Assembly (NCBI RefSeq): GCF_020804225.1
Contig: NZ_WJBI01000012.1
Coordinates: forward strand, 19,375-59,770
Length of the DNA: 40,396 nt
Reading direction: 5' to 3'
Origin: Methanosarcina sp. DH2
GTDB lineage: Archaea; Halobacteriota; Methanosarcinia; Methanosarcinales; Methanosarcinaceae
Part shown: positions 1 through 40,396 of the stretch, piece by piece
Numbering within the stretch: the first letter of the stretch is position 1
Layout: each line of letters starts with the position of its first letter
Made by a program: the position numbers and the translations under genes
Notes under the pieces: generated by a model
What the model was told of the DNA's origin: nothing
What the model saw: only the letters and a program-made list of their open reading frames with translations
The model's database searches: none

Positions 1-821
1 ATAAAAAACAAACTGCATAAACCATTTGAAGGAAACATTAAACGCTTAATTATACGGAGAACTTCAACCAGAAAATGGTTTGTATCAATACTTACTGATG
101 TTGAAACTTATCAACCACTTAAAAAATCTGATAAGTCAGTAGGTGTTGATGTTGGAATTCTTTCCTTTGCTACATTATCAAATGGAACGTATGTTCCCAA
201 TCCTAGTGAATCGATTCCAAAATAAATCCTTTATTTTGTAGTAGGTTCGTGATATATAGGCAAACTCAAAAGTCTAGGTTTGTGAACATACTTTGGAATC
301 GAAGTACTAGATTTTACATACAAGAAGAAAAGGCACTGGCAAGAGCTAACAGGAAGTTATCTAAAGCAGAAAAAGGAACTCCTGAAAGAAAGAAATGCCT
401 TAAAACATTATGTAGAGTCTACGAACGAATTTCTAACAAAAGAGAAGACTTTACTCAAAAACTCAGTAAAAGTCTTGTTGATAATTATGGTATAATCTGT
501 TTTGAAGATCTTAACATTAAGAATATGTCAAAAAATCACAATCTGGCTAAACACATTCTTGATGCTGCCTGGAGTAAACTTGTAACTTATACTTCCTACA
601 AAGCTGAAAACGCTGGTAGAAAACTAGTTCTTGTAAATCCTAAGAATACCTCTAAGATGTGTTCAAGTTGTGGTATGCTGGTAGAAAAAGACCTGTCAGA
701 AAGAACTCATAATTGTCCTTTCTGCGGTCTATCTATCAACCGTGATCTTAATGCTTCTATTAACATTCTCAGACTGGGATTACAGTCTGTTCGTAAAACC
801 GATAGATGCCCCTCATTTTAA
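1..821 (+). pseudogene. tnpB: tnpB (IS200/IS605-family OrfB) gene, 5'-truncated by the window edge and split by a 100-bp insertion
   Basis: TnpB is the RNA-guided nuclease carried by IS200/IS605 elements. The first part is read in frame from position 1 and contains GVDVG, the first RuvC aspartate. It runs into a stop at 223-225 inside an inserted element. The second part is read in another frame from about 309 and holds the RuvC-II region (CFEDLNIKNM), a zinc ribbon (CSSCG and CPFCG) and RuvC-III (NRDLNASINIL), ending at 821. Removing 205-308 (104 nt) joins the NP codons (199-204) directly to RFYIQEEKALARANRK in one frame, so the gene was intact before the insertion. All catalytic motifs in view look unmutated. 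No tnpA is seen in the window. Confidence 0.85.
207..306. mobile_element. 100-bp MITE-like element inserted in tnpB, with 4-bp CTAG target duplication
   Basis: The ends form an inverted repeat of about 15 bp, with TCGATTCCAAA at 211-221 matched by its reverse complement at 292-302. The element is flanked by CTAG at 203-206 and again at 307-310. Removing the element and one CTAG restores the tnpB frame, which confirms the boundaries. Just inside the left end is a 9-bp hairpin (219-226 with 230-237, extended by the C218-G238 pair). No protein can be encoded. A palindromic TA-centred duplication of this sort is made by some IS5/IS1182-like transposases, which is an inference about the mobilising enzyme. 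Confidence 0.75.
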
Positions 822-828
822 TGAGGGG
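809..828 (+). other. Hairpin over the tnpB 3' end (transposon right end / omega-RNA region)
   Basis: CCCCTCAT at 809-816 pairs with ATGAGGGG at 821-828 around a TTTA loop. The tnpB stop codon (819-821) is inside the hairpin. In IS200/IS605 elements a subterminal hairpin marks the right end, and the guide (omega) RNA overlaps the tnpB 3' end and continues into flanking DNA. The exact right end probably lies in the next 10-20 bases, which is inference. Confidence 0.6.
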
Positions 829-1756
829 AGCAGTCACTAAGTTAATATTAACGATTGTTATAAAATCCAAAACTACGACTGTTTTTCGATATCAAGAACA
901 GTATAAAAAAGAGACTATGTGTATCAGATAATTTTTTTGCATTTGATAGTGAGTAATCGAAGGTAAATGTATGAATTTCCAATATTAAGTCAAATGATAA
1001 CGATTTTAGAATTATGTCTAAAGTCTATGGAGTAGATATTTACTAAAACACATAGCTGCATTTAGCCGACATCGGTTTTATTCATTGAGTCAACAAGATC
1101 CAATAAATTTCTCGTTCTTAATTTATAATCGTTTTAATATAATGGTGCAAAAAAGAATTCATCCATTAGATTAACGTGTTACTTCTCATTTTATATTTTC
1201 ATACTATGCGTGTTTTGTACATATACTGAGAAATTCAGAAAAATTGATTGGAATTTGTCCTAGGGAATCTATCCGAGGTAATTTTTCATTTTAGAACGGC
1301 TTAATCGGCGGAAACTCCAGTATTCCTATAGTCTCCTGAATGAATGAGTTTAGAAAAGTAGGTTTAAAGCAGACTGTTAAAATTACTAAAGTTGCGACAT
1401 TATCTTCAATTTAATTCTTTTTTAAAAGTATGTTTGCCGGATTATGTTAAACACACCATAGTTACATTTATACAGGTTCAGAAATTTTGTGTTTTTTAAC
1501 AGAGGTATGCTAAGCCTTTAAATCGAAAAAAACGTATATCTTTAAAGAGGGTTTATAACGCCTCTAAATTGAAAAAAGCCTCTTTTAATTAATATTTTGC
1601 TGAACCGGCATAGTTATAATTATATAAGCATAGACATTTCATGACTATGACTATATAACTGTGACGGAGGATTAAAAAACCTTTAAATAAAAAAATGAGT
1701 TCTTTTTACCCTCTTTTTTCAGACCAAATTTTAAATACTTGAAAAGATATCACATG
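829..1756. other. Gene-free AT-rich spacer
   Basis: No convincing reading frame was found. A loosely repeated word of the form CTTTAAA(T)-GAAAAAA occurs near 1516, 1561, 1680 and 1800, suggesting degenerate copies of one short sequence. Otherwise it looks like eroded DNA next to mobile elements. Confidence 0.5.
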
Positions 1757-1806
1757 TTAAAGTGTTTAATTCGGAGGAGTATACGGGACTCCTCCAAACA
1801 CTTTAA
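1757..1806. repeat. Two-tier inverted repeat
   Basis: TTAAAGTGTTT (1757-1767) pairs with AAACACTTTAA (1796-1806), and inside it GGAGGAGT (1773-1780) pairs with ACTCCTCC (1788-1795). It could be a transposon end or a strong RNA hairpin. It lies 16 bp before a tnpB-like fragment, which favours a transposon end. Confidence 0.6.
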
Positions 1807-1822
1807 AGAAAAAAGTGCTATT

Positions 1823-1918
1823 ATGAAACTCACATTGAAACATAAGCTTTGTTGTGATGTTAGAGACTTCCGAAAGACAGATGATTATCTTCATCGGGCT
1901 GCTATTTGGATTAAATAA
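1823..1918 (+). pseudogene. Possible TnpB-family remnant (31 codons)
   Basis: The frame opens with MKLTLKHKL, like the N-terminus of many OrfB/TnpB proteins, and ends DYLHRAAIWIK, resembling the DYLH(K/R)(T/A)SR(Y/W)I segment before RuvC-II in another TnpB branch. The two parts would be about 200 residues apart in a whole protein, so this would be an internal deletion product. The assignment rests on these short matches only. Confidence 0.3.
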
Positions 1919-1972
1919 CTTTTTCCCCTCTGTTTGAATGAAGAGTTTTTCCTGATTATTTTTTTCAAGACT

Positions 1973-2089
1973 TTATTTCCTTGAGATAGTTGTCCTGCAA
2001 CTAGCAGAACAGATTTCTTTTTTCGAGTTCTTAGTAAAGAAGGTCTTTCCGCAATTCTTACAGGCTTTTTCTATCAGCGATTTCTCTCA
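1973..2089 (-). pseudogene. Zinc-ribbon protein fragment
   Basis: The minus strand reads a short frame with CKNCGKTFFTKNSKK followed by CSASCR, a CxxC...CxxxC zinc-knuckle pattern, ending at a TAA. It is preceded in frame by a TGA and has no start codon, so only a C-terminal fragment remains. The parent family cannot be named. Confidence 0.35.
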
Positions 2090-2097
2090 ATTTCCTG

Positions 2098-2165
2098 TCC
2101 TTGAGCGAGCGAAGATAGTGAAAAGGACCTCGTGCTCCCGAGCGAAACTCGGGTGCCGAAGCGAA
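2098..2165. repeat. Extragenic repeat just past the U32 gene, copy 1
   Basis: This segment has GTCCTTGAGCGAGCGAAG, then GTGAAAAGGACC and CCGAGCGAAACTCGGG, a short hairpin. A diverged copy with the same order of words lies at 22681-22790, also immediately downstream of a minus-strand gene. Position and hairpin suggest an mRNA 3'-end element, but no T-run is present on the minus strand. Confidence 0.5.
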
Positions 2166-2175
2166 ATTCAGGCGT

Positions 2176-4827
2176 TCAAACTCCTTTAAAATAATGCCCG
2201 GTAGTATATTCAACCCCTCTTGCAGGTTTCAATTTTACCTCTTTTCCTGCAATAGCCTGTTTATACACTTCTGTAATCTCTTTTACCTCGGCAGGAGTAT
2301 TGAAAGAAAGGTCAAGCCTGATCACGTCCACGCCATACCCTTTAATATTCTTAATATACTTCAGCATATCAAGGATCTTAGAATTATAGATAAGGGTCCG
2401 GGTGCCCAGGCGCTGGACTGGAAACTCAGAGCCGCTCTGATCAACAAGGAGCACTTCGCTTTCTTTTCTTACGATTTTTCGGTCAACTAGGGGCTTTAAG
2501 AGGTCATTCTCCGTAATAAGCATCAGTTCCCTGCCGTAAACTAAAATTTCGGTCTGGCCTGAAATCCCACATGTATGGAGCGTTTCACAGACATGTTTTA
2601 TTTCGCTCAGGTTCAGTTCACTTGAAAGGGTTGCCCTGTAAGCGCCTGCCTGATACAAGGTGCTGGCAGTAAAAGCATTGAAGATATTGAAGTCCTTCTG
2701 GGCGACAAAGGGTATGAAAAGCTCTTTTGCAAGCTGAGCGGCTCCGAGGCTGGAACATGCCACACTGAAACCGGCATCCCTTATTTTTTCCAGCACGGGT
2801 TTTAATTCATTCAGTTCACTGTCGTGTGTAATTCTGGGGATCCTGAAAACGAGCTCGGTTCTTTCTGCTTTCAAATCCTCAAGTTTCTCCGCATTTTTGG
2901 GAGACATCAATTCTTCAAACAGTGATGCCGGAATATAAGCAATATCTGCTCCAGCTATGGCTGCCCGTAAGAGAGAGGAAATCTCCTGTACTTCAACGCT
3001 CAGGAGGAGTTTCTTTGAAGCTGTGCCTTTTACCCTGGCCCTGTTTATGCTGATTTCATTTTTACCGATTTCATTCTTACCGACTTCATTTTTACCGATT
3101 TCATTCTTAATTTCTTCGTCTTGATTTTCTGTACCATCTTCTACAGTGCATAGTCGGTTGAAATCTGCCAGATCAGGGTGTTTTTGCTCTTTTTTCTTTG
3201 CCGTAAGGGTTTTTTCCAGAAGGAGTTCTGCGGCTTTTCTCCTCGTATTCTTAAGCACGCCGACCGGGATAAAGATATTTTCGTCAGCTTCTATCTCAAT
3301 AGAGGCGGCTTCAAAAGGAGTGTCCCCAAGGCTTTCCATTGCCTTTCTTATCTGCTCTTCAGTTGTTGGGACTTTCTCGGCTTCCTGGACGATATAGTCA
3401 TCCGCAAACTCTGCATACGCGGATTCTTCTTTTCTGCTGCCCCTTCCGTTTTCTTCCCTCTTTCCGCTGTATTCCTTTCTGACGTTTTCTTCTCTTATCT
3501 CAACCTTAAACCGCTCCCCTTTCCTGGCTATTGCCTTCAGGCTTACGGGGAGAGCTTTCAGTTTTGTTTTCTGGAGGGTATCAAGGAGCTGAGTATCTGT
3601 TGTAAGGTAAATTTCATCTCCCCTCTGGACGGCTCTGCCTGTTTTCGAGCTGATTTCAAGCCCTACCTTTTCGCCTTTCTTTGCGTTTTTTACGCGCTCG
3701 CCAGTAATTGTAATAATGCCTGTTACTGCAGAGCCGAGCATCCTTTCCCGCGTAAAGATGCTTATGCCGTCTTTTACCTGGATGTCTTCTTCCAGCCGGA
3801 CTGTAAGTTTTGTGTTCCCTTTTGAACGGGAGATGTCCAGGACTTTCCCGAGGAATGCACCGTAGTTTGAGCTGTATCTGGGGTGGGACACACCTTTTTC
3901 CCCGAGTATGAAACCCCTGGTAAAGCCTCTGTAAAAGAGTTTTGCAAGCTCGGCTTCTCTTGTTTCGAGTTCCTCTCGGGTCGGGTTTTCTCCGGGACTG
4001 CATATGCTTTCAACTGCAGCTTTATAGGCAGCTGCACTTGCAGTCACGTATTCGGGCTTTTTCATCCTGCCTTCGATTTTAAGGCTTACGACCCCTGTTT
4101 TTACTATTTCCTCAAGCCCTGTGAGAGTTGAGAGCTCGGCACAGCTTATGGGGTAACTGCCCCCTATATGCCTTTCATCAATTTCCCTGCCGTTTACAAG
4201 GAAACTGTATCTGCGCCTGCAGGGCTGGGCACAGGCTCCCCTGTTTGCGCTTCTGTCGTGCAGGAAACTGCTGAAGAGGCATTTGCCTGAATAAGAATAG
4301 CAGAGGGCTCCATGAACGAAGACTTCAATACCCACGTTAGAGTGGTCCACAATATCCTTTACTTCGTCAGTAGTAAGTTCCCTGGAAACGATCACCCTTT
4401 TTGCTCCCAGGCGTGCTGCAAAATCCGCTCCCTCTTTATTGTGGATAGTCATCTGCGTGCTTGCGTGAAGGTCCAGGTCCGGATAGATCTCCTTTAAAAG
4501 CCTGAGAAGCCCGAGGTCCTGCAGAATAATTGCATCGATTCCGGCTGCGTATGCGCGGTCCACTATATCAAGGGCTTGCTGCAGTTCTTTTTGTTTGATA
4601 GGAATGTTCAGGGCAAGGTAAACAAGGACTCCGTATGAGTGAGCCAGGTCAACGGCAGCTTCCAGGTCATCAGCTGTGAAGTTTTTGGCTCCCTGGCGGG
4701 CATTGAATTCGCCGACCCCGAGGTAGACGGCATCGGCTCCTCCCTTGATTGCGCCGAGCAGGGCTTCGTTATCGCCGACCGGGGAAAGGATTTCAGGAGG
4801 ATTGCAGGAAAAATTTTTGTCAGACAT
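2176..4827 (-). CDS. U32 family peptidase-like protein (RlhA/YdcP type), 883 aa
   Basis: The protein has an N-terminal U32 TIM-barrel-like domain (about residues 10-320; PEILSPVGDNEALLGAIKGGADAVYLG, shown here in pieces: PEILSPVGDNE and GGADAVYLG). Four cysteines, C176, C183, C199 and C203, match the family's iron-sulfur cluster ligands. A longer C-terminal half resembles the DUF3656-containing RNA-hydroxylase relatives. Despite the name, characterised relatives (RlhA, TrhP) hydroxylate rRNA or tRNA with prephenate dependence, so an RNA-modification role is more likely than proteolysis. Residues near 580-595 are a short NEIGK/NEVGK repeat in a linker. At 883 residues it is longer than bacterial RlhA (about 650). 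It appears monocistronic, with no co-directional neighbour close by. Confidence 0.85.
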   Translation of the reverse strand: MSDKNFSCNPPEILSPVGDNEALLGAIKGGADAVYLGVGEFNARQGAKNFTADDLEAAVDLAHSYGVLVYLALNIPIKQKELQQALDIVDRAYAAGIDAIILQDLGLLRLLKEIYPDLDLHASTQMTIHNKEGADFAARLGAKRVIVSRELTTDEVKDIVDHSNVGIEVFVHGALCYSYSGKCLFSSFLHDRSANRGACAQPCRRRYSFLVNGREIDERHIGGSYPISCAELSTLTGLEEIVKTGVVSLKIEGRMKKPEYVTASAAAYKAAVESICSPGENPTREELETREAELAKLFYRGFTRGFILGEKGVSHPRYSSNYGAFLGKVLDISRSKGNTKLTVRLEEDIQVKDGISIFTRERMLGSAVTGIITITGERVKNAKKGEKVGLEISSKTGRAVQRGDEIYLTTDTQLLDTLQKTKLKALPVSLKAIARKGERFKVEIREENVRKEYSGKREENGRGSRKEESAYAEFADDYIVQEAEKVPTTEEQIRKAMESLGDTPFEAASIEIEADENIFIPVGVLKNTRRKAAELLLEKTLTAKKKEQKHPDLADFNRLCTVEDGTENQDEEIKNEIGKNEVGKNEIGKNEISINRARVKGTASKKLLLSVEVQEISSLLRAAIAGADIAYIPASLFEELMSPKNAEKLEDLKAERTELVFRIPRITHDSELNELKPVLEKIRDAGFSVACSSLGAAQLAKELFIPFVAQKDFNIFNAFTASTLYQAGAYRATLSSELNLSEIKHVCETLHTCGISGQTEILVYGRELMLITENDLLKPLVDRKIVRKESEVLLVDQSGSEFPVQRLGTRTLIYNSKILDMLKYIKNIKGYGVDVIRLDLSFNTPAEVKEITEVYKQAIAGKEVKLKPARGVEYTTGHYFKGV

Positions 4828-5346
4828 ATCAGATCAGGGGATATTTTATTCAGATAACTGTAACTTCTGGTGAATGGAAAATTTCGGTAGCTGAAAAGCT
4901 GTGGTAACTGTAAAGAAAAAGGGCTTATGCAAATCATTTTAGAGCCGGTTTAAAACGTAAAGGTGCTTCTCGCATAAAAAATGGATGGTAAGGTCCGGAA
5001 TGTCTACAAAGTAGACCCGCATTTCTTACCCGCTTTTATTCCCTTTAAATTATTTTAAATTATTTTTGGTCTTTTAACCTTCCTTATTGCTCTTTAACCT
5101 TTTTTATTGTCTTTTTTGTCTCTTAACCGCTCTTATTGCTCCTTAACCTGTTATATTGATGTGTCTTTGATTTGATGGTTTTGAGGTTCATCTGAACTTT
5201 ATTAATTTATTAATTTAGATATATACTGAAACTTATTTAAATAAATAAGTCTAATATCCTAACAAACATTAGTATTATTGGAACATTCTTTATTTCTGGA
5301 GAATGCTTATCACATTCAAATGAAGCTATGAATTTAAAGAAAAAAA
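4828..5346. other. Spacer between divergent genes, with degenerate tandem repeat and palindrome
   Basis: 5068-5160 carries about four degenerate units of the form CTCTTAACC...CTTATTG, roughly 20-28 bp apart. At 5231-5250 ACTTATTTA and TAAATAAGT form a 9-bp palindrome with a 2-bp centre. It lies 100-150 bp before the receiver gene and might be an operator or promoter-associated dyad, which is inference. No gene is seen. Confidence 0.5.
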
Positions 5347-5382
5347 ATGAAATTGAATAAAGTAATTTCGTGGTTGTTGCCT

Positions 5383-5745
5383 ATGAAAAGTATACTTGTC
5401 GTGGAAGACAATCCTTTAATTATGGAACTTGTCAGGACTCTACTGGTTTCATTTGGATACGAGCCAATAGAGGCTGTGGATGGATCTATAGCTATAGAAC
5501 TATGCAAAAAAAGTAAACTAAACCTTATATTATTAGATATACAGTTGCCCGGGATTGACGGGACTGAAGTATTAAAAATATTGAAAGAAGATCCTGCCAC
5601 ACGGGAGATCCCGGTTATTGCCCTTACAGCCCATGCTATGCGCGGTGATGAGGAAAAGTTTCTGAAAGCAGGATGTAGCGGTTATGTTTCCAAGCCTATC
5701 GATATCCATAGATTCAAATCGATTATAGCAGAATTCATCGCATGA
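5383..5745 (+). CDS. CheY/DivK-like single-domain response regulator
   Basis: A stand-alone receiver domain of about 120 residues. It shows the acidic pair in VVEDNPL, the phospho-acceptor aspartate in LILLDIQLPG, the conserved threonine in ALTAHAM and the lysine in VSKPID. No output domain is present, so it probably works by protein-protein contact or in a phosphorelay. I chose the ATG giving MKSILVVEDN because it starts right at the domain; an in-frame ATG at 5347 would add 12 residues. No clear ribosome site precedes either. The hybrid kinase 50 bp downstream is the obvious partner. Confidence 0.85.
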   Translation: MKSILVVEDNPLIMELVRTLLVSFGYEPIEAVDGSIAIELCKKSKLNLILLDIQLPGIDGTEVLKILKEDPATREIPVIALTAHAMRGDEEKFLKAGCSGYVSKPIDIHRFKSIIAEFIA

Positions 5746-5795
5746 AGTGAAAACAGAGAGCAGGGGTATTATTTTTGTTTTATGGAAACTATATA

Positions 5796-8516
5796 ATGCC
5801 AGGTTTTTTCAGAAATATATTTGGGAAAAAATCGGATGAGTTATTGATTATTTTAGTTGCAGGACTTTTTTTTACATTCTTTGCCTCCTACTTTGGCCTT
5901 TTTGAATCCATTGTTTTATTCGTTGAAGAATACAATTCCCGGAAGCTCGGAGGGCTGCTTACTCTTTCTGTCTATCTCACCTTTGCTCTCGGAATTTTCT
6001 CTCTGAGGCGCTGGATGGAACTTGAAAATGTCCTGGTACTCCAGGAGCAGGCAGAAGAGAGCCTCAGGGAGAAAGATAAAAGATACAGGGCTCTGTTTGA
6101 ACAGTCAAATGATGCAATCGTGATTCTGAACGAGGAAAAAGTCCTGGATCTTAATAAAAAAGGCCGGGTAGCCCTCGGGCTGGGCGATGGGGAGCTTGAG
6201 AACGTCTCATTGGAATCACTGGTGCCCGGAGAATATTTGCCAACAGTCAGGGAAGCCCTGAAAACTACCCTTGAAAACGGGGATGCACGTTTTGAAATGA
6301 AAATTCAGAAACATGACGGGGCTCTTATTGATGTGGAGGTTAGCTCTTCTTTCTTGAGCCTTGAAAACAGAGAAGTCCAGTTTGTTGTCAGAGACATAAC
6401 GTCACGTAAAAAAGCTGAAAAACTCGAGAGGGAAAGCCATGAGAGGTTGAAAAAGCTAATTGACAACGCTCTCTGCGGTATTTTGCTGGTAGATGCCACT
6501 ACACACGAAATAGTGGAAGTAAATCAGGCAGCTGAAGAAGCAATAGGGCTTTCGAGGGAAAATCTAATCGGACATGTTTGCCATAAATTCATCTGTCCTG
6601 CTGAGAGAAACAGGTGTCCGATAACTGACCTGGGGAGGACTGTCGACAGGTCTGAAAGAATACTACTCAGAAATGGAAAAGACGAACATTTACCTGTCCT
6701 GAAAAGTGTGGTGCCTGTAAAAATAGGAGATAGAGAGTACCTGATAGAGAGCTTCATCGACCTCTCAGAACGCAAAAAAGCCGAAGAAGAGCTGTTGCAG
6801 GCAAAGCTTGCTGCTGAAAGTGCCAATAGGGCCAAGAGCGAGTTCCTGACAAACATGAGCCATGAACTTCGGACCCCTCTTACCGCAATCATCGGATTTT
6901 CGGACGTGATGCTTGGCGGAATGAGCGGAGAATTCAATGAGCAGAATAGAAAGTTTCTCAACAATATAGCTAACAGCGGAAAACATCTTCTCACTCTAAT
7001 AAATAATATTCTTGACCTTTCCAAAATTGAAGCAGGCAAGATGGAACTGGAGCCGGAAACGTGTTCAGTATCCGAGGTATTTAACGATACCAGAGCTATA
7101 ACCTCAGCTCTTGCTCTGAAAAAAGATATCTCAATGAAATATAGTGTGGAGCCCGAGCTTTCGGTCTATGCTGATAGGGTGCGTTTTAAGCAGATTATTT
7201 ACAACCTTATAAGTAATGCCATAAAATTCACATCAAAAGGCGGGTCAGTAGCAGTTTCAGCCACAAAAGCAGGAGACTCTGTCAGGGTCAGTGTTTCGGA
7301 TACAGGGATAGGAATCTCAGAGGAAAACCAGAAACTCCTTTTCCAGCCATTCAGGCAGATAGATTCCAGTATTAATCGCCAGTATGAAGGTACAGGCCTC
7401 GGGCTGGCTCTTGTCAGGAAGTTTGTAGACCTCCACGGAGGCAGGGTCTGGGTCGAAAGCGAAACTGGAAAAGGTTCGATTTTTACATTCGAATTGCCTT
7501 TGAAATACAGGAAACCTTCCGAAAAATACGTAAGCGGTCCGGGTATTTCCGAAAAAGCTGTCCCGCTGATAGCCAAAAAGGAAGAAAAAGAAGAAAAGGA
7601 GGAAAAAGAAGAAAAAGAAGAAACCTTAGAGCCAGAAAGAGATGATAAAACCGGGACTCAGGTAATGACCCCCGTAATTATAGAGCCTTACGGAACCACA
7701 GGGGATGAGAACCTTGTACTTGTTGTTGAAGACGATGAAATGGCAAGGGAACTTCTAATTATCACACTTTCTGAGGCAGGATACAGGGTTGCTTCAGTTT
7801 CCAGCGGGAAAGAAGCTCTTTTGCTGGCGCGTAAATTGAAGCCTTCTGTGATTACTCTTGACATTATGCTGCCAGGGGTTAGCGGCTGGGATATTCTGAG
7901 AAATCTTAAAAAGGATTCTGCTACAGCCGGTATCCCTATCCTGGTTATTTCCATGGATGATGACAAAAACTGCAGCATCCTATGGGGTGCGTTTGACCAT
8001 TTGATCAAGCCTGTAGAAAAAGAACATCTCCTTTCCAGTCTGCAGAAAATAAAAGGAAGAACAGCTGCAAACTTATCTCCTCAGATTCTAATCGTAGACG
8101 ATGAACCGGCTATAATCGAACTCCTCAGTTCCATTATAGAGCAGGAAGGATACGAACCGGTCTGCGCATACAGCGGCAGGGAAGCAATCGAGAAAACCAA
8201 AACATGTCACCCTGATGCGATCCTCCTTGACCTCATGATGCCGAAATTTACGGGTTTTGATGTCATCAAGGCTCTTAAAGAAAATCCGGAGACTATAGAC
8301 ATCCCTATCATCGTATGTACTGCCAAGGATCTTAGCTTTGAAGAAAAGGAGCTGCTCAACAGAAATGTTTCGTGTGTTATGCAGAAAGGAAACATAAACA
8401 GGGAAATCCTTCTGAACGTCCTGCATGGGGTTGAGGATGGAAAATTTAAAAGCAGACTACTAAACCCCTTAAAAAACTCTCAGCAAGCCCTTAAAAAACC
8501 CTTAGCAAGCCCTTAA
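5796..8516 (+). CDS. Membrane hybrid sensor histidine kinase with two PAS and two receiver domains
   Basis: The order is two membrane segments (about the first 80 residues), PAS (YRALFEQSNDAIVIL), a second PAS (LIDNALCGILLVDA) with a CPAERNRCP cysteine pair, HisKA with the phospho-histidine in SHELRTP, HATPase_c (NLISNAIKF, DTGIGI, GTGLGLAL), a long Glu/Lys linker, then two receivers (LDIMLPG and LLDLMMP). It is a complete intramolecular phosphorelay without a DNA-binding output, typical of methanosarcinal signalling proteins. The signal is unknown; the cysteine-rich PAS could bind a metal or sense redox. The frame stays open to a TTG at 5775, and the ATG used here gives MPGFFRNIF. It follows the receiver gene by 50 bp and is probably co-transcribed. 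Confidence 0.85.
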   Translation: MPGFFRNIFGKKSDELLIILVAGLFFTFFASYFGLFESIVLFVEEYNSRKLGGLLTLSVYLTFALGIFSLRRWMELENVLVLQEQAEESLREKDKRYRALFEQSNDAIVILNEEKVLDLNKKGRVALGLGDGELENVSLESLVPGEYLPTVREALKTTLENGDARFEMKIQKHDGALIDVEVSSSFLSLENREVQFVVRDITSRKKAEKLERESHERLKKLIDNALCGILLVDATTHEIVEVNQAAEEAIGLSRENLIGHVCHKFICPAERNRCPITDLGRTVDRSERILLRNGKDEHLPVLKSVVPVKIGDREYLIESFIDLSERKKAEEELLQAKLAAESANRAKSEFLTNMSHELRTPLTAIIGFSDVMLGGMSGEFNEQNRKFLNNIANSGKHLLTLINNILDLSKIEAGKMELEPETCSVSEVFNDTRAITSALALKKDISMKYSVEPELSVYADRVRFKQIIYNLISNAIKFTSKGGSVAVSATKAGDSVRVSVSDTGIGISEENQKLLFQPFRQIDSSINRQYEGTGLGLALVRKFVDLHGGRVWVESETGKGSIFTFELPLKYRKPSEKYVSGPGISEKAVPLIAKKEEKEEKEEKEEKEETLEPERDDKTGTQVMTPVIIEPYGTTGDENLVLVVEDDEMARELLIITLSEAGYRVASVSSGKEALLLARKLKPSVITLDIMLPGVSGWDILRNLKKDSATAGIPILVISMDDDKNCSILWGAFDHLIKPVEKEHLLSSLQKIKGRTAANLSPQILIVDDEPAIIELLSSIIEQEGYEPVCAYSGREAIEKTKTCHPDAILLDLMMPKFTGFDVIKALKENPETIDIPIIVCTAKDLSFEEKELLNRNVSCVMQKGNINREILLNVLHGVEDGKFKSRLLNPLKNSQQALKKPLASP

Positions 8517-8530
8517 AAAATCCTTAACAC
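8468..8530. repeat. Direct repeat over the kinase stop codon, about 22-bp unit
   Basis: Units of the form CCCTTAAAAAAC(T/C)CT-AGCAAG follow one another across the last 15 codons of the kinase and continue past its stop codon at 8514-8516, decaying to CCTTAACACGCCCTTAAC. The array therefore sets the C-terminal residues of the kinase (NPLKNSQQALKKPLASP). Confidence 0.6.
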
Positions 8531-8570
8531 GCCCTTAACAAAACCTTAATTCTATTAGAAGCAGGAGCGA

Positions 8571-8632
8571 TTTCAATAAAGAAGTAGGTTTCAATAAAGG
8601 AACAAATTTCAATAAAGAAGCAAATTTAATTA
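8571..8632. repeat. 18-bp tandem repeat, about 3.5 copies
   Basis: TTTCAATAAAGAAG(T/C)A recurs every 18 bp (near 8574, 8591 and 8609), ending at the stop of the minus-strand hydrolase gene. It lies between two convergent genes. Confidence 0.65.
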
Positions 8633-9669
8633 TCTGCAGGCTCTTCTTTATTAAGGAAGTCAAGAATTGCCTCTGAATATTTATCAGGGAAATAGCGTTC
8701 TCCGGAGTGCTTTGTGTTCTCAAAGATAATAACCTGTACCTCCGGAAGCTTCTCTGCCATTGCTAGAGTAATTCCGGGGGGCGTGTACTCGTCTTCCGTA
8801 CCAACAATAAGCAGGGTTTTGCTCCTGATTTCAGGCAGGCGTTCGTAGGTGCCGTTCCATTCCAGGTTTGCATCTGCCTGTTTCCGGATTGTCGGGCTTA
8901 TTTCAGAATTGTCTGCAAAGGATTGAAACATACTTTTGAGAAGTCCGGCTTCAGGGGCATTAACACTGTAAACCGCAGACGAGAAAATTAACTTATCAAC
9001 TTTTTCAGGATAATTAAGAGCCAGCTCCTGGGCAATTGATGCACCCATTGATGTCCCGAATATACTGGTTTCCGGAATTTCAAGCGCTTCAAGCAGACCT
9101 GCAGTATCACTGGCAAACAGTTCAAGGGAGTAATTTTCCCCGTTATCCGAAGAGTAACCTACTCCTCTGTTATCGAATGTGATAACCTGGTAGTCCTGAG
9201 CCAGCTCCCATACAAAAGTTTCGTTCCATGTATCCATGGTTCCCCCAAATCCCATTATCAATAAAAGTGGCTCTCCTGACCCAAATTCACGGTATCCGAG
9301 TTCGACTCCGTTAACAGAAACATAATTTACAGGGGAAGAGTCGAGGGAAAAGTTTGAAGCCATTAATTGCTTAGCTGAGTCTTTTTGTTGAGCACCTGTA
9401 CACCCTGAGCCTGCAATAAATATAAGAAATAACACCAGAAAGAGAAGGCTCGTCAGGATAAACGGGTTCTTCCTGATAAACGGACTCTTCAGAGTATTCA
9501 GAGCAAACAAGTTCTTCAGAGTAAATGGATTCTTCAGAATGATCGAATTCTTCAGAATAAATGGGTTTTTCAGAATAAGTGGGTTCTTCAGAATAAGTGG
9601 GTTCTTCAGAATAAGTGGGTTCTTCAGAATAAACGAGTTTTCCAAAGATAATAGGCTTTTAAGACTCAT
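8626..9669 (-). CDS. Secreted alpha/beta-hydrolase lipoprotein with hexapeptide-repeat N-terminus
   Basis: Residues from about 100 onward form an alpha/beta-hydrolase: oxyanion region MGFGGTMDTW, FDNRGVGYS, nucleophile elbow GTSMG (serine), acid in VGTEDEY and histidine in NTKHSG, so the triad is complete. A hydrophobic segment (SLLFLVLFLIFIAG) ends in a lipobox GSGC, predicting a lipid-anchored protein facing outward. In front lies an unusual run of ILKNP(L/F) hexapeptides made by an 18-bp DNA repeat. The only ATG before the signal is at 9667-9669, so either this long repeat-built N-region is translated or a TTG inside it is used. The substrate is unknown. Confidence 0.8.
   Translation of the reverse strand: MSLKSLLSLENSFILKNPLILKNPLILKNPLILKNPFILKNSIILKNPFTLKNLFALNTLKSPFIRKNPFILTSLLFLVLFLIFIAGSGCTGAQQKDSAKQLMASNFSLDSSPVNYVSVNGVELGYREFGSGEPLLLIMGFGGTMDTWNETFVWELAQDYQVITFDNRGVGYSSDNGENYSLELFASDTAGLLEALEIPETSIFGTSMGASIAQELALNYPEKVDKLIFSSAVYSVNAPEAGLLKSMFQSFADNSEISPTIRKQADANLEWNGTYERLPEIRSKTLLIVGTEDEYTPPGITLAMAEKLPEVQVIIFENTKHSGERYFPDKYSEAILDFLNKEEPADN
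9455..9645. repeat. 18-bp minisatellite inside the hydrolase 5' coding region
   Basis: The unit GAATAAGTGGGTTCTTCA is exact for about three copies (9571-9625) and diverged for several more on both sides. As 18 is a multiple of three, copy-number change adds or removes hexapeptides without shifting the frame. Confidence 0.8.
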
Positions 9670-10975
9670 TGCCTTTGGTTAAACGCAGCCTCTAAGCATA
9701 AATGTTCCTGCTCCGATTTCCATATCTGGAGATAGTTTGGAAACAACGAGGAAGTATCTCACATCAGAATTATCTTTGTGTTTCCTGAACAATCATCAGG
9801 CCAGTCCCTCATTCTACCCTGATCCTGAAAAGAAAGCTCCTGTCCAGAATCCGGACCTGTAATAAATTTTCAACTCTCATTGAATTTTTTCCTTATTAGA
9901 AAATCACTGCCAATTTCTAAACTGGAGTTCATAATACAGTGTTTTTTGAGTTTTATGAATTTATCTCCAGACTTTCAAAGAATATTCAATACTTATAACA
10001 GAGAATTTATATATATTTGGGACAATTAAATTAACCTGAACTAATAAATTCATATCAGGTTTAGAAACAGCTCCTGCAAAGATTCCTTTAGGAGGGATGG
10101 TAGCAGGTACGTGAAATTCATAAAATACGAGACTAATGATGCCCGGGCAGGACATTACAATCAAGAGGCAAAAGCTGACCCTCTTTACCCCTTGCCTGAA
10201 AATCGTTTCGTATGGCTTTTTGATAGCAAACTTAAAGCTCAGCTTAATGGGAGATGCCTCCGCGTCATGAAGGATGTCTCCAGATCGAGGCCAATGCGTG
10301 CGTTTTTGGTCTTAGGAAAGTAACCTGGTAAAACAGGAGAGACTGTGAATGTATAAATATGGCATAGATATTTATTAGTAATTAAATATTAGCTGATTAG
10401 ACGAACAATCTGAGTATTGGATAATTTGCTTTATTTATAATATCATAGAAACTCTATTTAGAATTCTTATCAGGGATTTTTACTCAGGATTTTCCTATCA
10501 GGAATTTCTATTTAGAAATCTTTCTTCAGAATTCACTATTATGATTGAATCTGCTTTTACCGGTTAAAATATGATGAAGCTTTGTAAAAAATTGAAGAGC
10601 ATTGCAGAGATGTAATGCAAAACAATCCGGAAAATAACCAGCCCAGGAATAATATCCTTAGAATATATGCAATTATTGGCTCAGTACATGCAGAAAAATT
10701 AATTCTGCGATAAAGCAACCACACCTTTGATTAGCATATTTTCCGAAGCTTCATCCGGAACGAAAAATGTCTTTATAGCAACAATTCAAAAAAGTTGATC
10801 GACGTTGTCTCAATTTTTTAAAAGTATACAAAACCCCGAAAAAGTCTAATGTCACTGACCTCTCTTTGAACAGGTCCTTCGTGAGAAAAGCCCTGGCCTT
10901 TCCCTATCTGAGAGGGCTGGAAATCAGGCTACAAACTCCAGAAAACATAGCTTTGAAACTCCAGGAGACCAGGGT
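9670..10975. other. 1.3-kb spacer before the MATE gene
   Basis: No firm gene was found. A plus-strand frame at 10111-10323 (GTG start, 70 codons) and an overlapping minus-strand frame at 9961-10164 are both open but unrecognised. A good GGAGG at 10090-10095 is followed by ATG at 10097 with only five sense codons. A TATA-like TTTATATATA lies near 10007. The stretch 10330-10860 is AT-rich with stops in all frames and may be an eroded gene. Confidence 0.4.
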
Positions 10976-12451
10976 ATGATAAGCGATGAAGAAATGAGAT
11001 CCGGGAATATTTTGAATTTGTTCTGGAAATTTGCCTTCCCGGCAGTTGTGGGAGTCGTCATTGCCGGAATCCAGGGAATAATCGACGGTTTCTTTATAGG
11101 GAACGCAGTTGGAAGCCAGGGACTTGCAGGTATTACCCTTGCTTATCCCCCTTATCTGGCTATAATCGGAGCAGGTATAATTATCGGAATCGGCTCTTCC
11201 AGTCTTACAGCCCTGAAACTCGGAGAGGGAAATACCAGGGAAGCCCTGGAGATTGTGAACAATGCTTTTCCCTTAAGTCTCCTTGCAGGAGCCATTCTTA
11301 CTGCAGGCGGGCTGATCTTTTGCGAAACCTCTATTAACTTACTCGGGACCAGCGGGCCTGCCCTCTCCTTTGCCCGTGAATACCTCCAGGTAATTTTTGC
11401 GGGTTCGGTTTTTATGATTCTTACTATTGCCCTCGAGCCCCTGGTAAGGAATGACGGGAAGCCGAAACTCTGCATGAGCATCATGGTTGCAGGCGTGGTC
11501 GCAAACGTCGTACTTGACTACCTTTTTGTCATGCGCATGGGAATGGGCATGTCAGGTGCAGCCACTGCAACAATGATTTCCTTTGCCCTGCCGGCAGTAC
11601 TGCTTACGAGCTACCTTTTCGGCAGCGAGGCTAAGTTGAAACTCAGGCTTAAAGCAATGAGAATTAAAACCACTACCTCGGTGCAGATCCTTAAAGCAGG
11701 TGTCCCATCTTTTGTGATGCAGATGTCGTTTGCTCTCGTACTCTTTGTGCAGAATTACATGCTGCTCAGATACGGTTCCGAGCTTGCGGTCTCAGCCTAT
11801 GGCATTATAGGGTATGTATTTTCAGTTTTCTACATGCTCTTTGAAGGGATAGCCCTTGGTGTGCAGCCGATTATAGGTTTTAATTACGGAGCTGGCAACT
11901 ATGGAAGGGTTTTAAAGACTCTCAAACTGACAATGCTCTCGTGTACCCTCATCGGAGTTCTGGGATTTGCACTGGTCTACCTCTTCCCGGAAAGCCTGGT
12001 ACAGATCTTCAGCCAGAATGACTTCGAACTTCTGGAAGTTACACTTAGAGGAATGAACATTTTCATGTTCTCTCTGCTCGTTGAAGGCATCGTGCTGCTT
12101 ACTGCCATTTATTATCAGTCGATTAACAGAGTGAGGGCAGCACTTTTCATCCATCTTGGAAAGATCTTTATTTTCCTCTTTCCCTTGCTGTTCATTCTGC
12201 CTCAATTTTTCGGCCTGGACGGAGTCTGGTCTGCACCGCCGACTACGGAATATATTATGATGGCAGTGGTGACAGTTATGCTTGCAAAGGAATTCAGGTT
12301 CCTCAGGAACAACGGAAATGCAGAGATCAAGCAGCAGCCAGCAGAGACGAAACATGTAACATCGGTTTCCAGAAACAGTGTAAAAGCAGGGAGTGAGGAG
12401 AGTACAGGTTTTATTACTCTCAGACATGCTGAAAATGCAGAAACCTCGTGA
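10976..12451 (+). CDS. MATE-family multidrug/sodium efflux transporter
   Basis: 491 residues with about 12 membrane segments in two six-helix halves. The N-terminal half has the MATE signature around FWKFAFPAVVGVVIAGIQGIIDGFFIG and GLAGITLAYP (quoted in part: GIIDGFFIGNAVG, GLAGITLAYP). The second half has the matching GIALGVQPIIGFNYGA region. These proteins export drugs or metabolites in exchange for Na+ or H+. A hydrophilic tail of about 45 residues follows the last helix. AGGAGA about 9 nt upstream of the ATG supports the start. The substrate cannot be predicted and no regulator gene adjoins it. Confidence 0.9.
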   Translation: MISDEEMRSGNILNLFWKFAFPAVVGVVIAGIQGIIDGFFIGNAVGSQGLAGITLAYPPYLAIIGAGIIIGIGSSSLTALKLGEGNTREALEIVNNAFPLSLLAGAILTAGGLIFCETSINLLGTSGPALSFAREYLQVIFAGSVFMILTIALEPLVRNDGKPKLCMSIMVAGVVANVVLDYLFVMRMGMGMSGAATATMISFALPAVLLTSYLFGSEAKLKLRLKAMRIKTTTSVQILKAGVPSFVMQMSFALVLFVQNYMLLRYGSELAVSAYGIIGYVFSVFYMLFEGIALGVQPIIGFNYGAGNYGRVLKTLKLTMLSCTLIGVLGFALVYLFPESLVQIFSQNDFELLEVTLRGMNIFMFSLLVEGIVLLTAIYYQSINRVRAALFIHLGKIFIFLFPLLFILPQFFGLDGVWSAPPTTEYIMMAVVTVMLAKEFRFLRNNGNAEIKQQPAETKHVTSVSRNSVKAGSEESTGFITLRHAENAETS

Positions 12452-12564
12452 ATCAAACCCTTAATGTTTTATTTCATATGGTTGCGGTTTTGAGAAGGGG
12501 TAGAATGCCCCTTACCCACCATAAATTAAATCGGTAGGTTATACGCAAACCGGGAGTTTACTGA

Positions 12565-12635
12565 TCTTTCTATCCGGACTTTTTATCCAGACTTTTTTAC
12601 CTGAACTTTTTATCCGGACTTTTTACCTGGATTTA
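12565..12635. repeat. Degenerate tandem repeat, roughly 15-19 bp
   Basis: The words TATCCGGACTTTTTATCCAG and TTTACCTGAACTTTTTATCC recur about four to five times with small changes, in the spacer after the MATE gene. Confidence 0.55.
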
Positions 12636-12719
12636 CTTTTGCTGCGCTGCAGACTTGCTTTTCATATTTTATTCGATGAAGTGGCGGAAACAGGTCTTTT
12701 TTATAACTTAAAACAAAAA

Positions 12720-12728
12720 TTTATATAG
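12720..12728 (+). promoter_or_regulatory. TATA box for the 12864 gene
   Basis: TTTATATAG preceded by an A-rich BRE-like AAAACAAAAA. Transcription would start near 12750, leaving a leader of about 110 nt before the ATG. Confidence 0.5.
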
Positions 12729-12863
12729 TCTGAGCCCTCTGTATACTCTGAAGCATATTATTTACAGAGTTAGAAGAGTCCGAACTTTCTAAGGGCTAAG
12801 GGCCTTTTCTGAATACGATAAGTAAGACAGGATACAATAAGGGAAATGAAATGAGGGTTATCT

Positions 12864-13376
12864 ATGCCTGATAACGAACAGAATTATTGCAAGGCAACAA
12901 TAGAATATTCCAGGGTACTTTCTGTCTGGAAATTTGCACTTTTCTCTGTAGCATCTTTAGGGATTTATCAAATATACTGGAATTATAAAGGATGGAAATT
13001 TTTCAAGGAAAAAGATAACCTTAATGTCTCTCCTTTCTGGAGAACGTTTTTGATGCCCTTTTTCATGTCTTCATTATTCTACAGGTTTTCTGATATGTTG
13101 AAAAAAGAAGGTCATCATGTCAACTATCCAACATCATTTCTCATACTTTTCTGGATGTGGATAAACACAACAACTATATGGAAAGAGCCAGTTTGGCTGC
13201 TTGCTCATCTCTCTTTTCTGTCATTCATTCCGGTTTTAAATTCCCTGAATGTTTACTGGCATGAAAAATCTCCTGAACTTTCAGAAAAACCCCTCACAGC
13301 TAAGGAGATAGTTTTTCTAGTAGCAGGAATACTCGTTTTCCTAATTGCCCTCGGGGACTCTTTCAACTTTAATTAA
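12864..13376 (+). CDS. Small integral membrane protein, possibly DUF4234-like
   Basis: 170 residues with about four hydrophobic segments. The N-terminal part SVWKFALFSVASLGIYQIYW resembles the start of DUF4234-type proteins (a helix, then GIYxIYW, then a charged stretch). Function is unknown. GAGGG about 8 nt before the ATG supports the start. It stands alone behind its own TATA box, with no partner gene that would suggest a role. Confidence 0.7.
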   Translation: MPDNEQNYCKATIEYSRVLSVWKFALFSVASLGIYQIYWNYKGWKFFKEKDNLNVSPFWRTFLMPFFMSSLFYRFSDMLKKEGHHVNYPTSFLILFWMWINTTTIWKEPVWLLAHLSFLSFIPVLNSLNVYWHEKSPELSEKPLTAKEIVFLVAGILVFLIALGDSFNFN

Positions 13377-13405
13377 AAAGGAACCTGAATATATTGAAAA
13401 GTACC

Positions 13406-13510
13406 CATGTACTAAGAAATACTCCTCTTGACTCCGAAAATGGTTTTAATCTACAGGTAAATATAAGCACCTCCGCCATCCTGTCTAGCGGTTCTTCAAA
13501 GTTCCAGTTC
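13406..13510. repeat. Dispersed intergenic repeat, copy A
   Basis: About 95 bp similar to copies at 17190-17300 and 22030-22135. Shared core: AAATACT, TTGAC-C, GAAAA, then TAAATATAAGCACCTC and a short hairpin GCC...AGCGGTTCTT. Read on the minus strand it contains GCTTATATTTA, a good archaeal TATA box. Here that strand runs into the back of the convergent 12864 gene. Confidence 0.65.
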
Positions 13511-13787
13511 CTTATTATATCTTACCAGTAAAAATTTTACAGTTAGGCGCATTTATTCCTGAGTAAAAGAACTCCAGATGTCTCAATTGTAATAACCTCC
13601 GGCTGAGAACTTACAAAAAATATATTTACTTTAACATAGTAAGTGCAACATTATAAATTTTTAATTGTGAGCTTCGATTCTTAATTATAATACAATTCTT
13701 AACTGTAGTCAGATCCTTGACTCAAATCAGATTTTAACTCTCATACTAAATTCTGAGCCTATAATTCAAAAAGGATACTCGACCCTG
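13511..13787. promoter_or_regulatory. AT-rich spacer before mprF
   Basis: No gene is seen. TATA-like words (for example ATTATAAATTTTT near 13650) could start the mprF-like transcript, giving a leader of more than 100 nt. Confidence 0.3.
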
Positions 13788-16352
13788 ATGAAACAAAACG
13801 ATAGTACACAGGAAAAAGCCCTTAAAGTAAAAAGGTTTGTCAGTTATCTCTTACCGGCTATCATATTTGCCCTGGCTTTATGGACTCTGGATAAACAGAT
13901 GCACCATCTGCGTCTGAGCTATGTTCTGGAAAGTATTGCCGGTATTCCTCTAAGCCATATAGGGATCGCTATCGGTTTAACTTTTTTAAGTTATGCCGTG
14001 TTGACGGGTTACGATTATCTTGCAGCCCGCCATATCAACCAGGCCCTGCCTTATAAACAGGCTGCAACGACCTCTTTTATCAGCAAGTCTATCAGTCACA
14101 CTGCGGGCTTTAATTTTCTGACAGGAAGTTCTCTCCGCTACAGGCTATACTCAGGATATGGGTTGAGCTTGAGCCAGGTATGGGAAATCATAGTTTTTAG
14201 TGTCTCTACCTTCTGGGTCGGATTTTGTTTTATTGCAGGCTTGCTTTTCACATTTTATCCTGTAAAACTGTCGAATTATACACCTGCGATCCCTATTCCT
14301 TTAAATGTCGTAGGAATCCTGTTACTGCTGCTTGTTGCTGCTTATTTTTATCTCTCATTCCGAAGACGGGACCTTGAGGTAAGGGGGTATAAGATAAGGA
14401 TCCCTGAGCCGAAAATTGCTCTCCTGCAGCTCGCCTTATCCTCCGGGGACTACCTGATTCCAGGTAGTATCATATATCTCCTCCTGCCCTCAAACCCGCA
14501 GCTTACTCTGCTACATGTGCTCGTATTCTTCATGCTGGCGCAGCTGATAGGGTTGATAAGCACTGTCCCTGGTGGGCTCGTTGTTTTTGAGACTGCCATG
14601 CTGTTTATGCTGGAACCTTATTTCGGCACGGTCGATATCCTGAGGCCTCTTGTACTCTTCAGGCTTATCTATTATTTTGTCCCATTCCTGCTCGGTTTTC
14701 TGGCTCTTATATTTCACGAATTTGAAGAGAAAAAAGAGTTTCTGAAAAAAGCCGGAAAGCTCACCTATTCCAGCCTGTCGGAAATAACACCCCAGGTCTT
14801 TTCGATCGTGATCTTTTTTGGGGGCATTTCCCTCCTCTTCTCTGGAGCCCTGCCTTCAAACCCCAGGTATCTGCATGAAATTACTTACATGGTCCCTCTT
14901 CCTCTGATTGAAGCTTCCAGGCTCTTTGGAAGTATAATAGGTGTATTACTCTTACTTCTGGCAAACGGGCTATGGAAGAGGATCGACGGGGCTTATGTGC
15001 TCTCCCTTATAGTCCTTTTACTGGGAGGTGGCTTTGCCCTTCTGAAGGACTTTGATTATCACGAAGCTGCAGTGCTTTTTACTATGTCTGTCCTCCTGTT
15101 TCCCTCGAGGAAGCATTTTTACAGGAAGTCTTCACTTTTGCACCAGTCTTTTAGCAGGGAAAATATAATTGCAATAACTCTGGTGCTTGTAAGCTTTGTC
15201 TGGCTCGGATTTTTTTCATACCGGAATGTGGAATACTCAAACGAACTCTGGTGGCAGTTCGGGGTAAATTCCCAGGCATCGAGTTTTTTAAGAGCCGTAG
15301 TAGGAGTCTTCTTCCTTTTACTGGTCCTCGGGGTCATGAAAATGCTGAGCCCCTTTTCAAAGGATATCCACCTCCCGGGAGCTGAAGAGCTGGAGCTCGC
15401 AAAAACGATCGTGAGGGAAAGTAAGGAACCCCTGGGGAACCTGGCGTTTACAGGTGACAAATATCTGCTTTTTGATGACAAAAAAAAGGCTTTTTTGATG
15501 TACGGAGTCTCAGGAAAGAGCTGGATTGCTATGGGAGACCCTGTAGGGCAGAGCGACAGAATAAAAGAGCTGATCTGGGACTTTTATGAAATGAGTAAGC
15601 TGCATCAGGGAAGAGCCGTCTTTTACGAAATAAGTGAAAAACATATCCCGATTTACCTTGACCTTGGCCTGACCCTGATCAAAATAGGGGAAGAAGCAAA
15701 AGTCCCCTTAGAGTCCTTTACACTGGAAGGAAGTGCAGGCAAAGATTTCCGTTATGCAGTGAAAAATGTAGAAAAGAAAGGGTACTGGTTTGAAATTATC
15801 CGGCCAGAAGACGTAATTGCCCTCATCCCTGAACTTAAACAGGTCTCGGATGCCTGGCTGGAAATGAAAACCGGAAAAGAAAAGGGATTCTCAGTAGGAT
15901 TTTTTGACGAAAAATATCTAAGTAATTTTCCTCTTGCGATTGTCAGAAACGAAGAAGAAATCGTTGCCTTTACAAATATCTGGACAGGAGCAGGCGCAGA
16001 AGAATTCAGTATTGACCTGATGCGTTACAAATCCAGTGCTCCGGCAATGGATTACCTTTTTGTCAAACTCATACTCTGGGGAAAAGAGAACGGATACAAA
16101 CGCTTCTCCCTAGGAATGGCTCCGCTTTCAGGCCTTGAAAAGAGGCAGTTTGCCCCCCTCTGGCATAAAGTCGGGTCTTTAATCTTTGCCAACGGCGACT
16201 ATATTTATAACTATAAAGGTCTGAGGGCATATAAAGAAAAATTCAATCCAATCTGGAGCCCGAAGTACATTGCTCTCCCTACAGGGTTTAAGAAGAGCCT
16301 TGCTCTGAAAGATATTGCAGCCCTGATCTCAGGGATGAAAGATCTCTTTTAA
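13788..16352 (+). CDS. mprF: MprF-like bifunctional phospholipid aminoacyltransferase/flippase
   Basis: 854 residues, the usual length for MprF. Residues 1 to about 530 are polytopic with roughly 14 helices (UPF0104-type flippase domain, including SFISKSISHTAGFNFLTGSS region; quoted in part SHTAGFNFLTGS). Residues about 540-850 form the soluble DUF2156/GNAT-fold synthase, with FALGMAPLSG-like SLGMAPLSGLEKR near the end. In bacteria MprF moves lysine or alanine from aminoacyl-tRNA to phosphatidylglycerol and flips the product, raising surface charge. In an archaeon the acceptor would be archaetidylglycerol, which is inference. It ends 4 nt into the convergent amidotransferase gene. Bacterial origin by transfer is plausible. 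Confidence 0.85.
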   Translation: MKQNDSTQEKALKVKRFVSYLLPAIIFALALWTLDKQMHHLRLSYVLESIAGIPLSHIGIAIGLTFLSYAVLTGYDYLAARHINQALPYKQAATTSFISKSISHTAGFNFLTGSSLRYRLYSGYGLSLSQVWEIIVFSVSTFWVGFCFIAGLLFTFYPVKLSNYTPAIPIPLNVVGILLLLLVAAYFYLSFRRRDLEVRGYKIRIPEPKIALLQLALSSGDYLIPGSIIYLLLPSNPQLTLLHVLVFFMLAQLIGLISTVPGGLVVFETAMLFMLEPYFGTVDILRPLVLFRLIYYFVPFLLGFLALIFHEFEEKKEFLKKAGKLTYSSLSEITPQVFSIVIFFGGISLLFSGALPSNPRYLHEITYMVPLPLIEASRLFGSIIGVLLLLLANGLWKRIDGAYVLSLIVLLLGGGFALLKDFDYHEAAVLFTMSVLLFPSRKHFYRKSSLLHQSFSRENIIAITLVLVSFVWLGFFSYRNVEYSNELWWQFGVNSQASSFLRAVVGVFFLLLVLGVMKMLSPFSKDIHLPGAEELELAKTIVRESKEPLGNLAFTGDKYLLFDDKKKAFLMYGVSGKSWIAMGDPVGQSDRIKELIWDFYEMSKLHQGRAVFYEISEKHIPIYLDLGLTLIKIGEEAKVPLESFTLEGSAGKDFRYAVKNVEKKGYWFEIIRPEDVIALIPELKQVSDAWLEMKTGKEKGFSVGFFDEKYLSNFPLAIVRNEEEIVAFTNIWTGAGAEEFSIDLMRYKSSAPAMDYLFVKLILWGKENGYKRFSLGMAPLSGLEKRQFAPLWHKVGSLIFANGDYIYNYKGLRAYKEKFNPIWSPKYIALPTGFKKSLALKDIAALISGMKDLF

Positions 16353-17050
16353 GAATGCGTAATTTTTTCGAACTTATCCAGCACCATAAACATAAATTCC
16401 TTCGTTCCAGCCAGATGTTTCTCCTTCCCCACCATCTCTTCCTTTTTCTGAATAAACGGCCCGTTCCCCATCTCATTTCCGAACCGCCCTATCATGGACT
16501 TGACCCTCCCTTCATGCACTTCAGGATGGAACTGCAGAGCCAAAACTTGGTTGTCATATATGAAAGCCTGGTGCCTGCATCCCTCACTTTCATAAAGGTG
16601 CACAGCTCCCTCGGGCAGATCAAAGGTCCTGGAATGCCAGTGAAAAACAGTGATCTCTTCCGGTAGCCCTTTGACAAATTCAGGTTTATTTTCTACTGCT
16701 ACCGCCTTTATAGGGAACCAGCCCATTTCCCTATGCCCGTTTTCATAGACGCGGGCGCCGAGCACATCGGCAAGCAACTGAGCGCCGAGGCAGATCCCAA
16801 GAACTGGTTTTCCTGCTTCGATTGCCTGTTTGATAAAGGCTTTTTCGTCTCTCAACCAGGGATTTTCGTCATAATCGTAAATTCCCATAGGACCGCCCAT
16901 AATAATTAGAAGGTCAAAAGAGTCAAACGAAGGTGGATTTGTAATTTTGTAAAAACGGGTTGAATCAAGGAGGTGGTTTTTAGTTCTGGCGTATTCTTCA
17001 ATTGTACCAAGGGTGTTAAGAGCGGAGTGCTGGAGAACGTGGATTTTCAT
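16349..17050 (-). CDS. Class I glutamine amidotransferase (GMP-synthase-like GATase)
   Basis: 233 residues covering a complete type 1 GATase domain: oxyanion strand IIMGGPMGIYDYD, catalytic cysteine in GICLGAQ, and the His-Glu pair in FHPEVHEG. There is no synthetase domain. Such stand-alone proteins are often named GMP synthase-like but may act on other gamma-glutamyl substrates or amidate a partner's product. Its real substrate is unknown. The start MKIHVLQHS is at the natural domain edge. It converges on mprF with a 4-nt overlap of the stop regions. Confidence 0.85.
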   Translation of the reverse strand: MKIHVLQHSALNTLGTIEEYARTKNHLLDSTRFYKITNPPSFDSFDLLIIMGGPMGIYDYDENPWLRDEKAFIKQAIEAGKPVLGICLGAQLLADVLGARVYENGHREMGWFPIKAVAVENKPEFVKGLPEEITVFHWHSRTFDLPEGAVHLYESEGCRHQAFIYDNQVLALQFHPEVHEGRVKSMIGRFGNEMGNGPFIQKKEEMVGKEKHLAGTKEFMFMVLDKFEKITHS

Positions 17051-17189
17051 AGATAATCAGTTTAACTTTGAGACATGAACGTTTAGAGTTTTCTATTCAT
17101 CTGTAACATGGAAAAATGGGTGATTCTTGATTAGTCGGTTGATGCTGTTTACGAGAATGCTAGAGAATCCTATAGAAAAACTGTAAAGA

Positions 17190-17300
17190 AACTCACTACC
17201 TAGTCCGAGAAATATATCTCTCGAGCCCGGAAACAGCATTTTAATTTACAGCTAGATATAAACGCCTCCGCCAGCTCGTCTGGCGGTCCTTAAAAAAGAA
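17190..17300. repeat. Dispersed intergenic repeat, copy B
   Basis: Contains GAGAAATA, TTAATTTACAG, GATATAAACGCCTCCG and the perfect hairpin CGCCAG-CTCGT-CTGGCG, followed by GTCCTTAAAAAAG. On the minus strand it holds a TATA-like GTTTATATC and precedes the amidotransferase gene by about 200 bp, so it might supply its promoter. A 48-codon minus-strand frame (17239-17093, ATG start) follows it but matches nothing known to me. Confidence 0.65.
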
Positions 17301-17429
17301 AGAAAATTGAAACTGAAAAATAAATGTTGGAAAGAGGTATTTTTCAGATAGTTTTAGCTTTTTATTTGCTCCTTGATGGGATTTTGGTTTTTTTCATTTT
17401 TGACTTTTTCAGTAATTTTTTATGTTGAT

Positions 17430-17495
17430 TTTATCAGCTTTCTCTTCTTTTTTGGGTAAGCCGCTCTACTGCGTCGAGCGTGACAGGAAGGGTTT
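17430..17495. repeat. Dispersed repeat companion to copy B
   Basis: CTCTTCTTTTTT followed by CCGCTCTACTGCGTCGAGCG and TGACAGGAA. A close match lies at 22529-22600, in the same order relative to repeat copy C. Confidence 0.6.
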
Positions 17496-17770
17496 CATAT
17501 AGCTAATAACGGTACATAGTTCAAAGTTCAGGATTCTGCATATAGAGCCAATCAGTTTTCCTTTATGCTCAAAAATCAATTATAAAGGCGTCCAATCTTT
17601 ACACCTTTATTTCCCATGAGATGTGCCGACCCACTCACAAACACGAGACGAGAAATATCGTATGATCGTGCTGCGGTTCACGGGTGTTTTCATCTATCGA
17701 GGAAAATTTACGAACACCCAATCGAAATAAACTTATTTATATTCCAGAATGTTCTAAAAGATGATAGACA

Positions 17771-18001
17771 ATGAAACTTGACACTATAATACGCAGTTTT
17801 CTGATAGCTGGTTTGATATCTCTTTTAGCATTGATTCTGGAATCGGCTTACTACGGGCTGCGCAACGCGGCTTATTCTATTACCAGCCCTTTTGTCAGTA
17901 CAGGTATAAGCAGCCCCATAAATATGATATTGATAACTATAATATTCGTATCCAGTTTCTTAATCATGTTAAATAAGCTATCTAAAAAAGAAAGAGTGTG
18001 A
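17771..18001 (+). CDS. Small two-helix membrane protein (76 aa)
   Basis: Two hydrophobic stretches (about residues 8-30 and 50-68) with a short charged tail KLSKKERV. Unrecognised. A TATA-like TTATTTATATTC (about 17730-17742) sits 30-40 bp before the ATG, compatible with a short leader. No strong ribosome site is visible. Hydrophobic organisation and promoter support a real gene, but no family match is claimed. Upstream, GGGTGTT (near 17683) and AACACCC (near 17714) form a long-loop inverted repeat. Confidence 0.5.
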   Translation: MKLDTIIRSFLIAGLISLLALILESAYYGLRNAAYSITSPFVSTGISSPINMILITIIFVSSFLIMLNKLSKKERV

Positions 18002-18093
18002 AAAGATACAGATTTTCTTCACTTCAAGTCCCGTATAAGTTTAATTCTTATCAGTCGACCCTTATCAGTTGAACCTTTATCTATTGGACCTAC

Positions 18094-18156
18094 CAATAAG
18101 ATCAATAAGATCAATAAGATCAATAAGATCAATAAGATCAATAAGATCAATAAGAC
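18094..18156. repeat. 9-bp tandem repeat CAATAAGAT, seven copies
   Basis: Six perfect units and a final CAATAAGAC. It is just downstream of the small membrane gene, after three looser CTTATC/CTTTATC words. It is not a CRISPR array: there are no spacers. Confidence 0.9.
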
Positions 18157-18339
18157 AAATTAGTGTGCTTTTAGAGATGTGAAGCTACATTGATAGAAAG
18201 CTAAGTACTTGTTGTCAAAAGCTTGAAATGTCTTAAGATGGTCTCATTTCGTCCTTTGATATCCAGAATAACTCCTTCCCACTTGCATGAGGCAGTAAAA
18301 AGAGAGGAGTGTTAATTCTAAAAACATGTGGATAGAAAA

Positions 18340-18620
18340 GTTAAGAAAAAGGTTACCAGGAACCCGATTAAGGTCTGCACTGCTGTTTATAATCTGCAAG
18401 ATTCGTTTTGATAACTCTGAATTCTGAGTTTTTGGATCACTCGTTTTCAGAATGAAAGGATTTGCACCATTTTCTATTGCCTAGTGCATAAGTTCTTCTC
18501 CGACTCCCGTAAATAGAATGAAAGGAATGTTGATTCTCTTACCGCAGATAGTTCTCAGGAACGTGATACCATTCATATTAGAACAAAAAATAAACATAAT
18601 TAACCAACCTGCTTGTTGCA
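18340..18620 (-). pseudogene. Dead response-regulator receiver domain
   Basis: The minus strand reads NMNGITFLRTI, then NIPFILFTGVGEELMH, a TAG stop at 18481-18483, then AIENGANPFILKTSDPK and ELSKRILQIINSS. This follows the familiar methanosarcinal receiver pattern (DMDGI..LK.IR, IPFILFTG.G.E, A...GA.FYLQKGGDP). The N-terminal acidic pocket is eroded and no start remains. It is a relic of a PAS/REC signalling protein. Confidence 0.65.
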
Positions 18621-18732
18621 TTCACATAACTATCTGTAAATCTATCAGACAAGACCTACCATGATCTAAAACCAGTAAACTAGAAAAAAGAAAAAATTTA
18701 ATAAAAAATTAAAAAAGCAAATGGAAAGCAGT

Positions 18733-18960
18733 TTAAAGCTTGATTTTCGTAGCCAGTTCTTGGAAAATCTTTCCTTTATCTGTAGTGATGAAAAGCCCGT
18801 TTTCATGCCTGATAAGCTCTTTTTCTTTTAACATTTCCAGATATTTCCGAGCGATGTTGAAGTTAAGATTTACCTCATAAACAATATGGGTTTTCTTTGC
18901 TCCATTATTTGCAATTTTTAAAATATCTACTGCAATATCAGTCCTGCTTCTTCTCTGAAT
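18733..18960 (-). CDS. Winged-helix transcriptional regulator with a non-canonical start
   Basis: 75 residues: RRSRTDIAVDILKIANNGAK, then KTHIVYEVNLNF, IARKYLEMLKEKELI and GLFITTDKGKIFQEL, a complete archaeal winged helix of the HTH_45 type. It is not preceded by any in-frame ATG, GTG or TTG: reading back gives ATT (18958-18960), AAT, GTC, GGA, GGA and then a TGA. Yet a perfect GGAGGAG lies just upstream, 5 nt before the ATT. Either ATT is the start or the start codon was lost recently. The body shows no stop or frameshift, so it may still be made. Target unknown. Confidence 0.6.
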   Translation of the reverse strand: MQRRSRTDIAVDILKIANNGAKKTHIVYEVNLNFNIARKYLEMLKEKELIRHENGLFITTDKGKIFQELATKIKL

Positions 18961-19206
18961 ATTGACTCCTCCCCCACAATAGATTCAAAAAATCTTTGCT
19001 AGAATCCCACACTCTAAAATATCTCAAATAATGTCTTTTAATCGGTAACAAAGATTTTAGATATTAGATGCTTTCCTTTCTATATAATATTTTCTATGAT
19101 ATATAGATAATAAAAATATAATTTAATCTTGGTATATATTGAATTCAAGAATCATGAGGATTTCAGAGAGATTTTGGAATAAGTAATTGAAAAAAGGAGG
19201 GTATTG

Positions 19207-19437
19207 TTGGAAGTGCTGGCAAAATACAGACATCATGCGCTTGTCCAAGGCTTCATGGTCTTTATATCCATTCGAAGTCCTGTCAAACAAAACCTACCAT
19301 AACCCCTACTACAAGCCCCCTATAGAACGAGACTCGAGAAATTTGATTACAAAGGCTTCAAGCTTAAAGAAAACCCGTATCTGGGCTTCTTATTGCATTA
19401 CATATTCAGAAGATTAGTTATCCAGTTTAAAAAATAG
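19207..19437 (+). pseudogene. Possible small-protein relic with one in-frame stop
   Basis: Behind AAAGGAGG (19192-19199) a frame from TTG 19207 reads LEVLAKYRHHALVQGFMVFI, is interrupted by TAA at 19300-19302, and continues to FDYKGFKLKENPYLGFLLHY and a TAG at 19435. An overlapping frame (19187-19417) is also open, so the coding frame is not certain. No family recognised. Confidence 0.25.
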
Positions 19438-19768
19438 AATCGTTAAATGTCTATAAATGTATACTTAAACCACGGTATCTATTATGCTTGATTTTGGATC
19501 TCAAGTAAGTAAGTCCTACGGGACAAAGTACTATCCTTAGGTCAATGTGTAACTAAATTTCGGAAGAATTTTCTTTCTGAATTTTAAGTTAACGTCACCC
19601 ATTATCCGACTGTAGAAATTGTTTGAATTTTAAGACAGGCTCTTAAAAAAAGCCAAGATTCAAATTATTTCCTGGCTACTACATTGAAGGATTAGAAAAT
19701 AGAATAGTGGGTTGGGTTGTGAGTCAGTAAACAAAACGGTTATAGGAATTTTAACAAAGAGAAGTGGA
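19438..19768. other. Spacer with a dispersed 30-bp word
   Basis: ATTCAAATTATTTCCTGGCT with ACTACATTG near 19654-19684 is repeated with three changes near 38974-39003, each next to relic genes. No gene is seen here. Confidence 0.4.
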
Positions 19769-19822
19769 ATATTAGTTTTATTTTTTATATTAGTTTTATT
19801 TTTTATATTAGTTTTATTTTTT
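19769..19822. repeat. 18-bp tandem repeat, three exact copies
   Basis: ATATTAGTTTTATTTTTT at 19769, 19787 and 19805. The third copy overlaps the last codons and stop of the minus-strand gene ending at 19814. On that strand it is A-rich, so it is not a T-run terminator for it. Confidence 0.9.
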
Positions 19823-20224
19823 GTCTTCTCTATTCCATTCCATTAAAGCCTTTTCAATGGATATTAAAGTGAACATAGTAGTATTGAATATCTCGTCCGG
19901 GTGTTGTGGCATCCAGCTGATTTCATCGAGAACGTCTTTTGGAAACCTGACAATGTCGTTCAGATCTTCTCCTATCGTCATGAAATTTTCAGTATATCGT
20001 AAACCATACCTGCTATTATTACGCGCAGTGATAGAAATGTACTGAGTAAATGACCCGTCAGTCATTATATCCCTTGAATATCTGTACTGAATTTCTTCAG
20101 CACAATCCGAGTAATCATTATTCAGTCTTCTGACGGTATCCGGAATCGATTCACCAGCTTTCTGCAAAGCTTTCAGGTCTGATAATACACTTTTAGAAAG
20201 TCTGATAGTTTTGTATTGCTTCAT
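19814..20224 (-). CDS. Ribbon-helix-helix-like protein (CopG/VapB-type), about 136 aa
   Basis: The N-terminus KQYKTIRLSKSVLSDLKALQ followed by GESIPDTVRRL has the RHH pattern (a basic beta strand, helix, then the GxS turn before helix 2), as in archaeal VapB-like DNA binders. The C-terminal 90 residues (SFTQYISITARNNSRYGLRY, EDLNDIVRFPKDVLDEI) are unrecognised. An upstream extension of the frame to 20305 is unlikely because the TATA box at 20249-20256 lies inside it. The ATG at 20224 sits about 28 bp from that TATA box, giving a leaderless mRNA. The ATG at 20236 is the alternative. No toxin gene is adjacent. Confidence 0.6.
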   Translation of the reverse strand: MKQYKTIRLSKSVLSDLKALQKAGESIPDTVRRLNNDYSDCAEEIQYRYSRDIMTDGSFTQYISITARNNSRYGLRYTENFMTIGEDLNDIVRFPKDVLDEISWMPQHPDEIFNTTMFTLISIEKALMEWNREDKK

Positions 20225-20236
20225 ATTACTGTTCAT

Positions 20237-20279
20237 GTAGTTAAAACGTATAAATAGACTACTACATAAGTAGTTAAAA
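20237..20279 (-). promoter_or_regulatory. TATA box flanked by direct repeats and a dyad: likely autoregulatory operator
   Basis: GTAGTTAAAA occurs at 20237-20246 and 20270-20279, bracketing the minus-strand TATA box (TATTTATA at 20249-20256). A dyad ACTAC-ATAA-GTAGT overlaps the distal copy (about 20261-20274). The layout suits repression by the RHH-like product of the adjacent gene, which is inference. Confidence 0.55.
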
Positions 20280-20524
20280 TTACATGTGCCTGGAGAAAAT
20301 TTCATGGATTTTTTGAGTAATAATTAACGAGCTGGTCCCAAAACTCAAAATTGCCCCTCCGGATCTCATATTCTGAATGATCAATTGAGGTTATAATCAT
20401 GAAAAATAGTTCTCAAACTTTACTGATTTGAGAATAAAATAGGTTTTGGAATGAGATCATAAACATAAACGAACCCGTCTTTAAAATAAATTGCAGGTTT
20501 TAATTTAGTGAACTCCGCTTTTGT

Positions 20525-20552
20525 AGAAAACTTATGGGATCATAAGTTTTCT
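20525..20552. terminator. Perfect 12-bp hairpin downstream of the radical SAM gene
   Basis: AGAAAACTTATG (20525-20536), loop GGAT, then CATAAGTTTTCT (20541-20552). It lies about 105 bp past the stop of the minus-strand radical SAM gene. It may end or protect that mRNA; there is no T-run directly after it on the minus strand. Confidence 0.5.
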
Positions 20553-20656
20553 AAATAAATTTTTCAATTTCAACTGAATGGCCTGATATGTTTTTTATAT
20601 GTCTATTTTTTGGCCTTTTGCAGACAATTTAAATAATCTTCTACAAAGCATTGTTT

Positions 20657-21799
20657 TCAGATCTTTTTAAGCATAAGGGACATTATGCCCGACCTGGAAG
20701 GCTTCATAGATTGAGGCTGGAACATATCCATCATGCCAGAGGATCCGAACATTTCCTCGTTGACCCGGCTGGTTATTTCATCGAATATCATCTTATAGGC
20801 GACGCAATGCGGGTCGACAGCTTTTACTTCCCCCTCAGTGGGTACTAAAGCATTGTAAGGGCATCCGCCTCTGCAGTACTTGATATGGGCGCATTTGCCG
20901 CATGCAGTGTCTACAAACTCCTTAAATTTGTGCATGAGCTTCCAGGCATCGGATTGAGCGAGGTCTGCCATTGTCGGGCGGTCATAGACGTTTCCCATTA
21001 CATATTCAGGCATCCCTACGAAGCGGTAGCAGGGATATATTCCTCCGTCCGGACCAACTGCAAAGGTATCTCCCATGCAGTCCACGAAGGTGCAGACAGT
21101 GCCCCTGCCTGTGAACACACATTTGCACAGGTGGTCAATATTCATAACCTCAATTCTGCCCATGTTTTCGAGATATTTGTCAAGAAGGTAAATTAAGAGT
21201 TCTCCGTACTCTTCAGGGTCAAGTGCCCATTTCTCGGGGTTGTCACCCTTCAAAGACGGCAGGCAGGGATGCAGTTTAAGTGTCAGGCCTTTTTCCAGGT
21301 AAAAATTAAAAATATCCTCTTTGAACTTCACAGAGTGGGAAGTAAAAGTAGTAATGAACCTCACATTCAGCCCATGGGCTTTTGCAATCTCGTAGCCTCT
21401 CATTGTCTTTTCATAGTATCCCTTTCCCCTCTGCAGGTCATTAAGCTCCTGCGGACCGTCCAGGCTGGAGCCGATCGGAATATTGTATCTGGCAAAAATC
21501 TCGGCTATTTCCGGAGTAAGTTTCCAGAGGTTTGTCTGTATGGCAAAAGCAATTTTTCTGGAACTCAAACCCTCAACCAGCAGGGGTAAGGCTTCTCTGT
21601 AAAATTCTTCCCCTGCAAGGAGAGGTTCTCCACCATGGAAAGTAAAAGTAACCGAGTCCTGCCTGAAGATTTTCAGCCATTCAACCACTTCTTTTATGGT
21701 TTCAATGCTCATTATCGGGGATTTTTCCTCAGAACTCCAGCAATAATTGCAGTTAGCAGGACAGCCCAGGGTAGGGATTAGCATCACATGAAAAGGCAT
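20657..21799 (-). CDS. cbpB: Peptide-modifying radical SAM/SPASM enzyme, methanogen type
   Basis: The radical SAM cluster motif is C13-PAN-C17-NY-C20, followed by FTFHGGEPLL and SSLDGP. The C-terminal SPASM region supplies the auxiliary clusters: CTFVDCMGD, GGIYPCYRF, CGKCAHIKYCRGGCPYN and a last DPHC. This matches the anaerobic sulfatase-maturase/RiPP-maturase group and, as far as I recall, the methanogen family annotated CbpB (TIGR04083). Such enzymes install carbon-centred crosslinks or other changes in a small precursor peptide. GGAG 8 nt before the ATG supports the start. The small frame upstream containing SWCDW is the candidate substrate. Confidence 0.8.
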   Translation of the reverse strand: MPFHVMLIPTLGCPANCNYCWSSEEKSPIMSIETIKEVVEWLKIFRQDSVTFTFHGGEPLLAGEEFYREALPLLVEGLSSRKIAFAIQTNLWKLTPEIAEIFARYNIPIGSSLDGPQELNDLQRGKGYYEKTMRGYEIAKAHGLNVRFITTFTSHSVKFKEDIFNFYLEKGLTLKLHPCLPSLKGDNPEKWALDPEEYGELLIYLLDKYLENMGRIEVMNIDHLCKCVFTGRGTVCTFVDCMGDTFAVGPDGGIYPCYRFVGMPEYVMGNVYDRPTMADLAQSDAWKLMHKFKEFVDTACGKCAHIKYCRGGCPYNALVPTEGEVKAVDPHCVAYKMIFDEITSRVNEEMFGSSGMMDMFQPQSMKPSRSGIMSLMLKKI

Positions 21800-21871
21800 A
21801 TTTAAAGCTCCTTTTTTTTAAGCTTCTTTAAATTATTAGTAGTTTTCTAAAAGTTATCCTTTCCATTAACC

Positions 21872-21889
21872 AGGAGTTTAATAACTCCT
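21872..21889 (-). promoter_or_regulatory. Hairpin between precursor frame and radical SAM gene
   Basis: AGGAGTT at 21872-21878 pairs with AACTCCT at 21883-21889 around a 4-nt loop. A hairpin between a RiPP precursor and its enzyme commonly makes the precursor mRNA more abundant than the enzyme mRNA. That role is inferred here. Confidence 0.45.
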
Positions 21890-21899
21890 TGATAATTTT

Positions 21900-22070
21900 T
21901 TAGACTTCTTTTTTGATAATTTCTTTTTCTTCTAAACCTTGCAGGGCTGAAGCCATTTGCCAGTCACACCAGGAAATAATTACAGGTAAATTTGCATTAC
22001 TCAGAGAATCTGAATACAGAAATACGTTCCTTGCCTGAGAAATACTTCCTTTGACCCTGAAAGGCGGATT
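21900..22070 (-). pseudogene. cbpA: Candidate RiPP precursor (CbpA-like) C-terminal frame, start missing
   Basis: An uninterrupted frame ends with NANLPVIISWCDWQMASAL and GLEEKEIIKKEV, stopping at 21900. The SWCDW motif and the position 100 bp before the radical SAM gene fit the methanogen modified-peptide precursor annotated CbpA (TIGR04165, from memory). No ATG, GTG or TTG precedes the motif in frame before a TGA at 22071-22073. The upstream third overlaps dispersed repeat C, so repeat insertion may have removed the true N-terminus. It may be a truncated gene or one using an unusual start. Confidence 0.45.
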
Positions 22071-22135
22071 TCAATTCACAAATAAATATAAGCACCTCAG
22101 CCAGGCAAGCTGGCGGTTCTTTCAAAAAAGACAAA
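22030..22135. repeat. Dispersed intergenic repeat, copy C
   Basis: Contains GAGAAATACTTCC, TTGACCCTGAAA, AAATAAATATAAGCACCTC and GCCAGGCAAGCTGGC followed by GGTTCTTTCAAAAAAG. On the minus strand it carries TATA-like GCTTATATTTATT aimed straight at the precursor frame and radical SAM gene; the predicted start would be near 22060. Confidence 0.65.
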
Positions 22136-22208
22136 TGCAGGAAAAAGATAAAAGAAGGAAGGATAAAATGTTTGAAGCAGGTGGTCCATAGTTAATCGGT
22201 TGATATTA

Positions 22209-22325
22209 CTACAGGGCAGCCTTAATGGCATCTTTCTTAATGGCATCTTTCAACCTTTCTTTACGACATCGTGCGCGGCATGGTCGATCGACTTTAATCA
22301 AATTAAGGTCAATCTTCAACTGCAC
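22209..22325 (-). CDS. Possible 38-residue basic small protein
   Basis: From GTG 22323-22325 the frame reads VQLKIDLNLIKVDRP, then CRARCRKERL and an internal duplication KDAIKKDAIK, ending AAL. CTATATTTTT about 14-23 bp upstream could be a TATA box, making it nearly leaderless. The duplication comes from a 15-bp DNA repeat (CTTAATGGCATCTTT twice). It is unrecognised, and the short length means it may be chance. Confidence 0.3.
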   Translation of the reverse strand: MQLKIDLNLIKVDRPCRARCRKERLKDAIKKDAIKAAL

Positions 22326-22528
22326 TGGGAAAAATATAGTGTCAAAATATCAACTTCTTGACCGTGGACGATCAAAAAGTAATAAAAATCAATAAAGCAA
22401 ATGTAAAAAGAGTATTTTTCAGGTACAACTTAACATTCTGTTTTGACCGCATTCCCACAAACTCTTTACTTTACTTTATTTTCAGGTTTTTTTACTGGTT
22501 CCTCAGTCGTTTCTATTTGTTGCTTTTT

Positions 22529-22600
22529 TCTCTTCTTTTTTCTCTTTTGGCTTTTGGGAAAAACCGCTCTCCTGTGTCGAACGTGACAGAAACGACCCGG
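22529..22600. repeat. Dispersed repeat companion to copy C
   Basis: TCTTCTTTTTTCTCTTTTGG, then AAACCGCTCTCCTGTGTCGA and CGTGACAGAAA, matching 17430-17495. A plus-strand frame at 22358-22639 runs through this low-complexity DNA and is not credible as a gene. Confidence 0.6.
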
Positions 22601-22680
22601 TATAACGAAAAAGGTTGTACCGGTTATGGATATTTTTAATTCAGCCCTCTTAAGTAAAGCTCACTATAAACCATAAATTA

Positions 22681-22790
22681 GTCCTCTTGAGCGAAACGAA
22701 GTGGAGCGAAAAGGACCGCGTGCTGTTGCACTTGCAGTGCAACTCCCAGAAAATATCTGATTTCCTGTGATCCCGAAGCGCAACTCGGGT
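22681..22790. repeat. Extragenic repeat just past the metallopeptidase gene, copy 2
   Basis: GTCCTCTTGAGCGAAACGAA, GGAGCGAAAAGGACCGCGTG, then a GCACTTGCAGTGC hairpin and CCCGAAGCGCAACTCGGG. It has the same words and order as 2098-2165, with an extra internal hairpin, and again touches the 3' end of a minus-strand gene (stop at 22792). Confidence 0.5.
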
Positions 22791-22791
22791 T

Positions 22792-23469
22792 TCATTTCAG
22801 TTTTGCCCTTGCGGACTCTACTGAACTTTCACTAACAACTTTTCCGGCAAAAACGTCAGCAAGAAGCTCAAGTTCGTCCTCAGAATGGTTTTTTGTGAAA
22901 GTCATGAGCGACAGCTGCCTCAATACAGGAGTTTTGTTATTATGGCGAATGTGCCATACTTCGTGAGCAATTACGGCTTTTAATTCCGAGTCGTCCATCA
23001 GTTCAAGCATTCCCATTGATAAGAAAATGCTTTTTCCCGAAGCAAATGCCCCGGGTACTGCTGAATCATAATAATACACCTTTGCTCTGTCAGTTAGACT
23101 ATTCACAAATGCCTGAGGCCAGTCCATGATATCTGTAATTGGCTGGGCGCCATATCTTCGGATCAGGATTTTGTAATAAACTCTTGGCAGGAGTATAATA
23201 ATTACAGTTGAAAGAATGACGTAGGCGGTATAGATTTTAATTGTCAGCATTTGACTGCACTGCATAGCGGAAACAATCGTGCCTATAACAGAGACCATGA
23301 ATAGCTGTGCAGCAATGAACGAAGAAATCCTGAGAACCGGTTTTCTGGCTCTAAGATAAAACGTGAAAAGCAGAAAAGCCAGGAATGCCTGTATCCCTAT
23401 TAATGGCAAAAGGTCGGAGCCGGTGATGCATGTAATATAACAGTCAATTTCCTGTGTTATGGAGAACAT
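22792..23469 (-). CDS. Membrane metallopeptidase (M48/BlaR1-like M56), partner of the BlaI-type repressor
   Basis: 225 residues with three hydrophobic segments in the first 100 and then a gluzincin domain: H169-E170-VW-H173 and the downstream ExLAD (E201-LLAD205). VPGAFASGKSIFLSMGML (quoted in part PGAFASGKSIF) is the usual strand before the active-site helix. It lacks the penicillin-sensor domain of BlaR1, so the trigger must differ. It follows the repressor gene by 43 bp on the same strand. The simplest model is that it cleaves, directly or not, the BlaI-type repressor or a partner lipoprotein on a membrane signal. Confidence 0.8.
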   Translation of the reverse strand: MFSITQEIDCYITCITGSDLLPLIGIQAFLAFLLFTFYLRARKPVLRISSFIAAQLFMVSVIGTIVSAMQCSQMLTIKIYTAYVILSTVIIILLPRVYYKILIRRYGAQPITDIMDWPQAFVNSLTDRAKVYYYDSAVPGAFASGKSIFLSMGMLELMDDSELKAVIAHEVWHIRHNNKTPVLRQLSLMTFTKNHSEDELELLADVFAGKVVSESSVESARAKLK

Positions 23470-23512
23470 GTCTACTACTCAAAATCAACCGGAATATACT
23501 TGTTTCAAGGAT

Positions 23513-23872
23513 TTACTTATTATTTTTGTAAGTATGAAAGTTTTCAATAGCTACCTTGCCGAAGGTATCTACAAGACTGTCCAGTACTTTCTTTGTGATG
23601 GTGTTTGCTGTATTGTCCATAGACTCGGTTGCAGAGTACAGATACCGGACTCTGTGGCCGCTTTTATCTATAGTTCTTTTTGCATAACCGGCTTTTACAA
23701 GTCTGTCAAGTGTCCCTGCTACGCTGGATAAAGGGATACCTGTTTTTTCGGTAATTTCCGGCGTTGTTGACTCCTGGTTTGTCCACAAAACATGCATAAT
23801 CTGGGCTTCAATGGGACTGAAAAATTTGGTTAAACCCTCATTGGAAAGATTTATTCGGTCTAACTTAACCAT
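23513..23872 (-). CDS. BlaI/MecI/CopY-family transcriptional repressor
   Basis: About 119 residues. The winged helix FFSPIEAQIMHVLWTNQEST is followed by TPEITEKTGIPLSSVAGTLD and RLVKAGYAKRTIDKSGHRVR (each quoted separately), the standard Penicillinase_R layout, then a C-terminal helix for dimerisation. The minus-strand TATA box (CTTATATTT, 23894-23902) lies about 26 bp before ATG 23872, so the mRNA is probably leaderless and starts at MVKLDRINL. A GTG at 23926 is upstream of the TATA box and rejected. It is divergent from the ABC operon, with three operator-like sites between. Confidence 0.85.
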   Translation of the reverse strand: MVKLDRINLSNEGLTKFFSPIEAQIMHVLWTNQESTTPEITEKTGIPLSSVAGTLDRLVKAGYAKRTIDKSGHRVRYLYSATESMDNTANTITKKVLDSLVDTFGKVAIENFHTYKNNK

Positions 23873-23984
23873 GGCTTTACAACTGCTGTAAACAAATATA
23901 AGCCTTGTGATGAGTTCTAAGGTCACTGTTTTTCAGTCCTGACATGTTTAACCTCGGCTAGTTTATCCTTTTTGTCTCAGGCAG

Positions 23985-24059
23985 TTTACATCTGGCGTAA
24001 AGTTAAAGTACGTTTACACTCAACGTAAAGTCAGGCATTTACATCAGATGTATAGTAAA
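23985..24059. promoter_or_regulatory. Array of three 17-bp operator-like sites TTTAC-N7-GTAAA
   Basis: Site 1 is 23985-24001 (TTTACATCTGGCGTAAA), site 2 is 24013-24029 (TTTACACTCAACGTAAA), and site 3 is 24038-24054 (TTTACATCAGATGTATA, one imperfect arm), with a further GTAAA at 24055. Spacing is 28 and 25 bp, close to whole helical turns. Extra half-sites ATGTAA occur near 24069 and 24117. BlaI-type repressors bind TACA/TGTA dyads, so this is the likely binding region for the adjacent repressor, controlling both arms. Confidence 0.75.
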
Positions 24060-24179
24060 TTCTATTCAATGTAATATTCGATTCAGTTGTATCCGATTTT
24101 ATTTGATATTTGATCCAATGTAAAAATTGAAAGGTAAGCCATTGAAAGGTGAATCGGTAACATATATTGAGGATTAAAA

Positions 24180-25355
24180 ATGCGTTTACATTCGTTAGTC
24201 TTAAAAGACATATCCCGCAGGAAAACAAAACTCGGGCTGGCAGTGTTGAGTGTGGTAATAGCTGCTGCAGCAATAGTAGCTGTAGTCACCACATTTTCCG
24301 CAGCAACTGACGGTCTCTATGAAGAATCAAATAAATTCGGAGCAAACATCATCGTCAGACCCGAAGTAACAACCATTCCGCTCGTTGCGGGTTCAACCTC
24401 TATTGGTTCTTTGTCTACGGGAGAGAACTACATTGAGGAATCGGAAATTCCCAGAATTCATACTATCCAGAATAACAGTAACCTGGCAGTTGTAGCTCCC
24501 AGATTGTACGGGGTTGCAGAACTTGATGATTCTTCTGTCGTTATAATGGGTGTGGACCCTGAAAAGGAAAAAACCCTCAAGCCCTGGTGGAAAATCCAGG
24601 GGCACTGGATGGCTGCAAAAACCCCTGAGAAAACCGAAGTAATGGTCGGCTCGGATATAGCCGGTCCCCTTGGGCTCAAAGAAGGATCTCCAATAACCCT
24701 CAGCCAGGGGAATATTTCAATTGATGCTCAGGTTGCCGGCGTAATAGAGAGCACAGGCGGCAATGAAGATGGGTATGTGATTCTTCCTCTTGCGACATCC
24801 CAGTACCTGCTTTCCAAAGAAGGGAAAGTCAGCAGTTTAGAAGTCCGGGCACTGTGTAATGACTGTCCTGTCGAAGAAATAAGCAGGCAAATAGAAGAAG
24901 TGTTCCCAGGACTTGAAGCCAGATCCATGAGCCAGATTGTAGAAACCGAAATGGCAGTTGTGGAACATACCGAGTCTTCGGCAATGGCAGTATCAATAAT
25001 TACCCTCCTCGTAAGCACATTAACAGTTGCATCCACAATGCTCGCATCCGTAAATGAAAAGCTAAAAGAAATAGGAATTATGCGCGCAGTCGGAGCAAGT
25101 AACAGGCAGGTCGTTTCCATGCTGTTCTTTGAAGGAGCAATTATCGGAATAATCGGCGGAGGTATCGGTTTTGCCATCGGAACAGCAGCCTCGTCGATTG
25201 CTGCGCCTATGCTGGTCTCGGTGTCGCCTTCGCCAATGTGGGAGATCCTGCCCGCTGTTGTCGGAATTTGCATAGTTACCGGAATGGTAGCTTCTATTAT
25301 CCCTGCAAAAAGAGCTCTCGGAGTTGACCCTGCGGAGGTGCTAAGAAGTGTCTGA
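24180..25355 (+). CDS. MacB/FtsX-type ABC transporter permease
   Basis: 391 residues: one N-terminal membrane helix after LVLKDISRRKTKLGLAVLSV, an extracytoplasmic MacB_PCD domain (about 40-270) with a CNDCP pair, then three C-terminal helices of the FtsX domain (INE-type EIGIMRAVGASNRQV coupling motif, then GFAIGTAAS). MacB-like pumps act on periplasmic or membrane substrates rather than carrying them through a channel. GAGGATT 6 nt before the ATG is the ribosome site. It is the first gene of a three-gene operon with its ATPase and a DUF2318-type lipoprotein. Confidence 0.88.
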   Translation: MRLHSLVLKDISRRKTKLGLAVLSVVIAAAAIVAVVTTFSAATDGLYEESNKFGANIIVRPEVTTIPLVAGSTSIGSLSTGENYIEESEIPRIHTIQNNSNLAVVAPRLYGVAELDDSSVVIMGVDPEKEKTLKPWWKIQGHWMAAKTPEKTEVMVGSDIAGPLGLKEGSPITLSQGNISIDAQVAGVIESTGGNEDGYVILPLATSQYLLSKEGKVSSLEVRALCNDCPVEEISRQIEEVFPGLEARSMSQIVETEMAVVEHTESSAMAVSIITLLVSTLTVASTMLASVNEKLKEIGIMRAVGASNRQVVSMLFFEGAIIGIIGGGIGFAIGTAASSIAAPMLVSVSPSPMWEILPAVVGICIVTGMVASIIPAKRALGVDPAEVLRSV

Positions 25356-26070
25356 TTATCTTGAAACTCTTGAAACATCCAATAATCCTGAGAACCTTTC
25401 AGAAAACCTGCTTGCAAACCTGATTCAGGTCAAAGACGTGACAAAAAAGTACAGGCTTGGTAATAACGAGGTAGAAGTCCTGCATGGTATTAATTTGGAA
25501 GTCAAAGCCGGAGAATTCGTATCCATAATGGGTCAATCGGGTTCCGGAAAAACCACTTTAATGAACATTATCGGGATGCTGGACAGACCGACTGAAGGAA
25601 GCATCCTTATCAAAGATATCGATATCACGAAAAAATCCCAGAAAGAACTTGTCGATTTCAGGCGAAGGACTGTTGGGTTTGTGTTCCAGCAGTTCCATCT
25701 CATCCCCTCTCTAACAGCCTATGAAAACGTCGCTCTGCCCCTTGTATTTTCCGGGGACAAGGATAATAGTGCAGTTGAAAGTGCTCTTGAAAGAGTCGGG
25801 CTGGCTCACAGGATGCACCATAAGCCGGTAGAGCTTAGCGGGGGAGAACAGCAGAGAGTTGCAATTGCCAGGGCTGTTGTTATGAAACCGAAAATTTTGC
25901 TTGCAGATGAGCCCACAGGGGCTCTTGATGCAACTACAGGTTCCATGATAATCTCTTTACTAAAATCACTGGCAGGAGATATGACTGTCATAATGGTCAC
26001 TCACAACAGTGAGCTTGCAGAATATTCGGACCGCATTGTATACTTAAAAGATGGAAATGTAGCGGAGTGA
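25348..26070 (+). CDS. ABC transporter ATPase (MacB/LolD class)
   Basis: Complete ATP-binding subunit: Walker A GQSGSGKTT, Q-loop FVFQQFHLIP, signature LSGGEQQRVAIARA, Walker B ILLADEPTGALD and the switch histidine in VTHNSE. It is about 240 residues with a 25-residue N-terminal extension. It starts at GTG inside the end of the permease gene (8-nt overlap), with GGAGGTG 8 nt upstream, so translation is coupled. It drives the adjacent permease. Confidence 0.92.
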   Translation: MSDYLETLETSNNPENLSENLLANLIQVKDVTKKYRLGNNEVEVLHGINLEVKAGEFVSIMGQSGSGKTTLMNIIGMLDRPTEGSILIKDIDITKKSQKELVDFRRRTVGFVFQQFHLIPSLTAYENVALPLVFSGDKDNSAVESALERVGLAHRMHHKPVELSGGEQQRVAIARAVVMKPKILLADEPTGALDATTGSMIISLLKSLAGDMTVIMVTHNSELAEYSDRIVYLKDGNVAE

Positions 26071-26567
26071 AAAAAATGAACATAAAATTAATCGGTATGG
26101 TTTTGTTAGCAATTGCAGTATCCCTTATGGTAGCGGGATGTACGGATATCGGGTCCTCGGGTAAAGCTAATGCAAGCTCTGTAAAAGCTACCTGGATTAA
26201 TGCTGAAGTCAGTGCAGATCAGGTATCCATTCCACTCAGTTCCGTAGAAGAGAACACAAATGTTCACTTTAAAGTAAACTCCGACAGCGGGGAAATTGCG
26301 GTCATGGCATACAAGTTTAATGATGAGATTTTTGTCAGGTCCAATGTATGCCCTCCATGCAATTCAATAGGGTTTACCCTTGAGAAAGACACTCTTGTGT
26401 GTGATTCCTGCGGCACTGTCTTTGATACTGCAACAGGAGCAGGCATTGGAGGAGGATGTGTGTCATTCCCTAAGGAAAGTATCCCTTACACGGTTTCGGA
26501 CGGGAATATTGTCATGAAACTCGATGATGTGGTAATTGCCCACGAAAAAACCGTGGAGATTAATTAA
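26067..26567 (+). CDS. DUF2318-like cysteine-rich lipoprotein
   Basis: Signal with lipobox LMVAGCTD (C25 lipid anchor). The C-terminal half has NVCPPCNSIGF, LVCDSCGTVFD and GAGIGGGC, the pattern of DUF2318, thought to bind Fe-S or another metal centre. DUF2318 proteins occur beside FtsX-type permeases and an ATPase in the P19/FtrABCD iron-uptake loci of bacteria such as Campylobacter. The three-gene set here resembles that, without the P19 or Ftr1 genes. GTG start overlaps the ATPase stop by 4 nt (GTGA); the ATG at 26076 is an alternative. Confidence 0.75.
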   Translation: MKKMNIKLIGMVLLAIAVSLMVAGCTDIGSSGKANASSVKATWINAEVSADQVSIPLSSVEENTNVHFKVNSDSGEIAVMAYKFNDEIFVRSNVCPPCNSIGFTLEKDTLVCDSCGTVFDTATGAGIGGGCVSFPKESIPYTVSDGNIVMKLDDVVIAHEKTVEIN

Positions 26568-26774
26568 GAGCCGTTAAGGGAAACGAAATTTCCATATTAA
26601 GCCTTAGGCAGTTGAATCATAATCACGCGAAACGGATTAATCAAACGCAATAGACTTACTGCCCAAAGACAAAACAGGGTAGTCGAAAGTTTATTGCTAT
26701 TGATTTTCAGCTCAACTGCGTAAGTCCTGACTCATTGCATGTACGAACAACCATTTATTTATGCTGGGCTTAAA

Positions 26775-27770
26775 ATGAATGAAATTGAAGTTAGAGAATT
26801 AATGCCATCCGAGTTTGAAGAATGGGATCAGCTTGTAGAAAAAACCCAACCCGGTACACCATTTCACACAAGCGATTGGCTGGAAATCTACAGGGATGTC
26901 CTATTAAGAGACATCAGGATTTATGGCTGTTTTAGAAACGATGACCTCGTTGGAGGATGCCCCCTTTTTGTTAAAAATATCAAAGGAATCCTCAAAGTGG
27001 CGTCTTCGATATGCAGTATGACTGATTACTGCGGACCCCTTATAAGTGAGAGCTCAAGCTCCAAAGCAAGTAAAAAAGTACAGGAAAGCCACGCAATTCT
27101 TAACTCCCTCAGGGAGTTCCTCTGCATGCAGGGCTTTGACAGTATTCACCTTAAGTTCTCCCCGGGATTTGAGGATATCAGACCATTCACCTGGAACGGA
27201 TGGGACTCAAAGGTTCACTATACCCATCACCTTGACCTGAAAGAAAATGTGGATAATAATATTTCAAGGACGATCCGGAAAGACCTTAAATCCGCATCTG
27301 AGGCAGGACTCGAGACAAGGAGATGGAGCGATCCTGAAACATATTATGGCCTGCTTTCCAAAGTATACGAGAGACAGAACCTGAAAATACCATTACCCAG
27401 GGATTTTTTCGAAAAGGTCTTTGACCTGATCAGGAAAAAAGACATTGGTTACATGCTTGTTTCCGAAACTCCAGAAGGAGAAGCAGTCGCAGCACATTTA
27501 ACCCTTTACGGAAAGAAAAGTACGATTTCCTGGTCTTCTGCCCGAGACCCGTCTTTTAACCTGAGGGGAACGAATGCTCTTCTTTATTATAATGAGTTTC
27601 TTGACCTGCAGTCCAGAGATTTTGAATACATGAACGTTATGGCAGGAAATGTTCCCAGATTTGCAGACTTTATTATGGCTTTTTCCCCTAAACTGGTACC
27701 TTACTACAGTGTAACTTTAGAGAATAAAAAGTATTCAGCCCTGAAGATTTTGCACAAAATCGTGACTTAA
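26775..27770 (+). CDS. FemAB/GNAT-fold acyltransferase-like protein
   Basis: About 331 residues with the two-GNAT layout of FemAB-like proteins: PFHTSDWLEIYRD at the start, SRTIRKDLKSASEAGLE in the middle (the RxxRxxxKA-type basic motif), and a C-terminal GNAT core with AAHLTLYGKKSTISWSSARD and ALLYYNEF. Relatives use aminoacyl-tRNA or acyl-CoA donors in cell-envelope synthesis. The substrate in an archaeon is unknown. The ATG at 26775 (MNEIEVREL) starts the domain; an upstream ATG at 26739 adds 12 residues, and a TATA-like ATTTATTTAT lies between the two. Confidence 0.75.
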   Translation: MNEIEVRELMPSEFEEWDQLVEKTQPGTPFHTSDWLEIYRDVLLRDIRIYGCFRNDDLVGGCPLFVKNIKGILKVASSICSMTDYCGPLISESSSSKASKKVQESHAILNSLREFLCMQGFDSIHLKFSPGFEDIRPFTWNGWDSKVHYTHHLDLKENVDNNISRTIRKDLKSASEAGLETRRWSDPETYYGLLSKVYERQNLKIPLPRDFFEKVFDLIRKKDIGYMLVSETPEGEAVAAHLTLYGKKSTISWSSARDPSFNLRGTNALLYYNEFLDLQSRDFEYMNVMAGNVPRFADFIMAFSPKLVPYYSVTLENKKYSALKILHKIVT

Positions 27771-27774
27771 TCCT

Positions 27775-27832
27775 ATTTTTCTTTTTTTCTTCTTTTCTTT
27801 TTTTCTTCTTTTCTTTTTTTCTTTTTTATACT
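27775..27832 (+). terminator. T-rich tract with 16-bp repeat after the FemAB-like gene
   Basis: CTTTTTTTCTTCTTTT is repeated about three times directly after the stop. Archaeal RNA polymerase stops at T-runs, so this is a likely terminator, multiplied by tandem duplication. Confidence 0.7.
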
Positions 27833-27884
27833 TATTTTTCAGTAATTGATCTATTTTCAGGTATTTTTTGCCTTAAAATATAGG

Positions 27885-27894
27885 TTTAAATATT
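27885..27894 (+). promoter_or_regulatory. TATA box of tRNA-Cys
   Basis: TTTAAATATT, about 50 bp before the mature tRNA end. The predicted start is near 27915-27920, leaving a 25-30 nt 5' leader. Confidence 0.5.
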
Positions 27895-27918
27895 AACAAG
27901 AGGTATGATCTGTTGCCA

Positions 27919-27934
27919 GTTCACAATTGTGAAC
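27919..27934. other. Perfect 16-bp palindrome in the tRNA-Cys 5' flank
   Basis: GTTCACAATTGTGAAC, ending 9 bp before the mature tRNA. It would fold as a leader hairpin in the precursor or act as an operator. Confidence 0.7.
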
Positions 27935-27943
27935 ACTGCGAGT

Positions 27944-28015
27944 GCTGAGATGGCAGAATGGCTACGCGATGGACTGCAAATCCATTATACCCCGGTTCGA
28001 TTCCGGGTCTCAGCT
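27944..28015 (+). tRNA. tRNA-Cys (GCA)
   Basis: Acceptor GCTGAGA pairs with TCTCAGC. The anticodon stem ATGGA/TCCAT holds loop CTGCAAA with anticodon GCA. The T arm is CCCGG-TTCGATT-CCGGG, and the discriminator is T73, the cysteine identity base. 72 nt, no intron, CCA not encoded. Methanosarcina can charge tRNA-Cys both by CysRS and by the SepRS/SepCysS route; this copy could serve either. It sits 360 bp before metY. Confidence 0.95.
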
Positions 28016-28376
28016 TAGGGGTAATTTGTTGACATAATGCAGAGAAAACATATGGGGGCAGCTATTCAACCTCTGATACCTGCCACAAACCTTTCAGACT
28101 GATAAAATAGACAGTCTACTTATTGCCCCGTTTCAGGAACAACTTCTCAACTTCGTTAACATGGGTGTTGCTCGCGCAGTGCCCGGTGAGGTACAAGGTG
28201 CGATATTCAGGCAACGGTGTCTACTCCTATGAATAAAGGAGATTTCGCAATAGTTTCATTTCTAGCTCGTTATACATAGTTCCTGGCTGTAGAAAAGGCA
28301 GGTGGGACAATAAAAAAACGTCGATAAAAATGAATCACAGGTAAAAAATCATCAGGAAAAAAGGAGAATCATATTG
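28016..28376. other. Spacer between tRNA-Cys and metY
   Basis: No firm gene. Short frames through 28120-28235 are open in two registers (one reads AQCPVRYKVRYSGNGVYSYE to a stop) but unrecognised. A small hairpin CTCCT...AGGAG lies near 28227-28244. The 3' end carries the metY ribosome site AGGAGA. A structured leader is possible, but I cannot match a known riboswitch. Confidence 0.4.
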
Positions 28377-29672
28377 ATGGCGGCAAATAATTACAAATTA
28401 GGAACACTTGCCCTTCATGCTGGACAGAGCCCTGATCCGACTACAGGATCACGTACAGTACCGATATACCAGACAACATCATACGTTTTCCGCGACACGG
28501 AGCATGCAGCCAACCTATTTGGCCTCAAAGAGCTTGGCAATATCTATACCCGTCTGATGAACCCTACCACTGATGTGTTCGAGCAACGCATAGCTGCCAT
28601 TGAGGGAGGGACCGGAGCCCTTGGAGTTGCATCCGGTTCGGCAGCAATAACTTATGCCCTGTTAGCGATTACCCGCATAGGGGATGAAATCGTATCCGGC
28701 AATAACCTGTATGGCGGGACCTATGAACTTTTTAACTATACTTTCCCCAAACTGGGAAGGAAAGTTACATTCGTAGATTCAGCCGATCTAGAAGCATATC
28801 GCCAGGCTATCACGGAAAAGACCCGGGCTGTTTATATCGAATCGGTAGGCAACCCGAAGCTTGACGTTCCGGATTTTGAGGCGATTGCAAAAATTGCCCA
28901 TGAAGCAGGAGTCCCGCTTGTTGTCGACAATACAAGTGCTGTAGGGCTTGTCCGCCCCATTGACTACGGAGCCGATATAGTCGTGCATTCCGCAACCAAA
29001 TTCATAGGCGGGCATGGGAATTCGATCGGCGGCTCAATAGTCGATTCCGGAAAGTTCGCATGGAACAACGGCAAATTCTCGGAATTCACAGATCCTGACC
29101 CTAGCTACCACGGCCTGAAATACTGGGACACTTTTTCAGACTTCCCTGAGCTTGGTAATGTTGCATTTGTCTTTAAAGTAAGGTTGCAGCTTCTCAGGGA
29201 CACAGGTGCTGCTATTTCGCCTTTCAACTCATTCCTGCTGCTTCAGGGACTTGAGACCCTGCACCTGAGGATAGAGAGGCACGCCGAAAATGCCCTTAAG
29301 GTGGCAAAATACCTGTCAGAGCACCCGAAAGTCTCATGGGTCAATTACCCCGGCTTACCGGACCATCCAAGCCACGAGCTTGCAACCAGGTATCTCAAAG
29401 GCGGTTATGGTGCACTTCTGGGTTTTGGCGTAAAAGGTGGTGCAGAAGCAGGAAAACAGTTTATTAATTCTCTAAAACTGTTTTCACATGTTGCGAATAT
29501 AGGCGATTCCAAGAGCCTTGTCATCCATCCCGCAACCACCACTCACCAGCAGCTAACCCCTGCCGAGCAGGAAGCTACAGGCGTCACGCCGGATTACATC
29601 CGCCTATCCGTGGGCATTGAAGATATAGAGGATATAATCTCAGACCTCGAGCAGGCTCTTGAAAAAGTATAA
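28377..29672 (+). CDS. metY: O-acetylhomoserine (thiol)-lyase / homocysteine synthase
   Basis: 431 residues, a full-length PLP enzyme of the Cys/Met metabolism family. The start [20 protein letters not shown] (20 residues) and [18 protein letters not shown] are typical of MetY. The PLP lysine is in [11 protein letters not shown], and the C-terminal [12 protein letters not shown] and IRLSVGIED match sulfhydrylases. It makes homocysteine (with sulfide) or methionine (with methanethiol) from O-acetylhomoserine. ATG at 28377 is preceded by AGGAGA at about 10 nt; a TTG just before it is not needed. Neighbours are tRNA-Cys and, 3.2 kb away, a nitrogenase-like operon. Confidence 0.93.
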
Positions 29673-29990
29673 CTGCACACATCTGTACAGAATCTGTACA
29701 AATCCAGACAGCACAACATAAGAAACGCAAACCTTTTTTATTTTTTGATGAGCAATAGCTCATCCCGGCTCTTTTTGATTTTTAAGTTTTTAAGCAAAGA
29801 GGATAACATAAGCTAGAAAGATTCTTTATCAATTTTTGAAAGTAAGGTTGCTTGCCAGGTGGATAATTGTAGAAATCCAAACATAGTTCCTTACATTATA
29901 ATCCCACAAAGATATAGTCCCACAAAAGAGAATGTAATATAACTATGAAGAAAGGAACTGAAAAAAAAATCAAAAATTCCGGAAAACTCT

Positions 29991-30647
29991 ATGAAGATCA
30001 CTGTGAGCAGGAATGGCCCGTATATCGTGACCGGTAAAGTTCCACTTATTGTCTCGGAGATTTGCAATGACGAAGAGGGCTACTGCAGAGACTGGCGGGA
30101 AGTCAAAAGATACCCTTTGAAGGAACGGTATGCTCTATGCCGTTGCGGTCATTCAGAGAACAAACCTTTCTGTGACGGGACACATACAAAGGTTCACTTT
30201 GACGGAACCGAGACCGGAGACTATAAGCCCTATACTGAAGGCGTGAACATTATTTCCGGCCCTGTGCTAACTCTAACCGACAATAAACATCTATGTGTCC
30301 ATGCTGAATTCTGCTTACGAGCAGGTGGAATATGGAAGCTTGTGAGACAGTCCTATGACCCTGAGGCCAGGGATACAGCCATTGAAGAAGCATGCAACTG
30401 CCCTTCCGGCAGGCTGGTAATCCTGGATAATGCCACCGAAAAGGCGATTGAGCCTGAACTCGAGAAGTCCATAGTTGTTGTTGAATATCCCCCTCGCGAC
30501 GAACACGGTCCGCTCTGGGTACGCGGTGGCATCCCCATAGAATCCGCAGATGGTAAAAAGTACGAAATCAGGAATCGGGTCACTCTTTGCAGGTGCGGAA
30601 AATCGAAGAACAAGCCTTTCTGTGACGGTAGCCATATTGAGAGATAA
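29991..30647 (+). CDS. Double CDGSH iron-sulfur domain protein
   Basis: 218 residues with two CDGSH-type motifs: CRCGHSENKPFCDGTH (about residues 50-65) and CRCGKSKNKPFCDGSH near the C-terminus. Each supplies three Cys and one His for a 2Fe-2S cluster. Between them CVHAEFCLRAGG and CNCPSGRL form a ferredoxin-like (divergent 4Fe-4S) segment. Expected to be a soluble redox or cluster-transfer protein. No partner gene is adjacent. A separate ATG frame at 29945-30037 in another register overlaps the start and may be chance. Confidence 0.85.
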   Translation: MKITVSRNGPYIVTGKVPLIVSEICNDEEGYCRDWREVKRYPLKERYALCRCGHSENKPFCDGTHTKVHFDGTETGDYKPYTEGVNIISGPVLTLTDNKHLCVHAEFCLRAGGIWKLVRQSYDPEARDTAIEEACNCPSGRLVILDNATEKAIEPELEKSIVVVEYPPRDEHGPLWVRGGIPIESADGKKYEIRNRVTLCRCGKSKNKPFCDGSHIER

Positions 30648-30771
30648 GGATGAAAAAATGGAGAGTATGAGAATCGAAAGATAAAGATGAGAATATCTAG
30701 AGACAAGGATAAGAAAATGGGATATGGAAGCGAGTTCAAAACCCTTGCCATTAAGTTATTGGGTGATTTAA

Positions 30772-31491
30772 TTGAATGATGAAATTTTTGAACAAATCCA
30801 CAAAAGTTTGACCGTGGAACAAATAATGACCCCAAAAGAAGAGTTTTATTTTCATCCTCAAGATTCAAAATTTCATAAAGAAATAACTGTTTTTCCTATT
30901 GAAAATGAAGACGGGTCAATCATTAAGTATTTTGATAGTAAGGGTTCCAGAGAACACTATATATTGCCGGATAAGATGGTTTCAAAAAGCCTGGATATAA
31001 TGTCTTTAATCAAAATGCTGGATAAAAACTCCTTTTTCTTTGTGATCCATGCTGAGATTGTAGGAATAGTTACTGTTGCAGATTTAAGAAAAGGGGCTGT
31101 GAGGATGTTCTTCTATTTACTACTTTACAGGCTGGAGAATCAGATGAAAATGTATTTCAAGGAAAGAATGTCCGAAACTAAATTTATAGAGCTTGCAAAA
31201 CCAAAATGCAGGTTACAAGAAAAGATGTATGAACTCTCTGTTTTTGAAGAGTGTAGCTTTTACGATTACCTTGTAGCCCTGAAAAATTATGATGTTTTTA
31301 AGCAAAAACACGGTTTGTCAATAAGAGATGTTGAACAATTTGGAGGCCTTGATAAATTCAGGAACTGGATCATGCACCCTTCAAGGGAAGAAGTCAAAGT
31401 AAAAATAGACTCAGACATGGATTATAATCGTTACCTGTTCAAGCAACTTGACAGAATTCAGAAGCTCGAAATATTATTGCAAGACTCCTAA
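30772..31491 (+). CDS. CBS-like protein with a C-terminal HEPN-type motif
   Basis: 239 residues. The N-terminal half resembles a degenerate CBS pair (SLTVEQIMTPKEEF, then FFFVIHAEIVGIVTVADLRK). After RMFFYLLLYRLENQMK comes a helical domain ending in FR197-NWIM-H202-PSREE, the Rx4H catalytic signature of HEPN ribonucleases. HEPN proteins act in toxin-antitoxin and phage-defence systems; a CBS sensor suggests nucleotide control of RNA cleavage, which is inference. TTG start with GGTGA 6 nt upstream; no ATG fits. No antitoxin-like neighbour is visible, though a tRNA-editing-domain gene lies next door. Confidence 0.6.
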   Translation: MNDEIFEQIHKSLTVEQIMTPKEEFYFHPQDSKFHKEITVFPIENEDGSIIKYFDSKGSREHYILPDKMVSKSLDIMSLIKMLDKNSFFFVIHAEIVGIVTVADLRKGAVRMFFYLLLYRLENQMKMYFKERMSETKFIELAKPKCRLQEKMYELSVFEECSFYDYLVALKNYDVFKQKHGLSIRDVEQFGGLDKFRNWIMHPSREEVKVKIDSDMDYNRYLFKQLDRIQKLEILLQDS

Positions 31492-31582
31492 CATTATTTT
31501 ATCCACCCTGTATAGAGCTGCAAAGAAAAAGCATCATTACTGGAATAAACAGGCTATTTGTTCAACAATTCTTAATTAAGAA

Positions 31583-31993
31583 TCATATTGATTTCCATAC
31601 TTTAGCCAGTGATTCTCCCTTCACATGAATTTTAAATTCGAATAAATATCCAAAAGGCGTCATCGAAGTTTCAAATCCCTTTGCAGTTAGTTTGTCCCTG
31701 ATTGTTTTAATCGCATCTTCTGCAAATTCAATACTCGACTTACTTTCAGATAGGTGTCCGAAAGAATGCAGGACTACCTTGTTTCTACCTGTTTTTTTAG
31801 CCAGCCAGCTGATATTATTTACAGCCTTTTTAACAACCCTGTCCTTCTGGTCCTCATCTTCTTTCTCAACGTTAATGAAAATGACCAGGGAGTCTGCTGT
31901 GGCTTTTTCTACATCATATGTTTCAGCAGAGTCCACGGTTTTGCTGAATGTTTTATACCAGAAATCGTCTGTGTCAAACATTAACAATTTCAT
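31583..31993 (-). CDS. Freestanding ThrRS-type archaeal editing domain
   Basis: 136 residues covering the whole archaeal ThrRS N-terminal (DTD-like) editing domain and nothing else: IFINVEKEDEDQ, VVLHSFGHLSES with the conserved HLS, and MTPFGYLFEFKIHVKGESL. In ThrRS the family removes serine from tRNA-Thr. Here the PFGYYK segment reads PFGYLF, so the lysine after PFGYY is lost, and the CKGH segment is VKGE. It is therefore a divergent paralogue, perhaps with other substrates or no activity. ATG 31993 (MKLLMFDTDD) is preceded by a weak GTGA; an ATG three codons earlier is possible. Confidence 0.8.
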   Translation of the reverse strand: MKLLMFDTDDFWYKTFSKTVDSAETYDVEKATADSLVIFINVEKEDEDQKDRVVKKAVNNISWLAKKTGRNKVVLHSFGHLSESKSSIEFAEDAIKTIRDKLTAKGFETSMTPFGYLFEFKIHVKGESLAKVWKSI

Positions 31994-32031
31994 TTTTATC
32001 ACATCGAAGTACTCAGTTCATTCCCTTCGGT

Positions 32032-32610
32032 TCATTCCTTTTCAGGCTTTGAAAAGACAAGTCCATAATGATATGGCTTCAGGTCATGCCTGTTTTCCAA
32101 CTTAAATCCCAGATCAGTAGCCCATTTGATGCACTGTTCGGGTTCTGGCCTTATAGCCATTGGCGGACCTCGCGGAGTTTCCGGATCGTAGTTCCAGTGC
32201 ATAATGCCTAATTTGCCTTCTGGAGCCAGGATACGGCAAGCTTCTTTAAGAAGTTCTTCCGGTTTTTCTGCATGCAGGATATTAAAAAGCATTACATAGT
32301 CCATACTCTGATCTTTTAGCCCGGAACCTTTATGGATAACGTCACAGAGTGCTGTTTTTATGTTTTTTAAATTCTCATTACTTGCTCTTTCGGTTACTCT
32401 TTTTACCATTTCTTTTTCAATATCAATTGCGTATATTTCTCCTTTTATCATTTTTGACGCAGGTATAGTAAAAGTTCCGTAACCACATCCAAAGTCAACT
32501 GCATTTACTATGTTATTATCAAATCCCATGATCTCCAGGATCTTTTCCGGCTCAAAAAAGTCTTTCCACAGGCTTTCAGGCGGCATACCGCTTTCTCTGA
32601 TTTTCATATT
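32032..32610 (-). CDS. Class I SAM-dependent methyltransferase
   Basis: 192 residues with motif I VDFGCGYGTF, acidic motif II YAIDIEKEM and motif IV-like DYVMLFNILHAEKPEELLKE, the Methyltransf_11 fold. The substrate is unknown. I chose the ATG giving MKIRESGMPPE because GGAGGAG lies 9 nt upstream; the frame stays open to 32676. It precedes the editing-domain gene with a 39-bp gap on the same strand, so the two may be co-transcribed. Confidence 0.85.
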   Translation of the reverse strand, partial: NMKIRESGMPPESLWKDFFEPEKILEIMGFDNNIVNAVDFGCGYGTFTIPASKMIKGEIYAIDIEKEMVKRVTERASNENLKNIKTALCDVIHKGSGLKDQSMDYVMLFNILHAEKPEELLKEACRILAPEGKLGIMHWNYDPETPRGPPMAIRPEPEQCIKWATDLGFKLENRHDLKPYHYGLVFSKPEKE

Positions 32611-32781
32611 CAGTGCTCCTCCATCAGTGCTCCATAAATTTTGCCTGCAAAATTTCCGCTGGCTTATTTTTCCCAATTCTAATTCCAGTTCTTTCCAGCT
32701 TTAAAAAGTAAAGGATAAAGGGAATGGGCGAAGGATAAAATTCCCGAATTTGAAAGTGAGTGAAAAAATTGAGGCAAAGTA

Positions 32782-32906
32782 CACTCACATAGGTAACCAC
32801 TTACATAGGTAACCACTTACATAGGTAACCACTTACATAGGTAATCACTTACATAGGTAATCACTCATGTAATCACTTACATAGGTAATCACTCATTCAG
32901 GTACAA
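32782..32906. repeat. 16-bp tandem array downstream of the nitrogenase-like beta gene
   Basis: CACTTACATAGGTAA(C/T) is repeated about seven times, with one 12-bp short unit (CACTCATGTAAT) and a diverged last unit (CACTCATTCAGGTACAAT) reaching the stop codon of the beta gene. No spacers, so not CRISPR. Confidence 0.85.
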
Positions 32907-34256
32907 TCACAGAGGCCCTGCATACTTACTCATAACGTCTTCCATTAAAGTAAGCCCTCCACTAAACCCTGCGTAATTGTGCTCGAGTATTACGCGGTCG
33001 TATGACGGAAATGAAACCGTCAGATGTATGGCATTGAATTGAGAACTGGCTATAAAAGTTTCAAGGGAACTTGCAAGCAAGAACATGAAACTTCTGTCTT
33101 TCAAATTCTCTCTAATCCTGTACGCATCTACTTCATAGATTATTTCCGGCCAGGCAGGAGTCTCAAGACCTGCTGTCAGTTCTTCGTTTATTAATTCGCG
33201 GGCTTCCTCAGGAGGATTATCAGTTATCTGGACAATATCAGGCAGATAACCCATTTCATTTGCAAGGTATTTTGTAATGCTTACAGCCGAATTGCTGTCA
33301 GCAACCACCGCAAAATAAGGATGCGGTCTGGCGATCAAAAGTATGTCACCAATATACTCTGCAAATCTGTACGCCCGCCTTTCCTCTCTGGCAATCAGAT
33401 TTTCAATAAGGTCTGCTGAAACTCCTAACCTTTCTCCGATAACTCTCAAAAACTCTGAGGTTTGCTTTGGCCCTATAGGTACCCCGGGGAAGGAGATGTG
33501 GGGAGTATCGAACTTTTCTTCCAGCTTCTCTGCAGTTTTATGCCCGATCCAGCTTGAGAGGACAATATTATATTCAGCAGCCGGGATTTTTTTCAGGTTT
33601 TCAAGGGAGTCAAACTCTCCTACTATCAGATTCGGTCTCAAGCCTATGCTTTCAAGAAGCTCTTTTATCTCTCTTGCTTCCCCTTTCCAGAATATATGCT
33701 GGGAAGGAACTATCCCGAATACATTTACCAGCCCTTTTTCTTTCGGAGTCGGTTCGAGCAGCTGGTCAATTACGGCATCAAAGAAATACTCATAACCGTC
33801 GTATGAGGTTCCTGCAAACCCTGAGGTATTCACATGTATGATCGGGACTTCGGGGTGCTTTTCCTTAAATGCTCTGATAACCGATCCAACATCGTCTCCT
33901 ATAAGGGAAGGGACACAGCCAGAGATGACTGCTAATAGTTCCCCATTTACAAGTTCTGCCGTTGATTCGATAAGCTTTTCGAGCTTCCTTTCGCCGCCGA
34001 AAATCACGTGCTCTTCAACTAAAGAGGAGCAGGGTGTGCTTGTCCCTCCGTAAGGGCCTCCGGCATTCTGGCCGCCTGCGTAAAATTGGCCGAAAAGCTG
34101 TCCGATTCCACACCCTGCCCCGGAATGAAGTATGGGAACTACTCCAAATATGCCAACTGCAGTTGAATACGCTCCTCCGAGTGCACAGGAGTAGCGCGGC
34201 GCTTCAATGGCGCCTGAAATAATATTAGTTGTCTGTAAAGATTCATCAATTACCAT
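32907..34256 (-). CDS. Nitrogenase-like component 1 beta subunit (NifK-family)
   Basis: 449 residues, intact. The N-terminal PRYSC24ALGGAY, SGAGC49GIG and SGCVPSLIGDD carry the cysteines expected to hold a P-cluster-like centre. The fold continues through ISFPGVPIGPKQTSEFLR and ILIARPHPYFAVVADS. At 449 residues it is shorter than typical NifK and resembles the nitrogenase-like proteins (NifK/NifN, MarK-like) found outside classical nif operons. It needs an alpha partner and a NifH-like reductase. The alpha gene just upstream is broken and no nifH is in the window. The spacer to the alpha gene is a 12-bp tandem array. Confidence 0.8.
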   Translation of the reverse strand: MVIDESLQTTNIISGAIEAPRYSCALGGAYSTAVGIFGVVPILHSGAGCGIGQLFGQFYAGGQNAGGPYGGTSTPCSSLVEEHVIFGGERKLEKLIESTAELVNGELLAVISGCVPSLIGDDVGSVIRAFKEKHPEVPIIHVNTSGFAGTSYDGYEYFFDAVIDQLLEPTPKEKGLVNVFGIVPSQHIFWKGEAREIKELLESIGLRPNLIVGEFDSLENLKKIPAAEYNIVLSSWIGHKTAEKLEEKFDTPHISFPGVPIGPKQTSEFLRVIGERLGVSADLIENLIAREERRAYRFAEYIGDILLIARPHPYFAVVADSNSAVSITKYLANEMGYLPDIVQITDNPPEEARELINEELTAGLETPAWPEIIYEVDAYRIRENLKDRSFMFLLASSLETFIASSQFNAIHLTVSFPSYDRVILEHNYAGFSGGLTLMEDVMSKYAGPL

Positions 34257-34262
34257 GATTAC

Positions 34263-34382
34263 ACCTGATTCTATACCTGATTCTATACCTGATTCTATAC
34301 CTGATTCTATACCTGATTCTATACCTAATTCTATACCTGATTCTATACCTGATTCTATACCTAATTCTATACCTGATTCAAT
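34263..34382. repeat. 12-bp tandem array between alpha and beta genes, ten copies
   Basis: ACCT(G/A)ATTCTAT repeated ten times, two units carrying A for G. It fills most of the 140 bp between the alpha stop and the beta start. In the plus strand it is an open IPDS-repeat frame, which is a by-product of the 12-bp period. Confidence 0.92.
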
Positions 34383-34396
34383 CCTCTGTTTATTCC

Positions 34397-35940
34397 TTAG
34401 TCCTCTGATTCAAGATAATATAGCGAATTCGGCTGTTTGTACCACCAGTCTTTGTATGTGCTCCTGGTCTTTTGGAGCATGGTTCTTTGATATGAATGGC
34501 TTTTTAATGACTGCAAAAGGAAATTTCCAAATGCAATAGCTCCCGTATAGCCGCTCTGGGCACTCCAGGGGTGCGGGTCGGACCTTAATGCATGCACCCT
34601 TGTGACCCCTTTGTCTCGCTTGAATGCACCTCCCTGGAAAGGGCAGGTCATTGCGATATCTGGATTTCTCCTGTTGGTAATATGCGTCTGTTCTGCAGCC
34701 TGGAACGTATTTACGAGAATGTCAAAATCCCCGGTCTGGGCGAGCAATTTCTCCAGATCCTTGAGTATGAGATTGTCAAAGTCCTGGCACATTGCAGCTG
34801 AAGATTTAAGGCCGAGTTCATCAAAGTACGGGACCTGAGCCAGAAGCCTTCCCTGCCCGAGTGCGCCAAGCACTTCTACTTTTTCTCCGTTGCCTTTGAA
34901 ATTTTCAAATTCATGTCTAATCGCTTTCAGTTTTGGAAGCCACTTTTTGTGCTCTTCTTCAATCAGGGCTTCTACTTCCTGTTCCTTTCAGTAAATTTCC
35001 CGATTTGCCTAAGCCACTCATCCGTATTGGCGATTCCCATTGGAGATGGATAGAGGAATTAAGGAACTCCATATTCCTGCTCAAGCCCACGTGCGAGATA
35101 GTCCGTGTAAGTCGGGCAGAGAGGAGCAGTCACTGCAGCTTCGGAGAGCTGTTCAAACTGCTCCACAGATGCAAATTCAGGCACGAAATTAACTCTCAGC
35201 CCAACCTTTTCCAGCAGGCGTTTTATCTCCAGTCTGTCCTGCCAGGTGTACGAGAGCATACTTGCTACATTTACGAGATCTTTCTGCTTCTTTTCCGGCT
35301 TTTTAACAAGGTACTTTAAGACCGCATGCCAGAATGCATCATAGCCTGTCTGGACAAGCTTTGAGCGTGAGCCTTCACAATGGACAGGGACTATTGTTGC
35401 TTTTACCTGCGGCTGATATTCCGCAACAACCCCTTCTATGTCCTCTCCAATGATTCCCGAAGTACAGGATGTAAGTATAAAGATCGCTTTCGGATTGTAC
35501 CGCTTCTGAACTTCCAGTATTGCTGCACCAAGCTTCTCGCCTGCACCGTAGACCACATCTTTTTCTCCCATGTTTGTTGTAACCCAGTGCAGGTCATAAT
35601 TAGCAGGACGGCCAAGTTCAACAGGCACATGCCGATAGAGTTCACGATAGCCGAGTGCTGCAGACGAGCAGCCTACAGGTGCGTGATATATGGCTACAGC
35701 GTCACGGATTGTTCCGATCCTTACTGAAAGATAGAAGTTCAGAACACAACCACTTGACTGCTGGAAATTCCTTTCTCTCTGTCTCAGGCAGCCTGAACGG
35801 GCTTCTTTTGCAAGGTCGCTTGCCTTTCCATACCAGACATTTATACCGTTTGCCCTCTGTTCTCTGTTTGGGCATGTAGCCCGTGATAGGTCGATTCTTT
35901 CTTCGATAAGTTCATTTTCAGTAAGTTCTGTTCCTGACAT
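34397..35940 (-). pseudogene. Nitrogenase-like component 1 alpha subunit (NifD-family), broken by a stop and a frameshift
   Basis: The N-terminal 293 codons (ARSGC51LRQRE, SSGC65VLNFY, PVGC91SSAALGY, LTSCTSGIIGEDIEG) end at TAA 35059-35061. The same frame continues FLYPSPMGIANTDEWLRQ, then a missing T in the CTTTC run at 34985-34989 shifts to the frame reading EQEVEALIEEEHKKWLPKLK and on to the normal C-terminus WWYKQPNSLYYLESED. Both residues equivalent to the cofactor ligands of NifD appear present: the cysteine in APLCPTYTDYL and the histidine in TRVHALRSD. GGAG 8 nt before the ATG. Repairing both lesions would give about 514 residues, a normal length, so loss is recent. Confidence 0.85.
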
Positions 35941-35945
35941 TCGTA

Positions 35946-36020
35946 TTACTCCGTAGGAGACCTTTTTTTCTTAATGAATTCATCTTTGAATTCGTCTCCG
36001 GTACGTTTTGTTCCTGGCAT
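35946..36020 (-). CDS. 24-residue leader peptide frame before the nitrogenase-like operon
   Basis: ATG 36020 starts MPGTKRTGDEFKDEFIKKKR and stops at 35946, 5 bp before the alpha ATG. Its stop region contains the alpha ribosome site GGAG. The TATA box lies about 27-34 bp upstream, so the mRNA would start at or near this ATG. It may couple or gate translation of the alpha gene. Its opening (MPGT) resembles that of the alpha gene (MSGT), hinting at a duplication. Confidence 0.45.
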   Translation of the reverse strand: MPGTKRTGDEFKDEFIKKKRSPTE

Positions 36021-36046
36021 CAATACCTCTAATCGAGATCGGTAGA

Positions 36047-36054
36047 TATATAAA
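36047..36054 (-). promoter_or_regulatory. TATA box of the nitrogenase-like operon
   Basis: TTTATATA on the minus strand, about 30 bp before the leader ATG. Confidence 0.5.
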
Positions 36055-36177
36055 TCGGGAATTCAGCAAAAATGCGACCTTTTTTTTCATTATCCGAATT
36101 TTTGCGGCAAAAACCAATATAGGAGAAATTCAAGAAAATTCATCAACCCTGCAAAAGGAAGTTAGCGAGGGAATAAA

Positions 36178-36703
36178 ATGGCTAAGGTAACAGACGAACT
36201 GGTAATTCGTGGGAATTGCTATAAACAGGACAAGAATTCTAACAGAAATTCTGCCAGAGGTTCGGAACAATACTCATGAAAATTTCATTTTCGGCGTGCG
36301 CATGGGTGAATATCTTCCAGAAAGCAAGGCTGGCGTTGAAGTGGCTAAAACCTTTGAAAAAGCCGGCATTGATTTACTGCACATTTCATCTGGCATGCAG
36401 CCTCCAACACACCCGGTTCCGGAAGGTTTCATATGCAGCCCTATTACCTATAGCGGATGTAAGATTAAAAAAGAAGTAAACATTCCCGTTATTGAGGTCA
36501 ATGAAATCCGCACGGAAGAACAGGTTCGATTTTTAATTGAAAACGATTATGCGGATTTTGTTGCCATTGGCAGGGGCATGTTAGCTGACCCTGAGTTTGC
36601 CAATCATGTGGTGAACAGCGAGCCTTTAAACAGGTGCTCCGCATGTAAGAATTATCTCTGGTTTACTGACCATACCCTGTGCCCGGCGAGAAGTAACAAG
36701 TAA
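36178..36703 (+). pseudogene. Old Yellow Enzyme-type NADH:flavin oxidoreductase with a large internal deletion
   Basis: A normal start with GAGG and ATG at 36178 reads MAKVTDELVIRG, like the beginning of an OYE-family protein, then passes out of frame. From about 36209 another frame reads INRTRILTEILPEVRN, FEKAGIDLLHISSGMQ, FVAIGRGMLADPEFANHV and a terminal CSACKNYLWF...LC, the second half of the TIM barrel with its FMN phosphate site and the cysteines that precede the Fe-S region of 2,4-dienoyl-CoA-reductase-like members. About 200 residues of barrel are missing. A deletion with frame change has joined the two ends. Confidence 0.75.
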
Positions 36704-37137
36704 ATTGAGGTTTTCAGGGTTGATTCCCATGAAATAAGGCAAAAGATTCTAAGTATTTTCTTGGTCTGATTGGAGAAAATTAGAGTTTTCGAAGGGGACT
36801 TTGTATTACATGAAACAAAACGCAAAGTCAGATAAACCGTTTACTCTTAACAGCCATGTTCTGGAAAGTGTGAATAAGTGGGAAGCTCTGGTTTTAAGCC
36901 AAAAGTAAAAATATGTATACTTTTACTGTAAAATGTAAAAATGTAAATTTTACTGTAAAATATAAAATGTAAATTTTATAAGTAAAATAGTAAAACAGCT
37001 TAAGGAAATGCTGTAAAAAATCTTAAAACCAAATAGATATAAATTGTATTGCTAGTCAGTTATTGATTTATATTTCAAACTCATTCATTGTTATATTATT
37101 TAGTATTGTATTCAAATTGTTTTTGGGGTAGTAATTT
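36704..37137. other. Spacer with AT-rich direct repeats
   Basis: At 36901-36990 words such as TGTAAAAATGTAAATTTTAC and TATAAAATGTAAATTTTATA recur. A 32-codon frame at 36810-36908 (MKQNAKSDKPFTLNSHVLES start) is open but unrecognised. A TATA-like TTTATATTT near 37066-37074 could drive the gene pair that follows. Confidence 0.4.
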
Positions 37138-37377
37138 GTGAATATAGAAAAGAAAAAAGGGGATGTTTCCGAAGAACATAGAGAGGTTGATGAAACTCTT
37201 GATGATGTCTTAGAACTACATGATAAGTTGTTGAAAATGGGTTTTGAGGGGATCGCTAAAGATGCGTTAAGAATATATGACAACCTATCGAGGATAAAGG
37301 AAGAACAAGATAAACCAAATATTAAACCAAATATCGATAAACAGAGTAATAAAATTTCTGAAGAGGGGGGGGGGTAA
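37138..37377 (+). CDS. Short helical protein, probably the N-terminal part of the following kinase
   Basis: GTG start, 79 residues, mostly charged helix (VDETLDDVLELHDKLLKMGF, ALRIYDNLSRIKEEQ). It ends in EEGGG at a ten-G run followed at once by TAA. Dropping one G joins it in frame to the histidine kinase through GGNASTLTSLFLRDEKG. By itself it has no recognisable function. The join would give a kinase of about 490 residues with an N-terminal coiled coil. Confidence 0.55.
   Translation: MNIEKKKGDVSEEHREVDETLDDVLELHDKLLKMGFEGIAKDALRIYDNLSRIKEEQDKPNIKPNIDKQSNKISEEGGG
37365..37374 (+). repeat. Ten-G homopolymer tract at the frame switch
   Basis: Ten consecutive G in AT-rich DNA. Nine G (or twelve) would fuse the 37138 frame with the kinase; ten separate them. 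Confidence 0.95.
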
Positions 37378-37387
37378 TGCTTCAACA

Positions 37388-38617
37388 TTGACTTCCCTTT
37401 TTCTTAGAGATGAAAAGGGACACATATATGGGAAGGTTGGAGTAAACCCAGACGTATCTTCAAAAGAATTACTGGAGAATGACCCTGGTAGAAGCGAAAT
37501 TTCGAAAGAAGATCTACAGAAGAACTCAGAAAGTTATCGCCTGTTCTTGCAAGATGTAAGAAAATCCATAGGGCTCTGGCTTGATGAAAATCTTGTTCCA
37601 ACCTTTATAGATGGATCTGTTAAAGAAATTACTGGTTATGATAGGGAAGATTTTCGCTCTATAAATCTTAAGTGGATTGAACTGGTTATACCTGAGGATC
37701 AGTTTTTGGTTCTTAAACACATAGAGTGGGTAAAGTCGAATCCTAACACTTATGCAGAACTTGAATATAGGATACGAATGAAAGATGGAGAAATTAGATG
37801 GCTCAGGGAGATTATACATGTTCTTCCTGAAAACAAGGAATATCAAGCTGCCTTCCGAAGTTTCATCTATGACATCAATGAACAGAAACAAGCTGAAGAA
37901 AGAAGGATGAAGATTGAAGAAGCTCAAAAAAGAGAAATTCACCACAGAGTAAAAAATAACCTGCAAATAATTTCATCGCTTCTCGATTTGCAAGCTCAAA
38001 CGTTAGCTGGCAGTAATGTATGTGACACTCCAAAAGTTCTTGAAGCCTTTAAGGATAGCCAGAACCGTATAGCTTCGATGGCTTTGATTCATGAAGAACT
38101 TTATAGCTCTACAAGCACAGGATATGTCGGTCTTGATTTTTCGGCATACTTAAAGAATCTGACGGCATACATTTTTGACTCATACAATGTGAAAAATGAT
38201 GCCATTTCCTTGAAGTTAAAATTTGACCAGATTAACTTGGGCATGGATACTGCAATCCCTCTTGGAAATATTGCCACTGAACTTATTTCTAATGCCCTGA
38301 AGTATGCATTCCCGAGCAAAAGTAAAGGAGAAGTCAGCATTCTTCTTTGCAAAAAAGAGAATTACAAACATTATATAGAAAATTCAGGGGGTTTCAGGGC
38401 AGATTCTCAATGTCAAGGTATGGAAGATCTACAGTTCGTTCTTGTTATAAAAGACAATGGAATCGGCTTGCCAGATGAAATTGACTTCAAAAAAGCAGAT
38501 TCCCTTGGACTTCAGATTGTAACCATTCTTGTTGAACAGATAGATGGGTGTATTGAGCTTAAAAGGGACAATGGAACAGAGTTCACTATATGGTTTAAAG
38601 ATACTACCCATGTGTAA
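37388..38617 (+). CDS. PAS histidine kinase of the HisKA_2 (HRVKNNLQ) type
   Basis: About 409 residues. A PAS domain (FIDGSVKEITGYDREDF, ending YDINEQKQAEERRMK) is followed by HisKA_2 with the phospho-histidine in EIHHRVKNNLQIISSLL, then HATPase_c with NIATELISNALKYAF and DNGIGLPD. It is soluble with no receiver domain, so an unlinked regulator receives the phosphate. The only start nearby is TTG at 37388, without a ribosome site, supporting the view that translation normally enters from the 37138 frame. Confidence 0.8.
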   Translation: MTSLFLRDEKGHIYGKVGVNPDVSSKELLENDPGRSEISKEDLQKNSESYRLFLQDVRKSIGLWLDENLVPTFIDGSVKEITGYDREDFRSINLKWIELVIPEDQFLVLKHIEWVKSNPNTYAELEYRIRMKDGEIRWLREIIHVLPENKEYQAAFRSFIYDINEQKQAEERRMKIEEAQKREIHHRVKNNLQIISSLLDLQAQTLAGSNVCDTPKVLEAFKDSQNRIASMALIHEELYSSTSTGYVGLDFSAYLKNLTAYIFDSYNVKNDAISLKLKFDQINLGMDTAIPLGNIATELISNALKYAFPSKSKGEVSILLCKKENYKHYIENSGGFRADSQCQGMEDLQFVLVIKDNGIGLPDEIDFKKADSLGLQIVTILVEQIDGCIELKRDNGTEFTIWFKDTTHV

Positions 38618-38827
38618 AAATAAAAGTTAACGTTTAGTTTGAATCAAAACTCATCTCCAAAAATTAAACTTTACAAGAAATTGTCCCCATAAATATTAGA
38701 CTTTTTATCAAACAAACTTTGTAAAAAATAATCAGGCTTTTTGTTATGGCAACTTCGGAAAAAAAGTTGTGCATTATCTCTACAAAAGCGCACACTTTTT
38801 TTGAGTTACCTATATCTCTAAGTTTAA

Positions 38828-38912
38828 TGCCAGGGTTGAGATTCGAACCCACGGATACCTTCTTAAATGTATCCTCAGTCGATTGCCTTTGACCTGGCTG
38901 GACAATCCTTGC
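38828..38912 (-). pseudogene. tRNA-Leu (GAG) relic
   Basis: 85 nt on the minus strand with the shape of a class II tRNA-Leu: D-loop CCAGGTCAAAGGC, anticodon loop CTGAGGA, long variable arm, T arm GTGGGTTCGAATC and 3' CCTGGCA. Pairing is damaged in every main stem: acceptor GCAAGGA against CCCTGGC has two mismatches, the anticodon stem ATCGA/TACAT has two, and the T stem GTGGG/CTCAA has one mismatch and a wobble. It is a decayed copy or a remnant left by an integrated element. Confidence 0.6.
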
Positions 38913-38992
38913 ATATTGAAGGACATATTTAGTCTACTGTTTGAGGATTATGCACGTGACAAAAATAAACCATAATTCAAATTATTTCCTAG

Positions 38993-39175
38993 CTACCACA
39001 GTGATAGTCCACAGTAGTCGATTGATATTATTCTAAATTTATCAAAATCCATTTCTTCAATACAAAGTTCACACTTTAATCTTTTCAGAACATCCTGTTC
39101 AAGTGTATTATAACCTGCACATTAATTATTCAGGTGAGAACACCCATAACAATTTGCTCCGTATACACAATCATC
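38993..39175 (-). pseudogene. Cysteine-rich small-protein relic
   Basis: The minus strand reads DDCVYGANCYGCSHLNN, a TAA at 39122-39124, then CAGYNTLEQDVLKRLKCELC and EEMDFDKFRIISIDYCGLSL to a TAG. Regular CxxC pairs suggest a former metal-binding protein. No start codon is in frame after an upstream TAA. The last 30 bp belong to a dispersed word also seen near 19654. Confidence 0.45.
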
Positions 39176-39439
39176 TTATGCTTTCAGTAAACAATTTCAG
39201 AAATTATAAGAAAATTTAGATATTTAAGGTGAGTGAATTTTTTAAGTTATTCAAAGAATTGAATAGATTTATTAGTCCTTTGAATCTCAACACTATTATA
39301 TTCACCTTTATTTCCAAAAACTGTACTAAATTCATTAGTATTTTCCAAGCAAGTTGAAATTATTCTTCTATTTAAAAAACTAATCTTTTCAGAGTAAAGT
39401 CTTAAAAATATTAAGAATATTGGGATGGGAAATCAGTTA

Positions 39440-40126
39440 TTACCGTCAAAATTATGCAAAAACCTTTTTTTGTCAGTTGTGAAACCGCAGCCAATGAAAT
39501 AACAAAATTCGTAAAAGAATGCCACCTGCGTTGTTTATGTGACTTTCGATGCAAAGAAGACCGTAGACAAGACCATAACCATTGCAGAACAGCTCAATGG
39601 AAAATCAACTCTGGTTTCAGAGCTGAATTCGACTGAGGTCCACAAGTACTTCAATCTTTGGGCTGGAAACAGTGGTTTTGCAACTCCAAATAATGTCGAA
39701 AACCCGGTTGTATACTTCAAGGTTAAAAGAGCTGGATACAGGATAAAAAGATCAATGAGTCTTCAATCGTTCTAATCAGGTTCAGTGACAGTTCAGTGAC
39801 AAAAAAATGGGATCAGTTTCAACCACCCAATTAGGGGAAGATAACAAGTACATGTATTTCACAGCAAAAACCCAGGATTTTCCTCCTTTTGTAATAACGG
39901 GTAAGACAGTAAATGGGACTGAAACACAGCCTTCGACTGAGAACAAAACGCATTTAGCCATGGATAATACTCAAAATGAATCTACCAGTTGAAATATGGC
40001 AATAAATGTTGAACAAATATCTGAGCAAAATCAAAACCTAAACGCTTCTGAAAAAGAAAGTAAAAAACGCCTGGTTTTGAAATAGCTTCTGGTATTGTCT
40101 GTCTGATTAGCGTATTATTGTTCTAA
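39440..40126 (+). pseudogene. Surface protein relic: PGF-pre-PGF domain plus PGF-CTERM sorting signal
   Basis: Pieces in three frames read VTFDAKKTVDKTITIAEQLN, STEVHKYFNLWAGNSGFATP, NVENPVVYFKV, KKWDQFQ, GEDNKYMYFTAKTQDFPPFV and ITGKTVNGTE, the end of the methanosarcinal PGF-pre-PGF domain. A Thr/Asn/Glu-rich linker follows, then TPGFEIASGIVCLISVLLF (40067-40123), a PGF-CTERM tripartite signal for archaeosortase-dependent anchoring. Several frameshifts and stops separate the parts, and the basic tail is out of frame. The N-terminal domains are absent. Confidence 0.75.
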
Positions 40127-40139
40127 AGAAAATAAAACC

Positions 40140-40396
40140 ACGTATTGCTGGACTACCCAATGGTTTGGTTCTTATAGTGAACTATCGCTAAACTAAAGAT
40201 TCACCGGCTTCCTGAGTCATCCTTCCCTCTACTGAGGACTAGTCATACAGGCTCTACCCCGCGTACCACAGGTGAAATAGAATATATAATCGTGAGATTA
40301 CTTGAGATGCTTAGAGCTTCCGGTTTTCTCCGGCTTAATGTTCCCAATCCCTTCAGGTATACGATACCCTGTTATCCAACTCCCTCAGCTTGGTTT
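40140..40396 (-). pseudogene. Possible transposase (OrfB/TnpB-like) C-terminal debris
   Basis: The minus strand contains, in shifting frames, SSVEGRMTQEAGES preceded by stop-broken sequence, which resembles the tail of some methanosarcinal OrfB proteins. No zinc ribbon or RuvC motif is visible. It is the last 257 bases of the window and may continue beyond it. Confidence 0.25.

Follow-up and report, generated by a model that had tools for sequence, protein, structure and literature searches.

The question raised by this locus is what a BlaI-family repressor and an M48 membrane protease, whose genes stand divergent from a permease/ATPase/DUF2318 lipoprotein operon, may sense and control in an archaeon. 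The window, i.e. the whole stretch of DNA analysed, comprises 40,396 nt of Methanosarcina sp. DH2 (GCF_020804225.1, NZ_WJBI01000012.1, positions 19,375 to 59,770, forward strand). Twenty Methanosarcinaceae genomes have its divergent five-gene block, which contig ends interrupt in 3 of them. We consider it probable that the two genes form a proteolytic switch which takes its cue from conditions on the outside of the membrane (thiol redox, metal or heme supply) and has envelope redox genes under its control. This reading rests on the comparison of gene order, operators, operator targets and conserved residues, while DNA binding, topology, signal, cleavage and transported matter are what we infer. 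The features of the locus are:

22792-23469, minus strand: three-helix membrane M48-type zinc protease, 225 aa (PF01435, alignments, hydropathy)
23513-23872, minus strand: BlaI-family winged-helix repressor, 119 aa (PF03965), ATG at 23872
23876-23892: candidate operator O1, TTTACAACTGCTGTAAA, exact, filling the gap from the repressor TATA box to the ATG
23895-23902, minus strand: TATA-like box CTTATATT of the repressor gene, 22 nt before the ATG
23985-24001: candidate operator O2, TTTACATCTGGCGTAAA, exact
24003-24010, plus strand: putative TATA region of the ABC operon, TTAAAGTA, between O2 and O3
24013-24029: candidate operator O3, TTTACACTCAACGTAAA, exact
24038-24054: candidate operator O4, TTTACATCAGATGTATA, one mismatch, in 15 of the 20 genomes
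24180-25355, plus strand: MacB/LolC-type permease, 391 aa (PF12704 MacB_PCD, PF02687 FtsX)
25348-26070, plus strand: LolD/MacB-type ABC ATPase (PF00005), N-terminal extension variable
26067-26567, plus strand: FtrD-like (DUF2318) lipoprotein (PF10080), conserved ATG at 26076

The gene identities proposed by the sequence-only reading agree with the profile matches (PF03965, PF01435, MacB_PCD with FtsX, a LolD/MacB-type ATPase and PF10080), and its claim of a BlaI-type repressor with a membrane metalloprotease and no beta-lactam sensor in an archaeon was borne out; the span that it gave, 23513-26567, misses the protease gene. The repressor scores 36.5 bits against PF03965 (cut-off 22.6, Pfam profile search) and its Archaeoglobaceae ortholog 58 bits. 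The match to BlaI proper is weak: Staphylococcus BlaI/MecI was not among the matches of a PDB sequence search, and only the 'penicillinase repressor' 1p6r appeared, at E 0.84. The reading frame is open up to GTG 23926, which had been taken as the start; however, the start conserved in 20 genomes is ATG 23872. Conserved Cys are absent from the 20 + 9 repressors compared, hence also the C-terminal CxC metal sites of CopY, and we thus ruled out CopY-like direct metal sensing. The aligned sequences show no obvious ligand site either. Since the repressor lacks conserved Cys, the protease would be the likelier sensor.

The protease matches PF01435 (M48) at 38 bits (cut-off 20.3) and carries HEVWH at 169-173 and E201xxxD205. 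Both motifs are invariant in Methanosarcinaceae and Methanoperedens except for the middle position of HExWH, and so are Cys10, Cys14, Cys71, Met69 and Met74 in the alignment. The N-terminus and Cys loop are predicted outside and the catalytic zinc part inside, from hydropathy and positive-inside counts, the cytoplasmic side of the catalytic part following from charge distribution only. Among named families the protease domain is nearest HtpX (best PDB sequence match 3cqb, E 2e-5); its AlphaFold2 model is poor (pLDDT 54), too low for structure search. The pair had been assigned to the BlaI/BlaR class, which holds for a BlaI-type repressor accompanied by a membrane metalloprotease, but the latter is M48-like and not of BlaR1's M56 class, which we rejected because Pfam gives no M56 match (M48 PF01435 and DUF5700 only). 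Likewise, Pfam and the alignment place no C-terminal penicillin-binding sensor domain in a protein that stops 20 residues past ExxxD.

On the other arm, a single permease and a single ATPase precede the lipoprotein, and the operon has no P19, YHS or thioredoxin gene. The permease is nearest LolC/E (best PDB match LolE 7arh, E 8e-18) and has an invariant CxxC (C226, C229) between MacB_PCD and FtsX in the alignment; the ATPase is nearest LolD (best NCBIfam match TIGR02211, under its cut-off). Both remain below the TIGR02211, TIGR02212 and MacB family cut-offs, with Pfam matches at domain level only. The lipoprotein shows the aligned Cys pattern C92PPC95-x13-C109DSC112-x15-C128, and its AlphaFold2 model (pLDDT 81) led Foldseek to Rieske ferredoxins (E 1.6e-5); a Rieske-like fold with four Cys is predicted.

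Four operator-like TTTACA-N5-TGTAAA sites of fixed spacing occupy the repressor/permease intergenic stretch; the three noticed earlier are real, but a fourth has to be added. The refined pattern TTTACRN5YGTAAA occurs 3 times in 40 kb, always in this stretch (0.02 expected from shuffles), and the 20 orthologous stretches hold 75 sites with up to one mismatch against 0.5 expected. O1-O3 are found in all 20 genomes, the O2-O3 distance being 28 bp in 18/20 and the O3-O4 distance 25 bp in 14/15. The repressor TATA-like box lies 21-24 nt from the ATG with O1 in between in 20/20 genomes, and O1 is at the equivalent place in Methanoperedens. The repressor mRNA is probably leaderless. On the permease side the window's own TATA region is likewise putative; the family's shortest loci (L074-L077) have a clear TTAATATA or TTGATATA 22 nt before the ATG of the permease operon. 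We also considered further operons under the repressor in the window's genome and rejected them, as the 10 more TTTAC-N7-GTAAA sites are about at control level (13 in total vs 9). One of them, L102, which fits the refined pattern, is isolated, with no second site or redox gene near.

Conserved linkage of the two arms, on which the sequence-only reading had staked itself beforehand, was recovered in the 20 genomes mentioned above. Gains and losses of the protease coincide with those of the lipoprotein (Fisher P ~4e-5 within Methanosarcina and ~1e-6 within Methanolobus-type genomes). Genus g7 keeps the ABC/DUF2318 operon and lacks the repressor/protease pair, so the operon can do without the switch; we discarded the idea that it is there under the same control, there being no operator sites upstream of the permease.

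The system had been called self-contained, a description that we abandon because Ca. Methanoperedens and Archaeoglobaceae have the pair but not the ABC/DUF2318 arm, and there it accompanies cytochrome c maturation genes. In Ca. Methanoperedens the pair occurs in 33/34 genomes with the same self-operator, the two genes overlapping by 4 bp. Operator sites over these 34 genomes number 410 vs 73 for the control pattern, and 18 genomes without the pair show no excess (26 vs 40). In six Methanoperedens genomes, 76 of the 89 sites examined stand upstream of an ORF, mostly for an ABC ATPase, CcmE, thioredoxin-like, CcdA, Lrp-TRASH or NapH-like protein; the operators precede ccmE-ccmF, ccdA, thioredoxin-like, TRASH-regulator, NapH-like and MacB-type ABC genes, and cytochrome c maturation and ABC genes are the commonest targets. 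Cupredoxin, YHS and TRASH-domain proteins are also included, as is CopZ/CopA in one genome. In Archaeoglobaceae, CcmF/CcmH adjoin the pair at 10 of 11 loci, and at most of the loci operator sites precede that operon. The repressor and protease genes thus stay adjacent from Methanosarcina to Archaeoglobaceae, across methane-cycling and iron-reducing archaea, while the targets change, and judging from these genomes the pair is older than the ABC/DUF2318 operon. Since operators or the pair accompany ccm and redox genes in Methanoperedens and Archaeoglobaceae, the pair most likely has cytochrome c maturation under its control, along with related envelope redox genes, and reports extracytoplasmic redox, metal or heme state. 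Methanosarcinaceae show no operator excess beyond this locus; therefore the cytochrome link would hold there by descent only, and the switch has most likely been narrowed to one ABC operon.

As a mechanism, we propose that a BlaI-type dimer would occupy the TTTACA-N5-TGTAAA operators. Lying on O1, between TATA box and start codon, the repressor would shut off itself and the protease, and two or three operators would cover the putative promoter of the divergent operon. A signal at Cys10/Cys14/Cys71 (and Met69/Met74), predicted outside, would turn on the cytoplasmic M48 zinc site, which would cleave the repressor and free all operators. In Methanosarcinaceae the output would be only the MacB-type ABC transporter with its four-Cys Rieske-fold lipoprotein, whose simplest role may be to carry a thiol/metal ligand or reducing power through the membrane, as in the FetA-FetBCD proposal. 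In Methanoperedens and, by gene neighbourhood, in Archaeoglobaceae, the same switch would go with cytochrome c maturation.

Other explanations have to be weighed against this switch. An archaeal P19/Fet (FetMP-FetABCDEF) importer, in which ABC and DUF2318 proteins help to take up ferrous iron and the repressor is cleaved when iron runs short, would agree with the lipoprotein, which fits the FetA motif CxxC-x13-CxxC-x(14,15)-C exactly (PMC6083913), and with FetBCD, an ABC transporter of which C. jejuni requires every part when iron is low (PMC10783030). Methanoperedens operators also lie near Fet-like parts: a MacB-type ABC adjoining an FTR1 gene (L164), YHS and thioredoxin-like proteins. However, FTR1 is missing from 6/6 Methanosarcina genomes searched, four of them with the system (this permease family is absent from G000, G081, G085 and G096 and occurs in some other genera), the operon has one permease and none of the accessory genes, none of the operator-bearing Methanoperedens genes examined is an FTR1-DUF2318 gene, and the commonest targets point to cytochrome c maturation and ABC transport. 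We regard this importer as unlikely. Of the P19/Ftr likeness noticed earlier, the DUF2318 domain of Fet/P19 type stands, but a full P19/Ftr iron system was rejected for want of its central permease in all Methanosarcina genomes tested. Equally unlikely in our view is a copper/thiol-toxicity switch, whose outside Cys/Met set binds Cu(I) and whose regulon shields envelope thiols and c-type cytochromes from copper or repairs them: 3 Cys and 2 Met are invariant on one predicted protease face, the targets take in copper-related proteins (CopZ/CopA, cupredoxin, YHS, TRASH-domain), and the BlaI superfamily contains the copper repressor CopY (PMC7253601), but CopZ/CopA bears an operator in just one of the genomes examined, the Methanosarcinaceae locus has no copper gene, and the Cys/Met sites may equally bind heme or form a redox pair.

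The repressor may also act alone as a ligand-binding regulator, the adjacent M48 protein being a housekeeping protease outside the switch. Cleavage is a step that we infer, and PF03965 relatives such as CopY function without a protease (PMC7253601); yet the two genes keep together while targets change, overlapping in Methanoperedens, and the repressor lacks conserved Cys or an obvious ligand site, which makes this a rather improbable reading. The nearness of permease and ATPase to LolC/E and LolD, and of the protease domain to HtpX, would suit a response to misfolded membrane or lipid-anchored proteins by an HtpX-like protease and a LolCDE/MacB-like transporter. Such an envelope or lipoprotein-sorting stress system is very improbable, as LolCDE cut-offs are not reached, other operator targets are cytochrome/redox genes and not chaperone or sorting genes, and invariant Cys sets in three proteins indicate redox or metal.

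Returning to the Cys-sensing switch, we lean slightly towards an undescribed archaeal regulon in which both cytochrome c maturation and the handling of envelope thiols and metals, in ANME-2d methanotrophs as well as in Archaeoglobaceae, answer to one M48 protease and one BlaI-type repressor; in Methanosarcinaceae it would be reduced to just one redox/metal ABC operon. In the literature searched, with few subscription journals or preprints covered, we found nothing pairing BlaI with Methanosarcina, on BlaI with M48 and archaea, or on Methanoperedens with CcmE and a regulator, nor a description of how cytochrome making is regulated in multiheme-cytochrome archaea. The switch lends itself to testing, since its repressor, its protease, the exact operator and a set of target genes can all be named. 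If true, the BlaI-type kind of proteolytic switch familiar from antibiotic resistance would report redox/metal state across an archaeal membrane.

With BlaR1/MecR1-BlaI/MecI of staphylococci (PMC9834060), whose gluzincin site faces the cytoplasm, the locus shares adjacent winged-helix repressor and membrane gluzincin genes (HExxH...ExxxD), TACA/TGTA-type inverted-repeat operators, putative self-repression and a divergent target. It differs in the M48-like protease, in having no penicillin sensor but three invariant Cys predicted to lie outside, in archaeal promoters and redox/cytochrome targets, and in its operators: the MecI/CopY core is TACA-N2-TGTA (PMC7253601), while the half-sites here are 5 bp apart. 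CopR-CopY copper repressors (PMC7253601) share the PF03965 superfamily and the TACA...TGTA half-sites, but our repressor has no CxC metal motif, an N5 gap and a protease partner. The FetABCDEF/P19 cluster of Campylobacter resembles the locus in its DUF2318 Cys motif and in having an ABC transporter, which there has two permeases to one ATPase and is accompanied by thioredoxins and P19 (PMC6083913, PMC10783030); here a free lipoprotein replaces the 8-TM FetA, one permease replaces two, the Methanosarcina genomes tested lack FTR1, the accessory P19, YHS and thioredoxin genes are missing from the operon, and control is by BlaI/M48 and not Fur. As to the archaeal Ccm machinery, the available part of PMC9084895, which treats M. 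acetivorans, describes no repressor for it; the ccmE, ccmF, ccmC and ccdA families treated there carry or adjoin the operator in Methanoperedens and adjoin the pair in Archaeoglobaceae, whereas in Methanosarcinaceae the operator is found at this locus only. Finally, the lipoprotein shares its predicted fold with Rieske ferredoxins (5bok, 2i7f and others; TM-score ~0.7 by target), but instead of CxH/CxxH ligands it has two CxxC pairs, plus a fifth invariant Cys.

A BlaI-family repressor and a membrane protease diverge from an ABC/lipoprotein operon in the window, which belongs to a 4.6 Mb Methanosarcina-type genome, and four 17-bp dyads (O1-O4, TTTACA-N5-TGTAAA) are located between the two arms:

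22792-23469, minus strand: M48-type membrane protease of 225 residues, 43 bp downstream of the repressor
23513-23872, minus strand: PF03965 repressor
24180-26567, plus strand: MacB/LolC-type permease, ABC ATPase and FtrD-like (DUF2318) lipoprotein, in that order

The protease is 93% identical to that of Methanosarcina sp. 2.H.T.1A.6, the nearest named relative found, and is adjoined by a TIGR04083 peptide-modifying radical SAM/SPASM enzyme (20657-21799, minus; 717 bits, cut-off 300); the small frames listed around it include no recognised precursor peptide. Immediately 3' of the lipoprotein gene lies a FemAB/GNAT-type acyltransferase (26739-27770, plus); G081 and G085, both Methanosarcina genomes, have it at the equivalent position. 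The gene at 29991-30647 (plus), which follows an O-acetylhomoserine sulfhydrylase gene (28374-29672), encodes a protein with a Fer4_19 domain and two iron-sulfur stretches of the CDGSH type. A perfect 9-bp tandem repeat, CAATAAGAT, runs for 6.9 copies at 18094-18155, a stretch with no gene assigned.

We found the divergent arrangement in 20 Methanosarcinaceae genomes of Methanosarcina, Methanolobus and two further genera, three of them on contigs that end before the lipoprotein. Protease and lipoprotein occur together or are both missing (Fisher P ~4e-5 in Methanosarcina, ~1e-6 in the Methanolobus-type genus), the exceptions being one contig end and one fragment. In the Methanosarcina genome G103 both arms persist only as broken remains. 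This complete genome holds two part-copies (L090, C1:118000-131000; L091, C1:998000-1011000) in which protease, ATPase and lipoprotein are interrupted by stops and lack pieces, and a 52% identical acyltransferase lies beside a broken copy. Ten genomes of another genus, g7, retain the lipoprotein without pair or operator sites, beside ABC genes in those genomes read. In Methanosarcina sp. KYL-1 (L064:6150-6644, minus) AAGLAEN replaces AGC and the lipobox Cys is missing, so the lipid anchor may be absent there.

Allowing one mismatch, every one of the 20 intergenic stretches has O1, O2 and O3, and 15 have O4. These 75 sites compare with an expectation of 0.5 from shuffles that preserve base content only, for stretches that share descent. 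Spacing is constant (O2-O3 28 bp in 18/20; O3-O4 25 bp in 14/15). A TATA-like box precedes the repressor ATG at 21-24 nt in every case and O1 occupies the gap, a geometry that suggests a leaderless mRNA of archaeal type, its start site covered by the operator. In the shortest loci (L074-L077) a TTAATATA-type box flanked by two operators stands 22 nt before the permease ATG. Across ten Methanosarcinaceae genomes with the pair, sites fall mostly in the divergent stretch, the remainder being near the control number.

Scanning named genomes, we located the pair in about 15 records, almost all of them Ca. Methanoperedens, where repressor (~62% identity) and protease (~45%) lack the ABC/lipoprotein arm and the repressor keeps O1 (TTTACGTCAATTGTAAA and variants) at an unchanged position before the gene. 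The pair predates the Methanosarcinaceae ABC/lipoprotein operon. The protease is present in 33 of 34 genomes of the Methanoperedens family, several compared genomes being fragmented MAGs, and TTTACRN5YGTAAA exceeds its reversed control in each of the 34 (summed, 410 against 73 exact matches, a count that weaker sites escape); 18 genomes without the pair showed no such excess (26 against 40). Since the orthologous intergenic stretches are kin by descent, the unrelated Methanoperedens targets and this negative control constitute the strongest evidence.

We read 89 sites in six Methanoperedens genomes, and 76 of them precede an open reading frame. The putative targets that recur, assigned through Pfam matches above cut-off, are the cytochrome c maturation gene CcmE, with CcmF next to follow; CcdA/DsbD_TM; thioredoxin-like proteins; an Lrp-type regulator with a TRASH domain, adjoining CcmC at two loci; and NapH-like Fer4_5 proteins. 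Others are a YHS protein, CcmH and CopZ/CopA (one genome each for the last two) and an ABC operon of MacB type that often diverges from ccmE. Its ATPase is ~45% identical to that of the window, which makes this operon a target kind common to both lineages. Within the MacB-type ABC operon of Methanoperedens and Archaeoglobaceae, a CARDB-like secreted protein of 417 residues (L140:516-1769, minus; L211:3020-4273, minus) takes the place held by the DUF2318 lipoprotein in Methanosarcinaceae.

A phylum profile search placed the protease in a third group, taken to be Archaeoglobaceae, where a CcmF/CcmH operon adjoins it at 10 of 11 loci (in one example, CcmF_C 163 bits and CcmH 66 bits). TTTACA-N5-TGTAAA-type sites lie near the head of this operon at most loci, sometimes two, 25 bp apart. 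This gene order is independent evidence for the putative cytochrome link. PF03918 CcmH scores above cut-off in Methanoperedens and Archaeoglobaceae (L174:2109-2582, minus; L211:6725-7144 and 9109-9540, minus; L213:3108-3530, plus); ccmH is said to be mostly missing from archaea (PMC9084895).

The lipoprotein carries CxxC-x13-CxxC-x15-C, a match to the DUF2318 motif described in FetA (PMC6083913), and its model (pLDDT 81) adopts a Rieske fold in which Cys pairs replace the Cys/His sets of Rieske proteins. An invariant CxxC also occurs in the permease. In Campylobacter, FetA-FetBCD parts have been proposed to hand reducing power to the iron importer (PMC10783030). FTR1, the permease of such importers, is absent from the Methanosarcina genomes tested, so that the operon more likely has a general role in exporting reductant or a thiol/metal ligand than one in iron import.

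The protease has three hydrophobic helices. Positive charges are sparse or missing at the N-terminus and in loop 2, and abundant in loop 1 and beyond helix 3. From this distribution the N-terminus (Cys10, Cys14) and the Met69/Cys71/Met74 loop are predicted to face outward, and the HExWH...ExxxD site to lie on the inner side. None of these residues varies among 17 sequences from both lineages, and the aligned repressors have no conserved Cys. The most likely and simplest reading, by analogy, is that the protease would sense an external redox, metal or heme state and cleave the repressor inside the cell, the role proposed here for an M48 protease being the one that BlaR1 plays in cleaving BlaI (PMC9834060).
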